A stretch of 64,000 nt of DNA. Origin: Verrucomicrobiales bacterium (lineage in GTDB: Bacteria > Verrucomicrobiota > Verrucomicrobiia > Verrucomicrobiales > DEV007). The stretch lies in assembly GCA_002698785.1 (NCBI GenBank), contig PAAG01000038.1, positions 124,001 through 188,000 of the forward strand, read 5' to 3'. The translations under genes were made by a program, and so were the position numbers. Shown here in pieces: positions 1-64,000 of the stretch (within the stretch, counting starts at the first letter, position 1; every line of letters begins with the position of its first letter). The notes below the pieces were generated by a model. That model was not told where the DNA came from. It saw only the letters and a list, made by a program, of their open reading frames with translations, and searched no databases.

Positions 1-1
1 T

Positions 2-1105
2 AAGCGACTCTCGCGACCGATGAGGGAATCCAGCCCTGGTTCTTCCTCCGCAAGCGAAGACGCAGCCGAAGAGGTGGCTGCGAAGGATGATGTTCCAGGC
101 TGGCTCAGGAAATATCTTCCGAATCGGGTGGAGGTAGATGGGGTATCGATATCCTCGGCCAATATCTCAGTCGCAAATTCTGCAGGTCAGCAGGTCTTTG
201 CACTTAGCGAAGTTCGCACAGAGATCATGCCGGATTTCGCCACAGCTGTTTGGGAGTTTGCGGGACGCGGTGGGAAAATGCAGGTCCTGGACCAGCCAGA
301 GATTGAGTTAAAGGAGATGGGCCTGCGATGGAAGGAGTCAGAAATCTTTATCGATCAATGCTCCCTCGGGATTTACGAAAATGGACATATTGATGGTGTC
401 GGCGAAATCGATTTCTCAGAGGAAGGGAGTTTCGATGTGGAGTTGACCGTATCTTCGATAGATGTGGACGAGTTGGTCGAAGGCGATTGGGAAAAAAGGC
501 TGGGAGGAACAATCGAAGGGCCCGTGCGTATAACTGGGCAGCCGGGTGCTTTTGTGTATGAAGGCACGCTGAATATTAAGGAAGGGGTGATCGAATCTCT
601 TCCGGTGCTGGATCGGGTCGCTCAATACACACGGGCAGATCAGTTCAAGCGGCTGGTTTTGAGCGAGGCAAAGACTGATTTCAAGAAAACGGGCGATACG
701 GTTGAATTGCGCAATCTGGCGTTGCAATCGGACGGGCTGATACGAGTTGAGGGAAAAGTGGATATCACCGGGGAACAGCTCTCCGGAAATTTGCAGGTAG
801 GAGTCACCCCAGGGACGATGCGCTGGATTCCCGGGGCAGAAAGAAAGATATTCACTGAGGATCGAGATGGATTCCGCTGGGCGCCCATGACGCTAGCCGG
901 GACGGTAGGTGAGCCCAAAGAAGATCTGAGTGGACGGCTGATAGCTGCTGCTGGTGAGGCTATTGTAGAAGATTTGCCCAATGGTCTGCTTAATGAGGCT
1001 AAGAAATTTCTCGGTGGAGAAGACGATGGTTCATCGTCTTCCGAGGTGATCGAAAAGGGGCGGAAGTTGCTCGATTCGTTGACGCCGTTTCTGCAGGGGC
1101 AGTAA
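2..1105 (+). CDS. AsmA-like envelope protein, 5' end outside window
   Basis: The frame is open from base 2 to the stop at 1105, so the ATG at 20 is probably internal and the true start lies to the left of the window. The visible ~365 residues alternate short beta-type segments with conserved Gly/Val/Leu spacing, for example EGPVRITG and LIRVEGKVDITGEQLSG, and end in a Ser/Asp/Glu-rich tail. That pattern is typical of the C-terminal half of AsmA/DUF3971-type proteins, large envelope proteins that in known cases link inner and outer membrane or shuttle lipid. No membrane anchor is visible, as expected if the N-terminus is missing. Family assignment rests on general pattern only. It ends about 160 bp before atpB and is probably not part of the ATP synthase operon. 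Confidence 0.6.
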   Translation, partial: KRLSRPMRESSPGSSSASEDAAEEVAAKDDVPGWLRKYLPNRVEVDGVSISSANISVANSAGQQVFALSEVRTEIMPDFATAVWEFAGRGGKMQVLDQPEIELKEMGLRWKESEIFIDQCSLGIYENGHIDGVGEIDFSEEGSFDVELTVSSIDVDELVEGDWEKRLGGTIEGPVRITGQPGAFVYEGTLNIKEGVIESLPVLDRVAQYTRADQFKRLVLSEAKTDFKKTGDTVELRNLALQSDGLIRVEGKVDITGEQLSGNLQVGVTPGTMRWIPGAERKIFTEDRDGFRWAPMTLAGTVGEPKEDLSGRLIAAAGEAIVEDLPNGLLNEAKKFLGGEDDGSSSSEVIEKGRKLLDSLTPFLQGQ

Positions 1106-1142
1106 GCGGAGAGCCCTCCGATTTTATCCGTGTTCTGAAACC

Positions 1143-1160
1143 TTGTGAAATTTTTCACAA
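1143..1160. promoter_or_regulatory. 18-bp perfect palindrome upstream of the ATP synthase operon
   Basis: TTGTGAAA and TTTCACAA flank a 2-bp centre and form a perfect inverted repeat about 100 bp upstream of the atpB ATG, in the gap after the AsmA-like gene. Its size and symmetry fit a dimeric repressor or activator site. It is not followed by a T-run, so a terminator for the upstream gene is less likely. Confidence 0.45.
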
Positions 1161-1262
1161 AATCGTCTTGCGCCTGTAGTCGCATTGTTTACGGTGCGCC
1201 GAGACGGTAAGGACAACTGCTCACGATGCGCCCCCTATCCAACTGCCTGCCGGACTCGAAAC

Positions 1263-2129
1263 ATGGACATTAACGTTCCAGGTATCTATTTCAACCATAT
1301 GACCTCGATTCTCGCCGCGGGAGGAATTAGCGCGCCTGAGCTTAGCGATAAGATCTGGATCACTAATTCGATTTTTGTAGCGGCGATTGTTACGATCGCG
1401 CTCCTCTTCTTTGTTCGCATGGCGACCAAGAAGATGCAGTTGATTCCGAATCGGAAACAGAACTTCGTCGAGTTGGTCATCGAGTTCCTTTACGGTCAGG
1501 TGGAAGGCATTGTTGGGAAGCATGTTGCGCCAAAGGCCTTCCCGCTGCTTGCGACCATCTTTATCTTTATCATTACGGCGAACTGGTTCGGGCTTCTTCC
1601 TGGTGTGGGAACGCTCGGGTGGGGCGAAGGGCCCAGCCACGGTGTGATCGAGGAGATGCATACTCCGCTGCTGCGTCCTGCTACTGCGGACTTGAACATG
1701 ACTCTCGCTCTTGCTGTCGTTTTCATGTTCGTCTGGCTCTGGATCTCTGTTCGTGAATTGGGGCTCTGGGGAACGATTGTTCACATTTTTGGGCCTAAGG
1801 GCGGACTGGCGGGAAAGCTGAAGTTGGCGCTTATGCCTATCTTCCTTTTTGTCGGGGTCATCGAGGTCGTCTCAATTATCTTCCGCCCCGTATCTCTTTC
1901 GCTTCGATTGTTCGGTAATATTTACGCAGGGGAGACACTGCTCGTAACGATGAGCGGCCTGGGTGAGAATGTTTTTAACCTCGGCGGTTTCTGGGCATTT
2001 TTAACTTCGGTGCTTTTCCCGATCCCTTTTTACTTTATGGAAATCCTCGTGGGAGCGTTGCAGGCGACGGTGTTTACGTTGCTTTGCGCGGTCTACATCA
2101 AGCTGTCGACATCACACGAGGAACACTGA
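1263..2129 (+). CDS. atpB: ATP synthase Fo subunit a
   Basis: Subunit a forms the half-channels through which ions reach the rotating c-ring of F1Fo ATP synthase. The protein has several hydrophobic helices, and the segment SLRLFGNIYAGE carries the essential arginine of the a/c interface. I chose the ATG at 1263 (288 aa, MDINVPGIYF) because the frame can only be lengthened using a TTG at 1185, and those extra residues (VRRDGKDNCSRC) look unlike a subunit a N-terminus. The ribosome binding site is weak. It is the first gene of the operon atpBEFHAGDC; no atpI is visible upstream. Confidence 0.93.
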   Translation: MDINVPGIYFNHMTSILAAGGISAPELSDKIWITNSIFVAAIVTIALLFFVRMATKKMQLIPNRKQNFVELVIEFLYGQVEGIVGKHVAPKAFPLLATIFIFIITANWFGLLPGVGTLGWGEGPSHGVIEEMHTPLLRPATADLNMTLALAVVFMFVWLWISVRELGLWGTIVHIFGPKGGLAGKLKLALMPIFLFVGVIEVVSIIFRPVSLSLRLFGNIYAGETLLVTMSGLGENVFNLGGFWAFLTSVLFPIPFYFMEILVGALQATVFTLLCAVYIKLSTSHEEH

Positions 2130-2206
2130 TAAGCCAATTTTGTCATCGGGACCATGCGTAGAAAAGTGTGGGCGGTGGCGGAGAAACATACAAAAAAGAA
2201 GAAATC

Positions 2207-2464
2207 ATGATTGATATCCTTACTACTATCGCTGCTGCTGCTCCTGCTGCTGCCGAAGCTGCAGGTGGCTTTAACGGTAACTTTGCCCTCGCTGTTGCGG
2301 GTGCTGGTGCTGCTATCGCAATCGGTATGATCGGTATGGCTTCCGCTCAGGCGGTTGGTCGTAACCCTGGCGCATTCGGTAACATCCTTACAATCGGGAT
2401 TATCGGAATGGCACTTGCCGAGGCTATCGCGATTTACGCTCTGATTATGGCTTTCCGTGGCTAA
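2207..2464 (+). CDS. atpE: ATP synthase Fo subunit c
   Basis: This 85-residue proteolipid has two hydrophobic helices joined by the polar loop GRNPGAF, as in all c subunits. The ion-binding glutamate is in helix 2 (GMALAEAIAIYAL). The glutamate is followed by Ala rather than Ser/Thr, and helix 1 has no glutamine at the sodium-ligand position found in Ilyobacter-type rotors, so a proton-driven ring is inferred. An in-frame GTG exists at 2168, but the ATG at 2207 follows a purine-rich stretch (aaaaaagaagaaa) and gives the usual length. A strong hairpin lies directly downstream and may help set the high c-subunit copy number. Confidence 0.95.
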   Translation: MIDILTTIAAAAPAAAEAAGGFNGNFALAVAGAGAAIAIGMIGMASAQAVGRNPGAFGNILTIGIIGMALAEAIAIYALIMAFRG

Positions 2465-2483
2465 TATCAGGGAACCAATTTGA

Positions 2484-2513
2484 GGGGAGGTTTGCCATGT
2501 GGTAAACCTCCCC
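2484..2513 (+). promoter_or_regulatory. strong hairpin between atpE and atpF
   Basis: Bases 2484-2496 and 2501-2513 form a 13-bp stem (12 Watson-Crick pairs and one G-U) closed by the four-base loop ATGT. No T-run follows directly; the next T-rich stretch is about 20 bases on. It starts 19 bases after the atpE stop and ends 57 bases before the atpF start. The sequence alone supports an RNA-stability, processing or attenuation element better than a classical terminator, since six more atp genes follow. Confidence 0.6.
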
Positions 2514-2570
2514 GAGATTGGATCTGGATTTCAATTTTTTACTCTAAGCTCCTCACACTCAGCAAAGACA

Positions 2571-3068
2571 ATGGAAATACTCGAAACATTTGGGTTCACT
2601 TGGGCGAAGTTCCTCTCCCAGGTCATCATTGTGCTGGTCGTATACTTTATCCTTTCGAAGTTTGCGTTCGGTCCTGTTTTGGCCATGCTGGAAGCTCGAC
2701 GGACTCGCATCATCGAAGGTGAGGAGAACCTGAAGAAGATTCAGGAAGATCTGGAGAAGGCTGAAGAACGAGTTCAGTCTATGCTCGACGAAGCGAATCA
2801 GGACGCTGAGCGACTCATTAATGATGCCCGTGACAGTGCTGAGGCTGTTCGCGTCGAGCGGACGAAAGAGGCCACTAGAGAGGCTGAGCAAATTGTTGAG
2901 AGGGCACGCGAAGCCTCTCGAGTAGAGCACGAAGCGGCGATGAGCGAGCTGAAGCGCGATTTTGGACGCCTTGTCATTGATGCAACTTCGAAGGTCACCG
3001 GCAAAGTGCTGGATGACGATGACCAAAAACGAATCAACGAAGAGACTGCTGGTCAGGTAGCGCTCTAA
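2571..3068 (+). CDS. atpF: ATP synthase Fo subunit b
   Basis: Subunit b is the peripheral stalk holding the F1 head against rotation. The 165-residue protein starts MEILETFGFTWAKF, has one N-terminal membrane helix (residues ~12-32) and then a long charged coiled coil rich in Glu, Arg and Ala, as the family requires. A frame extension to a GTG at 2499 would begin inside the hairpin loop and add 24 unrelated residues, so I use the ATG at 2571. Length is normal. Only one b gene is present, so the stalk is probably a homodimer. Confidence 0.93.
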   Translation: MEILETFGFTWAKFLSQVIIVLVVYFILSKFAFGPVLAMLEARRTRIIEGEENLKKIQEDLEKAEERVQSMLDEANQDAERLINDARDSAEAVRVERTKEATREAEQIVERAREASRVEHEAAMSELKRDFGRLVIDATSKVTGKVLDDDDQKRINEETAGQVAL

Positions 3069-3089
3069 GAGAAAAGTTCTTTCCACTGA

Positions 3090-3485
3090 ATGAAATCGAG
3101 CAAAGAAGCACTCCGCACCGCGAAGAAGTTGTTCGCCGTCTCTTTTGTAGATGGTCAGCTCGATCTTCCCACGGTTCAGAAGGTGGTGAAGAAGCTTTCT
3201 GAGTCAAAGCCTCGCGGCTATCTCGGCGTGGTGAACGCCTACTGGCGCCTCATTCAGCTCGAAGTGAAGAAAAATCGCGCGGTGATCGAAAGTGCGGTAG
3301 AGCTTGAGCCATCAGTCAAAGAAGCGGTTGTTGCCGACTTGAAAAAGAAGTATGGCGAACAGATTGCGCCCGAATTTTCGATTAACCCTGAACTGCTTGG
3401 TGGCATGAAGATTCGTGTCGGAAGCGACGTCTGGGACGGTAGTGTGAAAAATCGTGTCGAAAGACTTTCCGAAAAATTTAATTAA
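3090..3485 (+). CDS. atpH: ATP synthase F1 subunit delta, short form
   Basis: Delta joins the top of F1 to the b stalk. The C-terminal part is clear: NPELLGGMKIRVGSDVWDGSV matches the conserved delta/OSCP ending and is followed by a short amphipathic helix. The protein has only 131 residues, whereas most bacterial delta subunits have about 175-185, so the N-terminal helical domain that contacts alpha is shortened. The reading frame is intact, it starts with an ATG 21 bases after atpF, and it stands at the normal operon position, so I regard it as functional rather than truncated. Confidence 0.88.
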   Translation: MKSSKEALRTAKKLFAVSFVDGQLDLPTVQKVVKKLSESKPRGYLGVVNAYWRLIQLEVKKNRAVIESAVELEPSVKEAVVADLKKKYGEQIAPEFSINPELLGGMKIRVGSDVWDGSVKNRVERLSEKFN

Positions 3486-3523
3486 GAACCCATCGACTCT
3501 AACGAAACACCTTAGAAAAGGTT

Positions 3524-5059
3524 ATGAGCAATATTCTCCAGGAATTGGAATCTGAAATCGCCTCCCTGAAGACTTCGGTATCGAAGTCTAACGTAGGTAT
3601 CGTGCGCGAAATTGGTGACGGGGTCGCCAAAGTAGAAGGGCTGAGCGACGTAATGCTCAACGAGATGATTGAGTTCCCCGGTGGGCTCTACGGTCTTGCA
3701 CTGAACCTGGAAGAGACTGAGGTCGGTTGTATTCTCCTTGGTGATGGTCTTCACATCAAAGAGGGTGACGAAGTTAAGTCTACCGGACGTCTTCTTTCTG
3801 TTCCTGTCGGAAAAGGTATGCTGGGACGCGTTGTTAACGTGCTTGGTCAGCCGCTCGATGGAAAAGGCGAGATCAGTGCAGAAGAAACTTATCCGGTCGA
3901 AAAAATCGCACCCGGAATTATTCCTCGCCAGTCGGTTAGTGTTCCGGTTCAGACAGGTATTCTTGCCATCGATGCGATGATTCCAGTCGGTCGCGGTCAG
4001 CGTGAGCTCATCATTGGTGACCGCTCCACTGGTAAGACGACTGTAGCGATTGATACGATCATTTCTCAGGCGCGCCAGAACAAGGCTGCTGAAGAAGGTA
4101 AGCTGAAGGATCACAAGCCTCTATACTGTATCTACGTCGCGGTAGGGCAGAAGCAGGCGAACATCGCACGGATTATTTCCACTCTTGAGGAAGCCGGTGC
4201 TATGGAATACACCACGATCGTTTCTGCTCCTGCTGCTGATTCGGCAACGAACCAGTATCTCGCCCCGTATGCTGGTTGTGCGATGGGTGAGTGGTTCATG
4301 GACAACGGAATGGACGCTTTGATCGTCTATGACGATCTTTCTAAGCACGCGGTTGCTTATCGTCAGGTTTCGCTTGTTCTCCGTCGTCCTTCCGGTCGTG
4401 AGGCATATCCTGGTGACGTTTTCTATCTTCACTCACGCCTTCTTGAGCGTTCTGCTCGATTGAGTGAGGCAAATGGTGGCGGATCTTTGACCGCTCTTCC
4501 GATCATTGAGACGCAGGCAGGTGACGTGTCGGCCTACATTCCGACGAACGTGATTTCCATTACAGACGGCCAGATCTACCTTGAGACTGACCTTTTCTAT
4601 CAGGGGATTCGTCCTGCGATTTCGGTCGGTCTTTCGGTGTCTCGTGTGGGTTCTGCCGCACAGACAAAGGCGATCAAAAAGGTTTCGGGAACTACCAAGC
4701 TGGACCTTGCTCAGTTCCGCGAACTGCAGGCATTCGCACAGTTCGGTTCCGATCTCGATGAAAAGACCAAGGCGCAGATCCAGCGTGGTCAGCGTATTGT
4801 GGAGCTCTTCAAGCAGAATCAGTACACTCCAATTCCAATGGAGGTGGAGGTTTGCTTGCTATGGGCAATGCAGAACGGAAAGTTTGACAGTGTGCCTGTG
4901 AACAAGATTAAAGATTGCCAGGCCAAGATGGAAGAGTATCTCACCACTCGTAAGGACGGTCTCCTTGGAAAGATCCGGGATGAGAAAGCTCTGACCGAAG
5001 AGATCGTAGAGGAACTCACACAGGCGATCGAAGATTTCAAATCCAGCTACAAGGCCTGA
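3524..5059 (+). CDS. atpA: ATP synthase F1 subunit alpha
   Basis: The 511-residue subunit alternates with beta in the F1 hexamer and carries the non-catalytic nucleotide sites. The Walker A motif is at residues ~165-172 (GDRSTGKT, with Ser where Gln is most common). The catalytic-interface arginine lies in [15 protein letters not shown]. Length, start ([10 protein letters not shown]) and the N-terminal helix that binds delta are standard. It is preceded by an A-rich leader after atpH. Codons are biased toward T-ending forms such as GGT and CTT, as also in atpD. Confidence 0.97.
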
Positions 5060-5088
5060 TTCATCTGACTCAAGAATCTGCTTAACTC

Positions 5089-5985
5089 ATGGCTAACCTT
5101 CGCGACATCCGCCGACGTATTAAGTCGGTAAAGAACACGGCCCAGATTACCAAGGCCATGCAGTTGGTCGCGGCCTCGAAGATGAAGAAGGCGCAGGACC
5201 AGGCGTTGTCTGGCCGTTCCTATGCCGATCTTCTGAACAAGGTATTGGTTAACCTGAAAGAACAGACCGACGAAGAGGATCACCCGCTGCTCAAAGAGCA
5301 CGAGGGTGACAAGGAACTTGTGATTCTGGTCACCACGGACAAAGGGCTTTGTGGTCCCTTGAACACGAATCTTATCCGGAAGGTAGCCGAAGAGGCGTCT
5401 CCGAATGCCACGTTTGTTACAGTTGGTATCAAAGGGCGCCAGGCGTTGACCCGGATGAAAAAAGATCTGATGGCCGACTTTGAGGTCAAGGATCCGGTCC
5501 ACTTCTCGGAGACCAAGCCGGTTTCAGAGTTTCTCATGGAGAAGTTCCTGAGTGGAGAGTTTGATCGTGTGAAGGTAGCGTTTACGAACTTCATCAACAC
5601 GATTTCTCAGGAGCCTCAATTTGAGACTCTGCTCCCGATTCGCCCGATTGACCTCGGACGGGATTCCGATTTTGTAGGGGTAGGTAAAGACCCCGAGGCG
5701 GTGGATGTGAATCCTGGGCCGGAATATGGCGGATACATTTTTGAGCCTAGCCCAGCGGGCGTGCTTGATGCGGTGGTTCCTCAGTATGTGAACTACCAGC
5801 TTTATCAGATGATCCTGGAATCGCGTGCTTCCGAGCACAGTGCCCGAATGGTGGCGATGAAGGCGGCGACCGACAACGCCAACCAGATGATCAAAGATCT
5901 TACTTTGGAGTACAACAAACAGCGCCAAGCTGCCATTACTGCAGAGCTGCTTGAAATTACCACAGCGATGAAGGCCCTCGAGTGA
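5089..5985 (+). CDS. atpG: ATP synthase F1 subunit gamma
   Basis: Gamma is the rotating central shaft that couples the c-ring to catalysis. The protein (298 aa) has the family's terminal coiled-coil segments: MANLRDIRRRIKSVKNTAQITKAM at the start is given here only by its ends (MANLRDIRRRI, KNTAQITKAM), and the C-terminus has RMVAMKAATDNA and ELLEITTAM. The central Rossmann-like part (LVILVTTDKGLCG) is also clear. It follows atpA by 29 bases in the standard operon position. Confidence 0.96.
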   Translation: MANLRDIRRRIKSVKNTAQITKAMQLVAASKMKKAQDQALSGRSYADLLNKVLVNLKEQTDEEDHPLLKEHEGDKELVILVTTDKGLCGPLNTNLIRKVAEEASPNATFVTVGIKGRQALTRMKKDLMADFEVKDPVHFSETKPVSEFLMEKFLSGEFDRVKVAFTNFINTISQEPQFETLLPIRPIDLGRDSDFVGVGKDPEAVDVNPGPEYGGYIFEPSPAGVLDAVVPQYVNYQLYQMILESRASEHSARMVAMKAATDNANQMIKDLTLEYNKQRQAAITAELLEITTAMKALE

Positions 5986-5988
5986 TAG

Positions 5989-7461
<1,473 letters not shown>

Positions 7462-7495
7462 TTTCTTGAAGAATCGATTTCAAATCTAGATCCCC

Positions 7496-7897
7496 ATGCG
7501 ACTCGATATTGTAACACCGGAAAAAAAAGCGTTCTCAGATGAGATCGAGAGTGTGGTTGTTCCGGGTTCGGAAGGGGAAATGGGAATATTGAAGTCGCAC
7601 GCGCCTTTGGTGGCGACTCTTCAGCCGGGCGAACTTCGATATCTCAAAGATGGTGAAGAGACTTCTCTCGCTATCGGAACCGGTATCGTCGAAATCTCCA
7701 ACGATCGCGTGTCGGTACTGACTGACATGGCGATGGAGGAAGAAGCGATTGATGAGGATGCTGTCGAAAAGGCGATGGAGCGGGCTGAGAAGGCAATGTC
7801 TGAAGAGACTTCTCCAGAGGACATTGCAGCTCACCGGATCATGATCCAGAAGTCGCTGGCACAGCTGCATGTCAAGCGACGTCGTCGCAAGCTGTAG
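7496..7897 (+). CDS. atpC: ATP synthase F1 subunit epsilon
   Basis: Epsilon binds gamma at the foot of the shaft and can inhibit ATP hydrolysis. The 133-residue protein opens with MRLDIVTPEKKAF and VVVPGSEGEMGILKSHAPL, the conserved beta-sandwich pattern, and ends in the two-helix region with many Glu and Ala and a basic tail (HVKRRRRKL). It closes the operon and is followed 26 bases later by a perfect palindromic terminator. Confidence 0.95.
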   Translation: MRLDIVTPEKKAFSDEIESVVVPGSEGEMGILKSHAPLVATLQPGELRYLKDGEETSLAIGTGIVEISNDRVSVLTDMAMEEEAIDEDAVEKAMERAEKAMSEETSPEDIAAHRIMIQKSLAQLHVKRRRRKL

Positions 7898-7923
7898 TCG
7901 CGGGAGACCGAAGTTCGAATGAT

Positions 7924-7952
7924 AGGGAAACTTAAGTTTCCCTTCGTTTTTT
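7924..7952 (+). terminator. rho-independent terminator of the ATP synthase operon
   Basis: AGGGAAACTT and AAGTTTCCCT (7924-7943) form a perfect 20-bp palindrome, followed by tcg and a run of six T. It lies 26 bases after the atpC stop. Confidence 0.9.
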
Positions 7953-7984
7953 CTTTCGTGGAGAGGTTAGGCCATTCATGGTAA

Positions 7985-8000
7985 CGAGCATTCCTGCTCG
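7985..8000 (+). promoter_or_regulatory. small hairpin in the leader of the symporter gene
   Basis: CGAGCA, loop TTCC, TGCTCG make a perfect 6-bp stem ending 15 bases before the ATG at 8016, directly upstream of the purine-rich ribosome binding region cgagg. It could modulate translation; the evidence is structural only. Confidence 0.3.
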
Positions 8001-8015
8001 CATTTCGAGGTAACC

Positions 8016-9647
8016 ATGGACGGACTTCATCAATTTTTCACCGGTCTGGATTGGGCCGTAGTATTTGGGTACCTCGCCCTGACAACGCTCGTCGGACACT
8101 TGCTGCGCGGAAAGCAGGCAAGCATTCGGGACTTCTTCCTCGGTGGCAGGTCTTTGCCATGGCCCGCGGTGAGTGGTTCTATCATCGCGACTGAGATCAG
8201 TGGAGTTACCTTTATCGGGGTCCCCGGTGCGGTGATGGCCCTGAGTGGCGATTTTACCTATCTTCAGTGGGCTCTTGGTTCCATCGCAGCTCGGATCATC
8301 GTGGGGATCTTCTTTGTGAAGGTCTTTTATGAAAAGGACATCTACAGTCCCTATGACTACATGGGAAATCGCCTCGGACCAGGCGTGAAGCGTTTGGCTA
8401 CAGTGCTGTTTACTGTTGGTAGTATCCTGGCACAGAGCGTTCGCGTTCTCGTTGCTGCTTTGCCGCTTCAAGTCGTTACGCCGATGCCATTTGGCTGGTG
8501 TATCGTCGTGATTGGTGTTTTTGCCGTGGGCTGGACTTTGATGGGGGGAATGCAAACTGTGATCTGGACGGATGTGATGCAGTTCGTCCTGTTTGTGGCG
8601 GGTGGGGTAACCGCGCTGCTCTGGATGGTGGGTGGATTCGAAGACGGCTGGGCGACTTTGTTTGAAACGGCAAGATCGGTCGAGCAGTTCGACGGAACCA
8701 CGGTTAACAAGCTCCAAGTGCTGAATTTCTCTTTGGACCCCTCGGTCGAGTTTACTTTTTGGGTCGCAATTTTTGCGGTTCCTTTTCTGAATTTGAATGC
8801 ATTTGGTGTCGACCAGTTGAATGCACAGAGAATGTTTTGCTGTAGAAATGCCGGGGACGCCCGGAAGGCGATCATCTGGAGTTCTGCTGGGCAGTTTGTT
8901 ACCGTCCTGATGCTTTTTGTGGGTGCCGCTCTATTTGTCTTCTACCAGAAGAGTCCGCCGACTGATCCTTCTATCATGAATGCCATCGGATGGGAGGGCG
9001 GCCAGCCGCGAAACGGGGATAATGTTTTCCCTGTGTGGATCGTCACAGAGTTACCTGTGGCGTTACGAGGTTTGATTCTAGCGGGGATATTTGCCGCAGC
9101 GATATCGAGCCTTGATTCCATACTCGCGGCGCTCAGCCAGACGACCTTGGCGCTATTTTATCATACCGACAGGGAGCACACAGAGGAACAGCAAAACCGA
9201 ATGGTGGGAGTCTCCCGTATTCTAGTCGTGGTATGGGGCCTCTTGCTTACCGGCTTCACTTTCCTGCTATTCGCTGTGAAAGAGCGAACCAATATTCCCA
9301 TTCTCCCTCTCGCCTTTGGAATGACCAGCTACACCGTAGGACCGTTGCTTGGTATGTTTCTCGTAGCGCTGCTTGGTCGTGGCAGAGGATCGATCGTAGG
9401 CTTGGTAATTGGTGCAGTAATTTCCTTCGTCCTCGTTGTTTTCGTGAGGACGGATGTCTGGGTTCTCTTCATGAATGACAGTCTGGCTGATTTTCTTGCC
9501 CAGCTGCCGACCTACGAACTCGTCGATGGAGAGACTAAATCGGTGAAATCAACGATTTCCTCTGCTTGGATGTGGCCCATAACTACGTTCATTACGATCG
9601 GGTTTGGACTGCTTTTTGCGAAAAAAAGAGACTTGGGAAATGACTGA
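8016..9647 (+). CDS. sodium:solute symporter family transporter
   Basis: A 543-residue polytopic membrane protein of the SSS family, which import sugars, amino acids, vitamins or nucleosides with sodium. Family marks are the N-terminal VFGYLALTTLVGH, the segment DFFLGGRSLPWPAVSGSI followed by IATEISG, and the GVDQLNAQRMF motif near residue 268. Substrate cannot be read from the sequence; in Verrucomicrobiota such carriers often accompany sugar use, but its neighbours (ATP synthase, dnaA) give no clue. It starts at an ATG with an upstream purine stretch and stands alone between the atp terminator and the AT-rich dnaA upstream region. Confidence 0.9.
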   Translation: MDGLHQFFTGLDWAVVFGYLALTTLVGHLLRGKQASIRDFFLGGRSLPWPAVSGSIIATEISGVTFIGVPGAVMALSGDFTYLQWALGSIAARIIVGIFFVKVFYEKDIYSPYDYMGNRLGPGVKRLATVLFTVGSILAQSVRVLVAALPLQVVTPMPFGWCIVVIGVFAVGWTLMGGMQTVIWTDVMQFVLFVAGGVTALLWMVGGFEDGWATLFETARSVEQFDGTTVNKLQVLNFSLDPSVEFTFWVAIFAVPFLNLNAFGVDQLNAQRMFCCRNAGDARKAIIWSSAGQFVTVLMLFVGAALFVFYQKSPPTDPSIMNAIGWEGGQPRNGDNVFPVWIVTELPVALRGLILAGIFAAAISSLDSILAALSQTTLALFYHTDREHTEEQQNRMVGVSRILVVVWGLLLTGFTFLLFAVKERTNIPILPLAFGMTSYTVGPLLGMFLVALLGRGRGSIVGLVIGAVISFVLVVFVRTDVWVLFMNDSLADFLAQLPTYELVDGETKSVKSTISSAWMWPITTFITIGFGLLFAKKRDLGND

Positions 9648-10112
9648 TTTTTACCTAACAAATCCCGCTTTTTTAATTTAGAAATTGCGGATATTAAGGT
9701 TTCTAAAATAAATTTTCTAGTAAATTTAGCAGTTGGGGAATGCCTGCGCTTGTTCTCAAAAACGCGAGGATGGATTGTAAAAACTTGTCATTTTCGATAC
9801 TTTTGAGTTGTCCTTTTTTGTCAGGAATGTAACTCTGTCCTTCGCGCGTTGCGCCACCAGATTGGGTGCATTGAGTATCAGAGATACGCTTATTAGGTGA
9901 TCTGTTACGGATACTTAAGCCTCATCTGTTGAAGATATTGTTGGGGAAAACTTCTGGCTGCGATCCCGTAATTAGGGAGAGTTGCCGCACAAACTTTTTT
10001 GTAACTCGTTCTAAATGAATACTTTGCAGGATTTTCTCAATATTGTCTCGGCGTCGCGGGCGAAAACGCACAACACAAATACCGAACCCGAAACCGACAC
10101 AAATCACCGAGA
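9648..10112. other. AT-rich intergenic region before dnaA, candidate replication origin
   Basis: This 465-base stretch has no convincing gene. Its first ~100 bases are very AT-rich (runs such as ttttttaattt and aaaataaattttc), resembling a DNA-unwinding element. Small inverted repeats occur at 9844-9854 (GCGC gtt GCGC) and 9875-9887 (GTATC aga GATAC). The pentamer GATAC occurs at 9796, 9883 and 9910 and in reverse at 9875, twice followed by TT (GATACTTTTG, GATACTTAAG). No exact TTATCCACA box was found. Position next to dnaA and composition make an origin or the dnaA promoter region plausible, nothing more. Confidence 0.35.
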
Positions 10113-11654
10113 ATGCACACTCCCGTTCCCTTCCCGCAGGATGATGAATCAACCAAGGGATTTTTAAAACGATTATGGAAAGTAGTAACTAAGGATCTTA
10201 AGGATGACTTGGGCACTTCAACTTTTGACCTCTGGCTAAGCGACTTCAAGCTCGTCGCACTCGATCAAAATGAGGTAGTCATGAGAGCCCCCGGATCGAT
10301 GTACGCGATTTGGGTAGAAGAAAACTTTAAGGAAACCATACTATCTCACTTTCAGAAGCATATTGCCGACTGTAAGTCGATTCGCTTCGATGTTGCTACC
10401 GCTGAGCAGCAGGCAAAAAAGGAAAGAAAGCGCGCCGCTAAAGCGAAGTCTGAAAAAGAGAAATCTGAGCAGGTGACACACCTCAAGCCGAAGGTTCTCG
10501 TCGAGGTGGCGAGTGATGACAAGATTCGTCGTCGTGGCTTGGAGGCAGGCCTCGTGGAAACTTTCAGCTTTGATAATTTCGTGCCTGGCGAAAACAGCGA
10601 GCTCGGCTGGGCAGCAGCGAAAGCGGTTGCCGCAGAACCGGGGAAGACTTACCAACCGCTTTTCTTTCATTCCCCGTCTGGTTTGGGGAAGACTCATCTT
10701 CTCCATGGAATTGGATGGGAATCTCTCCGGCTGCGCCCGAGATCGAAAGTGATCTTCGTGACGGCGGAACAATTCGCCAACGACTACATCGACGCGATTC
10801 AGAAGAACTCGCTCATGTCGTTTCGCAAGAAATACCGTGAGGCAGACCTCTTGCTAATCGACGATGTTCAGTTCCTGGGAAGGAAAGAAGGGTTGCAGCA
10901 GGAGTTCTTCCATACATTCAACCGTCTGGCAGATTTACGGAAGCAGATCGTTCTGGCCAGTGACTGTCCAGCTACAGAAATCGTGCAACTGGAGGAGCGT
11001 CTCGTCTCACGCTTTCAGTGGGGATTGACTGCTGAGATCCACCGCCCAGGTCTGGAAACTCGCGCAGCGATTCTCCGTAGAAAGAGAGATGATTGGAATA
11101 TGGAGGTTTCTGACGAGATGATCGATTCGATTGTCGAGCGTGTCAGCGGAAACGTCCGGGCTCTGGAAGGTGCCCTGATCCGGGTCGCTATGGTGGCGAC
11201 CATGAATGAGGAAGAATTGCGTCCGGAAGAAGTCCCGAAGGTGATTGCCGATATCTGCAACTGTGAAGATGGCAAGAACATCGGTATGGGCGAGATTAAG
11301 AAGGCTGTCGCTGAGCATTACAATGTCGACGTGGAGATCCTTGATGGTAAGAAACGCACCGCTCGAGTTGCTGAAGCCCGGCAGGTGGCCATGTTTCTGA
11401 TTCGGACTTTGACCGATTTTTCTCTGGTAGAGATTGCAGCGAACTTCGGGAAGGATCATGGAACGGTTATCTATGCCGTCAGGAAAGTGAAGAAGCGCTG
11501 TGAAGATTCTCCGGCAACAAAGAATGCGGTCGAACTGATTAAGCGGAAACTCGCTCGAGGTGGCACCCAGGTAGAGTCAAAAAAGACATTTACAAGGAAC
11601 GCGAGACCTCGAATCTCCTCAAATCCCGAAGGTATTGATCTGGAGGGCGAATGA
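10113..11654 (+). CDS. dnaA: chromosomal replication initiator DnaA
   Basis: DnaA binds the origin and opens it for replisome loading. The 513 residues contain domain I (1-95, TSTFDLWLSDFK), a Lys/Ala/Glu-rich linker (98-125), the AAA+ domain (150-385) with Walker A SPSGLGKT at 187-194 and Walker B LLLIDDVQF, and the DNA-binding domain IV (390-490). Two deviations stand out: the first Walker A residue is Ser instead of Gly, and the domain IV signature reads FGKDHGTV (445-452) where the common form is FGGRDHTTV. The start at 10113 gives a normal domain I. dnaN follows 54 bases later. Confidence 0.95.
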   Translation: MHTPVPFPQDDESTKGFLKRLWKVVTKDLKDDLGTSTFDLWLSDFKLVALDQNEVVMRAPGSMYAIWVEENFKETILSHFQKHIADCKSIRFDVATAEQQAKKERKRAAKAKSEKEKSEQVTHLKPKVLVEVASDDKIRRRGLEAGLVETFSFDNFVPGENSELGWAAAKAVAAEPGKTYQPLFFHSPSGLGKTHLLHGIGWESLRLRPRSKVIFVTAEQFANDYIDAIQKNSLMSFRKKYREADLLLIDDVQFLGRKEGLQQEFFHTFNRLADLRKQIVLASDCPATEIVQLEERLVSRFQWGLTAEIHRPGLETRAAILRRKRDDWNMEVSDEMIDSIVERVSGNVRALEGALIRVAMVATMNEEELRPEEVPKVIADICNCEDGKNIGMGEIKKAVAEHYNVDVEILDGKKRTARVAEARQVAMFLIRTLTDFSLVEIAANFGKDHGTVIYAVRKVKKRCEDSPATKNAVELIKRKLARGGTQVESKKTFTRNARPRISSNPEGIDLEGE

Positions 11655-11708
11655 GAGATTGACGAAGACACTGTGGAGGTTCAAGTTCAGAGCTTCCCTG
11701 TGTAGAAA

Positions 11709-12806
11709 ATGAAGTTTCAGATCGATAAAGACGTATTCCAAGAGGCTCTCAACCAGGTTCAACACGTTGTCAGTAATCGAACAACGCTCCCGATCCTGTC
11801 TAATGTCTTGATAGAAGCCGACGAACTGGGTCTTCAGCTTTCTACTACCGATCTCGACGTAACGATCACCAAGAGGATCCCGGCAAATATTTCAACGCCG
11901 GGATCCACTACTCTTCCTGCGAGAAGGCTTGCGAGCATCGTTCGGGAGCTACCAACCTCTGAGATTGATTTCGAGGTAAACGAAGACAATGCCGCGACAG
12001 TTCGCAGTGGTCCGAGTTTCTTCAAAATTCTTGGGCTTCCCAGCAGTGAATTCCCTACGATTGGGGAGTTTTCGAATGCGAAAGAGTTTACGATCGACCA
12101 GAAGCTTCTCGGCGATGCCTTGAGAAAGACTTCTTACGCTATTTCTACTGACGAGACTCGATATGTTCTCAATGGTGTGAACTGCCTCATTGGAGACGGC
12201 ATGTTGACTCTCGTGGCCACGGATGGTCGTCGTCTCGCTATGGTTGAGCAGGATCTTGAGTTTCCTGCCGGGAATGAGTCTGGTGTGATTATTCCTACCA
12301 AGGCTGTTCATGAGTTGCAGCGCCTTCTTGGGGACTCTGGGGAGTTGAAAGTGTCTCTCACAGACAGCCAGGCAGGATTTGAGCTGAATGACAGCCACCT
12401 GATCACTAAGTTGATCGAGGGGAATTACCCGAATTTCCGTCAGGTGATTCCCGGGGATGCGAATCACCGGGTGACCGTGGAGCGGGAGATCCTGCTTCAG
12501 GCGGTAAAGCGAGTCAGCCTTCTTGTGAACGAAAAGACGAATTCAATCCGTTTTACGTTTGATGACAATCGTCTCTCCATTTCGGCCAACTCACCTGAGG
12601 TCGGTGAAGCGGAGGAATCCATCGATGTGCGCTACGATGGGCCGAAGCTAGTCGTAGCTTTCAATCCTGAATTTGTGATGGCACCCCTCCGTAACCTCAG
12701 TCAGGACGAAGTTTTTATCGATTTGATCGATGAAAGCAGCCCTGGGGTCGTAAAGATCGACGAGCCTTTCCTCTACGTCATCATGCCGATGCGAGTGACG
12801 AACTGA
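11709..12806 (+). CDS. dnaN: DNA polymerase III beta sliding clamp
   Basis: The beta clamp encircles DNA and tethers polymerase III. The 365-residue protein has the three repeated clamp domains; FQEALNQVQHVVSNRTTLPIL near the start is recognisable by its ends, and the C-terminus YVIMPMRVTN is the conserved partner-binding edge. LVATDGRRLAM marks the second domain. It begins at an ATG after gtagaaa and lies in the classical dnaA-dnaN order. recF is not next; the following gene is convergent hisH, only 7 bases away. Confidence 0.96.
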   Translation: MKFQIDKDVFQEALNQVQHVVSNRTTLPILSNVLIEADELGLQLSTTDLDVTITKRIPANISTPGSTTLPARRLASIVRELPTSEIDFEVNEDNAATVRSGPSFFKILGLPSSEFPTIGEFSNAKEFTIDQKLLGDALRKTSYAISTDETRYVLNGVNCLIGDGMLTLVATDGRRLAMVEQDLEFPAGNESGVIIPTKAVHELQRLLGDSGELKVSLTDSQAGFELNDSHLITKLIEGNYPNFRQVIPGDANHRVTVEREILLQAVKRVSLLVNEKTNSIRFTFDDNRLSISANSPEVGEAEESIDVRYDGPKLVVAFNPEFVMAPLRNLSQDEVFIDLIDESSPGVVKIDEPFLYVIMPMRVTN

Positions 12807-12813
12807 TTTCGGA

Positions 12814-13434
12814 TCAGCTCTGTTCGAGGAAGTTTTGAATCAGGCGCAGGCCTGCTTGCTGACTGCGTTCCGGGTGGAATTGCCCGGCAAACGCATTTCC
12901 TTTCGCAATACTGGATGCGAATTCGATACCGTATGAGGTGGTCGAACTGATGATTTTTTCATCGGCTGGTTTTGGGAAATAGGAATGTACGAAATACAGG
13001 TGAAGGGGAGTGGGGAGCTCGCTCCAAACGGGGTGACCGTGATCACAGGGGATCACTTCGTTCCATCCCATGTGCGGCACTTTCAGTCCCATATCATCGG
13101 GGAACCGGACGACTTCGCCCTCAAATACACCGAGGCCCTTCACGCCTGGGGACTCCACGGATTGCTCGAACAGCACCTGGTATCCAAGGCAGATTCCGAA
13201 AAACGGACGGTCGGAGCGAACCCAGTCGGCAATCGGTTCACGAAGTTTCTTTTGGTCGAGCACTTCAACGCAGTCGCCAAAGGAACCAACACCAGGAAAA
13301 ATCAGGCGATCGATTGTTTCGAGGTCTTCAGGCTTGGAAACAAGAGAGCCATCATGCTTCAAGTATTTGAGCACGTTCAGAACGTTCTGGAGGTTGCCGC
13401 CTCCGTAATCGATCACTCCGACTTTTCCTGTCAT
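12814..13434 (-). CDS. hisH: imidazole glycerol phosphate synthase, glutaminase subunit HisH
   Basis: HisH releases ammonia from glutamine for HisF in histidine synthesis. The 206-residue class I amidotransferase has the oxyanion motif GVIDYGGGNLQNV, the nucleophile cysteine in GICLGYQ, and the histidine-glutamate pair in GQFHPERSQ. It lies 28 bases after hisB on the same strand and ends 7 bases from the convergent dnaN. hisA and hisF, usual partners, are not adjacent, so the pathway is split across the chromosome. Confidence 0.95.
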   Translation of the reverse strand: MTGKVGVIDYGGGNLQNVLNVLKYLKHDGSLVSKPEDLETIDRLIFPGVGSFGDCVEVLDQKKLREPIADWVRSDRPFFGICLGYQVLFEQSVESPGVKGLGVFEGEVVRFPDDMGLKVPHMGWNEVIPCDHGHPVWSELPTPLHLYFVHSYFPKPADEKIISSTTSYGIEFASSIAKGNAFAGQFHPERSQQAGLRLIQNFLEQS

Positions 13435-13462
13435 GCTGACCTGTAATCCAGTCAGGAAGAAT

Positions 13463-14065
13463 TTAAAGCACGTCTTTGGTGCTTGGAATAATGTCGGCTA
13501 TCCGCTCATCCACAACGGTTGCGATATCCAAGCTCCGCGAGAGGCCTTTGAAAATAGCCTCGGCCATGTGGTGGGGATCTCTTCCGTAAAGAATTTCCAC
13601 ATGGAGATTGAGCAAAGCATTGAACGCAAATGCACGGAGAAACTCTTCAACGAGGGTGAAGTTGAATTTGTCTCCGATGTGAGGGACCGATTCCGGTCCA
13701 CCGTAGTGCGAAAAGGGACGGCCACTCACATCGAGGGCTACGCGGACGAGCGTCTCGTCCATCGGGTAGTGTCCGGACCCGTAGCGGTAGATCCCTTTTT
13801 TTTCTCCCAGTGCTTCGACAAAGGCTTTCCCGAGAACGATCCCCGTATCTTCTACGGTGTGATGGTAATCGATTTCAATGTCTCCTTTCACGGTGACGGC
13901 AAGGTCGAATCGGCCATGCTTCGCGAACAAGGTCAGCATATGATCGAAGAACGGAACTCCGGTATCGATCGATGATTTACCCATCCCGTCGACTGACAAT
14001 TCGAGTTCGATATCGGTTTCTGCGGTTTTTCGGGTGATTTTGCTGATTCGCTGAGAGCTCGGCAT
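13463..14065 (-). CDS. hisB: imidazoleglycerol-phosphate dehydratase
   Basis: HisB dehydrates imidazole glycerol phosphate in the sixth step of histidine synthesis. The 200-residue protein has both duplicated manganese-binding motifs: FFDHML with DYHHTVED in the first half and DPHHMAEAIFK in the second. Length matches the single-function bacterial enzyme (no fused phosphatase). It is first in a two-gene hisB-hisH unit, and its promoter should lie in the 106-bp AT-rich gap shared with the divergent gene at 14172. Confidence 0.96.
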   Translation of the reverse strand: MPSSQRISKITRKTAETDIELELSVDGMGKSSIDTGVPFFDHMLTLFAKHGRFDLAVTVKGDIEIDYHHTVEDTGIVLGKAFVEALGEKKGIYRYGSGHYPMDETLVRVALDVSGRPFSHYGGPESVPHIGDKFNFTLVEEFLRAFAFNALLNLHVEILYGRDPHHMAEAIFKGLSRSLDIATVVDERIADIIPSTKDVL

Positions 14066-14171
14066 GATGCTTTCTAATTGGATCGTGACTAAGCGGTGGT
14101 AAATATCTACCTTCGCGAACGACTGCTCAACCGGTTATTCCAATTATTATAACGAACCATTTTGCGGGAAA

Positions 14172-16943
14172 ATGTCGAATCCATCCATCGCCGAGTTTGC
14201 CCAATATCGCTTTGTGCGGGATGAGAAGGGAAATGTGGTTCCTTTGCCCGCTCAGGGAATGGATGAGAAAATCCTCCTGGTTCTCGACTGTGAGCATTGG
14301 GCATTGGCCCGGCTTCATATTTTTGAGGAGGCAGCGGTAAGGAAGGATAAACTCGATGCGTTTCAGGAAGAGCTACAGGTGATCGCTGAATTGAGGCACC
14401 CGAATGTATCGAGGCTGATTTCGTGGGGGCGCGATGGGGAAGAGTTGTTTTACGCGGATGAAATGCTGGATGGTGAACCGCTTCCGGATTACCTGGGGAG
14501 AGCGGGTGGTATTCCCTTTTCCTGTGCGGCTGACTGGATTCTGCAGATCTATGATCTTTTTTCGGGTTTCGAGGAAGTGCCTCCTTCGTTTCAGCGATTC
14601 TCCACGCAGAATTTTCAGGTGATTCTGGATCGTTATGGAAATATTCGACCCGTGTTTTCCGAGTTTTATGGATGGACAAAACCAGGGGCTCAGGTGCAGG
14701 AGCACGAGTTTCAGTGGTATCTTGCACAGATTTTCTGCTCTCTGATAGCTGGAGTTCCCATCCGCACGTTTCATTCCAGCTTCCTGCCCAGGAATTTCGA
14801 CGAGCTGGATAATGATACGAAGAGTGCAGTGGTCGATGCATTGAACGAGAAAGCAGGAAGCAGTGGAGATTCTCTCAAAGCGGCTTTGGAGGCGCTCGCT
14901 TCGTCTGCTGAGAGAGAGCGGTCGCAGATTCCGCTTCCCATGCTACCTGTCAGGGAATGGCTTCGTTTTTCTCTAGCGGAATCCTATGAGGGAGGCGCTC
15001 CTGACTATGTCCTCTCGGAGGGGATCGATTTGGATGGACCTCTGTATGGAATACCGACACGACTTCGGGGGAGCAGTGCGACAGTGCAGGTGTTACCCGG
15101 CCCTTCGTCGATTCCTCGGGAAGGATGGTTGGCTCAACATCACAATGCGACGCGGCGACCGGGGCGTGGGCTGATGCATCAACTCCATGTGAATTACATT
15201 GAAGACCGTGATCCGGTTACCTTGATTGGTGAAGAGAGTGTGGAGGGTGTGGATCTGAGGTCGTTACTCAGGGAAACGGGAGGTCTGGATCTTGATACTG
15301 CGATGAGTTTTTCAGGACGGATTGAGCATGCCATCACTCAGTTGGAGAAGCATGTGGGTGCCTGTGCCGTTTGGTGGCTGCCAGCGAATAGTGTTTTTCT
15401 GATTACGGGGACACGCTCGGCAATCTCCTCAGCTCAAATGATTGGCCGAAAAGGAGAATCCTGCTGGGCGGAATTTCCTTTAAAAGTGCGCCTGCACCAG
15501 ACGGCTGAAACCATGAGAGATCTGGTTCGCTTACCTTCTGCCGTCCGCGAACTCATGAGGCTTCCCGGCAAAGGGAAAGAACCGGTAAGAAGAAGTGCTG
15601 TAGCTGTTCCTCTGGTATGGAAATTGTTAACTGGTGAGCCTTTTCCTTGGTCTCAATCCGTCATTGAACATGAGAAAATCCCAGCGTCGTTTGTCCAACT
15701 TTTCGAGCAGTATCGCGTCGCCTTGAAAGAAGACCCTGAGTCGATCGAGGCGGACTTTTTCAGTGCTCTCTCCCGTTTGCACCAAAATCCTCCCGAAGAG
15801 ATCTCGGAGCCAGAGACCGAAGCAGAGGAAGAAATGGAGGACAACTTCGAGGAGGTGCTGGGTGAAGCGCTTTATTCGGGAGAAATCAACCAGGAAGGGA
15901 TTTCTCCGCTCCCTGCAGATTCTCCAGAAGAATACGACCTGTTTCCAGAGGAGCAGGAACCTGAAATTAAGATCACAAAAGAAATCCTGGATGAGAAAGC
16001 GATCTCCGAGCCAGATGGTGGCGAAATCCGTTCTGTGAAATCGAAAGATACCGGGAAAAGGATGTCTTCTGTATGGTTGTGGCTGGTGATTGGGGCGATA
16101 GTAGTGGCTACCGTTACCGGCTACTTTCTCTCCGGGTGGAATCAGGAACAGGGAGTGTATGAGCCGCCAGAACAACTCAGCTTTCCCGAAACGGATTACC
16201 AGAAACATGCTCCGGAATACCTGGACTCTGCGATGGATAATCTGAAGGAGTATTTTGTATCTCGGGCAGGAACAGAAGCGGTGAAATGGCTTCCACTCTT
16301 AAAGCAGTTGGATAATCCGGCGAATCTCAGCCGATTGCGAGATGCGTTGCGGGAAAATTCTGAACAGGGAGATGAAGAGGCGGCGCAGTTGCTTGGTCTT
16401 CTCTATTTGAAAGAAAGAAAGGTTGAAGATGCTGCGAACGCGTTTTTTCAAGCCGCAGAGTCGGGAAACACGGATTCTCGATTTCTATTAGCCGAGTTGA
16501 AAATCGATAGCGATTTCACTCCGGAAGTAAGGGGGCATCTTGCTTCTGCTGCGGAAGCAGGGAATGCGCATGCGGAAGAACTGTATGCTGTGGTTTTGGC
16601 AGGAGAAGGAGAGAGAGACGATGCGTTTCGCTTCATGCAGAGCTCAGCGACCTCAGGCAATGTTGATGCGCAATATCAACTTGGGCTTTTCTATGCCAAT
16701 CGCATTGGAACCGAAGAAGATGCGAAACTGGCGGCTTCTTCTTTTCTTGCCGCTGCGGAGCAGGGACATCGAGAGGCGATGGTTGCTATCGGTAAGTGCT
16801 ATGAACAAGGCTATGGTCTCGACGCTTCTTCCACCGAGGCAAAACGCTGGATGAAGAAAGCTGCTGGGCTCGGTAGCGAAGAAGCCATCGAGTGGTGTAG
16901 CGTTCGAGAGGACGCTACGTCAGAAAATTCCGAACAGGAATAA
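14172..16943 (+). CDS. tandem pseudokinase membrane protein with Sel1-like repeats
   Basis: A 923-residue protein whose N-terminal ~250 residues resemble a Ser/Thr kinase fold (N-lobe with QVIAELRHPNVSRLISWG, residues 70-86) but lack catalytic residues: the HRDxKxxN loop is replaced by FQRFSTQNFQV (140-150). A second kinase-like unit covers about 285-500 (VTLIGEESVEGVDLRSLL, then WWLPANSVFL at 401-410 where HRDLKPxNxxL is expected). An acidic linker (540-600), one membrane helix (~633-654) and four or five Sel1/TPR-like repeats (~745-915, for example NVDAQYQLGLFYANR) follow. Neither kinase unit should phosphorylate. Function is unknown; a membrane scaffold or sensor is inferred. It is monocistronic and divergent from hisB. 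Confidence 0.75.
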   Translation: MSNPSIAEFAQYRFVRDEKGNVVPLPAQGMDEKILLVLDCEHWALARLHIFEEAAVRKDKLDAFQEELQVIAELRHPNVSRLISWGRDGEELFYADEMLDGEPLPDYLGRAGGIPFSCAADWILQIYDLFSGFEEVPPSFQRFSTQNFQVILDRYGNIRPVFSEFYGWTKPGAQVQEHEFQWYLAQIFCSLIAGVPIRTFHSSFLPRNFDELDNDTKSAVVDALNEKAGSSGDSLKAALEALASSAERERSQIPLPMLPVREWLRFSLAESYEGGAPDYVLSEGIDLDGPLYGIPTRLRGSSATVQVLPGPSSIPREGWLAQHHNATRRPGRGLMHQLHVNYIEDRDPVTLIGEESVEGVDLRSLLRETGGLDLDTAMSFSGRIEHAITQLEKHVGACAVWWLPANSVFLITGTRSAISSAQMIGRKGESCWAEFPLKVRLHQTAETMRDLVRLPSAVRELMRLPGKGKEPVRRSAVAVPLVWKLLTGEPFPWSQSVIEHEKIPASFVQLFEQYRVALKEDPESIEADFFSALSRLHQNPPEEISEPETEAEEEMEDNFEEVLGEALYSGEINQEGISPLPADSPEEYDLFPEEQEPEIKITKEILDEKAISEPDGGEIRSVKSKDTGKRMSSVWLWLVIGAIVVATVTGYFLSGWNQEQGVYEPPEQLSFPETDYQKHAPEYLDSAMDNLKEYFVSRAGTEAVKWLPLLKQLDNPANLSRLRDALRENSEQGDEEAAQLLGLLYLKERKVEDAANAFFQAAESGNTDSRFLLAELKIDSDFTPEVRGHLASAAEAGNAHAEELYAVVLAGEGERDDAFRFMQSSATSGNVDAQYQLGLFYANRIGTEEDAKLAASSFLAAAEQGHREAMVAIGKCYEQGYGLDASSTEAKRWMKKAAGLGSEEAIEWCSVREDATSENSEQE

Positions 16944-16948
16944 ACGAC

Positions 16949-18511
16949 TTACACCCACCGTCCGTCGATCAAGCGCTGAGTTGGTCCGTCATAGTCATCC
17001 TGAAGAACTGAAGGGAGCCTGTCTGCCCTGACGTTGTCATACGACTGAAGCATGGCAAATCGGAGCAGCGATGCGGGAATGCCTACGGCCGTAAATCCAG
17101 GGTGACCTGTCGCCGGGTAAGGACCGCCGTGATTCATGGCCGGTGAAACGGCTACGCCGGTGGGCATCTTGTCGTTCAACAAACGTCCGACTTTCTGTCG
17201 GAGAACGGGAGCGATTCGATCATAAGAGGCATCGTCTTCCCCTGTCTCTGATGAATAAATGCAACCTGTCAGGTTTCCCTCAAGACTTTCGATGACTTCG
17301 ACTGCTTCGTCGATTGATGCGGCAGTGACGACGAGAGAAGAGTTTCCGAATGCTTCCGTCTGGAACGTTTCAGGGTTACGGAGGAATGACGCGCCGTCAG
17401 TTCTCAGCAAGGTATTCGCGACGCAATACCCATTGCCCGATCCTTCGCTCGTTCCGCAGCAAACTTCGGCACCGGCACTCGTGAGAGTCTTGTGGCTCTG
17501 GTGGAGGGTTTTCTCTACGGAACCTGAGAGAAGTGTGCCCGTTGCGGCCGATTCGAATTTCTCCTTCACGGTCGAAATGAACTTTTCTGCATCTTCCCCC
17601 TCGATGAGGAGGACCATTCCGGGATTTGTGCAGAACTGTCCGGTGCCCATCAGGCAGCTCCCTGTAAATTCCTCGGCCAGGGCTTCTGCTTTTTCTTCCA
17701 GAATGCTGGGAAGGAATATCACAGGATTCACACTCGAGAGTTCGAGATAAATTGGTTTTCCTGCCAGGTCGGCTGCCTTTTTCAGGGCAAGTCCTGCGTT
17801 CCGGCTGCCGGTGTATCCTGTCGCACCGACTCGGTCATCTGTAATGAGTTGTTCGCCCGTTGAGTGACTAGTCCGGTAGATCAATTGCACCATACCGGCT
17901 GGAAGTCCCGTTTCCTGAAGTGCTTCGTGTGCGGCTTCACCAAAGACTTTTGTGGTTCCGGGATGAGACGAGTTTGCCTTTGCAATCACTGGGTTTCCGG
18001 CAGCGATGGCGGCAGCGAAGTCTCCCCCTGCAATGCTATTGAAAGCAAAGGGGAAGTTGTTAGGGCCGAACACGCAGACGGGGCCGATAGACCCATAGCA
18101 GGATCGGATATTGTTCGCTGAATCAATGACAGGGTGTGTCCAGTTTGCGGTGCGGGCAGCCGCAGCGGCCTGGCGAAGCTGGCCGGTCGTTCGCGGCAAT
18201 TCAACATCTGCCAATCGAGGTGACTTTGGCAGGGCGGTTTCCTGATGTGCGATTTCGACCAACTCTTCTGCGCGCTCTTCGATCTTCTCTGCGTAGCATT
18301 CTAGAAAGCGGGCGATCTGTTCTTCCGGAATGGAACGAAGTGCGACGAAGGCTTCTGCGGCGGAAGCCAGGGCCAACTCACAGTCTCTCCATGAGCTAAC
18401 GGGAAACTCTGTCGGAATAGCTTCTTTTGTGGCGGGGTTTTCGGCCTGGAAGGTGCCGGTGGAATCGGCTTCTCTCCAAGTTCCGGCAATCAAAACGGGT
18501 TCAGTGCTCAT
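16949..18511 (-). CDS. aldehyde dehydrogenase, ketoglutarate-semialdehyde type
   Basis: A 520-residue NAD(P)-dependent aldehyde dehydrogenase. The catalytic cysteine is in GTGQFCTNPG, the glutamate region is YLELSSVNPVIF, and FGPNNFPFAFN is the conserved substrate-channel segment. GQFCTxPG together with the length points to the branch with alpha-ketoglutaric semialdehyde dehydrogenase and NADP-dependent long-chain aldehyde dehydrogenases, so a role in sugar-acid or hydroxyproline breakdown is likely but not certain. It sits 40 bases after the M24 peptidase gene on the same strand and converges on the pseudokinase gene with a 5-base gap. Confidence 0.85.
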   Translation of the reverse strand: MSTEPVLIAGTWREADSTGTFQAENPATKEAIPTEFPVSSWRDCELALASAAEAFVALRSIPEEQIARFLECYAEKIEERAEELVEIAHQETALPKSPRLADVELPRTTGQLRQAAAAARTANWTHPVIDSANNIRSCYGSIGPVCVFGPNNFPFAFNSIAGGDFAAAIAAGNPVIAKANSSHPGTTKVFGEAAHEALQETGLPAGMVQLIYRTSHSTGEQLITDDRVGATGYTGSRNAGLALKKAADLAGKPIYLELSSVNPVIFLPSILEEKAEALAEEFTGSCLMGTGQFCTNPGMVLLIEGEDAEKFISTVKEKFESAATGTLLSGSVEKTLHQSHKTLTSAGAEVCCGTSEGSGNGYCVANTLLRTDGASFLRNPETFQTEAFGNSSLVVTAASIDEAVEVIESLEGNLTGCIYSSETGEDDASYDRIAPVLRQKVGRLLNDKMPTGVAVSPAMNHGGPYPATGHPGFTAVGIPASLLRFAMLQSYDNVRADRLPSVLQDDYDGPTQRLIDGRWV

Positions 18512-18551
18512 AGGGTGTTTTAGTAACTGCTTCTGGGAAGCATTTGAAAGG

Positions 18552-19652
18552 TTATACGAGGTCGAGGGGGAAGTGGGACAATTGACGGTTTCCGTCTTCG
18601 GTCACCAGGTAGTTGTTTTCGAGGCGGATGCCTCCGTGCAGGGCTCCGCCATAAAGCCCAGGTTCGAAGGCGACAACGTCACCAACTTCAAAGGTGTCGT
18701 CCCATCCTGAATTGATGCGGGGAACTTCGTGGGCATCGAGCCCGATTCCGTGTCCGGCGTGGTGAAAGAAAGAAAATCCATTCCATCCGTCGAGAGCTTC
18801 GGTGACTGCTTCGAACATTTCTTTGCAGGATTGCCCAGGGCGGATCATGCCTTTTCCCATCTCCATTACCTCAACGACTTTCTCCCAAGCAGCGTATTGC
18901 TCATCAGTGGGATTTTTTGCAACGGAAAAGGTTCGGCACAGATCACTCCGGTATCCACGAATACCAACTCCAACATCGAGTACGTAAAGCTCACTTTCCT
19001 CGATTTTGCGCTTTCTGGCAAAGCCCCCGGGAACTCCGCAGGCATAATCTTGGCCCCATCCTGAAAGAACCTCACCGGCAGAATAGGTGGCTTCCTCCAG
19101 CATGCTGGCCATAACCTCGACCTCGAGAATGCCTGGTTCGATGAGACGCTTCGCTTCTGTGTAAGCTCGGTCGGCGGAACGAATGGTATATTCCAGGGCG
19201 GCGACTTCGTCGTCATCTTTGTGACGGCGTAGGTATTGGTAGTCTTCGGAAATATCGCGGCAGACTGGACCTTCGATGAGTGCAGCTGGCGTCTGCTGTT
19301 CCGTGCCAACTATTTTGAGGCCTGCTAGAAGTGGATTCAGGACTTCCGTCACACATCCGCAGAGATTGGGCTTCAGGGTAAAAAGGTGATTCGGCACGTA
19401 GGGCACCACTTTATCCGCTGCAGGTGCGACGGGGTCTTCGAAATGAGTGACAATCGTTGCTCCGCCGTCAGTTTCCAAAAGCAGTGCTGTTGGAGTGAGT
19501 GGCTGCTCGTGCCAGTAGCCGGTCAGCGAGTAAATATAGTGGCGATCAAAGAAGACAGCCCCGTCCAGATCGTTTTCCGATAGGTAACGGCGAAGTGTCT
19601 CCTGACGAGAGCGACAAAATTTGCTTTCCAGTGAAGGTGCTGTGCCCGGCAT
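18552..19652 (-). CDS. M24 family aminopeptidase (Xaa-Pro type)
   Basis: A metallopeptidase of the pita-bread fold that usually removes an N-terminal residue before proline. The metal ligands are visible: two Asp in VLDVGVGIRGYRSDLCRTF, the His in HHAGHGIGLDAHEVP, and Glu in FEPGLYGG and RLENNYLV. With the ATG at 19652 it has 366 residues. The frame stays open upstream and a TTG at 19691 would add 13 residues (NAFHPGVYGG...), so the exact start is uncertain. Substrate could also be creatine-like, since creatinases share this fold. Probably co-transcribed with the aldehyde dehydrogenase. Confidence 0.85.
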   Translation of the reverse strand: MPGTAPSLESKFCRSRQETLRRYLSENDLDGAVFFDRHYIYSLTGYWHEQPLTPTALLLETDGGATIVTHFEDPVAPAADKVVPYVPNHLFTLKPNLCGCVTEVLNPLLAGLKIVGTEQQTPAALIEGPVCRDISEDYQYLRRHKDDDEVAALEYTIRSADRAYTEAKRLIEPGILEVEVMASMLEEATYSAGEVLSGWGQDYACGVPGGFARKRKIEESELYVLDVGVGIRGYRSDLCRTFSVAKNPTDEQYAAWEKVVEVMEMGKGMIRPGQSCKEMFEAVTEALDGWNGFSFFHHAGHGIGLDAHEVPRINSGWDDTFEVGDVVAFEPGLYGGALHGGIRLENNYLVTEDGNRQLSHFPLDLV

Positions 19653-19784
19653 AGTGCGGCCACCATAAACCCCGGGATGAAAGGCATTCAAGCCGGGAAT
19701 TGCGTGGCGGAAATGTTTCGAGCATACGCAGACAGGGATGAGAATTTGCTGTTTTAGTCGAATTCATTTTCTCACGATTCTCCC

Positions 19785-22337
19785 ATGCAAGCGCTGCGTT
19801 TCTCCACGGTAACCTTTTTCACCTCACTTCTCGTCTTTTCGAGTGCTTCGATTCATTCCTATGCGGAACCCTCTGCGGTCGAAGCATTCGAAATCGGAGA
19901 CAGCAATTTCGAAGAGCTACCAAAGGGAAAGGAAGCCGACGGCATTGTGGGAGATTTCGTTCTTCGTAACGACAAGGTGGAGGCTGTCATTTCGGGAAAC
20001 CTTCCATTGCGCCGACCGAATATGAGCGCTTTCTACGGCGAGGGAAATGAGACTCCGGGGTGTCTTTACGATCTGACATTGAAGGGGAGCGATAACGATC
20101 AGATCACGATTTTTACCCCATGTGCCCAGCGAGGACCGGTGAACTATGTGAGGATCATTTCAGAAAATGACAGTCCAGATGTTGCTGCGGTGGAAACCGT
20201 AGTCTCCGGAGCGAAAGGCGGAGGGATTGCGAAGCGGCACGTCTACGAACTGAAAGCGGGAGAGCAGGGACTCTTGATTACAACGATATTTGAAAACACT
20301 TCAACGGAAGAAAAGAAGATCTCGCTCACCGACGGCTGGACGCAGATGAGGGACAAGGGAAGTGTAAAAGGGATTCAGTGGGCGGATTCCATCGATCCCG
20401 CTGATAAATGTGGATATGCTTACACGTGGGTAACCGATGGTGGTGCTGAGATTCCGAAGACCAATACCCCTACACTCCGACCTGGGGAGAAGATCAAAGT
20501 AGCGCGTTTTCTTGCTGTGGGAACATCACCGGCTGAAGCTGTGGGAGTTGTATCGCAGAAGAAGAATCCGGACGCGATTGGGACAATCTCGGCAAAGATT
20601 TATGAGACAGATGATAAGCCACTGCTGACGGCAAGGATGGGGATTCAACTAGGCGGCGAGAAAATAGTCTACGCTTATCCGAATGACGACGGGCTCGTAG
20701 AGCTTCCCTGGCCTGTCGGGGAGCACAAGGTCATCGCCGAACACATCGGTTGTGATCCTATGGACGTAGATCTCACTGTAGAGAAGGGAAAGAAAGCTCA
20801 GCAGGAATTCGGTTTTTATGGAGTTCCCAGAGTCCACTTTCGTATCACGGATTCCGAATGGAATGACACCCCGTGCAAGGTTCAATTTCATCCCCGAAAG
20901 GGAACTGCGAAGGTCAATTTGGGGCCTACCGATCGTGCCCATGGTTGTGTGGATCAGTGGCACTCCGAAACAGGGGAGTTCTCCGTTCCGCTTCCGATCG
21001 GGGACTACCGTATCGTGATCACTAGAGGGCCTGAGTTTGACGCGATCATCAAAGATATCTCGTCAGGCGGAGGCGAGAAAGAAAACATCACGGTCGAAGG
21101 GCAGCTTGTTCGAACTGTGAAATCACCGGGTTGGGTTTCCACGGACTTCCACAATCACTCGACTCCCAGTGGTGATAACACTTGTGGGACAGATGACCGA
21201 CTGATCAACCTGGCTGCCGAGCAGATTGAGTTCGCGCCTACCACGGAACACAATCGCCTTTATAATTGGACTCCGCATATTGAGAAGCTGGGTTTGACTC
21301 CCTTTCTGAATACCGTTCCAGGAATGGAACTCACGGGACGGGGAGCCCACTTTAATTCTTTTCCTTTCGAGCCAAATCCGAAGCTGCAAGATGGCGGGGC
21401 TCCCGTTTGGCAGAAAGATCCTCGGCTCAATGCTATCGTTTTGCGAAATCACCAGGGAGAGGAGCGCGATCGCTGGGTACATGTGAATCACCCGGATATG
21501 TCAGAGAACTTTGTCGACTGGAATGGCGATGGAAGACCGGACGGGGGATATGCTTTCTTTGGTAACCTGATTGATGGTCTTGAGTCCCAGAATTACAGGG
21601 CTTCGCAGATTCTCGCAGATGCTCCGTTTTCGATCGGAAAGGCACGGACTGGGCTCGGGAAACAAGTGAATTACAATCGAGAATTTATTTGGCTCCAGTT
21701 GTTGAATCAGGGGCTTACCGTATGGGGAATTGGTGTGGCCGATGCGCACCACGTGTATGGAAACGGAGTAGGGAGCTGGAGGACTTATATTCCCAGCTCT
21801 TCTGATGAGCCTGCAGAGATCGACTGGAGGGAAATGTCTCGAAATGCTAAGGCGGGGCGAATGGTGCTTTCGTCAGGGCCGTATCTTGAAGTAGAGACAG
21901 GTGCGGGGATTATTGCAGGGGGGCATGACCGGTCGAGTGGTGAGCTGGATCTGAAAGTGAAAGTCCAGTGTGCGAACTGGTTGGATATCGATCGAGTGCA
22001 GGTGCTCGTAAATGGAAAGCAGGTTCCTGAGTACAATTACACAAGAAAAGACAACGCAGATATGTTTGGCGATGGTGTGGTGAAATTCGATCATACGCTG
22101 AAGCTCGATCTCAGCGAAGATGCTCACATTATCGTTGTTGCTTACAATGGTAGTGAAACGCTACAGCAGGGCTTCGGTACCAGTTCACAGGCATCGATTC
22201 ACCCCTGCGCTTACAATAATCCAATTTACGTCGATGTGGATGGTGGCGGATTTCAACCGAACTACGACACGCTTGGATACGATCTGCCTGTGAAGAGACT
22301 GACTGTTGAAAATGTTGAGGCTCTCTTAGGACTCTAG
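19785..22337 (+). CDS. secreted CehA/McbA-like PHP-domain metallohydrolase
   Basis: An 850-residue exported protein with a signal peptide (residues ~1-27, hydrophobic FFTSLLVFSSASIHSYA). The middle contains the PHP metal-binding start WVSTDFHNHSTPSGD (residues ~448-462) followed by FAPTTEHNRL and a later IGVADAHHVYG, which supply the His/Asp ligands. This arrangement is typical of CehA/McbA family metallo-esterases and phosphoesterases. The N-terminal ~430 residues are beta-rich and may bind substrate. Natural substrate unknown. It shares the four bases CTAG at its stop with the convergent HlyD-type gene. Confidence 0.8.
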   Translation: MQALRFSTVTFFTSLLVFSSASIHSYAEPSAVEAFEIGDSNFEELPKGKEADGIVGDFVLRNDKVEAVISGNLPLRRPNMSAFYGEGNETPGCLYDLTLKGSDNDQITIFTPCAQRGPVNYVRIISENDSPDVAAVETVVSGAKGGGIAKRHVYELKAGEQGLLITTIFENTSTEEKKISLTDGWTQMRDKGSVKGIQWADSIDPADKCGYAYTWVTDGGAEIPKTNTPTLRPGEKIKVARFLAVGTSPAEAVGVVSQKKNPDAIGTISAKIYETDDKPLLTARMGIQLGGEKIVYAYPNDDGLVELPWPVGEHKVIAEHIGCDPMDVDLTVEKGKKAQQEFGFYGVPRVHFRITDSEWNDTPCKVQFHPRKGTAKVNLGPTDRAHGCVDQWHSETGEFSVPLPIGDYRIVITRGPEFDAIIKDISSGGGEKENITVEGQLVRTVKSPGWVSTDFHNHSTPSGDNTCGTDDRLINLAAEQIEFAPTTEHNRLYNWTPHIEKLGLTPFLNTVPGMELTGRGAHFNSFPFEPNPKLQDGGAPVWQKDPRLNAIVLRNHQGEERDRWVHVNHPDMSENFVDWNGDGRPDGGYAFFGNLIDGLESQNYRASQILADAPFSIGKARTGLGKQVNYNREFIWLQLLNQGLTVWGIGVADAHHVYGNGVGSWRTYIPSSSDEPAEIDWREMSRNAKAGRMVLSSGPYLEVETGAGIIAGGHDRSSGELDLKVKVQCANWLDIDRVQVLVNGKQVPEYNYTRKDNADMFGDGVVKFDHTLKLDLSEDAHIIVVAYNGSETLQQGFGTSSQASIHPCAYNNPIYVDVDGGGFQPNYDTLGYDLPVKRLTVENVEALLGL

Positions 22338-23557
22338 CGGGCTTCGACACGTGTTCCGTCTTCTACCTGATCTCCGGGGTGGAGAACCACCGTGTCTCCC
22401 TCCGATATCCCGGAAAGAATCTCGGCCACTTGACCATTTCGGTGGCCGATTTCAACAGGTTGCAGCGCGGCCTTTCCGTCAATTACGCGGAATACAGCCC
22501 AGTTTTCACCACTCCGAAACAGAGCGCCGGAAGGAACGGTAACAACGTCAGGGCTGTCCCATACCACAATTCGAGCTTCGATACGGTAGCCGTCTCCGAT
22601 GTTCTCGTCATCGGGTAGAGAGTCGAAGTCGGCAATGACATCGACTCGTTGTTCGTCTACGCCGAGAGCTGAGACTTTGGTGTAGGCAGAGGGCTCAACC
22701 AAACGGATGCGGCCGGTTAATTGCGCGCTGCCTCCCCAATGCTCGATGATGACTTTTTGTCCCGGTTGAATGGTGGCTGCATCCTGGGAAAGAACGTCGA
22801 TCCGCATTTCGAGATCTTTCGGATCGCCGACCTCGAGGATCGAGGCGCCCGGCTGGAGCATTCGACTGCTTTCTTCGTGAACCCGCAGCACCTTTCCTGA
22901 TACCGGAGATCGAATGATGAAGTTCCAGTCTTTCTCTTCAGTGGTTTCTTGTTCACCGCCACCTTGTGTGTGGATGAGTGCGGCCTTCGCTTGCTCCAGC
23001 TCAAAATTTGCAACTTCGAGGTTGGAGTTGGCTGCTTCGACAGCATAGCTGGCAGCAGAGTAGCGTCGTTGAGATTCTTCGAACTCCGCTTGGGAAACCC
23101 CGCCTGATTCGACGAGTTTGGCATTGCGATCGACGTTCTTTTGCTCCTGCTCAAGATCGACTGTGGCTACCTCTACCTGGGTCTTTGCTCGCGCCACCGT
23201 AGCTTTCGATGCTTTCACCATGGCTTCGAGCTGGGCTCTCGTGCGCGGATTCAGCAGGTCCGGTGAGCCTGGGTCGATTGTGGCCAGAATGTCGCCCTCA
23301 GAAACGGAATCCCCTGGATCGAGTCCTACTCGAAGGAGACGTCCCCCAAGTGGAGCAGATACGGTGTAGCGCTCACGGACACGGGTTTCCCCGTCATCAT
23401 CGACCGTCACCATCATTGCCTGCTCTTTCACCTCGCCGAGGTCGACTTTGATCGGACGTGGAACAAAGGCGAAGGCAACCACTGCGATGATTATGAGGGC
23501 AGGAATCACCCACTTTACGAAATGAGGAATGCTGGATTGTTTTTGAGTTGAGCTCAT
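22334..23557 (-). CDS. HlyD-family periplasmic adaptor of an ABC exporter
   Basis: A 407-residue membrane fusion protein: one N-terminal membrane helix (VIPALIIIAVVAFAF), a barrel-sandwich half (VSAPLGGRLLRVGLDPGDSVSEGD), a long coiled-coil hairpin (residues ~110-205), the second lipoyl half (IRSPVSGKVLRVHEES) and a C-terminal beta-barrel. Such adaptors connect an inner-membrane pump with an outer-membrane channel. It is the last gene of the operon running from 26705, 9 bases after the permease, giving a MacA/DevB-like role. No TolC-type channel is in the window. Confidence 0.9.
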   Translation of the reverse strand: MSSTQKQSSIPHFVKWVIPALIIIAVVAFAFVPRPIKVDLGEVKEQAMMVTVDDDGETRVRERYTVSAPLGGRLLRVGLDPGDSVSEGDILATIDPGSPDLLNPRTRAQLEAMVKASKATVARAKTQVEVATVDLEQEQKNVDRNAKLVESGGVSQAEFEESQRRYSAASYAVEAANSNLEVANFELEQAKAALIHTQGGGEQETTEEKDWNFIIRSPVSGKVLRVHEESSRMLQPGASILEVGDPKDLEMRIDVLSQDAATIQPGQKVIIEHWGGSAQLTGRIRLVEPSAYTKVSALGVDEQRVDVIADFDSLPDDENIGDGYRIEARIVVWDSPDVVTVPSGALFRSGENWAVFRVIDGKAALQPVEIGHRNGQVAEILSGISEGDTVVLHPGDQVEDGTRVEAR

Positions 23558-23566
23558 TGGACGAGT

Positions 23567-25930
23567 TTATTCACGGACTTTCAGGGCAGTAACGAGGTCA
23601 AGATGGTCGATTTTCCTCCGCACAATTAATGCGGATGCTAGAGAGGCGAGCAGAACGACAACGGCAGCGACGCCGTATGTCTCCGGGCGGATAATCATCG
23701 GCATTCGATACATTTCAGTTTCCAACGCCTTGGAAAGGAAAAGGCAAAGCATGTATCCGATGAAATGCCCCAGTGGGATTGCGATGATAGTGAGAACAGC
23801 GAGTTCGCCGAGGAGAATTCCCGAGACTTCCCCCTTCGTTAATCCAATCACACGCAGGGTGGCAAGGTCTCGCCCTCTTTCGGAGAAAGAAATCCGTGCG
23901 CTGCTATAGACGACCCCGATAGCAATGACAGAGGCGAAAATGATATTGATCATCCGCATGCGCATGATGTTCTCGGCGATCGTTTCCATGAAGCTGTCGA
24001 TGGTCGCCTTTTTTAGTGAAAGGGCAGCTACAGCCGGGCGCTCTTTCAATGCTCGGAAAACAGAATTCTGCCGAACCGGGTCAATGAGAAGATAAGCCCC
24101 TGAGATGCTTCTGCCTTCCCGAAGAAACTGATTCAGAGCGGGAAGACTCATGTAAGCTGCAGTCCCTGCGAAATCGTCGACGAAGCCGGACACTTGGATA
24201 GTACGATGTGGGCGCTCACCTTCGAGGATCTGAACTTCGATTTCGTCACCTGCGTTCAGGGCAAGGGTTTCTGCGAGCACTGAGGAAAGAACGAGCCCCT
24301 CTCCTTCGAGTGGGACTTCATTTCCATCTACGTCCAGTAGGCGAAAAAGCTCATTGTCGCTCGCGATTCCTGTAATGCCGATTCGCTTTGATCGCGGGCC
24401 ATGAGTCAGGATGGCGGGAATACCTCGGAAAGGCTCCGCGGTGAGCACTCCGGGAATGCTGGAAAACTCGTGAAGTGCGCGATAGGGGGCTGCTTCTACG
24501 AGTTGAACTCGAACGTCGTCGCGCTCCGCCGTGTTGAATTGAAAATCGATCAGGTAGTCGATCGAGTCTTTTCCGAACCTGCCGACTACGAGAATGGCAC
24601 AAACGAAAGCAATTCCGACAGTAGTTAAAGCGGCTTTGATAGGGCGTCTCTCCAGTTCGCGGATCACCATTCGCTCGGCTTGGGAGAAGAAACGCTGAAG
24701 TCCGAGTCTCTCGACGATTGTCTGCTTGTAATTCGTCGGTGGAGCTGGGCGCATGGCCTCCGCTGGTTTTAACCGAACGGTTGCGGAGATTCCCCCTAAC
24801 ATACCTACAGTCCCTGAGATCATAGAAAGGATCAGGGCCGCAATATATACTGATGCGGCGGGGGAAAAGATTTGCACCGGGAACCGGTAAAACTCGAGAT
24901 ACATGTCGGTCATTCCAACAGCCAGCCAAGTTCCAAGGAGCGAGCCAGCGATGGCTCCGCCGATCACGATAGAAGAGATCAGCTTTCCGTAGTGAACGGC
25001 GACTTCCTGGTTGGTGTAACCGAATGCCTTAAGGACGGCTATCTGCTCTCGTTGTAGTGTGAGTATCCGACGCAGGGAGATATTCAAAAGAAATGCCGCC
25101 ACTCCTAGGAATATCGATGGGGGGATTACACCCATTGTTCTGAGCCCCTTGATTTCGTCATCGACGAAGCGGGCGGAGTATTGATCTTCCCTACCATAGG
25201 CTCCTGTGCCGCCGTAGGACTCGAGGAGGCGGTCAATAGAGTCGATGATGTCATCCTCGCTGGCGTTCGGTGAAATTCTGGCGGTGAGATTGTTGAATGC
25301 GCCCTCCATGTCCGCTGCGGCTTCCAGTTGTCGCCGGCTCATCCAGAAAACGCCAAAGCGGCTATTGTCAGGAAAGATGCCACCCGGTTGGAGTTGGATG
25401 ACATATTCGGGAGAGAGAGCGACGCCGACGACCGTAAGTTTTTCCCGGCGTCCTCGGATAGTGGTATTAAGAGTGTCGCCCGGAACCAATCGATGGGCTT
25501 CTGCGAAAGGTTCACTTACGAGCACTTCGCCATCGTGATATTTGTCGGGCAGTCGTCCTTGTCGCAAATGCACCATATTCAGCCCACTGTCCGGCGTGTC
25601 TGGAAGAGAAAGCATCAGTCCGCTCACTGGTTCGGGCATTCGATCTAGATCCAGTGTGAGCGCTTCTACCACCCGGTGATCGACAGCGAGAACACCGGGA
25701 ATTTCCGCTACACGGTCCGCAACTGTTTCGGGTGCTCGGACGAGAGAAACGAAGAGGTCGGCGAACCGATTGTTCGTGTAGTAATTTCCTCGTGCAGCCT
25801 CAAGCGAGCGGAGAGTAGTGTTCGCCATCACGAAAACGGCTATTCCGCACGCTACGACCGCACCAATCGCGACGGCCTGGCCTTTCATTGCGGCCAGATC
25901 GCGTAGCATTTTTCGGTCGAGAGCCTTCAT
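23567..25930 (-). CDS. FtsX-like ABC transporter permease
   Basis: A 787-residue permease with two FtsX units. A first membrane helix near residues 17-37 is followed by a large periplasmic domain, three helices (~270-390), a further helix (~435-455), a second periplasmic domain, and three C-terminal helices (~650-780) with the characteristic [18 protein letters not shown]. The architecture fits MacB/LolCE/DevC-type mechanotransmission permeases that extrude lipids, peptides or antibiotics rather than classic channels. Its 16-base spacing from the ATPase gene and 9-base spacing to the adaptor argue for one transcript and one complex. Confidence 0.9.
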
Positions 25931-25946
25931 CGTCGATAAGATGTGA

Positions 25947-26705
25947 CTACCACTTCAGTTCTGCGGGAGGAATGCGAGAGTCGTTGATTTTCACATCAGA
26001 GATTTGCCCATCAGCAAGCGAGATGACGCGATGTGCCATGTCGGCAATAACAGCGTTGTGTGTGATGACCGCGGTTGTGGTGCCGAGATCGCGATTGATG
26101 CTGGAAATAGCTTCAAGAACATCGATGCCGGTCTGCACGTCGAGTGCTCCCGTGGGTTCGTCGCACAAAAGAACATGGGGCTGCTTTGCGATCGCTCGCG
26201 CGATGGCGACGCGTTGTTGTTCGCCGCCGGAAAGCTGAGAGGGAAAGTGATCGATTCGATGGGAAAGGCCAACGAGTTCCAGTGCTTCCTCCGGTCGCAG
26301 GGGATCTTCGGCAACTTCTGTCACCAGCGCTACATTTTCTCGTGCGGTGAGGCTGGGGATCAGATTATAGAACTGAAACACGAAGCCGACGTGTTCTCTC
26401 CGGTAGAAGGTGAGTTCTCGTTCCGAAAACTTTGTGATCTCTTGATTTCGGTAAAGAACCTTACCATCGGAGGGAGAATCGAGCCCTCCCATGATGTTCA
26501 GGAGAGTTGATTTTCCGCTTCCTGAATGTCCGAGCAAAACAACAAAGTCGCCGGAGTATAGCTGGAGGTCGATCCCGCGAAGGGCGTGGACAGGCACTGT
26601 GCCGAGATTGTAGACCTTCGTAACGCCCTTGAGTTCGAAGACGATCTCAGAAGGGGGAGTTGAATCGTTGGAAGAGGCTTCCGCGTTCGATTCGGGGGGA
26701 ATCAT
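25947..26705 (-). CDS. ABC transporter ATP-binding protein, LolD/MacB type
   Basis: A 252-residue ATPase with Walker [11 protein letters not shown]-loop [12 protein letters not shown], signature [15 protein letters not shown], Walker [14 protein letters not shown] and the switch histidine in TAVITHN. Sequence and neighbours place it in the LolD/MacB/DevA class that drives FtsX-type permeases. It is first in the operon; the ATG at 26705 leaves a 114-base divergent promoter region shared with the DUF2141 gene. Confidence 0.94.
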
Positions 26706-26819
26706 CGCGATAATATGATGGGGCCGGATCTGGTCTCATGCCAATGGAAAGTGGGCCGGGTGACGAGAAATACCCCTTTTCTCTATTCCTTTGTTCGCGA
26801 GCGGTTCGTATAGTTGGGT

Positions 26820-27248
26820 ATGAAATATTTCCTACTGCTGCTGGCAGCACTTTTTCCTGTTTCGTTACACGCTGACGATGGAGTTTCCGTTACTGTGACC
26901 GTCACGAATATTCCGGGAGCAAAGGGGAACCTCCTCGTTGGGCTCTACAACTCGCCAGGCTCGTTTACCGGAAGGCCGATGGCGAACTCGCCGAAAGTTC
27001 CATTACGCTCGGCAGGCAATGTCACGGTTACGATTGATGATGTGAAACCGGGAACCTATGCCATCGCCGTGATTCAGGATTTGAATGGGAATGGTAAGCT
27101 GGACAAGAGCCCGCTTGGTATGCCGAAAGAGCCTCTCGCTTTTTCGGTCATCAATAAGATTCCGAAGGGGAAACCTAAGTTTAAGGCGTGCGCCTTTACT
27201 GTTGCTGACAGCGATATCAGCATGACGATCCCGCTCACCCTGGAGTGA
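26820..27248 (+). CDS. secreted DUF2141 protein
   Basis: A 142-residue exported protein with a clean signal peptide (MKYFLLLLAALFPVSLHA). The mature part matches DUF2141: VTVTNIPGAKGNLLVGLYNSPGSF, then GTYAIAVIQDLNGNGKLD, then LGMPKEPLAFS, a beta-sandwich of unknown role found in many Gram-negative envelopes. An alternative TTG two codons upstream is less likely than the ATG at 26820. It is transcribed away from the ABC exporter operon and converges on ilvD. Confidence 0.82.
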   Translation: MKYFLLLLAALFPVSLHADDGVSVTVTVTNIPGAKGNLLVGLYNSPGSFTGRPMANSPKVPLRSAGNVTVTIDDVKPGTYAIAVIQDLNGNGKLDKSPLGMPKEPLAFSVINKIPKGKPKFKACAFTVADSDISMTIPLTLE

Positions 27249-27252
27249 GCGA

Positions 27253-27288
27253 GATCGGCAAAAATCTGATCAGAGATCTTTGTCGGTC
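27253..27288. terminator. imperfect hairpin between DUF2141 gene and ilvD
   Basis: Bases 27253-27267 and 27274-27288 can form a 15-position stem with one mismatch and two G-U pairs. The right arm includes the ilvD stop codon and last codons. It probably ends both convergent transcripts; there is no long T-run. Confidence 0.4.
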
Positions 27289-28991
27289 ACAGCACCTTCT
27301 GATGCTGAGCTGACTAGTTTGGCATACTTGGCCAGAACACCTTTGGTGTAACGCGGCTTCGGCTGCTTCCACTTCTTCTTCCGGTCCGCCATTTCCTTCT
27401 TGGAAATTTTGAGGGTCATCTCACGTTTCTCGGCATCGATGGAAATCTCGTCTCCGTTTTTCACGAGGGCGAGCGGGCCACCGACAAAAGCTTCCGGAGT
27501 GATGTGACCGATTACGAAGCCGTGGCTGCCTCCGGAGAAACGGCCGTCGGTGATCAGGGCGACATCTTTACCGAGTCCAGCTCCCATGATTGCTCCGGTG
27601 GGTCCAAGCATCTCACGCATACCGGGCCCGCCTTTGGGGCCTTCCATGCGGATCACGACAACGTCGCCTTTTTTGATCTTGCCTCCGAGAATCGCCTGCA
27701 TTGCTTTCTCTTCAGAGTCATAGACCTTTGCCTTACCGGTGAAAGTAAGACCTTCTTTCCCTGAGATTTTCGCGACTGCACCCTCGGGGGCAAGGTTTCC
27801 GTAGAGGATGACAAGGTGTCCGTCCTTCTTAATTGGATTCTTGAGGTTTCTAATGATCGTCTGACCTTTCGGGTAGGAAGCTTTCACCTTGGCGAGGTTC
27901 TGCTTCATTGTCTTCCCGGTAACGGTCATGCAGTCTCCGTGAAGCAAACCAGCGTTGAGCAGCATCTTCATCAGCGGAAGTGTTCCGCCGATTTCGACCA
28001 GCTTCATCATTACGTTCGCGCCACTTGGCTTGAGGTCAGCGATTACGGGAACTTTCTTCCCGATGCGTGTGAAGTCGTCGATGGAAAGCTTAACTCCAGC
28101 TGCATCTGCAATCGCGAGGAGGTGAAGAACTGCGTTTGTCGAGCCACCAAGTGCAGTCACTACGGTGATCGCATTTTCGAATGCCTTCTTTGTCAGAATG
28201 TCGCGGGGACGAATGTTCTTATTAATGAGGTTCACCACAGCCGCACCTGCATCAAAGCAATCCATCATTTTCTCATCGCTCACTGCCGCTTGGGCGGAGC
28301 TGTTAGGAAGGCTCATTCCAAGAGCTTCGATGGCACTGGCCATCGTGTTCGCTGTGTACATACCGCCACAGGAACCTGGTCCGGGAATGGCTGTTTCGGT
28401 AACTCCCTCGAGTTCCTCGTCGTCAATCTTTCCGGCACTGTGTTTACCTACCGCTTCGAATACGGAAACGATGTCGACATCTTCACCCTTGAAGCAGCCA
28501 GGTTTGATCGTGCCGCCATAGACGAAAATACCGGGGCGGTTCATGCGAGCAATGGCCATCATACAACCGGGCATATTTTTATCGCACCCGCCGATTGCGA
28601 CGATCCCGTCCATGCCTTCGCATCCGACGACGGTCTCGATGGAATCTGCAATCACTTCGCGACTGACGAGGGAATACTTCATCCCTTCCGTCCCCATGGA
28701 GATTCCGTCTGAGATGGTGATGGTGTTGAACTCGACACCTTTTCCACCTGCTGCATCGGCGCCTTTCACGGACTCCGCAGCGAGCTTGTCGATGTGCATG
28801 TTACAGGGAGTCACCATGCTCCAGGTAGATGCCACACCAATGATGGATTTCTGGAAGTCTTCGTTTGAGAAACCAACGGGATGCAACATCGCTCGGCTCG
28901 GTGCGCGGTCCGGACCGTCAAGCATCGGTGCAGAGTACTGACGATGAGCGGGCGTTTCTGTCTTTTTACGGGCGGTCTTCTTTTTGGCCAT
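27270..28991 (-). CDS. ilvD: dihydroxy-acid dehydratase
   Basis: IlvD makes the 2-keto acid precursors of valine, leucine and isoleucine using an iron-sulfur cluster. The 573-residue protein has cysteines at the three expected motifs: [19 protein letters not shown] and [14 protein letters not shown], and the C-terminal [16 protein letters not shown] Lys/Arg-rich N-terminal extension ([12 protein letters not shown]) precedes the family core. It is divergent from a LysR gene with a 91-bp gap that contains a LysR-type inverted repeat, so it may be controlled by that regulator. Confidence 0.96.
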
Positions 28992-29047
28992 ATCGTGAGA
29001 TTAACTTATTTCGCTCACAAAATGGATCAGAAAGGCAATTGATGGAA

Positions 29048-29068
29048 ATACTATTTCAAATGAAGTAT
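29048..29068. promoter_or_regulatory. LysR-type T-N11-A operator
   Basis: ATACT, 11 bases, AGTAT form a perfect inverted repeat with the classical T-N11-A spacing of LysR-family sites. It ends 14 bases before the lysR-family ATG and starts 57 bases from the ilvD ATG, an ideal position for autoregulation and divergent control. Confidence 0.65.
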
Positions 29069-29082
29069 GATACCTTTTTGAT

Positions 29083-29961
29083 ATGACTGAATATTCTCTC
29101 CGTGAGCTGGAGTGTTTTCTGGCCGTTGCTGAGGAACTATCATTCACTCGGGCAGCGGAGCGACTGCGACTCGCTCAACCTCCGCTGTCGCGCCACATCG
29201 CCAACCTGGAAGAAAAACTGGGCGTGATCCTTTTTGAGAGGTCTCGGCGTCATGTCGCACTAACCCCGGCTGGTCGCGCCTTTCGATCCGAGGCGGGGGA
29301 TATTGTTCCGCAATTGCGACGTGCTGGGGAAGCGGCCCGGCGCGCGGCACAGGGGGAGACAAAGAATATTGAAATCGGTTTTGTCAGTGCAGTTCTTTCT
29401 CCTGAGTTGGTAGAGGTATTCACCGGTTACCGGAAGAGTCATCCTGACGTGCAACTGAATCTCCATGACTTACTTCCTTCTGATCAGCTGGATGCTCTCT
29501 CTCGTGGAGATCTGGATGTTGGTTTTATTGGGGTAGCGCCGGAGAAATTGCCGAACGGCCTCTCTATCACAAAATGGCGAGATGAAGAGTTGATGGCTTT
29601 CTTACCTCCCGACGATCCTCGTTCGGGGCAGGAAGCGATACGGCTGGATGAATTGGCGGATGATCCTTTTGTGATGATTTCCCCCGAGGCGGCGCCTTCC
29701 TATAACTCTTTTCTCCATCGCATCTGTCGTGAAGCTGGATTTCGTCCTGCTATTCTTCGCGAGGCGCGCAGAGCGCAGGCTGTCGCAGCGTCGACTGTCG
29801 TTGGTTCGGGCGTAGCGATTCTTCCAGCCTCCCTTGATCGGATCACAAAAAATGGAATTCCTCTTCGTAGGTCGAGGAGATGGGCCACTAAGATCACGCA
29901 CTCTGTCGCCCATCGGTCACAAACTGATCGTCAGGTTGAGGAGTTTCTGGCGTCTCTCTGA
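29083..29961 (+). CDS. LysR-family transcriptional regulator
   Basis: A 292-residue regulator. The N-terminal winged helix (LECFLAVAEELSFTRAAERL, then LAQPPLSRHIANLEEKLG, then LFERSRRHVALTPAGRAF) is followed by a two-lobed effector domain. The LAQPPLSRHI helix resembles the BenM/CbnR-like branch. Its effector is unknown. It is divergent from ilvD and lies 38 bases upstream of a flavodoxin-fold reductase gene, so its regulon may include either neighbour. A T-N11-A box overlaps its likely promoter. Confidence 0.92.
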   Translation: MTEYSLRELECFLAVAEELSFTRAAERLRLAQPPLSRHIANLEEKLGVILFERSRRHVALTPAGRAFRSEAGDIVPQLRRAGEAARRAAQGETKNIEIGFVSAVLSPELVEVFTGYRKSHPDVQLNLHDLLPSDQLDALSRGDLDVGFIGVAPEKLPNGLSITKWRDEELMAFLPPDDPRSGQEAIRLDELADDPFVMISPEAAPSYNSFLHRICREAGFRPAILREARRAQAVAASTVVGSGVAILPASLDRITKNGIPLRRSRRWATKITHSVAHRSQTDRQVEEFLASL

Positions 29962-29999
29962 ATGACTGAAAGGTTCGGAACCTGCTCTTGTTACTAGTT

Positions 30000-30650
30000 A
30001 TGAATGATTCGGAATCGGTATTGATCCTCGTCGGAAGCCCTCGCCGAAATGGCAACTCGGCGGTGCTTGCAGAATCTGTTCGAGCAGGAGTCGGGGAAGT
30101 TGGGGGCTCTGCAGTGATTCGCCATATCGATGATTATATTTCGTCCTTCCTTCGTGACTGCAGGCAATGCAGAAAAGAGAATGGCGAGTGCTCGATCGAG
30201 GATCGCTTTAGGCAACTTTTCTTCGAGGACTTTCTTCCTGCTGCTGGTGTGGTGATTTGTTCACCAGTGTATTGGTATGGACTGTCCGCCCAGGCCAAAG
30301 CATTCTTTGATCGGACATTTTGTTATTACGCTGCTTCGTATCCCGAATCTGAGTCTGTGGTGCAACGAATGACAAAGAAGAAGATCGGTCTGGTCCTGTC
30401 TTCAGAAGAAACGTATCCCGGTGCCGCTCTGGGCATCATTCACCAAATACAGGAGTATTCGCGATACACTCGATCGGAGTTCGTGGGGGTGGTGCGCGGA
30501 ATTGGTAATTCCCGTGGAGAAGTATCTCGCGACCCAGGAGGTCCGGAAAAGGATGCGGTCGAACTGGGCAGGAATCTTTTGTCGGCCTGTTACACGGACT
30601 ACTGTCTGGATACGGAGCGTAGCGGCCGTGTCTGGCCGGTGAGTGATTGA
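30000..30650 (+). CDS. NADPH-dependent FMN reductase / flavodoxin-fold protein
   Basis: A 216-residue flavoprotein of the NADPH-dependent FMN reductase (iron-sulfur flavoprotein-like) group. VLILVGSPRRNGNSAVLAESV is the phosphate-binding start, CRQCRKENGECSIED is a cysteine-containing loop that in some relatives holds an iron-sulfur cluster, and VVICSPVYWYGLSAQAKAFFDR is the flavin-contact segment. I chose the ATG at 30000 over a TTG at 29988. It probably shares a transcript with the LysR gene. Substrate unknown (quinone, flavin or metal reduction are typical). Confidence 0.85.
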   Translation: MNDSESVLILVGSPRRNGNSAVLAESVRAGVGEVGGSAVIRHIDDYISSFLRDCRQCRKENGECSIEDRFRQLFFEDFLPAAGVVICSPVYWYGLSAQAKAFFDRTFCYYAASYPESESVVQRMTKKKIGLVLSSEETYPGAALGIIHQIQEYSRYTRSEFVGVVRGIGNSRGEVSRDPGGPEKDAVELGRNLLSACYTDYCLDTERSGRVWPVSD

Positions 30651-30655
30651 TCGGT

Positions 30656-31129
30656 TTATACGGCTGCTTTCCGGCGGACCATGCCAATCAATCCGCGTGC
30701 CTTCGCTCTGCCTTCTTTGGAAAGGGAAAGCGACTTGGTGGAGCCAGTCAGATATGCGCGATCCAGCAGCCCCGAGATCGCAGAAGTGACATGAGCGATG
30801 CGGGGGCGGCCGCTCTCTTCGATAATGTCGTTTATGTCTCGACTTGAGAAGGCATCCTGGTGGTAGCCGTCACTGAGAACCAGGGACGATAACAACGCTT
30901 GGTCAGCGAGAGAGAGAGCAAATGTCTCAGGATCTTCGAGGATGGCGATGGCCTGATCTTTCAAACCGAGCCCTTCATCTTCTTGAGATGTCGTTTCTGA
31001 GTCAGTGCTGAGAACATCTTGAGTACGTATGTTGATCGCGACCTTCACCGCCATCTCAAGTGAGCGAAGTTCGCTCAATTCGAGTTCGGGAATCACAGAG
31101 ATGATGCGGTCCAGGTTGATTGTACTCAT
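30656..31129 (-). CDS. small protein with winged-helix-like C-terminus
   Basis: I do not recognise a named family. The 157-residue protein has an N-terminal helical segment (LELSELRSLEMAVKVAI), an acidic Ser/Glu linker (~40-55) and a C-terminal part (residues ~92-150) that reads like a winged helix: FSSRDINDIIEESG, IAHVTSAISGLLDRAYL, then a basic end GRAKARGLIGMVRRKAA. A DNA-binding or regulatory role is therefore plausible. It faces away from the FRG-domain gene across an AT-rich 182-bp gap with repeated motifs, and converges on the FMN reductase gene with a 5-base gap. Confidence 0.6.
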   Translation of the reverse strand: MSTINLDRIISVIPELELSELRSLEMAVKVAINIRTQDVLSTDSETTSQEDEGLGLKDQAIAILEDPETFALSLADQALLSSLVLSDGYHQDAFSSRDINDIIEESGRPRIAHVTSAISGLLDRAYLTGSTKSLSLSKEGRAKARGLIGMVRRKAAV

Positions 31130-31311
31130 TTTTTAATACAAAAGTTCTCAAGAAAGTTCAAAAATCTGCAATTTCTGTTTGCAATTTTTTGTCAGAAATG
31201 AGAAATCATTCTCTAACGCGAGATTAATTTGAGGAATATCGCCTAAATTGAGGTGATGTCACGAGAATCTCTCAAATTTTTGCGCGGAAATACAAAATTT
31301 GAAGGTGACGT
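31130..31311. promoter_or_regulatory. AT-rich divergent promoter region with repeated AAWTTGAG motifs
   Basis: The gap between the winged-helix-like gene and the FRG gene is strongly AT-rich. AATTTGAGG (31226) and AAATTGAGG (31245) are near-identical direct copies 19 bp apart, and CTCAAATT (31271) is an inverted copy. Spacing close to two helical turns suits cooperative binding of one regulator to both divergent promoters. Confidence 0.4.
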
Positions 31312-32067
31312 ATGAGGGAAATTGAGAAGGTAATGGTTCATAGCGTTGAGGAGTTTCTGCAGGAAATGGTTCCTCAGCTCGGATTTCTTCGGACTCCGAT
31401 CTATCGGGGGCAGGCGAAGAGTGATTGGTCGATTCGTCCCACTTTGTTTCGAGAAGAGGTGGCAAAGACGGAATTTTCTACTTGGGCAGAACTTGAGGCA
31501 GCCTTTTTGATCCGCATGAAACAAGCGGCTCGAGGAGATTTGGGATACGAGCCAATGACGGAGTTGGAGTGGATGTCGATCGCTCAGCACAATGGCTTAC
31601 CCACACGGATGTCCACATGGACCACGAACGCCCTAGTAGCTCTCTACTATGCCTGCGATACATCGGTGGGAGATGAAGATGGTGCCGTATGGCGGATCCT
31701 CCCTGGGGAAAAGGAATTGGTGATTTCTCAGGACTACGAGCAGGTTCCTGAGCAGCCGAAGATGTATGTTCCTCAAAAAATGAATCCCGCGATGCTTAAC
31801 CAGCGAGTGACCTATCTCTGCCACCCGCTACCAGCAGAGGACGCGACACCAGAAACCTTCGAAGACGTTTTTGAACTGGGTTCCGACAACCTTCACCTTG
31901 CGAAGATTGTGATTCCTGCTGCTGAGAAAAATTTCATTCGCAGGCGACTCGCGACCATGGGAGTGGACAGTCGATCTCTCAATCCGGGATTGGCAGGCTT
32001 GTGTCAGCAGATTCGCGAAGAAGTCTATTCCCACACGGACAGCTACGAGTGGATCTTTCCGCAGTGA
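31312..32067 (+). CDS. FRG-domain protein
   Basis: A 251-residue protein with the FRG domain (named for its Phe-Arg-Gly type motif): IYRGQAKSDWSIRPTLFRE at residues ~29-47 and AQHNGLPTRMSTWTTNALVALYYAC at ~85-110, split here as AQHNGLPTRMSTWTTN and ALVALYYAC, where relatives usually have QHYGLPTRLLDWT. The LDW to STW change is unusual. FRG proteins are of unknown biochemistry and are often in accessory or defence-linked loci; that association is only inferred here. It starts at an ATG preceded by aaggtga and converges on the esterase gene with a 2-base gap. Confidence 0.85.
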   Translation: MREIEKVMVHSVEEFLQEMVPQLGFLRTPIYRGQAKSDWSIRPTLFREEVAKTEFSTWAELEAAFLIRMKQAARGDLGYEPMTELEWMSIAQHNGLPTRMSTWTTNALVALYYACDTSVGDEDGAVWRILPGEKELVISQDYEQVPEQPKMYVPQKMNPAMLNQRVTYLCHPLPAEDATPETFEDVFELGSDNLHLAKIVIPAAEKNFIRRRLATMGVDSRSLNPGLAGLCQQIREEVYSHTDSYEWIFPQ

Positions 32068-32069
32068 TC

Positions 32070-32972
32070 CTAGCGGAGCTGCCTTCGGAAAAAGTTACGG
32101 ACGGTATTGAGAACAGCTGGCGTGGTAAACTCCGGTCCGCCATGTCCAGCACCTTCGACGATTACGTACTTCACGCGGATCTTTTGTTTCGCCAGTGCTG
32201 ACTGGAGGCGTTTGCTTTGCTCCAAGGGAACTCCCGGGTCATTCTCTCCGTGCATGATGAGAAATGGGGGATCATCTTCGCTAACATGATAGAGTGCGCT
32301 AGCGTCTTTAGCCAATTCGGGGACATCCTGGACTGTTGCTCCCAGCAGTTTTGCTCCGTTTGACTGGCTGACCTGCTCCAATGTGCGGGTCTCGCTGACG
32401 ACATTGGGAGGCATTGTTAGTAGGTCGGTTGGACCAAACCAGTCGCATACTGCCTGGACTCTCGAGCTGACCTCTTCCTCGCCTGCGGGTCGGGTGCCCA
32501 TCAGTGCCACCAAGTGGCCTCCGGCCGAAGATCCCCACGCGCCAATCTTATCAGGATCCAGTCCGTGTTTCTCAGCGTTCTTGCGAACCCATCTGACCGC
32601 AGCATAACAATCCTCAATCTGAGCCGGCCATTGCGCTACATCGGTTAAGCGGTAGTTGATGCTGGCTATAGCGAAGCCATATTTAGTAAGGAAAGCTGCC
32701 TTGCACGCCTTTTTATCACCCTTGAGCCAACCACCTCCATGAACCCAAAGGATGGTCGGGAGTTTCTCTTCTGGGTTACTCTTGGGAAGGTAAAGGTCGA
32801 GCAATAGATCCACACCGTCATGTTGAGCATAGACGATATCCTTGGTGACCTTGGTTCCGGGCGGAATCAAAACTTTCGGCTTCTGCTGTGAATACAGATC
32901 GCTGGCGGGGCCGAGAAGAATTGAGGCAAGCAGGCACGTCCAGAGTAGTTGGGGGCTTTGTCGTAACCGCAT
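32070..32972 (-). CDS. secreted alpha/beta-hydrolase, BD-FAE/lipase-like
   Basis: A 300-residue exported esterase. After a signal peptide (residues ~1-29), LPTILWVHGGGWLKGDK is the oxyanion HGGG motif, GAWGSSAGGHLVALMG holds the nucleophile serine in GxSxG, and the acid and His appear in MHGENDPGVP and VEGAGHGGPEF. The pattern fits the BD-FAE/carboxylesterase group that removes acyl groups from polysaccharides. It is divergent from a sulfatase gene with a 58-base gap, consistent with a joint role in deconstructing decorated glycans. Confidence 0.87.
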   Translation of the reverse strand: MRLRQSPQLLWTCLLASILLGPASDLYSQQKPKVLIPPGTKVTKDIVYAQHDGVDLLLDLYLPKSNPEEKLPTILWVHGGGWLKGDKKACKAAFLTKYGFAIASINYRLTDVAQWPAQIEDCYAAVRWVRKNAEKHGLDPDKIGAWGSSAGGHLVALMGTRPAGEEEVSSRVQAVCDWFGPTDLLTMPPNVVSETRTLEQVSQSNGAKLLGATVQDVPELAKDASALYHVSEDDPPFLIMHGENDPGVPLEQSKRLQSALAKQKIRVKYVIVEGAGHGGPEFTTPAVLNTVRNFFRRQLR

Positions 32973-33030
32973 TGGAAAGAGGCTATTGAAAATCCATTGC
33001 GAAGTCCATCATTCTTCGCGAGGATTTTTG

Positions 33031-34518
33031 ATGATGCGTAGTATTCTATACTTTCTGGGAATTTTATTTTTCATTTCGGGGAATTTGTGTTCTTCGCAAA
33101 AGCCTAACATTCTCTTCCTCTTTTGTGATGATCACGCTACCCAGGCGATCAGCGCTTACGGAGGTCCATTGGCCGAAATTGCCCCGACTCCGAATATTGA
33201 CCGTATCGCAAAGGAAGGGATGCTGTTTCGAAAGTGCTACGTCACCAACTCGATTTGCGGTCCGTCCAGGGCGGTTGTTCTGACGGGAAAGTATTCTCAT
33301 TTGAACGGCTTTCGGGTGAACGGCGACACCTTTGATGGATCGCAGCAGACTGCGCCGAAATTGCTGAGAAAAGCCGGGTATCAAACCGCCATTGTAGGGA
33401 AGTGGCATTTGAAGTCGGAGCCGACTGGGTTTGATCACTTCGAAGTGCTTCGCGGTCAGGGGCAATACTACAACCCGATTCTGAATACGGATGGCAAAAA
33501 GGTAAAGCACGAAGGATACACGACCGATGTTATCACAGACCAGACTCTCGAATGGCTGGACAATCGAGATCCTGACAAACCCTTTTTTCTCATGTCTCAG
33601 CACAAGGCGCCGCATGGACGATGGGAACCTGCGATACGACATCTCGACTTCCTGGCTGACATCGACGTTCCAGAGCCTTCGACTCTTTTTGACGACTATT
33701 CGGGAAGGAGTAAAGCCGCGGCGGGCCACAAAATGGGGCTGGCAGATCACATGGGGCCGCATCGGTTGATGCTGGAATATTCCAGTAAACTGACGCCAAA
33801 GCAAAAGACGGCATTGGACGAGTATTTCGAGCCGAGGAATAAGGCCTACCTTGAGGCAAACCTGGAAGGGCGGGACCGAACTCGCTGGCACTATCAAAGA
33901 TACATCAAAAATTATCTTCGGTGTGTGAAGGCGGTAGATGAGAGTGTTGGGCGTCTATTGAAATATCTCGATGACAATGGGCTGACTGAAAATACCGTCG
34001 TGATATACAGTTCCGACCAGGGCTTCTACTTGGGGGAGCACGGTTGGTTCGACAAGCGGTGGATGTATGAGGAGAGCTTCCGGACCCCCTTGCTGGTCAG
34101 GTGGCCCGGGATGGTAGCTCCTGGAACGGTGAACTCGAAGGACATTGTATCGAATCTCGACTTTGCTTCTACGTTTCTCGATGTGGCGGATGCGCCGATA
34201 CCAAATGACCTTCAGGGGAGGAGTCTGACCCCGGTCTTACGAGGCAATACGCCGAGCGATTGGCGAGACTATCACTACTACCACTATTATGAGTCCGGTG
34301 GTCACGGGGTGCCGTTGCATTTCGGGGTGACGGACGGAAGATACAAACTGATTCGTTTTCCTGAACCGCGCATCGATGCCTGGGAATTGTATGGCCTTGA
34401 GAGCGATCCGCGGGAGTTGGAAAGTCGCTTTGGTGACCCCGCCTTGTCAGACGTTCAAGCTGAGCTGGAAGACCAACTCCGAGCGTTGCAGAAGAAATAC
34501 GAAGTGCCTGTAGAGTGA
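33031..34518 (+). CDS. type I sulfatase
   Basis: A 495-residue exported arylsulfatase-family enzyme. After a signal peptide (residues ~1-21) it has metal-binding NILFLFCDDHATQ, the modification motif CGPSR (Cys at residue 76) that must be converted to formylglycine, GKWHLKSEPTGFD, and the late SDQGFYLGEHGWFDKRW. A much longer frame exists, but the double ATG at 33031/33034 directly precedes the signal peptide. The cysteine-type motif means it depends on a maturase, and none with catalytic cysteines is in this window. Likely removes sulfate from an algal or host glycan. Confidence 0.93.
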   Translation: MMRSILYFLGILFFISGNLCSSQKPNILFLFCDDHATQAISAYGGPLAEIAPTPNIDRIAKEGMLFRKCYVTNSICGPSRAVVLTGKYSHLNGFRVNGDTFDGSQQTAPKLLRKAGYQTAIVGKWHLKSEPTGFDHFEVLRGQGQYYNPILNTDGKKVKHEGYTTDVITDQTLEWLDNRDPDKPFFLMSQHKAPHGRWEPAIRHLDFLADIDVPEPSTLFDDYSGRSKAAAGHKMGLADHMGPHRLMLEYSSKLTPKQKTALDEYFEPRNKAYLEANLEGRDRTRWHYQRYIKNYLRCVKAVDESVGRLLKYLDDNGLTENTVVIYSSDQGFYLGEHGWFDKRWMYEESFRTPLLVRWPGMVAPGTVNSKDIVSNLDFASTFLDVADAPIPNDLQGRSLTPVLRGNTPSDWRDYHYYHYYESGGHGVPLHFGVTDGRYKLIRFPEPRIDAWELYGLESDPRELESRFGDPALSDVQAELEDQLRALQKKYEVPVE

Positions 34519-34579
34519 GAGCGCGAATGCGCCGGATTCCGGCTCGACCCTGGTTTTCCGTGAAACTATCTGTGGAGTT

Positions 34580-35917
34580 ATGACGACACGTCGTAATCTC
34601 CTGAAGGGCGGGGCAGCAGCCTCCGTGATCGCTGCGGCACCTGCATTTGTGCGAGGGCAGAACCTCAACTCCAAGCTTCAACTGGCCTCGATCGGTTCTG
34701 ACGGGAAGGGTTTCAGCGATATCAAAGCGATGTCGACTCACGACAAGCAGAAGTATGTGTCATTCTGCGACATCGACCTGAACCGCACGCTGAACGTAAA
34801 AAAGTTAAGTCCAGAGACGCCGATTTATCAGGATTTTCGCGAGATGTTTGCTGAGATGGGGGATGACATCGATGCCGTTACCGTTTCGACACCCGATCAC
34901 ATGCATGCCTATTGCACCATCAGTGCGATGAATATGGGCAAGCATGTCTATTGCCAAAAGCCGCTCACTCACAACGTCTGGGAATCGCGGCAGGTCGTAA
35001 ATAAGGCAAAAGAGAGCGGAGTGGTGACTCGTATGGGAAACCAAATTCACTCGCACAAATTTTATCGCACTGCCGTACAGATCATTCAGTCCGGACGGAT
35101 AGGAAAGGTGACGCAGGTCCACTGCTGGGTGCCTTCCACTGGGCACGGAAAGAGCGGCCATATCAGTCGTCCAAAGGGTGAAGACCCAGTACCGGACACT
35201 ATCAACTGGGAGAGCTGGATCGGTGTTGCTCCGATGCGTCCTTACACGGCTGCCTATCGCTGTTATCATCCTTGGGGATGGCGTGACTGGCAGGATTTTG
35301 GTGGTGGCTCCGTAGGTGATTTCGGCTGCCACATTCTCGATCCAATCTATACGGCGTTAAAGATAACCGGACACGCCGATGACTTTTTCGCGGAACATTC
35401 CGGGATGAATGACGAGGTGTGGCCAGCCCAGACCACTTACAAGTTTACTGTTCCGGGTACGGAATATACGGCAGCCGATCGACTCACCATCACATGGAAT
35501 GACGGAGGTCGACAGCCAAGCACGAAAGGTTCCCACCTTCCCGCGAGGGAAGCGCTTCCCCGTAGTGGTTCTCTGGTCATTGGTGAGCAAGGCACTCTTG
35601 TTATCCCTCATGTTGCAGAACCTCGCCTTTATTTTGAAGGGACTGGCTACAGCACTGATTATGAGATGGCGGACGATCGCGATCATTATCACGGTTGGAT
35701 CGATGCGTGTCTCGATGGGGAACAGCCTTCCGCGAATTTCGAATATGGCGGCCTTCTCACAGAAACCATACTACTGGGTAATATTGCGGTTCGGTTTCCG
35801 AAGGAAAAACTGAAGTGGGATGCTGAGAATATGCGCATCACGAATATCGAGGAGGCCAACAAGTGGCTCACTCGCGATTATCGTGAAGGATGGGAATTGG
35901 AGAAACTGCTTGGGTGA
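34580..35917 (+). CDS. Tat-exported Gfo/Idh/MocA-family oxidoreductase
   Basis: A 445-residue NAD(P)-dependent dehydrogenase family member with a twin-arginine signal (TTRRNLLKGGAAASVIAAA). The Rossmann part has VSFCDIDLNR and VTVSTPDHMHAYCTISAM, then KHVYCQKPLTHN, the EKP-like motif with Gln for Glu. The family often acts on sugars or inositols, and exported forms are widespread in Planctomycetes and Verrucomicrobiota, where the substrate is mostly unknown. It follows the sulfatase by 61 bases on the same strand, so co-expression is likely. Confidence 0.9.
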   Translation: MTTRRNLLKGGAAASVIAAAPAFVRGQNLNSKLQLASIGSDGKGFSDIKAMSTHDKQKYVSFCDIDLNRTLNVKKLSPETPIYQDFREMFAEMGDDIDAVTVSTPDHMHAYCTISAMNMGKHVYCQKPLTHNVWESRQVVNKAKESGVVTRMGNQIHSHKFYRTAVQIIQSGRIGKVTQVHCWVPSTGHGKSGHISRPKGEDPVPDTINWESWIGVAPMRPYTAAYRCYHPWGWRDWQDFGGGSVGDFGCHILDPIYTALKITGHADDFFAEHSGMNDEVWPAQTTYKFTVPGTEYTAADRLTITWNDGGRQPSTKGSHLPAREALPRSGSLVIGEQGTLVIPHVAEPRLYFEGTGYSTDYEMADDRDHYHGWIDACLDGEQPSANFEYGGLLTETILLGNIAVRFPKEKLKWDAENMRITNIEEANKWLTRDYREGWELEKLLG

Positions 35918-35950
35918 TCAGTTAGGCGAATAAAAACGTCCTAACTGATC
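35916..35950. terminator. perfect 11-bp hairpin at a convergent gene junction
   Basis: GATCAGTTAGG (35916-35926) and CCTAACTGATC (35940-35950) pair perfectly across a 13-base loop. The left arm starts in the stop codon of the Gfo/Idh/MocA gene and the right arm encodes the last residues of the convergent thioredoxin-like gene. No T-run follows on either strand. Confidence 0.5.
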
Positions 35951-37096
35951 TACAATTACAGTTTTGATCTCAACGGGATCAATTTCGCCTGAGACGCGGT
36001 GGATGATTTCTCCTCCTGGAGCGACAAGAATGGTGTGGGGCAGAGTTCCCTGCCATTCGGGATCGATTGCTTCGGCTAATTCATCCGTGCTTCCTTCGAA
36101 AAGATAGTTGTTTGTGGTGCGACCTTCTTCCTCAAGCGAGGCTTCCGTGAGCCTTGGAAGAGCGGCGTGAAATCGCGAGAGGATGGTTCCAGCTTTGTCG
36201 ATCGCTCCCGGCGCATCGGTGCTGATAGTGATCATGTCGAATCCTCTTGTTTCGAACTGTCGTCCTATCTCTACCAGGTGAGGCATTTCGCCAACACAGG
36301 GGCCGCACCAGGTTGCCCAGAAATTGATCAGGCGAAGTTTGTCTGTCGCGTTAGAGCGAAGCTCCTTCGCTTCCGCCGGAGAGAGCGGTTCGATTGTTAC
36401 TTCCTTTGCTTCGAATTCTTCGTTGTATTTTGTAACGAGGTCTCGCTTGTAGGCCCATTTCGTCGTGCATCCGTGGGCTCTGGTTTCTTCAACGGGCACC
36501 TCTTTTCCTGCTAACAGGGCATCAATCGCATTTCGAGCGTCGTGGCTTTCGATGGTCGAAGGATTTCCGTAGCGGGAATCATCTACTCGACCTGCATATC
36601 GGAGAGTTCGCTCTTTATCAAAAATGAAAATGTGCGGTGTTGCCAGTGCTCCATATGCTTTGGACGTTTCCTGCGTTTCTCCATCGTAGAGATAAGGGAA
36701 ATTGAAATCGTTGTCCTCGGCATGGCGTTTCATGTCTTCGAGGGTGTCCCCGTACACGGAATACCCGAGCTCATTCAACCGAACGGATTCAGGGTCGTTG
36801 GGAGAAATTGCTACCAGTTGGAAACTTTTATCACTGTAGTCTTCTACGATGGATTTGATTCGTGACTCGGCGCCCTGCGCACTTGGACAATGATTGCAGG
36901 TGAACAGAATGGCGAGAACATCAGCATTGCTGTATTCCGAAAGCGAGTGGTCATTTCCGTCTACGCCGGGCAGCGTAAAGTCCGGGGCGGTTGCACCGAT
37001 TTCGAGTGGTTCGACTCCTTCAGGTGGAGGAGGTGCCGCTAATGATCCTACTGTCGTACACAACAATACCTTGATGATCGGGATAATTCGCTTCAT
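35918..37096 (-). CDS. secreted protein with two thioredoxin-fold domains
   Basis: A 392-residue exported redox protein. A short signal peptide precedes a peroxiredoxin-like first domain (residues ~30-185: APDFTLPGVDGNDHSLSEYS, then LFTCNHCPSAQGAE with a CNHC pair) and a TlpA-like second domain (~225-388: NFWATWCGPCVGEMPHLVEIG). The linking segment contains AHGCTTKW. The two CxxC motifs suggest thiol transfer in the periplasm, perhaps keeping exported enzymes reduced or supporting cytochrome maturation. Its 3' end directly abuts the Gfo/Idh/MocA stop codon. Confidence 0.87.
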   Translation of the reverse strand: MKRIIPIIKVLLCTTVGSLAAPPPPEGVEPLEIGATAPDFTLPGVDGNDHSLSEYSNADVLAILFTCNHCPSAQGAESRIKSIVEDYSDKSFQLVAISPNDPESVRLNELGYSVYGDTLEDMKRHAEDNDFNFPYLYDGETQETSKAYGALATPHIFIFDKERTLRYAGRVDDSRYGNPSTIESHDARNAIDALLAGKEVPVEETRAHGCTTKWAYKRDLVTKYNEEFEAKEVTIEPLSPAEAKELRSNATDKLRLINFWATWCGPCVGEMPHLVEIGRQFETRGFDMITISTDAPGAIDKAGTILSRFHAALPRLTEASLEEEGRTTNNYLFEGSTDELAEAIDPEWQGTLPHTILVAPGGEIIHRVSGEIDPVEIKTVIVDQLGRFYSPN

Positions 37097-37119
37097 TCGA
37101 GAATATACGAGATCAGGAC

Positions 37120-38130
37120 TTAGTTGGAAGCTCCTTCCACTTCACCGGAGGTATTGTCGTCTTCTTTTGTCGCAGAGGAGATAACGTTGGCAAAGTCGCT
37201 GTAGAGGTCTTCTCCCAGTTCCGTTGTTAAATTCGCTTCCACGAAGTCCAACATTGCCTTCGCACCATTCACTTGATCGACGTGATAGAACATATCCTTG
37301 AGTTTTCCCCATTTCAGCAAGGGAAGTGTGCGGTTGGCAAAATCGTCGGAGTCCAGTGTTCCGAGGACGCCCCGTTGATTGTTTTGAGCATTCCTTGCCC
37401 TTCTTGCCTGGTCGCGATCCATGCCGCGTAGCTGTTCTTCTTTCTTCTGCTCTACCAGCATTGCAAGTCTGGATTGCTGTTCGATTCGCTTGTCCCAGGC
37501 AGACATGAGTGCACTCGGATTCTCACTGCGAAGGTGTGGAAGGATCGTGCGATCATAGATACCGCCGATGTTAAACGGTACGGACTCCCAGTTTTCGTTC
37601 TTACCGAGAAGTTTCTCAAGGTAGTACGCTTTAGCGAAAATGGAGCCCGCAACCGATTGCGTGAGCATCGGCCCTGGAAGCTCTTCCATTCGGCTCAGCC
37701 CATCGACATAGCTCATGAGGGAAGAAAACACCTTATCCACAGATTCGACTTCTGCGGCATCACAACTCAAAGCCAGATATCGGAGCTGATGCTGCAGTGA
37801 CTCAACAAATTGAGGGTCTCGGAAGCGATCTGATTGATCGTCTTTCCATGCGCGAAAATCTGACTCGGATCTTCCCTCCCGGTCAAAATTGACCAGTTTG
37901 TAGCAGTTGATGTAGAGATCTACGGCGGCTCGAGGATCGGACGCTGCATTCATGAACGCATCTCCGGCGCCACTATTACGGGTCGATACGTGGTTATCGA
38001 GATTCTCTTTGAGAGATTTTAGCTTCGCTTTGAGCGATTCAATTTGCTCAGGGGTCAAGTCGGCACCGCGGACGGGAGAAAAACACACGGCAATCGCTGA
38101 GAATAGAAACAATCGTAGAAACCAGTTCAT
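37120..38130 (-). CDS. secreted protein of unknown function
   Basis: Not recognised. The ATG at 38130 gives 336 residues beginning with a good signal peptide (MNWFLRLFLFSAIAVCFSPVRG). Residues ~25-50 are a coiled coil (LTPEQIESLKAKLKSLKENL), the rest is largely helical with many charged residues (RIEQQSRLAMLVEQKKEEQL), and the C-terminus is acidic. A longer frame to 38481 overlaps the opposite gene and is not credible. It is divergent by 79 bases from the membrane protein at 38210 and only 23 bases downstream of the thioredoxin-like gene on the same strand. Confidence 0.65.
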   Translation of the reverse strand: MNWFLRLFLFSAIAVCFSPVRGADLTPEQIESLKAKLKSLKENLDNHVSTRNSGAGDAFMNAASDPRAAVDLYINCYKLVNFDREGRSESDFRAWKDDQSDRFRDPQFVESLQHQLRYLALSCDAAEVESVDKVFSSLMSYVDGLSRMEELPGPMLTQSVAGSIFAKAYYLEKLLGKNENWESVPFNIGGIYDRTILPHLRSENPSALMSAWDKRIEQQSRLAMLVEQKKEEQLRGMDRDQARRARNAQNNQRGVLGTLDSDDFANRTLPLLKWGKLKDMFYHVDQVNGAKAMLDFVEANLTTELGEDLYSDFANVISSATKEDDNTSGEVEGASN

Positions 38131-38209
38131 ATCGGGATCGTATCGGGATTCGTAAGTAGCGACAATATCGAAATGTCGCGCGATTAGGAATAAAACCCTG
38201 TCACACTGG

Positions 38210-39811
38210 ATGAGTTGCAAGGATGCGAAATTATGTCTTGGCTCGATCCAGAAGTTGCCTAAAGATATGAGTGATTTGGAAATTCCAATGCCACTCTTCC
38301 TCAACTCCGATTCTATAGAATCTCTCTGCCCCCTCATATCAGCCGTCGTTACCAATTGGTGGGCTCGGCTTGTCGAGCTATTTGCCTCTCCCGTCGGTAT
38401 GGTTGTCCTTGGCGTGGGCTTGGTGGGTCTTTTGATTGGCTGGTTATTGGGGCGTGGTGGTGGAGGTGAGGCAGCAACCAATGTTTCCTCGGGTGCCGAA
38501 GCTGATTCACCAGAACTTGTCTGGAGGCATGAAAAATTGGTTCTTGTCGAGCGCCAGCAGGTTGAAAAGCATCAACGGTTAATCCGCTTCCTCGACGGAA
38601 TAATAAATCCATCCAGCGGCGATGTTAACCAGCTTGGAGTGGCGGTCTTTACTTTTGCTGAGCAAGTTCGCGAAGCACGGCAGAAAGTGGGCACGGACCT
38701 TTCTCGAATGCAGTTGTTGGGTGATCGATTGACCCAGGTAGGAGATGAGGGCGTTCCCCGCCCCGAAGTGGTCTCTGCGGCAATTGGAATGGCTGGCAGC
38801 CAGGAGAAAAGCCTCGAAAAATCCCGCGACTTGCTGCGCTCTATCTATGCGAGAATCTCGGATTGGGAAGAATCACTTTTATCCGGGGAAATTTCTGAGG
38901 CTCATTCCAAGGCCGAATTGAAGGAAGATACGATTAAGATTAAGGACATGCTTCTTTCCCTTGATTCCGGATGGGATAGTTCGCCAGATGAGGCAGACCG
39001 GCAAATCAGGGAATTGCTCGAATCAACCGGGGAGACTGTTTTCCAGCCCTTGTGCTCCGTTGTACTTGTGGATGGCGGGGAGACAGCTTCGCTCTCGGAG
39101 ACCGATCGACATGCTGAGATTCTACTGGCAGTCGATAGAATTTTGGAAGTCCTCGAACAGCCAGAGCAGCCGAAAAAGATAGAAGAGGAAGAAGTAAGCC
39201 TTGTTCCAGACGATGGCTTTCGTAAGCCAGTTGCAGGAGGGACAACGCATTCTCTAAACGGAACTCCTCCTCGGGAGGCCGCTCCAGCCGAAGCTGATGA
39301 AGTGGAAACGGAGATTCCGGCAGAGGAGGGTTTTTCTGTCTTATTTTGTTCAAATCAGGTGGGATTGTGGGGGCAGGACGTTTATCGCGGAGAACGCTGT
39401 AGAGCGCGCTCGATTGCGCAATTTCCCGATTGGGCCGAATGGATTTCGATCCGGCGACTCGACACGGGTGAAAGGATTTTCAGCCCTACTTCGGCGGCGA
39501 GTTTCAAAAATGGAGAGGTAGACTCACCATTCGGATTTAATGGCTCTAACGAACTTTTTTACGGAGCACGGCACTTGGGAATCTACTCCGATGCCTGTCC
39601 AAATGAAGTGGAGACCCGATTTACCTATGGAGGTTGGGGATTTGGCCACCGAATGAGCGATTCTTCGAGTGGCTCTGCTTCTCCGCAAGCCTCTGGCTGG
39701 GAGGGTGTAGAGATTCCTGGTGACACGGTTTTCGAGATCGCAATCCATGCCGCATTACCTGAAATTGGAGAACTGGACAAAGTCCTGAGCTTAGAACCTC
39801 AGGAGGTATAG
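38210..39811 (+). CDS. single-pass membrane protein with coiled coil and novel C-terminal domain
   Basis: Not recognised. The 533-residue protein has one membrane helix at residues ~60-80 (GMVVLGVGLVGLLIGWLLG), a long helical, probably coiled-coil region (~100-260), a Pro/Glu-rich linker (~315-370) and a beta-rich C-terminal domain (~378-520) with FCSNQVGLWGQDVYRGERC and GFNGSNELFYGARHLGIY. Met20 and Met27 are alternative starts. It is 50 bases upstream of, and in line with, the kinase-PEGA-FGE gene, so both may act together. No catalytic motif was found. Confidence 0.6.
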   Translation: MSCKDAKLCLGSIQKLPKDMSDLEIPMPLFLNSDSIESLCPLISAVVTNWWARLVELFASPVGMVVLGVGLVGLLIGWLLGRGGGGEAATNVSSGAEADSPELVWRHEKLVLVERQQVEKHQRLIRFLDGIINPSSGDVNQLGVAVFTFAEQVREARQKVGTDLSRMQLLGDRLTQVGDEGVPRPEVVSAAIGMAGSQEKSLEKSRDLLRSIYARISDWEESLLSGEISEAHSKAELKEDTIKIKDMLLSLDSGWDSSPDEADRQIRELLESTGETVFQPLCSVVLVDGGETASLSETDRHAEILLAVDRILEVLEQPEQPKKIEEEEVSLVPDDGFRKPVAGGTTHSLNGTPPREAAPAEADEVETEIPAEEGFSVLFCSNQVGLWGQDVYRGERCRARSIAQFPDWAEWISIRRLDTGERIFSPTSAASFKNGEVDSPFGFNGSNELFYGARHLGIYSDACPNEVETRFTYGGWGFGHRMSDSSSGSASPQASGWEGVEIPGDTVFEIAIHAALPEIGELDKVLSLEPQEV

Positions 39812-39861
39812 GATTTTCATCCAATGCTGATACCAGTGGAAAAAGCCCGCTGAATCGCGTA

Positions 39862-42639
39862 TTGTTTTCCATCGCGGAAGCCCTCAACAACCCCTCGATA
39901 CCCAACTTCGAAATACTCGGTCGTATCGGCGGCGGAGCGTACGGAGAGGTATACCTGGCCCGATCGGTGACTGGAATGTTCCGTGCCGTGAAGGTGGTGC
40001 AGCGAACAGATTTCGAATACGAGCGCACTTTTGAAAGGGAGTTTGAGGGCATCCAGAAATACGAGCAGGTTTCTCAAAACCACCCCGGACTGGTCGACGT
40101 GTTACATGTTGGCCGAAATGACAGTGAGGGATATTACTACTATGTAATGGAGCTCGCTGATGATGAGAGTGGCGAGTACCGGGACGTGGATATCGATACC
40201 TACTCTCCCAAGACGCTATCGTCGGAATTCCGAAGAAAACCCACCCATTCTGTCAGAGATTGTGTAGAACTGGGGATCTCTCTGGCAGGTGCGCTGGGTC
40301 ATCTGCACCAGGCTGGACTTACGCATCGGGATGTAAAACCTTCGAATATCATCTTTGTAAACGGCAAACCGAAATTGGCAGATGTCGGTTTGGTGGCCAG
40401 CTCCGGGCAGCGAACCTATGTGGGAACCGAGGGATATGTTCCCCCGGAGGGCCCCGGCACTAGCTCGGCGGATCTATATTCCCTGGCGATGGTGCTGTAT
40501 GAAATGCACACCGGGAAAGATAGATTGGATTTCCCTGAGTTGCCGACAAACATGGAAATCCCGCCCACGGTAAACCGGGATGAGTGGAGGTCGCTGAATA
40601 CGGTGATTTGTCGTGCGGGATCACCTGATCCGAGAAAGCGTTTTGAAACAGCTGGAGCATTCGCGAAAGCACTGCAGGGAGTTATCGGATTGCCCGAAGA
40701 ATACACCTCCCAATCCAATCCCGGAAGCAGAGTGGCGGCGACCGGGCTCACTATTTTGTTTGTTATGTTGATTGCCGCGGTCGGTGGCATTGGCTGGTGG
40801 CTCTGGGACGATCATCAGAGTTTTCAAGAAGATCTCGCCAAGCGCCAGGCAGAGGAGGAGAAAGCCGCCAAGGAGGAGGCCAAAGAGAAAGAGCAACAGT
40901 TTCCTCTCCTCGCAGGTGGCGATCCTGAAGAAAAGGAAGATTCTTCGAAAGAAAAAGAACAGCCTTCTTCATCTGATGGACCTGAAGAGCCGAAAGGTGA
41001 AAAGGAGAAGGTGGCGGAAGTGAAAAATCCAGAGGAGGAGCCAAAGGGAGAGCAAAAAGAAGATCCGAAGGAATCACCAAAGGAAGAAGTCGCTGCCAAA
41101 GAAAAGGAAGATCCACCGCTCAAGGTTGAAGTCGTGAATCCGCCTGCCCCGATGGGACAGGTGAAAATCATGAGTCAGCCGAGTGGAGCACGTGTGTGGC
41201 TGGATGGCGAAGAGATCGGGATTACCGAGACGCGTCTCCTCGAATTCGAACCTGGTCCGATTGAGTTCGTTCTCAAACTCGATGGATATCATGACTACGA
41301 GTATTCCGGAACGGTGAACGAGGGGGTTCAAGTAGTGAACTTGGAATTGCTACCAGACTTGGGACCAATTCCCGGTAACCCATGGGTGAACTACATGGGA
41401 GTTGAGTTCACCCAGCAACCTTCTGGCGTCTACCGCTCGAATCAGGAAATTAGCTCGCAATTGTTTGAGCAATATCTGGCAGACACCGGGAAAGCAGTTC
41501 CCTATGTTGCACTGGAAGGGCTTGCTCAGGTGCGGGATGAAGCTGCAGTGAATGATTTTTGCCGCTGGATGACGAATATCGATCGTCAGGGCGGGTATCT
41601 TGGACCCGATAAATACTACCGGTTCGAACGCAATGCCCTCGATTCTAGGCGTGATTCTTTCTATCTCGTCATAGATGATCGGTTTGGGATTCTAATTCTG
41701 AATTCCGAGCCTCCTGGCGCACAGGTCTACGATGGAGAAGAGTTCCTTGGTGAAACACCCGTCACTTTGAACCAGATTCCGCTTGGGAAATACTCATTGA
41801 AGCTCATCAAACCCGGATACGAAACCGCGATTGTGGAAGGCGAACTCGGACAGGAGCCCATAGGTCAAACAGTAGAAATGCAACGGGATGCATCGGTCGT
41901 GTTCGGTCAGGAATGGTCGAACAGCATGGGCATGCCTTTGGTCCCTGTCGGCGATCTCATGGTCGCGACCTTTGAAACACGAGTTTCTGACTTCAGTGAA
42001 TTCATCCAGGACACTCGAGGATTTGCACCCAATGTGGACTATGTTCAGCCGCTGAATCACCCAGTTGCCGGAGTGAATCTGGCGGAAGCCAAAGCATTTT
42101 GCTCATGGTTAACGATTCGCGAGCGTGCCGCAGGGTTGATTCGTCCTTGGCAGGAGTACCGACTGCCAAGTGATCGAGAGTGGAGCAATTTTGCTGGAAT
42201 CGATCAGGAAGCCGGAAATTCTCCTGCCGAACGCAGCCAATTGGCTGATGATGTATACCCATGGGGAAACCAATGGCCACCTCCAGAGGCTGTCGGCAAT
42301 TATGCTGACGCAGCTGCCGGTAGCATTTTCGGCAAGTATGTGATCGAGGGTTACAATGACGGTTTCGTCTACACTTCTCCCGTGGGCTCTTTCCAGCCGG
42401 CACCCAATGGCCTCTACGATCTCAGCGGAAATGTGTGGGAGTGGGTTTTGGACTCTTTCGGGGATTCCGCAAACAGTCTCAATGTTGTCCGGGGTGGTGC
42501 GGCCAACTCTTACGAGAAAGAAGTTCTGGTAACCGGATATCGGAATGCTGTTCCGGCGACGTCGAAAGAGCGGTTTTACGGTTTTCGCTACGTCTTGGAA
42601 GACGTTGGAAATCCGGATGCTGCGGCAATTGAGCAGTGA
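39862..42639 (+). CDS. membrane Ser/Thr kinase fused to PEGA repeats and FGE-fold domain
   Basis: A 925-residue protein. The cytoplasmic kinase (residues ~17-275) keeps the glycine loop (GRIGGGAYGEV), Lys44 and HRDVKPSN (155-162), but the metal motif is DVG instead of DFG. A membrane helix (~292-313), a long Lys/Glu/Pro linker, a first PEGA repeat (~433-500), a degenerate FGE-like stretch (~505-610), a second PEGA repeat (~612-675) and a full SUMF1/FGE-fold domain (~685-917) follow outside. The FGE part lacks the catalytic cysteines. The start is doubtful: no ATG fits, and I use the TTG at 39862. A sensor kinase reading an envelope signal is inferred. Confidence 0.82.
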   Translation: MFSIAEALNNPSIPNFEILGRIGGGAYGEVYLARSVTGMFRAVKVVQRTDFEYERTFEREFEGIQKYEQVSQNHPGLVDVLHVGRNDSEGYYYYVMELADDESGEYRDVDIDTYSPKTLSSEFRRKPTHSVRDCVELGISLAGALGHLHQAGLTHRDVKPSNIIFVNGKPKLADVGLVASSGQRTYVGTEGYVPPEGPGTSSADLYSLAMVLYEMHTGKDRLDFPELPTNMEIPPTVNRDEWRSLNTVICRAGSPDPRKRFETAGAFAKALQGVIGLPEEYTSQSNPGSRVAATGLTILFVMLIAAVGGIGWWLWDDHQSFQEDLAKRQAEEEKAAKEEAKEKEQQFPLLAGGDPEEKEDSSKEKEQPSSSDGPEEPKGEKEKVAEVKNPEEEPKGEQKEDPKESPKEEVAAKEKEDPPLKVEVVNPPAPMGQVKIMSQPSGARVWLDGEEIGITETRLLEFEPGPIEFVLKLDGYHDYEYSGTVNEGVQVVNLELLPDLGPIPGNPWVNYMGVEFTQQPSGVYRSNQEISSQLFEQYLADTGKAVPYVALEGLAQVRDEAAVNDFCRWMTNIDRQGGYLGPDKYYRFERNALDSRRDSFYLVIDDRFGILILNSEPPGAQVYDGEEFLGETPVTLNQIPLGKYSLKLIKPGYETAIVEGELGQEPIGQTVEMQRDASVVFGQEWSNSMGMPLVPVGDLMVATFETRVSDFSEFIQDTRGFAPNVDYVQPLNHPVAGVNLAEAKAFCSWLTIRERAAGLIRPWQEYRLPSDREWSNFAGIDQEAGNSPAERSQLADDVYPWGNQWPPPEAVGNYADAAAGSIFGKYVIEGYNDGFVYTSPVGSFQPAPNGLYDLSGNVWEWVLDSFGDSANSLNVVRGGAANSYEKEVLVTGYRNAVPATSKERFYGFRYVLEDVGNPDAAAIEQ

Positions 42640-42678
42640 TTCTGTTTGAATTTATCAGGGCGGTTTCGATACTGTTGC

Positions 42679-44046
42679 ATGTTACGAAGTACCGTTGCGC
42701 ACATTCTCAAGAGCGATGAATCACCTGGCCAGGTAAAAGTGGAAGGCTGGGTTCGAACGAAGCGCGATTCGAAGGCTTTTTCCTTTATCGAGCTGAATGA
42801 TGGCAGTTGTCTTGCGAACCTTCAGGTGATAGCCGATGCGACGATCCCGGGATATAAGGAATCTGTTGTTCACCTGACAACTGGCGCGTCGCTTTCGGTG
42901 TCGGGAAAGGTAGTCCCTTCGCAGGGAAAAGGACAAAAGTGGGAGATTCAAGCGGACGAGGTAACGCTACTGGGAAAGGCTGACGACGACTACCCACTCC
43001 AGAAGAAAGGGCACTCGATGGAATTTATGCGGTCTATCGCTCACCTGCGTCCGCGTTCGAATCTCTTCGGGGCCGTCTTCCGCGTTCGTTCGCGAATGGC
43101 CTATTCGATTCATCGTTTCTTTCAGGAAAAAGGATTCGTTTATGTGCACACACCTATCATTACCGCCTCGGATTGCGAAGGGGCAGGAGAGATGTTCCGT
43201 GTGGTCACCATGGAGGGCGAGGAGTTCAATGTGGGAGAAGAAGAGTTCTTTGATAAGCCGACCTATTTGACGGTTAGCGGTCAGCTCGAAGGAGAAACGT
43301 TCGCCTGTGCGTTGTCTAACATTTACACTTTTGGGCCGACTTTTCGGGCAGAGAATTCTCATACTTCTCGGCACGCTGCCGAGTTCTGGATGATCGAGCC
43401 AGAGATGGCTTTCTGCGATATCGAAGGAGATATGGACCTGGCGGAGGAAATGATCCGTTTCCTGGTGGAGGATGCTCTAGATGCTTGTGAGGAAGACCTT
43501 TCCTTCTTCAACAAGTTCGTCGACAAGGGATTGATCGAGAGACTCGAATTTGTCAGGGATCGGAGTTTTGAAAGGGTGACCTACACGGAGGCGATCGATC
43601 TTCTGAAGAAGAGTGGAAAAACGTTCGAGTATCCGGTTGATTACGGATTGAACCTCCAGTCGGAACACGAGCGGTATTTGACCGAGGAACACTTCAAGTG
43701 CCCGACGACCGTTTATAATTACCCAAAGGAGATCAAGCCTTTCTACATGCGTAAGAATGACGATGGAAAGACCGTTGCTGCAATGGACTTGCTAGTGCCG
43801 GGGATCGGGGAAATTATCGGTGGGAGTCAGCGGGAGGAACGGCTGGATGTGCTACGGGAGAACTTCGAAGCTCATGAGCTCGATGAAAAAGAATACTCCT
43901 GGTATGTCGACCTCAGGCGCTATGGAACCGTGCCGCATGCGGGCTTTGGGCTCGGATTTGAAAGGCTCCTGATGTTTGTCACAGGAGTGGCGAACATCCG
44001 CGATGTTATCCCTTTTCCCAGAACGCCGGGTTCTGCAGAATTTTGA
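42679..44046 (+). CDS. asnS: asparagine-tRNA ligase
   Basis: A 455-residue class IIb aminoacyl-tRNA synthetase that charges tRNA-Asn. The N-terminal OB fold ([24 protein letters not shown] is represented by [20 protein letters not shown]) recognises the anticodon. Motif 2 lies in [15 protein letters not shown] and motif 3 in [15 protein letters not shown]. The [11 protein letters not shown] segment distinguishes AsnRS from AspRS. I use the ATG at 42679; an upstream alternative codon would add 11 residues. It follows the kinase gene by 39 bases and abuts the convergent gene at 44047 with no gap. Confidence 0.96.
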
Positions 44047-45444
44047 TCAGCCCTGAGATACGGGGACTTCGGAAATCGAACAGTAGAGCTTCCGAGTTTT
44101 CTTCCTTCCTTCGCCGAGGGCCGTTCTCTTGCGGAGTTCAAAAATTGAACCGTCCTCGCATACCACGATGAGTTCGCCTGAGCTGCTGGCACGAAGGGCT
44201 TTTACATGGTGATCGGAAATTTCAATTTCTTCGAGAACCGAGAGTTTTCGGCTGGTATCAGAATGCGGAGATGCAGCCATTAACTGGCCATCCTGGCTGG
44301 CTACGATCACTTTCCCGGAAAGTGAGGGGAAGCTCTCGCCGCGGTAGATGAGGCTTCCCGTTGCTGAGCCGATGACACCTTTCGTTGAATCAAGCGTGAG
44401 AAGAGGTCGGGTGATGATATCGGCAAGTTGGGAGCGAAACGCGAGATTGATTATGGAATTCGAGGCTTCCAGATCCCAGCCGAAATGTTCTCCCCCGATG
44501 TGGCTGAGGTGAACTCTTTCTTTTCCATCCTGTCCCAGCTCTCCGATGCAGAGGCGCTGCTGAAATGGGTCGTAAGCAAGGGAGTAGGGGGCGCGGAGAC
44601 CAAATGCCCAAATCTCAGGAAGTGAATCGGTAACAAGCCGGAAAGGGTTGGTCTCCGGAATACCATATTGTCCGTTCTCAGAATTGAAACCAAGAGGGTC
44701 GATTCGCAAAACCTTGCCGAAGGCGCTGGTGAGCGAAGAAGCGTTTTTCGAGGCGCTCTTCTTTCCGACTTCTTCGATGGCTCCGTCACCTGTTCCAATG
44801 TAGAGATACCCATAGTGGTCGAAAGCGAGGCTGGAAACGTTGTGCTCGCGCCCATGCTGGCTGAACCGAAGGATCTGGCGTCTGTCCCCTTCAAAATTCG
44901 GGGAAAATGGGTCTTTTGCTGTGAATTCATAGAGCACGTCCTGGTGGGTTTCCTCGTCCGCACCGAATTCAGGGAGGAAGTCAGCTTTCCCGGAACCGGA
45001 GACCTCTGTGGTAACGACGTAAAATTTTCCGTATCCGGCGGTGTCTTCGACTAGAAATTCGGGGTGGAAGGCGAGGGCGGTGAATCCCAAGCTGTGGTCA
45101 CTGGCTTCGTTCTCAAGGTGGGCGTAGTCGTTGGTTGTGAGGTCTTTGTTGAAGGATTCACGAGCGATCCGAACAATGGTCCCGTTCCGCTGGAGCACGT
45201 AGGAGATTCCCTGTGCATCCGTCGAGATGTCGACTGGCTTGTCGGTTTCTGCGAGGAGGACAGGCTCAGCGTTAAAATTCATCACCTCGTGAGGAATCAG
45301 ATCCTGAACAACTGCTCCGGCGTCCTCATCGCTACCTTTCGTGAGCAGGTTTCCTTGAAACACCAGATAGCCCAGCATTCCGAGGACGGTGGAGAGAAGG
45401 AAGAGCCCAATTTTGCCAAGGACGGAAAGGATTATCGAATTCAT
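44047..45444 (-). CDS. membrane-anchored glucose/sorbosone dehydrogenase-like beta-propeller
   Basis: A 465-residue protein with an N-terminal membrane helix (ILSVLGKIGLFLLSTVLGMLGYLVF) cited here by its halves ILSVLGKIGLFLLS and TVLGMLGYLVF, and a six-bladed propeller of the soluble-glucose/sorbosone dehydrogenase type: LGFTALAFHPEF, VSSLAFDHYGYLYIGTGDG, FGKVLRIDPLG, NPFRLV, EIWAFGLRAPYSLAYDP. Relatives oxidise aldoses with PQQ, but many members have no proven activity. It faces the PhyH gene across an AT-rich 169-bp gap. Confidence 0.85.
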   Translation of the reverse strand: MNSIILSVLGKIGLFLLSTVLGMLGYLVFQGNLLTKGSDEDAGAVVQDLIPHEVMNFNAEPVLLAETDKPVDISTDAQGISYVLQRNGTIVRIARESFNKDLTTNDYAHLENEASDHSLGFTALAFHPEFLVEDTAGYGKFYVVTTEVSGSGKADFLPEFGADEETHQDVLYEFTAKDPFSPNFEGDRRQILRFSQHGREHNVSSLAFDHYGYLYIGTGDGAIEEVGKKSASKNASSLTSAFGKVLRIDPLGFNSENGQYGIPETNPFRLVTDSLPEIWAFGLRAPYSLAYDPFQQRLCIGELGQDGKERVHLSHIGGEHFGWDLEASNSIINLAFRSQLADIITRPLLTLDSTKGVIGSATGSLIYRGESFPSLSGKVIVASQDGQLMAASPHSDTSRKLSVLEEIEISDHHVKALRASSSGELIVVCEDGSIFELRKRTALGEGRKKTRKLYCSISEVPVSQG

Positions 45445-45613
45445 GCGGGAACGAAAAATTTGCGGGTGCGGTATGAATTTTCATAATTAATAATTGTTTC
45501 TGAGAAAATTTGCAAGTTTGAAATTATTATTTTTTACTCTCAATTCTGAGAATTCGAAGGATTGAGGTATCCGGATTTACATATTTCGTTCGATCCGTCA
45601 TGATCGAAGGCAG

Positions 45614-46462
45614 ATGAACGGAGTATTCGATTCGGCGGAACTGGCTAGCTATCACGACAATGGCTACCTGATACGGAGAGGGCTCTTCACCGAAGAGGAA
45701 ATCGGCCTACTGGCTGAGACGGCGAGAAATGATCACGCGCTTGATCAGGCTGCGACTGCCTTGGATGATGGAGAAGGTAATCGAGTGAGACTTTCACTCT
45801 GGAATCATCCTGGAGAGGGCATATATGGAATGGTTGCCCGCTGTCGCCGAATGGTAGACTCCGTAGAACAGTTGATCGGAGAAGAGGTATATCATTACCA
45901 TTCTAAGATGATTCTGAAAGACGCCCGAACCGGTGGGGCGTGGGCATGGCACCAAGACTACGGATATTGGTATCAGAATGGACTTCTCTTTCCGGATCTC
46001 TGCAGTGTGATGATCGCCGTTGATCCGGCGACGAAAGAAAATGGATGTCTCCAGGTGCTGCGAGGTTCGCACAAAATGGGGCGTGTGAACCACATCCTTT
46101 CAGGGGAACAGGCCGGCGCGGATCGAGAGCGGGTAGAAGAAGCCCAAAAGGTGATGGAGTTGGTGTATTGCGAAATGGACCCGGGAGACGCGGTGTTTTT
46201 CCATTCCAACACACTGCATGCTTCCGGGGCGAATCACTCTGAGAATTCACGATGGGCGATGATCTGCTGCTACAATGCCGCATCAAACAATCCGTATAGG
46301 GAGTCGCATCATCCGAGTTACACCAAGTTGCACAAAGTGGATGATTCTAAGATCATCGAGGTAGGTCGAACAGAGGCTGCTCGATCGGGCGTTGAATTCG
46401 CAAATATCGAAGAGGATGACCAGAGTGCGAAGGTGCTGGCAGAATCAGGAGAGGAACCGTAG
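45614..46462 (+). CDS. phytanoyl-CoA dioxygenase (PhyH) family protein
   Basis: A 282-residue Fe(II)/2-oxoglutarate-dependent dioxygenase. The HxD iron ligands are in AWHQDYGYWYQ, the distal His in FFHSNTLHASGAN and the 2-oxoglutarate-binding region follows. The segment ENGCLQVLRGSHKMG is the family's most conserved stretch. PhyH proteins hydroxylate diverse small molecules, so substrate is open. It overlaps nothing and ends 4 bases before the DUF1080 gene, suggesting a two-gene transcript. Such PhyH/DUF1080 neighbours are common in Planctomycetes and Verrucomicrobiota. Confidence 0.92.
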   Translation: MNGVFDSAELASYHDNGYLIRRGLFTEEEIGLLAETARNDHALDQAATALDDGEGNRVRLSLWNHPGEGIYGMVARCRRMVDSVEQLIGEEVYHYHSKMILKDARTGGAWAWHQDYGYWYQNGLLFPDLCSVMIAVDPATKENGCLQVLRGSHKMGRVNHILSGEQAGADRERVEEAQKVMELVYCEMDPGDAVFFHSNTLHASGANHSENSRWAMICCYNAASNNPYRESHHPSYTKLHKVDDSKIIEVGRTEAARSGVEFANIEEDDQSAKVLAESGEEP

Positions 46463-46466
46463 AAGC

Positions 46467-47210
46467 ATGATGAAAAAGTTCGCGATAGTTGCCTTGGTGG
46501 GCCTTTTGACTCCTTTAGCGAAAGGTGAGCCGGAATTCGACACCCTTTTCGATGGCACCTCTCTGGAAGGGTGGGAGCAGTCGGGCAATTGGGAAATTCA
46601 AACGGATGGAAGCCTTTTTCGTAAAGAGAAAGGCGGGAGCTTGGTGTTTGCGGAATACAAAGTTCCAGATGACTTCGAACTGAGGTTCGAATGGCGGGTG
46701 GGGGAGGGTAGCAACAGCGGCGTCTATTATCGGCCTACCCAATACGAGTACCAAATTCTGCATAACGAGGGCCACAGCAATGGAACGAATCCGAGGACGA
46801 CTGCGGCTTCCCTCTATTTCTGTATGGCGCCGAGCGAGGATGTCACCAAGCCGGTAGGCGAGTGGAATACGGCTCGAATCGTGGCCAAAGGTAGTTTTAT
46901 TCAGCACTGGCTGAACGGGGAGAAGGTGGTCGCGTTCGATTACGACGATTCTCGATGGGAGGAAAATGTTAAGCTTTTACAAGCTCGCGGGGGAGATCTC
47001 TCAGCACGGGGAGCGTTTCTCTCTTTGCAGGATCATGGCGACCCGGTTTGGTTTCGGAATATTCGATTGAGAGAAATTCCGGCGGAAGAAGAAATCGACG
47101 AGTCGTCACTCACGCCAGCTCTTGTCCCGGAGAGTGAGAGGGAGGCTGAGAGGAAGAAAGTCGAGGCGATTCGAAAAAAGCGGGAAGCGGAAGAGAGAAA
47201 AACGAAGTGA
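46467..47210 (+). CDS. secreted DUF1080 protein (3-keto-disaccharide hydrolase family)
   Basis: A 247-residue exported protein with a signal peptide (MMKKFAIVALVGLLTPLAKG) and the DUF1080 concanavalin-like beta-sandwich: FDTLFDGTSLEGWEQSGNW, FELRFEWRVGEGSNSGVYYRP, GEWNTARIVAKGSFIQHWLNG, FLSLQDHGDPVWFRNIRLRE. Family members include 3-keto-glycoside hydrolases; others may bind sugars. The C-terminus is a charged helix rich in Lys and Glu. Start at the ATG 46467 (or 46470) rather than the longer frame that overlaps the PhyH gene. Confidence 0.9.
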   Translation: MMKKFAIVALVGLLTPLAKGEPEFDTLFDGTSLEGWEQSGNWEIQTDGSLFRKEKGGSLVFAEYKVPDDFELRFEWRVGEGSNSGVYYRPTQYEYQILHNEGHSNGTNPRTTAASLYFCMAPSEDVTKPVGEWNTARIVAKGSFIQHWLNGEKVVAFDYDDSRWEENVKLLQARGGDLSARGAFLSLQDHGDPVWFRNIRLREIPAEEEIDESSLTPALVPESEREAERKKVEAIRKKREAEERKTK

Positions 47211-47219
47211 GGGCCCGCT

Positions 47220-47789
47220 TCAAAGATCCATAATGCTTTCGATGAGGATGCTTTGGAGAACTGAATAGAGCTCGTACTGGGCTAACAGGAGAACACGGTC
47301 TTGATCGATGCTATGAATTCCCTCGCTTTGTGCGATGGCGCGATCCTCGGCATCAGCGAGCCCGTATTCCTCATTCATTAGAAGGCGTGCCTGGTTGAGA
47401 ACGCTGTACCAGGGTTCGGTATGTTCGACGGGGACGTCCACGCGTTTCAATTCGAGATTTTCGCCGAGCCATTCAAAGGCATCGATTTCCGGCATCTCCT
47501 CCGGAGAGAGGTTTCTCACTCCACTGAGGTCTTCTTTCACGATGTCGCGAGATTGTGAAAAGGTACTTTCCAAGTCGGGTTTTACGAATTCCTCCCAATC
47601 GTCCACGTGAGATAGCGTGTCCTCATCTGCGAGGGTACTGGTATCGAAGGGAGAGGGAAAGAGACGCTCGCGGCTGGCCGGCCGAAATCCTTCACCAGCT
47701 GCGATTCCCGGCAGCTCTTCGATCAATTGCCACTCTGCTGGCGTCAGGGCGTCGAGTGACCAACTGTCTTCATTCTTCAAAAATCTCAT
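47220..47789 (-). CDS. uncharacterised protein, possibly DUF2017-like
   Basis: A 189-residue acidic, mostly helical protein. The C-terminal part, with WYSVLNQARLLMNEEYGLADAEDR and a final helix YELYSVLQSILIESIMDL, recalls DUF2017, a small family often encoded near ATP-dependent protease adaptors in other phyla; I rate this as tentative. No signal peptide or membrane segment. It converges on the DUF1080 gene with a 9-base gap and stands alone before a 310-base AT-rich intergenic stretch. Confidence 0.6.
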   Translation of the reverse strand: MRFLKNEDSWSLDALTPAEWQLIEELPGIAAGEGFRPASRERLFPSPFDTSTLADEDTLSHVDDWEEFVKPDLESTFSQSRDIVKEDLSGVRNLSPEEMPEIDAFEWLGENLELKRVDVPVEHTEPWYSVLNQARLLMNEEYGLADAEDRAIAQSEGIHSIDQDRVLLLAQYELYSVLQSILIESIMDL

Positions 47790-48099
47790 GCGATATCGTT
47801 CCGGAAGGAACTGGGTAGACTACGGTCAGGCCCGGATTCTGTCAGGTCCTGAAATTACACTTTTGGTCTTCTACCGCCTCTTTTTGAGTGTGTCGCATAT
47901 TTGACATTTAATTCAGACTTACAATTTAATATTGCGAAATTCGAAAGGTATGAGAAACTTATTTGAAAATTTGTGCGACCAAAAGGGTTGATCATCTAAT
48001 TATTATGAAAAATCTAATAAAAAAGTTGCACAAAGCTATCGTAGCGGGTTAAATTGTTAACAATTACCATAATTTCTAAAATCGCTAGGAGGTAACATT
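47790..48099. promoter_or_regulatory. AT-rich upstream region of the marR-type gene
   Basis: No gene seen in these 310 bases. The last ~200 are highly AT-rich. A distant inverted pair TTGTGCGAC (47971) and GTTGCACAA (48025) matches at 8 of 9 positions, and a perfect palindrome sits at 48052. A textbook Shine-Dalgarno AGGAGGT at 48087-48093 stands six bases before the ATG. Confidence 0.5.
48052..48065. promoter_or_regulatory. 14-bp perfect palindrome, probable MarR operator
   Basis: AATTGTTAACAATT is a perfect palindrome ending 34 bases before the ATG of the MarR-type gene. MarR proteins bind such AT-rich inverted repeats as dimers and usually repress their own gene, so this is the best operator candidate. 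Confidence 0.55.
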
Positions 48100-48558
48100 A
48101 TGCAATTATCAGAAGAAACTAACGCCGGGGTCGAGCCGAATGCCGATCGCTTGGCTGATTTCATTATGTTCGCCCAGCGTTCATTCCTACTCGACCTTTC
48201 GAAGGAACTGAACAAAGGGAACGTATCGTACGCCCAGTTTTTCTTGCTGGGATATCTTGCCAACGAGGATTACCTCACAATGACGGATATCTCTAAGAAA
48301 ATGGGCCATTCCACCGCTGCTGCAACCGGTCTGGTCGATAGACTTGAGAAACTCGGTTACGTCCAGCGCCTCCATGCTGCCGACGATCGTCGCAAGGTAA
48401 TGGTTCAGATCACCCGTAAGGGAATTGAGATGGTCAGTCGCCTGCGCAACGTGATTGCCGACAGCATTTCGCAAGTGATGGCTGCTACGGAGAGCGGGGA
48501 AGAAGCAGATATCCAACCCATTTATTCACAGTTGCGAGAGTTTTTAGGTTCCCGATAA
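48100..48558 (+). CDS. MarR-family transcriptional regulator
   Basis: A 152-residue regulator. The winged helix runs from residue ~48 to ~110: YAQFFLLGYLANEDYLTMTDISK, cited as FFLLGYLANEDYLTMTDISK, the recognition helix STAAATGLVDRLEKLGYVQR and the wing ADDRRKVMVQITRKG. N- and C-terminal helices form the dimer interface. It has the best ribosome binding site in the window and an upstream palindrome that suggests autoregulation. No target gene is adjacent: the next gene is convergent pdxH, so it probably acts elsewhere. Confidence 0.93.
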   Translation: MQLSEETNAGVEPNADRLADFIMFAQRSFLLDLSKELNKGNVSYAQFFLLGYLANEDYLTMTDISKKMGHSTAAATGLVDRLEKLGYVQRLHAADDRRKVMVQITRKGIEMVSRLRNVIADSISQVMAATESGEEADIQPIYSQLREFLGSR

Positions 48559-48658
48559 ACCTTAAGAGGGAAGTAATTTTGCCTCCCTTACTCAGCGAAA
48601 CACACTCATCAGGTTTATCGAGAAACTAACAACCTCCCACAGTTAAGCGATTTTAGAG

Positions 48659-48690
48659 ACGCTCCCGGGCAACCGGGAGCGTTTTCGTTT
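48659..48690 (+). terminator. rho-independent terminator with GNRA loop
   Basis: ACGCTCCCGG, loop GCAA, CCGGGAGCGT form a perfect 10-bp stem followed by tttcgtttg. The GCAA loop is a stable GNRA tetraloop. It lies 100 bases after the MarR-type gene and reads toward pdxH. Confidence 0.85.
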
Positions 48691-48703
48691 GTAAGGTAAA
48701 ATG

Positions 48704-49369
48704 TCAGGGACTGAGGCGGGAAATGGACCACTCTCCTTCCGCCAGAGAATAGACAAAACGGTCGTGCTTGCGCCCTGGCTGGCCCTGCCAGAATTCTACG
48801 AGATTTGGAGAGAGGCAGTATCCTCCCCAAAAGTCGGGTAGTGGAACGCAGTCCTGTTCTCCTGTATCGGGAAACTTCTGTTCGAATTCTTCTACGCGGG
48901 TGCTGAGCCATTCTCGGTTTGGAATTGATTCGCTCTGCCTGGAGGCCCAGGCCCCAATTCGACTATCGTAAGGGCGAGAGTAGAAATAGCTTTCCGAGAC
49001 CTCGCGAGGCACCTTGGAAACGGTACCTTTTACCTGGACTTGCCTTTCCAGCTCCTTCCAAAAGAAGAGAAGCGAGGCATTCGGTGTGGTTTCCAACTCT
49101 TGAGCTTTCCGGCTCTCGTAGTTTGTGAAAAACGTTACTCCTCGTTCGTCGAAGTCTTTCATGAGAACAATTCGAGAGGTGGGTGACCCGTCGAGACCTA
49201 TGGTGCCAAGGGTCATGGCATTTGCTTCGCGGATTTCGGCTTCCCTCGCCTGCTTGAACCATTTTTCGAACTGGTCGAAGGGTGATTCTGAGAGATCAGT
49301 GCGGGATAGGCTCGACAGGCGGTATTCCTGACGAAGTTCGGCGATTTCAGGTTTTGAGAGGGAACTCAT
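48704..49369 (-). CDS. pdxH: pyridoxamine 5'-phosphate oxidase
   Basis: PdxH is the FMN enzyme that makes pyridoxal 5'-phosphate from the pyridoxine or pyridoxamine forms. The 221-residue protein has PTSRIVLMKDFDERGVTFFTN, SLLFFWKELERQVQVKG, the FMN/substrate segment SRPYDSRIGAWASRQS and the C-terminal WGGYCLSPNLVEFWQG, which covers the family signature. Length and start are standard. A MITE-like element begins 25 bases upstream of its ATG and may separate it from its ancestral promoter. Confidence 0.96.
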   Translation of the reverse strand: MSSLSKPEIAELRQEYRLSSLSRTDLSESPFDQFEKWFKQAREAEIREANAMTLGTIGLDGSPTSRIVLMKDFDERGVTFFTNYESRKAQELETTPNASLLFFWKELERQVQVKGTVSKVPREVSESYFYSRPYDSRIGAWASRQSESIPNREWLSTRVEEFEQKFPDTGEQDCVPLPDFWGGYCLSPNLVEFWQGQPGRKHDRFVYSLAEGEWSISRLSP

Positions 49370-49393
49370 GCTCTTTTCGGGGATTTGATTACT

Positions 49394-49616
49394 CTAGTGT
49401 GGTGTTAGCCAAGTTCGTCACATAATGAAAGTTTTGTTTTGGGAGCTCCAAAAGAGCGTCGCTACGCTCCGAATTGTCTGGGGAAACGCTGATCTTTGCC
49501 CGAAGTCTCTGCGTTCTTCGCTCGTCACGAATCCCGATTCGCTCCTCGCGAACGCCTTGCGATTCGGGAAAATCTCTCGCGTCTTCATGCAACAAACTTG
49601 GGTAACACCACACTAG
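49394..49616. mobile_element. 223-bp MITE-like element with 22-bp terminal inverted repeats
   Basis: The ends 49394-49415 and 49595-49616 are inverted copies identical at 21 of 22 positions (left begins CTAGTGTGGTGTTAG, right ends AACACCACACTAG). The interior holds further fold-back structures: palindrome GGAGCTCC (49442-49449), GAGCGT cgct ACGCTC (49454-49469), and an imperfect inverted pair CCCGATTCGC / GCGATTCGGG. The ends can be read as TA|GTGTGG...CCACAC|TA, as expected for TA-targeting IS630/Tc1-like elements. It codes for no credible protein, so it would need a transposase from elsewhere. Confidence 0.7.
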
Positions 49617-49686
49617 GGATAATTACGAAATTCTTTGTTCTGTCGCTTCAAATATTCGGTTGAATTGGGTATCGCTTCGTAGTCTG

Positions 49687-50265
49687 ATGGAACTGATGTC
49701 AGGTGAAAATGCCGAACTTTCCAGCCGATTGGACAAAATTCTGTTCGATCAGGCTAAAATCAGGGAGTGCATCGCTTCGATGGGGGCTGGCATTACGCAG
49801 GATTACCACGGCGAACCTTTGACTATCATTGTTGTTCTGCAGGGGGGTGCTCTTTTTATGGCAGACTTAATTCGGGAGATCCATCTGCCGCTCAGGATCG
49901 ATTCGATTTCCGTCGCAAGCTATCATGGTGGTACGAAGAGTTCCGGTGTGGTGACATTCTTACAGGACAAGTTGCCCGACATTGAGGGGCGGCACGTTCT
50001 CCTTGTTGATGATATCCTGGATACCGGAAGGACAATTTCCGCAATTGCTGAAAAGCTTCGTGAAGAAGGGAAGCCAAAGTCGCTCAAGATTGCCGTGCTT
50101 TTGAAGAAATCGATAGATCGAGCGGTGGTGGTTGATGCGGACTACTGGGGGTTTGAAGTCGGGAATGAATTCGTAGTGGGCTATGGTCTCGACTATCAGG
50201 GAGAATACCGGAATCTACCCGTGATCGGAGTGCTAAAAGAGGAATTTATCGCGAAAAATGGGTAG
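49687..50265 (+). CDS. hpt: hypoxanthine phosphoribosyltransferase
   Basis: A 192-residue purine salvage enzyme that converts hypoxanthine or guanine plus PRPP to IMP or GMP. The PRPP-binding motif is HVLLVDDILDTGRT, and the N-terminal LTIIVVLQGGALFMADLIRE and ISVASYHGGTKSSG complete the family pattern. The start is ATG 49687 or 49696; a TTG at 49660 lies farther upstream and has no ribosome binding site. It overlaps the next gene (moaD type) by 8 bases, so the two are translated from one message. Confidence 0.95.
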   Translation: MELMSGENAELSSRLDKILFDQAKIRECIASMGAGITQDYHGEPLTIIVVLQGGALFMADLIREIHLPLRIDSISVASYHGGTKSSGVVTFLQDKLPDIEGRHVLLVDDILDTGRTISAIAEKLREEGKPKSLKIAVLLKKSIDRAVVVDADYWGFEVGNEFVVGYGLDYQGEYRNLPVIGVLKEEFIAKNG

Positions 50266-50509
50266 CGTTCGTCTCTTATTTTTCTCCGTTTTGCAGGATC
50301 TCACTGGCACTGAGTCGATGGAGGTGAATCTTCCGGATCAAGGACTGAAGGTGAGGGAGTTACTCGATATGGTAATTGAGTCCTTTCCCGGTCTGGAGGC
50401 TTGGAAAACTCGGTTGCTGATTGCAGTGGATTGCGAATATGCCGATCTCGAACAGGTCGTGAAGCCGGGTAGTGAGGTTGCCCTAATGCCGCCTGTCCAA
50501 GGAGGATGA
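50258..50509 (+). CDS. moaD: MoaD/ThiS-family sulfur carrier protein
   Basis: An 83-residue ubiquitin-like protein ending in the required di-glycine (MPPVQGG), which is thiocarboxylated to donate sulfur. LLFFSVLQDLTGTESMEV and VRELLDMVIESFPGL follow the MoaD beta-grasp pattern, so a role as small subunit of molybdopterin synthase is most likely. A ThiS-like role cannot be excluded. Its start overlaps the hpt end by 8 bases. No moaE or other cofactor gene is adjacent, which is unusual. Confidence 0.85.
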   Translation: MGSVRLLFFSVLQDLTGTESMEVNLPDQGLKVRELLDMVIESFPGLEAWKTRLLIAVDCEYADLEQVVKPGSEVALMPPVQGG

Positions 50510-50574
50510 TTCCTTTCCGGATGCTGTCGAAATTCATTTACTTCCGTACCGATTGAACCAAGACTACCCCGCGA

Positions 50575-51525
50575 ATGGCAGCCTGGTTCTATACTGACGA
50601 AACAGCAAAGCAATGCGGTCCTCTGGAGGAGGAGGCAGTTCTCGAACTCAGTAAGGACGGGACGATCCTTTCAAAGACCCTGGTGTGGAAAGAGGGAATG
50701 GATGATTGGGTCCCTTTCAATCAAGTCGCGGAAAGTTTTTATGGAAGCGATGATGACGGTGTTCCGGTCGAGCTTGGTGTGTGTGCATATTCGGAGCGAA
50801 TTTTTCCGATGGGTGAACTCATCCCCTATGGCGAAGCCCTGATCGGCCCCGAATACAAAGACGCCTTTGTGCAGGAGCTCATGGAGGTTGCGGCGGTGGA
50901 TATCGAAGACGCAACTGAGAAGAAGCTCGAGTATGTGGGCTTCTGGTGGCGAACGCTATCGTCGCTGCTCGACTATATGATCAAGATGATTCCATCCTGG
51001 ATCTGCATGGTTCCATATTATGTCGTTGCAGCCATGGGATCGGGGATTTCCGAATCCAGTAGCGAGGTGTTGCCTGCTTGGACGACAGGGATGCTCCTTT
51101 CCGCCGGACTGGGGTCCCTCGGAATGTTGGCTATCAGCATATTCTACGAGACGTGGATGATTGGAAAGTACCAGGCAACGCTCGGGAAAATGGTAATAGG
51201 TGCCAAGATCGTCAGTGCCGACGGCTCCAGGCTCACTTACGGGAGGGCGTTCGGTCGCTGGCTAGCGAAGAAGCCTCTCAACTACATCATTGTGATGGGC
51301 ATTCCTTATTTCGTTTTCTTTCTTTTCCTTTTCGGGATGGGGGCACTGTCGAGTGGCGGATCGAGTGATAACTCTGCGGGAATCGCACTCGCGATCCTTG
51401 CTGGGTTCGGGATCTTTCTTTTTACGATGGTTCTCTGCGGTGGTGTCTACTGGATGGCGGCATTCGACAAAGAGAAGAGAACTCTTCATGATCGAATCGC
51501 TTCAACGAGAGTGATAAAGAAGTAA
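50575..51525 (+). CDS. GYF_2 and RDD domain membrane protein
   Basis: A 316-residue inner-membrane protein. The N-terminus (residues 1-50, WFYTDETAKQCGPLEEEAV and TLVWKEGMDDWVPFNQV) is a GYF_2 domain. After ~residue 120 an RDD domain begins with VGFWWRTLSSLLDYMI, has LGKMVIGAKIVSADGSRLTY and ends in KEKRTLHDRIASTRVI, with about four membrane helices. RDD proteins are mostly uncharacterised; some affect ion exchange or cell-envelope stress. It forms a possible transcript with the zinc-ribbon gene 16 bases downstream. Confidence 0.88.
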   Translation: MAAWFYTDETAKQCGPLEEEAVLELSKDGTILSKTLVWKEGMDDWVPFNQVAESFYGSDDDGVPVELGVCAYSERIFPMGELIPYGEALIGPEYKDAFVQELMEVAAVDIEDATEKKLEYVGFWWRTLSSLLDYMIKMIPSWICMVPYYVVAAMGSGISESSSEVLPAWTTGMLLSAGLGSLGMLAISIFYETWMIGKYQATLGKMVIGAKIVSADGSRLTYGRAFGRWLAKKPLNYIIVMGIPYFVFFLFLFGMGALSSGGSSDNSAGIALAILAGFGIFLFTMVLCGGVYWMAAFDKEKRTLHDRIASTRVIKK

Positions 51526-51540
51526 GCGGATATCTATCGG

Positions 51541-52143
51541 ATGGAAGAAACCTTGAGCGAAACTGAAGCTGCAATACTGCAATGCCCGCGCTGCCGCAGC
51601 CAATTGAACGTTGGCGAAGAAATCGAGCATCTGGACGAGAGCTGCCCGGTTTGCAAAAGCGAGATGAAGCTCTTTGTATTTCCTCGCCTGTTTCGAGCTC
51701 CTGCATCCAGTACCGCTGGGAAGCTATCCGTCGATGGAGATGCCACTTGCACGTTTTACCCCGAACTGAAGGCGGAAAAGGTCTGTGACGCCTGCGGGTG
51801 CTTTATGTCTGAGAAGGCGGCTGTTCGATGGAGCGGCGGAGATTACTGCCTGCCGTGTATCCATCGCCTTCGAGAAGAGGAGCGATCTGCCGGTTTCTTA
51901 GCGAAGACAAAACGATATGATTATCGGGCTCTCGCCCTGGTATGGTTGCTCGCTCCCTTTTCGCTTTTTACGGCACCGGTTGCGATCTATCTGCTGCTTC
52001 GTTATCGAAAATCGAACGTTACGTTTGTTCCCGGGGGGAAGGCTGTGTGGTGGGTAGCTATGATATCCTCGATATTGATGCTACTCGGGTGGGCCTTTCT
52101 TATCGTAATCTGGGTTTCTCTCATTGTGGACGGACTCTCCTGA
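51541..52143 (+). CDS. zinc-ribbon/B-box-like membrane protein
   Basis: A 200-residue protein with a zinc ribbon at residues ~15-40 (CPRCRSQLN and CPVCKSE), a second Cys/His-type cluster at ~70-105 (CTFYPELKAEKVCDACGCF, then YCLPC) that resembles a B-box finger, and two membrane helices in the C-terminal third (ALVWLLAPFSLFTAPVAIYLLL; AMISSILMLLGWAFLIVIWV). No enzyme motif. Such B-box-plus-membrane proteins occur beside RDD genes in this phylum; a shared envelope role is inferred. acpS follows by 4 bases. Confidence 0.75.
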   Translation: MEETLSETEAAILQCPRCRSQLNVGEEIEHLDESCPVCKSEMKLFVFPRLFRAPASSTAGKLSVDGDATCTFYPELKAEKVCDACGCFMSEKAAVRWSGGDYCLPCIHRLREEERSAGFLAKTKRYDYRALALVWLLAPFSLFTAPVAIYLLLRYRKSNVTFVPGGKAVWWVAMISSILMLLGWAFLIVIWVSLIVDGLS

Positions 52144-52147
52144 TCTG

Positions 52148-52555
52148 ATGATTAAGCCGGGAACCTACGTATTTGGGATTGGAATCGATATCATCGACAC
52201 GGATCGTATTGAGGAGTCCGTGAAGAAATTTGGCGATCGCTTTCTTGATCGCATCTTCACTCCCGCGGAACGGTCGTATTGTGAGGCTAGAAAGCCAAGT
52301 TCGCGCCATTTCGCGGCGAGGTTTGCTGCCAAAGAAGCGATTGCCAAGGCGTTGGGAACGGGAATCGGGGTGCACCTGGAGTGGCGTGACATGGAGATTC
52401 TGCGGGATGAGGCTGGAAAGCCATACGTTACTCTGTCAGGAAATGGGAAGGATTTTGCCGATGAGAACAAAATCCGGGAGATTTTGATAAGTCTCAGTCA
52501 CGCCGACAATCATGCTGCCGCCAATGCATTGGCTGTCGCCGAAATCGGGGCATAA
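52148..52555 (+). CDS. acpS: holo-[acyl-carrier-protein] synthase
   Basis: AcpS attaches 4'-phosphopantetheine from CoA to acyl carrier protein. The 135-residue protein has GIGIDIIDTDRIEESV with the metal-binding Asp, FTPAERSYCEARK and the FAARFAAKEAIAKALGTG motif holding the second acidic ligand. Length is standard. I use the ATG at 52148; the frame extends 8 codons upstream without gain. It is last in the run from hpt and is followed directly by a terminator. Confidence 0.95.
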   Translation: MIKPGTYVFGIGIDIIDTDRIEESVKKFGDRFLDRIFTPAERSYCEARKPSSRHFAARFAAKEAIAKALGTGIGVHLEWRDMEILRDEAGKPYVTLSGNGKDFADENKIREILISLSHADNHAAANALAVAEIGA

Positions 52556-52556
52556 A

Positions 52557-52588
52557 AAAACACCCTGACGAAAACGACAGGGTGTTTT
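52557..52588. terminator. bidirectional terminator between acpS and bactofilin
   Basis: AAAACACCCTG (52557-52567) and CAGGGTGTTTT (52578-52588) pair perfectly, with inner CG pairs near the loop. A- and T-rich arms give U-runs in both directions, serving the two convergent genes. Confidence 0.88.
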
Positions 52589-52623
52589 GAAAGAGTTCCG
52601 GCAAAGTGCCTGAAATATCGGAA

Positions 52624-53031
52624 TCAGGCTTTTGCCTTACCGACTTTGCACTGGCCTTCGAGAGAAGCGCCTTCTTCCATCTGCAGGCTGACGGTGCTTA
52701 CTGAACCGGAGATGACGGAAGTGGGTGAGAGGCGGCAGGAGGTGAAATCACCATTGCCGTTTACTTTCCCTTCGATGATTGCCTTCTCTGCCTTCAGGTC
52801 GCCGGCCACAGATGCATTCTGGCCAATAGTGAGGCTTCCTTTCGATGTGATGTTTCCTTGGATGGAACCATCGAAAATGAGATCGGTGGAACAATTGAGA
52901 TCGCCCTCAATCTGAATGTCGCTGGATAGATGACTGCTCACGGTAGTAAATCGGTTGGGATTCGATAGGAAAACGAAGGGAACGATCCTTTGATGTTCCC
53001 AAGTGCGAGTGACTGTAGCGTGAAATTTCAA
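52624..53031 (-). CDS. bactofilin
   Basis: A 135-residue polymer-forming cytoskeletal protein. Residues ~35-125 show the regular beta-helix rhythm of bactofilins: SDIQIEGDLNCSTDLIFDGSIQGNIT, cited as IQIEGDLNCSTDLIFDGSIQ, then GSLTIGQNASVAGDLKAEKAIIEGKVNG. Known bactofilins organise cell shape, stalks or division sites at the membrane. Start is uncertain: ATG at 53031, or GTG at 52941 giving 105 residues closer to the core. It is divergent, by 35 bases, from a two-gene membrane set of unknown role (53067-56800), which may be its partner. Confidence 0.85.
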   Translation of the reverse strand: MKFHATVTRTWEHQRIVPFVFLSNPNRFTTVSSHLSSDIQIEGDLNCSTDLIFDGSIQGNITSKGSLTIGQNASVAGDLKAEKAIIEGKVNGNGDFTSCRLSPTSVISGSVSTVSLQMEEGASLEGQCKVGKAKA

Positions 53032-53066
53032 AGGTGTTGAGCTTTTTTTTGAAAAAGCGATAGGCG

Positions 53067-54515
53067 GTGAGGAAAGAGCCCGGAGGCGTGAAAGGCAATT
53101 TTCCCTTTGTTGAATTACGACCGTGGTTCAGTATCTTTCCCCGTGAGGCCCCGGGGTGGTGTTACGCTGTATTGCTTGGTCAATCGGTCCTTTGCCTCGC
53201 GGGAGTATGTGAACTAATGGCGGAGAACATGTTATCGGATCGACCGGAGTATGGTCGAACTTTCAGTACAGTCATGTGGGTTGTCTGCTCAATCGCGACA
53301 ATGCAGATGATCGCGGTGGGCTTTGCCTTGTTGCGAAAACCTGTCGTTACCGAGGTTGCGGGGAATTCGATTCCTGAAAACTTCGTGCCCAACCTTCCGG
53401 TTACTACTCCGGTGGCACAGGAACGACCGGAGCCACAGGCACAAGCGAGCGTCGAGTCTCCATCAATCATGCGTGAGCAGCCTGCCCTGATGCCACGGCA
53501 AATTTCTGCGGCGACTCCTCCTGTCGTTGAGCCGACGATTGATGATTTTGCGGATACAGAATTCAGCGACCCTTCTTTTCGGATTCCTGACACCAGTCAA
53601 ACGGCCTCACGATCTGTCGGCTTTCCCGGTGCCGGTTCACCTTCAGGGAGGGAATCGGCGAGCGGCGTGCTTCCGCAACCTGCATTTCATGGTCCTACGG
53701 GCTCTCAGCCTTCGCTTTCGGACAATCTTTCCGAGGCTGCGCTTTCCGCTCCGGCAATTGAAGGGGCGATATTGGAGCGATTGGTTTCCGCCGGCGAAGA
53801 GCACCGAGCCAGCGGAAACATGCAGGCGGCCTTGAGGGATTTGAAAGATGCTGAAACAGCCCTGCCGGAGCACCCGCGAGTACTTGGGGGGCTTGCTGCC
53901 ACTTATCTCCAGATGGGGTTGGATGCGAAAGCGAATGCCTACTGGGAAAGGCTTCTCGAACTCGGACCTATCCGGGCGGGCGACTATTATGCGATTGCGG
54001 AGAGGCAACTGAAGGGGGAAGTCGTTCCCTCTGAGGGTTCAACGGCGAGTGTGATGAAGCTGGGAGAAGTCGTGGTCGAAAAAGCCCCCACGGTCGATGA
54101 TATACAGCGGGTTTCCCTCCGCGTACCAATAGAGGCGGATCCCTCGGCAGAACCATCGGGTACCGATATGTCGCTGATCGTGTATTTTTTTGACATCGTG
54201 GATGGGGAGCGGATTGAGTCGTCGACAGCGGATACTTCCGAGCTCTATCCGACAGAGCCGTATGACTGGCAGGTGAATGGGCGGGAGGAAATCGTTGTGA
54301 ACTACACTCAGCCGGCTTTTTCGGATGAACAGATTCGTGAGCTAGGTCACCGTAGCTATTATGGGTACGCTATCGAGCTTTACTATCGGGACCAATTGCA
54401 GGACAAAGTAGTCGAGCCTCTGGAAATCTCGCATCTGCAGTATCCGGAGATGACCGGGGGAGAGTCGGAACCACTCTCTTCGCCTGGACCCGAGAACGCT
54501 CTCTTTCCTGAATAG
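53067..54515 (+). CDS. membrane protein with TPR-like and novel C-terminal domain
   Basis: Not recognised as a named family. The 482-residue protein, starting at a GTG, has two N-terminal membrane helices (residues ~31-52 and ~70-92), a Pro/Ser/Glu-rich linker (~100-215), a TPR-like segment (~230-320: HRASGNMQAALRDLKDAE and LGGLAATYLQMGLDAKANAY) and a C-terminal beta domain with SLIVYFFDIVDG and GYAIELYYRDQLQDKV. It is 20 bases upstream of the pseudoreceiver-pseudokinase-FGE gene, so both probably belong to one complex. No catalytic motif. Confidence 0.7.
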   Translation: MRKEPGGVKGNFPFVELRPWFSIFPREAPGWCYAVLLGQSVLCLAGVCELMAENMLSDRPEYGRTFSTVMWVVCSIATMQMIAVGFALLRKPVVTEVAGNSIPENFVPNLPVTTPVAQERPEPQAQASVESPSIMREQPALMPRQISAATPPVVEPTIDDFADTEFSDPSFRIPDTSQTASRSVGFPGAGSPSGRESASGVLPQPAFHGPTGSQPSLSDNLSEAALSAPAIEGAILERLVSAGEEHRASGNMQAALRDLKDAETALPEHPRVLGGLAATYLQMGLDAKANAYWERLLELGPIRAGDYYAIAERQLKGEVVPSEGSTASVMKLGEVVVEKAPTVDDIQRVSLRVPIEADPSAEPSGTDMSLIVYFFDIVDGERIESSTADTSELYPTEPYDWQVNGREEIVVNYTQPAFSDEQIRELGHRSYYGYAIELYYRDQLQDKVVEPLEISHLQYPEMTGGESEPLSSPGPENALFPE

Positions 54516-54535
54516 CACTGTTTCGAATTAACCCA

Positions 54536-56800
54536 ATGCAGCAAGACCCCATCATACTTTTACTGGACTCTTCGGAGGATGACCGGAAAACCGTTCATTC
54601 TGTCTTGGGTGATCGGTCTGGCAAGGTGATTGAAGCCGATTCGCCTTCAGCTGCCTGGGAAGCTTGTCGCGATCAACCCTACATCACTATGATGATCGCG
54701 GGTATTACGGAGGCAAATGGGAACGATGTTTTCGATCTGCGGGACTATTTGCACCGCGAGATTGGGAGTTTTCCCAGCGTGTTCAGTAGCGCTGAGGATA
54801 TGACTCCCTTCTACCCACGCGTGCTCGAAGTAGACCGTTTGTTTTTTAAGCCGATAAATCGAGGGGTATTGCTCGATTGGTTTGATTCTGTCGTTTCCAA
54901 GCCAGCATCGGAGCCTGTGGCGACCGAGCCCGCGCCCGCCAGCGAAACGCCGAGTGACGTTTCTGAGCCAATCAGTTCTCCGCCACCGGAGATTGCTACT
55001 TCTCCCAATGAGACGCCCGTTGAGGAAGTGACTGTGCCGCAAGTGGAATCGGCACCGATTGAATTGCCGGAAGAAGCTCTGCCGGTAGGGACTCGGCTTG
55101 GTGATTACAAGTTGTTACGGGAGATTCAAAGGGACGAAAATTTTGCTCTATACGAAGCGGAGCAGACTTCAATCGGCCGCCACGTGGCGTTGAAGACGCT
55201 TTACCGAAAACATCGAAAGGATATTCGCTGGGTACAGGGATTTGTGGATGAAGCGAGTGCTCGTGCTTCGGTCAATCATCCTGCAATTTCGCTGGTGTAT
55301 GAATGCGACCAGGAGCTGGGAGTCAATTTTTATACTCTTGAGCTGGTCGATGCGCCCAGCTTGAGTGACCTGGCTCGCAGAAGGAGTGATCTGACTGACG
55401 CTGTTCTCTGGAAGATTCTGGAAGCTGCGGCAGATGCACTTCTTTATCTCCGGGAGAATGGAATGTCTCACCGCATGATCACTGCTCAGACGATTCTCCT
55501 CGCGAAGGGGGGGGAGCCGAGGATCGCTAATCCGGTTCGAGGGCGGGGGTATGCGCTCTCTGTAGAGGAAGAAAAGCAGCAGATGGAACTCCTTGCCCGG
55601 GCGATTTCTCCGTTTCTGAGAAAGTCCGGATCTGATCCGGCGCTTTACGCGCTGGTGAATCAAATGGGCACGGATCGCATCGACGCGATCAACACGATTG
55701 ACGGATTGAAACGGGCACTCGGTCCGGTGGATCCGATGGAGGGGCTGTCTGATGCAGAAGTTGCCCGGATGGAAGAGAAGCGTACGAATCGGGTTGCCGT
55801 GGTTACGGGAACTGTCGTCGGTTTGTTGATCATCGTGGGGGCGTTGATCGCCTATCTCATTCTCGGAGGAAAACCGGAAGTTCGTGAACTGGGCGAAATG
55901 TCTCGCATACCGGATGGGGTTTTTCCTTTTCAGGACGGGAAAGAGTTGGAAGTGCCGGAGTTCTGGATCGGTCGATATGAAGTGACGATTGCCGATTACG
56001 CGAAATTCCTGGATGCCGTCTCTGCGAAGCCAAAACTCTTCAAGGCTCTGGCTCATCCGGACCAGCCCGAGGCGAAAAAGAGTTACGAACCCGTGCAATG
56101 GGGAAGCATGCTGAGGGCGGCCACGCGCGGAGGAAAGTTTTTGAAGGACACGATCGATCTGAATTGCCCCGTTGTCGGGGTCGACTGGTGGGATGCGTAT
56201 GCCTATGCCAAATGGATGGGGGGGCGCCTTCCCACGGAGCAGGAGTGGGAGAAAGCCGCCCGTGGGCGTTCTGGCAGTGTTTACCCGTGGGGTGATGAGC
56301 TGGTGAAAGCTAATTTCAACAGTGGTCTGGATTATGAGAACGAAGATGTGGAAGGAGGAAGTGTCGATGGATTCGAATACTGGTGTCCGGTCGATGCGAT
56401 TGCTGCAGACGAAAGTCGATACGGAGTGATTGGGCTGGCAGGAAATGTGAGCGAATGGATCGATACGTGGGATGCCCACCCTGATTCTCCGGACAAAAAA
56501 GTCCCTCTGAAGCGAGGAGCGTCTTTTGGCACGACGGAAGGGTTTGAGCTGACCTCGCGCAGAGCAAGCAGCTCGGCTGACGAGCAGAACTTTTTCACTG
56601 GATTTCGTATCGCTTCCGATGTCGAAAGGGACCAAATGGTGAAATTTTCTCCAGGGAACTCAACCGCAGCTCCGAAGTCGGAAAACGCAGAAGCACCTGC
56701 TCCTGAGGCTCCCAAGGAAGGGGTTCCCGCTGCACCTGAATCTGCGGCCTCACCAGAGTCTGCTGGGATGGGGGGCATGTCTCCCGAACCGGGAAACTAA
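54536..56800 (+). CDS. pseudoreceiver-pseudokinase-FGE-fold membrane protein
   Basis: A 754-residue protein. Residues 1-120 look like a response-regulator receiver with acidic residues (D11, D15, D16) and the conserved lysine (FFKPIN, K105), but the phosphate-accepting Asp is replaced (MMIAGITEANG). A Pro/Glu linker leads to a kinase-like domain (~190-397) that keeps VALK (K220) but has HRMITAQT instead of HRDxKxxN and ANPVRG instead of DFG. A membrane helix (~419-444) and an FGE-fold domain (~450-707) follow; it has WEKAARG, YPWGDE and AGNVSEWID but no catalytic cysteines. All three signalling modules appear inactive. Its stop shares bases with the convergent CPXCG gene. Confidence 0.82.
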   Translation: MQQDPIILLLDSSEDDRKTVHSVLGDRSGKVIEADSPSAAWEACRDQPYITMMIAGITEANGNDVFDLRDYLHREIGSFPSVFSSAEDMTPFYPRVLEVDRLFFKPINRGVLLDWFDSVVSKPASEPVATEPAPASETPSDVSEPISSPPPEIATSPNETPVEEVTVPQVESAPIELPEEALPVGTRLGDYKLLREIQRDENFALYEAEQTSIGRHVALKTLYRKHRKDIRWVQGFVDEASARASVNHPAISLVYECDQELGVNFYTLELVDAPSLSDLARRRSDLTDAVLWKILEAAADALLYLRENGMSHRMITAQTILLAKGGEPRIANPVRGRGYALSVEEEKQQMELLARAISPFLRKSGSDPALYALVNQMGTDRIDAINTIDGLKRALGPVDPMEGLSDAEVARMEEKRTNRVAVVTGTVVGLLIIVGALIAYLILGGKPEVRELGEMSRIPDGVFPFQDGKELEVPEFWIGRYEVTIADYAKFLDAVSAKPKLFKALAHPDQPEAKKSYEPVQWGSMLRAATRGGKFLKDTIDLNCPVVGVDWWDAYAYAKWMGGRLPTEQEWEKAARGRSGSVYPWGDELVKANFNSGLDYENEDVEGGSVDGFEYWCPVDAIAADESRYGVIGLAGNVSEWIDTWDAHPDSPDKKVPLKRGASFGTTEGFELTSRRASSSADEQNFFTGFRIASDVERDQMVKFSPGNSTAAPKSENAEAPAPEAPKEGVPAAPESAASPESAGMGGMSPEPGN

Positions 56801-56979
56801 TCGTCGAGGCTCCTGGCTGCCGCGAATACGAAGTCATCATCGCTTTCAAAGCTGATAATCATGGGGCGGCAGCAGATTTCGCAGTCGTAGTCGACTTCGC
56901 ATGGGGTCTCGCTGGGTGGCGGTGTTGCAACGGAGAACTCTTCGAAACAACTGGGGCAGGTGACTGGCTGGGTATCCAT
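56797..56979 (-). CDS. small CPXCG-type cysteine-rich protein
   Basis: A 60-residue protein with CPSCFEEF at the start and CEICCRPM in the middle, the paired cysteine knuckles of the CPXCG-motif family found in Gamma-proteobacteria, Planctomycetes and Verrucomicrobiota. It probably binds zinc; function is unknown. The C-terminus is acidic. Overlap with the stop codon of the upstream FGE-fold gene (four bases) is tight but the small frame is well conserved in pattern. Confidence 0.82.
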   Translation of the reverse strand: MDTQPVTCPSCFEEFSVATPPPSETPCEVDYDCEICCRPMIISFESDDDFVFAAARSLDD

Positions 56980-57024
56980 TGGTTAGCGGTCCGGCGACAA
57001 ACTACGCGCAGGGTGGAAAAACGG

Positions 57025-57052
57025 TTGTGAAATCACTGAAACCACTTAGGTT
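57025..57052 (+). promoter_or_regulatory. rpsA: possible promoter of rpsA
   Basis: TTGTGA (57025) and TAGGTT (57047) have sigma70-like spacing of 16 bases, 100 bases before the rpsA ATG. The match is moderate and unsupported by other data. The first nine bases (TTGTGAAAT) also occur in the palindrome upstream of atpB. Confidence 0.3.
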
Positions 57053-57151
57053 TCCCGCCCCTCCGCTGCAGGTGCCTCGCAGGCGGTGGGAATTAAGTCG
57101 AGGCAACATCGGAAGGCTAACGAATCAAGTAACCAACCACTAACCTACATT

Positions 57152-58858
57152 ATGTCAGCTACTATTACCGCATCGAATCCGGAGCTCATGGCTCTGATCG
57201 ATCAAAATTTCCATTCCCACCGCGAAAATTCGATCGTGCGGGGGACAATCATTGAAATCCGCCCTCAAGTCGTCGTCGTCGACATTGGCGCTAAATCAGA
57301 GGGTATCATTCCAGTTTCCGAATTCGAAGACGAAGAATTTGCCGTAGGTGACGAAATCGAAGTTCTCCTCGAGCGCCTCGAAAATGATGAGGGCATGGTC
57401 GTCCTCTCGAAGGAAAAAGCTGCCCACAAGCAGAACTGGGACAAGATCGTCAAGGTTTACGAAGACGGCGGTCTTGTGAAAGGCAAGGTCAAGTCTGTTG
57501 TCAAAGGCGGCCTTATGGTCAACGTCGGCGTGGAGGCTTTCCTCCCCGGCTCTCAAATTGACATTATTCCTCCCAAAGATCTCAATGAATACGTGGGCAA
57601 CGTTTACGAATTCAAGATCGTTAAAGTTAACGACATCCGTAAGAACATCGTTCTCAGCCGTCGCGAAGTTATCGAAGCCGAGCGTGCCGAGCAGCGTGCG
57701 GAATTCCTCGAGTCCGTCAAGATTGGCGACAAGGTCGAGGGTATCGTCAAGAACATCACCGACTTCGGTGCGTTCATCGATCTTCAGGGTATGGACGGAC
57801 TCCTGCACATCACCGATATGAGCTGGGGCCGCATCAACCACCCAAGCGAGATGCTCGCCATTGGCCAGAAGATCGAGGTCGTTATTCTCGACGTGGACAA
57901 GGACAAGGAGCGTGTATCTCTTGGCCTGAAGCAGCTTCAGGACAACCCATGGGAAGCGATCGATTCGAAGTACCCAATCAGCTCCGAGGTTGCCGGCCGC
58001 GTAACCAAGCTGGTTCCTTACGGTGCTTTCGTAGAAATCGAGCGCGGTGTGGAAGGACTTATCCACGTTTCCGAACTTTCCTGGACGAAGCGTATTACCC
58101 GCCCGAGCGACGTGCTTTCTCTCGATCAGGATGTGAAAGCGGTAGTTCTGGCTATCAACAAGGACGAGCAGAAGATTTCTCTCGGTGTTCGCCAGCTCGA
58201 GCCCAACCCATGGGACGAAGTGGAAACACGCTACCCGATCGGCAGCACGATCAAGGGCGAGATCCGCAACCTTACTCCTTACGGTGCTTTCGTAGAGCTG
58301 GAAGACGGAATCGACGGAATGATCCACGTATCCGACCTCAGTTGGACACGGAAGATCAATCACCCAAGCGAGATCCTCAAGAAGGGCGAAGAAGTCGAGG
58401 CAACTGTTCTCGAGATCGACAAGACGAATCAGCGAATTTCGCTTGGTGTGAAGCAGCTTGAAAACGATCCATGGAGCGAAATCGATACCCGCTTCAAGGT
58501 TGGCGATCTCGTCAAGGGAACGGTGGCCAAGATCGCAAGCTTCGGTGCTTTCATCCAACTGGAAGACGACATCGATGGCCTGGTGCACATCTCGCAGCTT
58601 AGCGAAGACCACGTAGCCAAGGTGAAAGACGTCATCAAAGTAGGTGACGACGTAGAAGCCCGCGTGATCAAGGTGGACAAAGTCGAGCGCCGTATCGGTC
58701 TTTCCATCAAGGCGGCTGAATACAGCGAAGAGCAACTCAAGAAGGAGACTGCAGCATTCGACGCGCTTCGTCCAAGTTCCGACCTCGTTGGTCTGGAGCA
58801 GGCATTCAACAATGCCTTCGAAGAGTGGCGTCCGGGCGAGGAATCCGACGAAGATTGA
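57152..58858 (+). CDS. rpsA: 30S ribosomal protein S1
   Basis: S1 binds mRNA and helps ribosomes start translation. The 568-residue protein contains six S1 repeats; the last four are very regular, each with a core such as FGAFIDLQGMDGLLHITDMSW, cited as FGAFIDLQGMDGLLHI, YGAFVEIERGVEGLIHVSE, YGAFVELEDGIDGMIHVSD and FGAFIQLEDDIDGLVHISQ. The ATG at 57152 follows a long leader; 22 extra codons upstream are not S1-like. Codons are strongly biased, as expected for high expression. A terminator follows 58 bases after the stop. Confidence 0.97.
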   Translation: MSATITASNPELMALIDQNFHSHRENSIVRGTIIEIRPQVVVVDIGAKSEGIIPVSEFEDEEFAVGDEIEVLLERLENDEGMVVLSKEKAAHKQNWDKIVKVYEDGGLVKGKVKSVVKGGLMVNVGVEAFLPGSQIDIIPPKDLNEYVGNVYEFKIVKVNDIRKNIVLSRREVIEAERAEQRAEFLESVKIGDKVEGIVKNITDFGAFIDLQGMDGLLHITDMSWGRINHPSEMLAIGQKIEVVILDVDKDKERVSLGLKQLQDNPWEAIDSKYPISSEVAGRVTKLVPYGAFVEIERGVEGLIHVSELSWTKRITRPSDVLSLDQDVKAVVLAINKDEQKISLGVRQLEPNPWDEVETRYPIGSTIKGEIRNLTPYGAFVELEDGIDGMIHVSDLSWTRKINHPSEILKKGEEVEATVLEIDKTNQRISLGVKQLENDPWSEIDTRFKVGDLVKGTVAKIASFGAFIQLEDDIDGLVHISQLSEDHVAKVKDVIKVGDDVEARVIKVDKVERRIGLSIKAAEYSEEQLKKETAAFDALRPSSDLVGLEQAFNNAFEEWRPGEESDED

Positions 58859-58916
58859 TTTCGAACAGAGAAATCTCAAGCCTGCGGGTGATAGTCCCGC
58901 GGGCCAAATCTTTCCG

Positions 58917-58954
58917 AAAGGGGGCAGGGTTTTCACTCTGCCCCCTTTTCTTTT
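58917..58954 (+). terminator. rho-independent terminator of rpsA
   Basis: AAAGGGGGCAG (58917-58927) and CTGCCCCCTTT (58938-58948) form a perfect stem followed by tcttttg, with the T-run starting in the right arm. Confidence 0.9.
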
Positions 58955-59105
58955 GGGCATTTATTTGGTCTCAGCCAGTCACAAAAGCGCTCTTTACGAA
59001 AAGGTAGTGTGGGGTCAGACTGTAGGAGACCTTCAAATTTTCATACCCAATCGAAGCCAAACTCATCGGAATACTCGGAAAACCGGGTGTTGAAACGAAC
59101 CTGCT

Positions 59106-61184
59106 ATGAATCGGGAGACCACCAGAATCGATCTTCCTCCTCCAAGGGAGATACGTCCGCGTGGAAACCGCGTTTCTCCATGGGTGTGGGTTGCCCTGGT
59201 GGTGGTATCTCTTGTAATTGGCATTTCTGGCGGGATTTTCTTTGGCGCCCGCAGTGGTGGACCCTCCGAAGAGGAGGTCCATAAGGCGGGGGTTCAAAAG
59301 GAGGTTGCTCGAAAGGTGGCGGACGCACGATCAGCGGTTGCCGAAGGCGATTGGTTTGAGGCCCGTCGCCTTTTTGTCGAGGTGAGGGATCTCGACCCAA
59401 AAAACCCGGATGCTCTCGCGTCTTTGCCTCTTATCGATCGGCGGCTGGACGAGGCTAGAGGTGTAATCGAAGTCGAAACTGTGCCCGAGGGGGCTGAGGT
59501 CTGGATGGAGGGATATGGGAAAAAGACGAGCCCGGCCACGTTCGTGGGAGTGCCGTTTGGTGAACAGACCCTGACGATCAGGAAAAAGGGATTTGAGCCG
59601 GTTGTTCGGAAGGTTGAAGTGAAAACCGAGGAGCCGATCAAGGTCGCTGATATCAAGCTCGCGAGGAGTGCGGGTAGGCTGGAAGTAGTGAGTGAGCCGG
59701 AAGGGGCAGAGTTTAAGTTGCTGAAAACGATCGATAAGGAGGTAAAGGAACTGGTCGAGATCGGCAAGACGCCAGCCAAGATCGAATTGCTGGATGCAGG
59801 AGAGTATCAAGTCCTCATGGCAGTGGAGGGTTGGCCTGAGTATTCCGAGTACGTTCGCGTGGAAAACAATCGAAATTCGTCCGTGTCCGCTGTTTTTGCC
59901 AAGGGTGGGCTGAACGTCACCAGTGATCCGGTCGGTGCCGAAGTCTGGATTCAAACGGGGGAGGCGAATCTGAAAAAGGTCGGAGTTACGCCCCTAAGCC
60001 TGTCGGAGCTTCCGGTTGGAAAGCACAAGCTGGAAGTGCGTTACGATACGTGGGCACCGATCCAGCGAACCGTGGAAATTGCGGACGGAGTCACGCAGGA
60101 CCTGAATTTCTCGTGGGAGCGTGCCCTGGTGGTCTTTGACAGTGATCCTGTGGGAGCAAAAGTCTATCTGGGGGATCGTCGGTTAGGAAATGGGGTGCAA
60201 GCGACTCCTTTTCGAATGGAACTACCGGAAGGGGAATACCTTTTCTCTGCTCAGCTTGATGAATTGGGTTCGACTGGAAAGTCTGTCTATGTGGATGCTG
60301 GTGCGGGAACGAATCAGGTGGTTTTTGAATTCGACTACGGGACTGTCCGCTTGGAGAGCGAGCCTCCTGGAGCCTCGGTTGTTTCGAATGGAATGCCCCT
60401 CGGGAGAACTCCGCTGGTGCTGCCCGTTGTTCCTCCTGGCAACTACTCCTACACGATCAGCAAAGAGCAGTATCGTCCTTCCGAGGTTTCTGGTTTGCTT
60501 GAACCGGGTGGAGCTCTCAATTTTTCTACGACGTTGAAATACGATCCAGCTCCGGTAACCAGTCGGACGTTTACCAATGGTCTGGGGCAAGAGTTGATCT
60601 GGATAGGGGAGTTGAATGGGTGGGTCGCTTCTCATGAGACGACCCAGGCTGCCTATGAGCGAATCATGGGGTCCAACCCGAGCTATTTCAAAGCTCCGAA
60701 TCACCCGGTCGATAGTGTGAACTGGTATGAGGCGGTTCAGTTTTGCGAACGCCTGACTGTTCAGGAGCAGGGGCTGGGTAATTTGCCGGAAGGGTTTCGA
60801 TATCGACTTCCCAAGGATGCTGAATGGAGCAAGTTCGTAGGGCAGCAGAAACTGGATGGTGCGATATCGAGTCTTTTCGAGAGGAGGAAATCACACGCCC
60901 CGGTCGGCTCGCTGGCTGCGAATGAATTTGGCCTCTACGATGTGAGGGGAAATGTTTGGGAATGGATGAATGACTGGTATTCTCACACGATCGTAAGCCG
61001 CGTTCAGAAAGAAGGGGGAACTCCGAACAGCTCCTGGGTAGGTACTGAAAAGAAAGTTCTCAGGGGAGGAGCGTGGACAAGATCTTCTCAGTTTGATCTT
61101 GCAGTCGCGAATCGATCAGCTGCCCGACCCTCGGCCGAGGATCGCTATGATGTGGGGTTTCGCATCGTGTTGATGCGAGATTAG
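59106..61184 (+). CDS. membrane protein with five PEGA repeats and FGE-fold domain
   Basis: A 692-residue protein. One membrane helix (~24-46) is followed by a short helical, TPR-like segment (~62-115), five consecutive PEGA repeats (~119-487; recurring cores EVETVPEGAEVW, VVSEPEGAEFK, VTSDPVGAEVW, VFDSDPVGAKVY, LESEPPGASVV) and an FGE-fold domain (~494-690: VASHETTQAAYERIM, VDSVNWYEAVQFCERL, GNVWEWMNDWY, RGGAW, VGFRIVLM). Catalytic cysteines are missing. No kinase domain is attached, unlike its relatives at 39862 and 54536. PEGA repeats suggest an extended surface or wall-binding stalk. Confidence 0.85.
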   Translation: MNRETTRIDLPPPREIRPRGNRVSPWVWVALVVVSLVIGISGGIFFGARSGGPSEEEVHKAGVQKEVARKVADARSAVAEGDWFEARRLFVEVRDLDPKNPDALASLPLIDRRLDEARGVIEVETVPEGAEVWMEGYGKKTSPATFVGVPFGEQTLTIRKKGFEPVVRKVEVKTEEPIKVADIKLARSAGRLEVVSEPEGAEFKLLKTIDKEVKELVEIGKTPAKIELLDAGEYQVLMAVEGWPEYSEYVRVENNRNSSVSAVFAKGGLNVTSDPVGAEVWIQTGEANLKKVGVTPLSLSELPVGKHKLEVRYDTWAPIQRTVEIADGVTQDLNFSWERALVVFDSDPVGAKVYLGDRRLGNGVQATPFRMELPEGEYLFSAQLDELGSTGKSVYVDAGAGTNQVVFEFDYGTVRLESEPPGASVVSNGMPLGRTPLVLPVVPPGNYSYTISKEQYRPSEVSGLLEPGGALNFSTTLKYDPAPVTSRTFTNGLGQELIWIGELNGWVASHETTQAAYERIMGSNPSYFKAPNHPVDSVNWYEAVQFCERLTVQEQGLGNLPEGFRYRLPKDAEWSKFVGQQKLDGAISSLFERRKSHAPVGSLAANEFGLYDVRGNVWEWMNDWYSHTIVSRVQKEGGTPNSSWVGTEKKVLRGGAWTRSSQFDLAVANRSAARPSAEDRYDVGFRIVLMRD

Positions 61185-61321
61185 GATCCTTTGGATTGCT
61201 TGTTTCTCTTTCTGCCGCGAGCCAATTTCACTTTTTTCTCCAGGTCCCGAAGCTTCTGGAGACGGTCGCTGGGAATTGTGAGGTTTCCTTTTACACGGGA
61301 GTCGAAATTGCAGTAGGTCAT
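61181..61321 (-). CDS. possible 46-residue basic protein
   Basis: A small frame on the minus strand codes for 46 residues starting MTYCNFDSRVKGNLTI and ending in a Lys/Arg-rich helix (LARGRKRNKQSKGS). It starts with ATG, ends TAA, and its stop overlaps the stop of the convergent FGE-fold gene, matching the tight convergent style seen elsewhere in the window. No Shine-Dalgarno is visible and I recognise no family, so it may be a chance frame or a small nucleic-acid-binding protein. Confidence 0.35.
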   Translation of the reverse strand: MTYCNFDSRVKGNLTIPSDRLQKLRDLEKKVKLARGRKRNKQSKGS

Positions 61322-61463
61322 GTTGCTAAGTGTGGCCGTCTTTGAAGTCAGATGCTTGTGCTGCGTTGTTCGGGCATGATGCTTGTTTGTCTTTCAGACA
61401 ATACGTCGCCAGAAACTGCAATCGGGCGAAAGCGGTAGGCGAGACCTGTGAGAGTGATACTGC

Positions 61464-62147
61464 ATGAACAGGGCAACTCGCATCTTAGTCGAACCAAAAC
61501 CAAGGGCCGAATTACTTCGGATTGAACCACGCCGATTTTTTGGTCTGCTTGAGAATCTCGATAGTGCGAAGCTTATCCTACGGTCGAATCAGGGGACTCT
61601 GTTCCGCTCGACACAGTTTGGGGTATTTGTCAGTCAGGAGGATGGAGTTCTGGTCGATCTCGTCAGTGGCTTGTTTGTTGATCCAAAGGGTATCGAAGCG
61701 ATCTACCGTGTATGCGAAGGAGGACGTGAAACGTTTGAGATCGAAATCGAAGGAATGGGAATACCGTTGGCGATTGTGCCTGAGCGCAGTCTTGATCTAG
61801 GTGGATGTGTCAGGGGTTTGTCATCGATACCTGTGGAAAGGGTGATTCCATTGGAAATGCTTCGCATGATTGGTGCAGGGACGTGGCTCGACGAGTCTTT
61901 GCCATTTCAACCGGAGGAAGAGTTTGCGGTCGGGGTTTCCAAGAGCTCGTTTGGCGAGGAGCGCTTCGACCTGAAATTCGCCTCCACTCACATTGGAATA
62001 GCAATTCAACTTCAGGTCACATACTCCGATCGAGATGGCTCCTGTGTTCGACTGTATGACGCCTCTTCGGAATCAGTTGTTTTCCTACGAAGCGAGAGGC
62101 GAGCTGCTTTGAGCCAGGAAATGAGAGAAGGTTTATTAGCCTGTTAG
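61464..62147 (+). CDS. uncharacterised protein
   Basis: Not recognised. The 227-residue, soluble-looking protein alternates beta-type stretches (SAKLILRSNQGTLFRSTQFGVFV is represented by AKLILRSNQGTLFRS; GIPLAIVPERSLDLGG; HIGIAIQLQVTYSDRDG) with few helices. No signal peptide, cysteine cluster or catalytic signature was seen. It is 8 bases upstream of the next unrecognised gene, so the two probably form one transcript and possibly one function. Confidence 0.6.
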   Translation: MNRATRILVEPKPRAELLRIEPRRFFGLLENLDSAKLILRSNQGTLFRSTQFGVFVSQEDGVLVDLVSGLFVDPKGIEAIYRVCEGGRETFEIEIEGMGIPLAIVPERSLDLGGCVRGLSSIPVERVIPLEMLRMIGAGTWLDESLPFQPEEEFAVGVSKSSFGEERFDLKFASTHIGIAIQLQVTYSDRDGSCVRLYDASSESVVFLRSERRAALSQEMREGLLAC

Positions 62148-62154
62148 TTTCTGT

Positions 62155-63006
62155 ATGAAGGGCGAATTTCTACCCGGCGATGCAAACGCAGTGCTCACAA
62201 AGGAGTCAGCGGTGCGATTAGGGGGATGCTACCGTGATATACTGGAAGCGCTTCCCGACCTCGGGAGCGTATATATCCAGGCGCGAAACTCGGGTGGAGG
62301 GTTAGGGAAGACTGTTTCAAAGTTTTGCCCAGCAACGCTCGAGGACGAAGATTTTGCTATCGATCCGGATACGGGTATCGCGGTTTCACTTTCCGAATGG
62401 ATCGGAATTCACGGTGGGATTTTGCCATTTGAGTCGGAGCGAATTCCTGCGCTGGATTTTGAGTTTGCCTGTTTCACTTCTGGATTGAGCCTGCTCGAAA
62501 TTCCAGGGCTATGCGACGAGGGCGCGATACAGGATTTGGCGTGTCGTTTTTTCGACTCCGAGATTACTTCGGAAGAACTGATTGAATGGAGGGATACAAT
62601 TGAAGGTCAGCCAGACATTTGCCCGTGTTGTCAGAAAGCTTCAGAAATACGGGCAGAGAATGTGGAGTCCCATCCTCTTTACGAAATTTGCAGGCAGGCG
62701 AGTCTGTCTGGATTTGAGCTTCGCTTTCGCATTCAGGCACCTCATATAGATATGGTATCTGCATTTGCCCCATCGAAGGTCCACGCGTCGAACGGTTTTC
62801 TGGTGATCCTCCCGCAAACGGGAGACGCTGCCTGGCATGTTGATATGCGAATGGTGCACTCGCTTCGGATCTCGACTATTCGGATGGACGGAGAGAAATT
62901 GGGGCAGTTAGAAATTTTCGATATGTTCGGAAATAGAAATTTCCAGGTGACCTGCGATGTACCTGATATTGACGCGGCATGGGAATCAATCTGCAGACGC
63001 GGGTAA
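62155..63006 (+). CDS. uncharacterised protein with CPCC motif
   Basis: Not recognised. The 283-residue protein contains LGGCYRDILEALPDLGSVYI near the N-terminus and a cysteine motif DICPCCQKA near residue 165, which could bind a metal, but there is no second typical zinc knuckle. The last ~100 residues are beta-rich (FLVILPQTGDAAWHVDMRMV; LGQLEIFDMFGNRNFQVTCDV). No export signal. It partners the gene at 61464 and ends 50 bases from the convergent AraC gene. Confidence 0.6.
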   Translation: MKGEFLPGDANAVLTKESAVRLGGCYRDILEALPDLGSVYIQARNSGGGLGKTVSKFCPATLEDEDFAIDPDTGIAVSLSEWIGIHGGILPFESERIPALDFEFACFTSGLSLLEIPGLCDEGAIQDLACRFFDSEITSEELIEWRDTIEGQPDICPCCQKASEIRAENVESHPLYEICRQASLSGFELRFRIQAPHIDMVSAFAPSKVHASNGFLVILPQTGDAAWHVDMRMVHSLRISTIRMDGEKLGQLEIFDMFGNRNFQVTCDVPDIDAAWESICRRG

Positions 63007-63019
63007 TGCCGCAGATTGT

Positions 63020-63060
63020 TTGAAAGCTAGTCGTTGCCTGAGTCAGGCTCACTCTTTCAA
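63020..63060. terminator. nested inverted repeat between orphan gene and araC-type gene
   Basis: TTGAAAG (63020-63026) pairs with CTTTCAA (63054-63060) around an inner GCCTGA/TCAGGC palindrome (63036-63048). The right outer arm includes the AraC-type gene's stop codon. A bidirectional terminator is likely; no T-run is present. Confidence 0.4.
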
Positions 63061-63953
63061 GCCGCTTCGTACTTTGAAGGCAGCACCCCTTTGACTACAC
63101 GAAATGCTTTGCTGAAGTGGCTCAGGCTATGATAGCCCACTTCCACGGCAGCTTCGCTGACGGAATAGTTGCCGCTCAGGATCAGTTCAGCAGCTTTCTC
63201 GACGCGAAGTTTCCTGACATACTGGCTAATCGTTGTTCCTGTTACGGTGGAAAAAGTGCGACTGATGTAGAATGAGCTGCATTCCAGATGATCTGCAATT
63301 TTCTGGAGGTCTACCGGCTCCTCGAAACGGTTGTCCAGGTATTGTTTTGCCTTCTCGACTCTTTCCATTGCCAGGCGTTTCTGACGAGAGCAGAAGAACT
63401 CATCTTCCTGTCGTGATGAACGAAAACAGAAGATAGAGATCAACTCCCTGATCTTGCCTTCATACCAGAATCCACGAGCAGGACCGGAAACCATCGGATT
63501 GGTAAAAGAGTCCAACAAGGAAGCCTGAAGACTGGTGGAGTACGAAATTGGCGTTTCAAAACCGCCTAACTGATCTGGCGGAGATTGCGGGGAGAAAAGT
63601 CGTTTTCGAAGCTCCGGCTGCAAGCCTGGGCGAAATGGTTCGAGTAGATTTGCGAGAAGGTTGTTTCCAAGACCAACAACCAATACGCTGGTATCCTTTT
63701 CACACTGGAGAAATCCAGGGAAGTTTAGAGCAGAACCGAAGACCATTTTCCCTGCCGGGACCTCTATTTCTGAATCTCCGATCCGAAGGGAGGCGATACC
63801 CGACATGGTGAACAAAAAGACCTGTTGATCAGGTTGAAGAGGGTGACTTGTCGAATTGTCCGACTCTCCCACCTCTTTAAACCATGCCCAAAGAGGAGTC
63901 TCGTTGGGAGTTCCGAACAAATTACGCGACTTGGAAACGCTCATGCGAGACAT
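63057..63953 (-). CDS. AraC-family transcriptional regulator
   Basis: A 298-residue regulator with an N-terminal cupin-like sensing part (residues ~15-150) and two C-terminal helix-turn-helix motifs (~200-295): VDLQKIADHLECSSFYISRTFSTVTG and YSVSEAAVEVGYHSLSHFSKAFRV, cited as IADHLECSSFYISRTF and AAVEVGYHSLSHFSKAFRV. AraC proteins usually respond to a sugar or other carbon source. No target is adjacent on its strand within the window; the upstream side lies near the right edge. Confidence 0.93.
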   Translation of the reverse strand: MSRMSVSKSRNLFGTPNETPLWAWFKEVGESDNSTSHPLQPDQQVFLFTMSGIASLRIGDSEIEVPAGKMVFGSALNFPGFLQCEKDTSVLVVGLGNNLLANLLEPFRPGLQPELRKRLFSPQSPPDQLGGFETPISYSTSLQASLLDSFTNPMVSGPARGFWYEGKIRELISIFCFRSSRQEDEFFCSRQKRLAMERVEKAKQYLDNRFEEPVDLQKIADHLECSSFYISRTFSTVTGTTISQYVRKLRVEKAAELILSGNYSVSEAAVEVGYHSLSHFSKAFRVVKGVLPSKYEAA

Positions 63954-64000
63954 TTAATGATAATAAGTCTCAATAGCAAGAGGTATTTCGAATCAATCTC

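Follow-up and report, generated by a model that had tools for sequence, protein, structure and literature searches.

Bacterial miniature inverted-repeat elements, or ‘MITEs’, are small, most have terminal inverted repeats (TIRs) and TA termini, and their transcripts form long stem–loops (PMC2229807). The BOX and RUP repeats of pneumococcus have likewise been compared with insertion sequences (IS; PMC3049150). RUP, together with IS630-Spn1, is like the element described here in being short, in having IS630-like TIRs and a TA target, and in the strong fold of its transcript (PMC2229807, PMC3049150). As portrayed in those accounts, RUP is 107 bp long and tied to one IS, whereas the core reported here has several end types and occurs phylum-wide. 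The Correia, or NEMIS, elements of Neisseria also have TIRs with TA at the ends, and their RNA stem–loops are proposed to be cut by RNase III; the description given there mentions no core common to different end types (PMC2229807). BOX, from Streptococcus pneumoniae, is modular, folded and transcribed, with IS mobilisation in trans proposed (PMC3049150). In that account it is the inner modules of BOX that vary; in our elements the inner part, the core, stays constant and variation is at the ends. ERIC/IRU and CIR are short repeats of several genera with long stem–loop transcripts, and differ in that the same source describes no end exchange for them (PMC2229807). Verrucomicrobia are mentioned for short, GTAG-tagged REP palindromes (PMC3733652). 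REP/REPIN sequences (IS200-like RAYT) are 20–40 bp palindromes with a tetranucleotide tag and an accompanying RAYT gene, and our element differs from them in size and in its TIRs. Among the matches listed for open-licence papers (titles and abstract starts), there was no description of a single core combined with several types of end. The usual definition of a MITE rests on its ends, with the interior treated as filler. The new part of the present analysis, missed by the original prediction for this locus, is a folded core that is conserved and strand-biased and that turns up across the phylum joined to several different ends.

The element lies in the window (the whole stretch of DNA that was analysed, 64,000 nucleotides from a Verrucomicrobiales bacterium) at the position given in Table 1. 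Judged by sequence comparison, it is a non-autonomous insertion, a MITE, that encodes no protein. Its 22-bp ends (CTAGTGTGGTGTTAGCCAAGTT and CTAGTGTGGTGTTACCCAAGTT) are identical at 21 of 22 positions, an agreement reached by 0 of 20000 mononucleotide shuffles, and end complementarity continues to 35 nt at 83%. The site is between divergent pdxH-type and hpt-type genes. A coding role is ruled out, as open frames are not common to the copies, whose longest frames vary in both strand and frame; the two small ORFs of the window element match no Pfam family, and the one tried against NCBIfam matched no family there. The original prediction of a 223-bp non-coding element with near-perfect TIRs, between divergent pdxH and hpt, was right in size and coordinates, in its ends and in both of its neighbours.

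Table 1. Features of the element and its neighbourhood, in window positions
Feature	Position	Strand	Basis
Whole element, CTAG/CTAG ends; MITE with IS630-type ends	49394..49616	.	TIRs, copies, empty site
TIR, plus-strand side	49394..49415	+	end comparison and shuffles
TIR, minus-strand side	49595..49616	-	end comparison and shuffles
TA target duplication, first copy, inside CTAG	49395..49396	.	window sequence; TA rather than 4 bp argued from the G082 copies
TA target duplication, second copy, inside CTAG	49614..49615	.	window sequence; TA rather than 4 bp argued from the G082 copies
Conserved folded core, ~98 nt, models R1/R2	49485..49583	- (folded strand)	covariation, model searches, strand test
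Core tip hairpin GGAGCGAAT-CGGG-ATTCGTGAC, with tandem G-A step	49524..49545	-	fold and alignment
5' arm of terminal helix (TIR and ~10 nt inside)	49583..49614	-	consensus fold
3' arm of terminal helix	49396..49427	-	consensus fold
Second, less conserved hairpin region between core and 3' arm (approximate limits)	49434..49472	-	fold
Neighbouring pdxH-type gene (pyridoxamine 5'-phosphate oxidase)	48704..49369	-	PF01243, PF10590
Neighbouring hpt-type gene (phosphoribosyltransferase); start codon may be further in	49660..50265	+	PF00156

Comparison with the rest of the genome and with relatives identifies the element as an insertion present in many copies. In its own genome (7.0 Mb in 60 contigs), the element DNA has 8 matches in 7 loci, and three of these matches end at a contig edge, as is typical of repeats. 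A DNA search of 36 relatives, this genome included, found matches in 3; one of these (in G012) was rejected because its locus has no near end repeat and, by eye, it looks like a chance match inside a coding stretch. With up to 3 mismatches allowed, a scan of the genus (33 genomes) finds the 21-nt end in two, G000 and G001; with up to 2 allowed, a scan of the order (386 genomes) finds it in seven, G000, G001, G193, G082, G047, G084 and G172. The last of these is taken to be a chance match, its 3-kb locus having no second end. In a database of genome contigs the 22-nt end pattern had no match, and a 19-nt pattern matched two contigs of the Verrucomicrobiia MAG HKST-UBA34; one query against plasmid sequences, and one exact pattern against viral contigs, found no element.

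The empty site is the usual state of the locus. Of 29 hpt loci, each from a different genome, 25 have the pdxH–hpt pair, and these 25 include the window; at the remaining 4, pdxH is not within the locus. Measured between fixed codons, the gap between the two genes is 377 bp in the window, versus a median of 157 bp in 24 relatives (16 at 144–158 bp, six at 185–208, one at 274 and one at 1111), and 377 bp less 221 bp is 156 bp. In 16 of the relatives the gap falls short of the window's by the length of the element. The end pattern is found in the gap of 0 of the 24 scored relatives and, given the shorter gaps, the element-free locus is taken as the common condition. Classification as a MITE, and the expectation of further copies in this genome and its relatives and of an empty site in the latter, are thus borne out. 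A single-copy sequence conserved at this locus was to have pointed to a structured RNA instead; the element is neither, and a conserved single-strand fold is present nonetheless. Some atypical copies were also seen. A 32-bp remnant with CTAG on either side (L019, at ~1500; contig C44 of the same genome) has the left end fused to the last bases of the right end, and is probably an internal deletion of an element. A window-type copy that is cut off by the end of contig C79 of G001 (L014) has an insert of ~60–70 bp in the core hairpin region. In G084, from another family of the order, there is a 414-bp element (L084, 1501–1914) with ends close to the window type and no core match.

The end, GTGTGGTGTTAGCC, comes after TA, mostly inside CTAG, and TA is present at both ends in 7 of the 11 copies of this end type in which both ends can be read. 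Two G082 copies (L082 and L086) have the outer bases CTAG...CTAA and TTAG...CTAG, which fit duplication of TA and not of 4 bp; the TA reading is therefore favoured, and a 4-bp CTAG duplication is disfavoured. The flanks of these two copies partly repeat one another in inverse order, and if an exchange of flanks is assumed, one copy still misfits 4 bp. When 384 genomes of the class were scanned for the pattern, 3 (G000, G554 and G415) had such ends. The one in G415, which belongs to another family of the class, is a complete 1175-bp IS630 (L129) with 3 of 21 mismatches at each end and CTAG on both sides; its 364-aa transposase matches the IS630 family (NF033545, E 9.9e-81) and DDE_3. Tenzen and Ohtsubo are said to have described, in 1991, a preference of IS630 for TA in CTAG. 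With L129 as a query, this transposase subfamily is found in 15 of the 74 family genomes, and a general IS630 model matches in 45 of them. The L129 subfamily was not found in the element's own genome, an incomplete MAG of 60 contigs, where the general model gave a 46-residue fragment on contig C50 (the 4 kb around it contain no matching end) and a cross-match to an IS481-like protein, and nothing else; the mobilising enzyme is therefore either missing from the assembly or lost. ISY100, of the IS630 family, duplicates TA (PMC2170065). The proposal of an IS630-like, TA-targeting source is thus supported by L129 and the TA duplication inside CTAG, and a transposase of this type with near-identical ends exists in G415, though not in the element's own genome.

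Other sources were considered and set aside. An IS481 source was prompted by the CTAG flanks and the TG...CA ends, and was rejected on the evidence of 30 IS481-like loci, none above the family cut-off: when up to 3 mismatches are allowed, none matches the first 16 nt of the end, and with 4 allowed two isolated sites do. The best IS481-like copy in the element's own genome carries other ends; on contig C46 of that genome (L020), an IS481-like element near the contig start has repeated ends of the GTGTTACCTATG type. Two further candidates were not used as proof: a 33-aa frame beside a matching end in L083, which resembles an IS630 N-terminus and matches no family, and a decayed IS630 in G187 (L110), whose left end has 6 of 21 mismatches. 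Four MITEs of 182–212 bp in G554 (L130, L131, L133 and L134) have window-like ends and an interior with no match to the core model; G554 also has cores, in an element with other ends.

As RNA, the 223 nt fold at -82.4 kcal/mol on the plus strand (z -5.6) and at -97.8 kcal/mol on the minus strand (z -8.9), so that the fold-backs first noticed by inspection go well beyond shuffles. We aligned 12 window-type copies from four genomes (G000, G001, G193 and G082), all found via DNA similarity or ends rather than structure; full copies from different genomes are 49–67% identical. The RNAalifold consensus has 64 pairs, with changes on both sides in 34 of these and, within the core, in 18 of 32. Controls have such changes in 22 pairs (shuffles) or in 6–12 (slid structures), and paired cells amount to 93.6%, versus 78.6% in the shuffles and 38–43% in the slid controls. 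For example, two genomes have GAAT/ATTC as the stem of the tip hairpin, where the remaining two have TGAG/CTCA. The consensus energy is -69.1, versus -30.4 for the reverse complement; since the latter folds far less well, comparison of the strands places the fold on one of them, the minus strand of the window. G.T pairs outnumber A.C pairs by 38 to 8 over the predicted pairs used, and by 10 to 6 when the count is confined to pairs that both orientations predict, in this set found without a model; the second excess is small, and this count alone is weak.

A second alignment, A5, comprises 41 of 51 model matches, copies that have other ends; it leaves out four window-type copies, L170, L213, L215 and three G076 copies (L208, L210 and the first match of L209). 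The same hairpin is seen, with both-side changes in 29 of 31 pairs and an energy of -42.8 versus -24.0 for the reverse complement; because these copies were found with the covariance model, and so are enriched for the fold, counts on A5 lean towards it. Two symmetrical internal loops, 5'-GA/5'-GA, are kept in 30 of the 41 copies (the loop beside the tip hairpin, which is invariant in the 12 window-type copies) and in 37, and are fully Watson–Crick in 0; a third is GA/GA in 20 and Watson–Crick in 11. Tandem G–A pairs are typical of folded RNA, and are stable in DNA too. On the opposite strand, the G–A steps would become T–C mismatches. Rfam has no match to window positions 49000–50000 at E up to 1, or to 13 other loci at E up to 0.1.

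Two covariance models were used to trace the core: R1, of the inner 98 nt, and R2, a wider model made from 51 matches. At E up to 1e-3, R1 matches in at least 37 of the 74 family genomes and in at least 11 of 18 genera, with up to at least 51 matches in a single genome. At E up to 1e-5, R2 matches in at least 25 genomes of a sample of 387 from the phylum and in at least 17 of 198 genera; these genomes belong to several families in the order, in the class and beyond it. The E-values of both models are rough, and the counts are lower bounds because the best 55 (R1) or the best 10 (R2) candidates per genome were scored. In the window, R2 finds this element only.

Elsewhere, the core lies in the middle of elements that are mostly 200–230 bp long and have quite different ends. 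Of the 48 family matches examined, four of which are window-end-type copies already used in model building, 42 have an end repeat that beats all ten of their shuffled-flank controls. (The 48 are the 51 less L213 and L215, which are the same places as L176 and L184, and less L170, a second copy of equal score in the genome of L216.) No end repeat was found in 5 of the 48, L216, L180, L195 and L203, which are cut by contig ends, and L176, which is not; in L184 the end repeat merely ties with a control. In the phylum sample, 22 of 31 matches at 28 loci have an end repeat above eight controls each, and 9 of 31, several in family f78, do not; the search covered 28 of 30 loci, two in the window's own genome being omitted, and three two-core elements are counted twice. 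The f78 loci (L223, L226, L231, L234 and L235) have core-like hairpins with no clear end repeats, and may be either decayed copies or repeats of another kind. The two-core elements, in G802, G849 and G554 (L228, L229 and L240), are ~270 bp long and hold two opposed cores within one pair of ends.

In the window's own genome, too, one core goes with many ends. There are at least 18 R1 matches in this genome, of which we examined the 16 that are clear and placeable, plus one weak match (L003), and these 17 copies have six end types. Six copies have the window type, three each have TAGACCGTTTCTCAAAAG and TAGAACCTATCCCAAAACC, two each have TAGCAGCCTGTTGAAAAA and CTAGGGTGTGTTCGAAAA, and one has TAGAAGCCATCTCATAAATA; types were grouped by eye, and four of the 17 copies are cut at a contig end, so that one end is visible. 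The window end has 3–8 of 18 bases in common with the other types. Types F, H and I have 11 of 18 in common pairwise, and E and I have 10, so some end types may be diverged relatives. Recurrence of the folded core with different ends suggests that the middle part, rather than the ends, is what these elements keep.

Several of the other ends match those of particular IS (mismatches to the type consensus at the two ends are given in brackets). The TAGTGTAGTCCGTC type matches the IS630 loci L093 (2 and 4 of 24) and L094 (6 and 3 of 24), the TAGACCGTTTCTC type matches the IS630 locus L100 (6 and 1 of 21), and the related TAGACCCTTTGCC type matches the IS630 locus L104 (4 and 4 of 21). Ends of the CAGCCTGTTGAAAAA type match a 1159-bp IS in L083 (3 and 4 of 19), the broken transposase of which has IS1182 as its best match (NF033551; its two parts score E 1.3e-26 and 7.4e-6, under the curated cut-off in each case; PF05598 and PF13751 pass theirs). 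As the same core occurs with IS630 ends of other types and with IS1182-like ends, it is the core that appears to be the stable part.

One copy may record how ends are exchanged. L003, on contig C58 of the window's own genome, begins with the left 77 nt of the TAGAACCTATCCC type (95%), continues with the right part of the window type (92% over 165 columns), and finishes with a right end of the TAGAACCTATCCC type (93%). Its first two segments overlap by ~20 nt inside the core, and the junction must therefore lie there. By alignment, then, L003 is recombinant, and has the structure that nesting followed by core-to-core recombination would leave: a putative fossil of end exchange, seen in one MAG contig, with a weak core match of 20 bits.

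Little in the surroundings of the cores suggests an action on neighbouring genes. At 52 loci of at least 1700 bases, with simple ORF picking, 27 copies lie between two near ORFs, 13 have an ORF near on one side only, 5 are far from any, and 7 are inside a long ORF. Among the 27, 13 lie between convergent ORFs and 4 between divergent ones, and the remainder divide 5 versus 5 by strand; co-directional cases in the window's own genome divide 2 versus 4. This lack of strand preference speaks against a strand-specific effect on neighbours, and we reject gene regulation by strand on this ground. A scan of the element for sigma-70 and terminator consensus found no site, and with these strand counts (2 versus 4; 5 versus 5) the proposal that its hairpins insulate the pdxH and hpt promoters is not supported. 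Since context gives neighbour regulation such scant backing, the fold, in our view, probably serves the element itself.

The explanation that we prefer, and think probable, is that the element belongs to a MITE superfamily, with IS630-type and other ends, that is united by a single-strand-folding core and exchanges its ends. An IS630 transposase supplied in trans would cut the element out and paste it into TA, mostly in CTAG. The core, single-stranded (the minus strand of the window), would fold into a long hairpin with tandem G–A pairs. Ends would be swapped, as a general route, most likely when elements nest and two cores recombine. RNA is the likeliest form in which the core works, and single-stranded DNA a possible one; strand bias and the conserved non-canonical pairs favour RNA made by read-through, which would serve the element and not the neighbouring gene. 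A bolder version, which we hold tentatively and would put somewhat short of an even chance, is that the small folded RNA (or single-stranded DNA) core is the unit of inheritance, a satellite of many unrelated transposases that captures new ends, by core-to-core recombination of nested elements, when an old partner dies out, and whose superfamily, spread through the Verrucomicrobiota, would be split into many unrelated families by end-based MITE surveys. What stays the same in these elements is the sequence motif and fold of the interior; what changes, from one transposase system to another, is the ends. If this is true, it provides a testable reason why some tiny non-coding elements survive their partner transposases, and a structured nucleic acid that is conserved but matches nothing in Rfam. 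Repeats now classed as separate MITE families in this phylum may then belong to a single one.

Of the alternatives, the strongest, unlikely as we judge it, is that the core acts as single-stranded DNA, e.g. as a lagging-strand hairpin recognised by a host protein or primase, and aids copying or target choice. It differs from the preferred explanation in the last step only, and the chances of the two overlap. The stability of tandem G–A pairs in DNA agrees with it, as does the lack of strand preference relative to genes, which is expected if transcription is irrelevant. Against it, the transposases of IS630 and IS1182 are regarded as acting on double-stranded DNA. The in vitro results for ISY100, as given in the source cited, fit cut-and-paste (PMC2170065).

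Two more explanations dispense with selection on the fold, and both seem improbable, to about the same degree. One is that the element is an ordinary IS630 deletion derivative, the interior of which is junk that is palindromic by chance, with selection on the ends only. In its favour are the element's size, its TIRs, the TA duplication and an IS630 whose ends are nearly identical, and also the G554 MITEs, which combine such ends with another interior; against it are compensatory changes across genera and the presence of the same core within other end types. An interior that is a remnant of the matching IS is typical of MITEs, though not obligatory; here the core is absent from L129 and, more widely, from all 23 loci checked for it (17 IS loci, L129 included, and 6 others), and so is not a leftover of the DNA of those IS. 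The other is that the complementarity of the arms comes from a DNA-level process. Imperfect palindromes are known to be corrected by template switching, or by gene conversion between their arms, and this would yield changes on both sides without selection for a fold. Such a process treats both strands alike, whereas one strand has a consensus fold about twice as strong as the other's, and it sits poorly with the retention of non-Watson–Crick G–A steps in 37 and 30 of the 41 copies.

That the element serves pdxH and hpt as a regulatory RNA of the host, or as an insulator, as its strong fold and its site between divergent genes near their starts might suggest, we consider very improbable, since its end pattern is at the locus in 0 of 24 scored relatives, its copies are at unrelated loci, and no consensus promoter or terminator was found. 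Just outside the element (window 49617–49635) there is a TACGA motif that is conserved in 13 of the 16 pdxH–hpt gaps aligned, those of 15 of the 24 relatives and of the window. The motif may belong to the pdxH promoter, and if it does, the element would sit in the pdxH leader.
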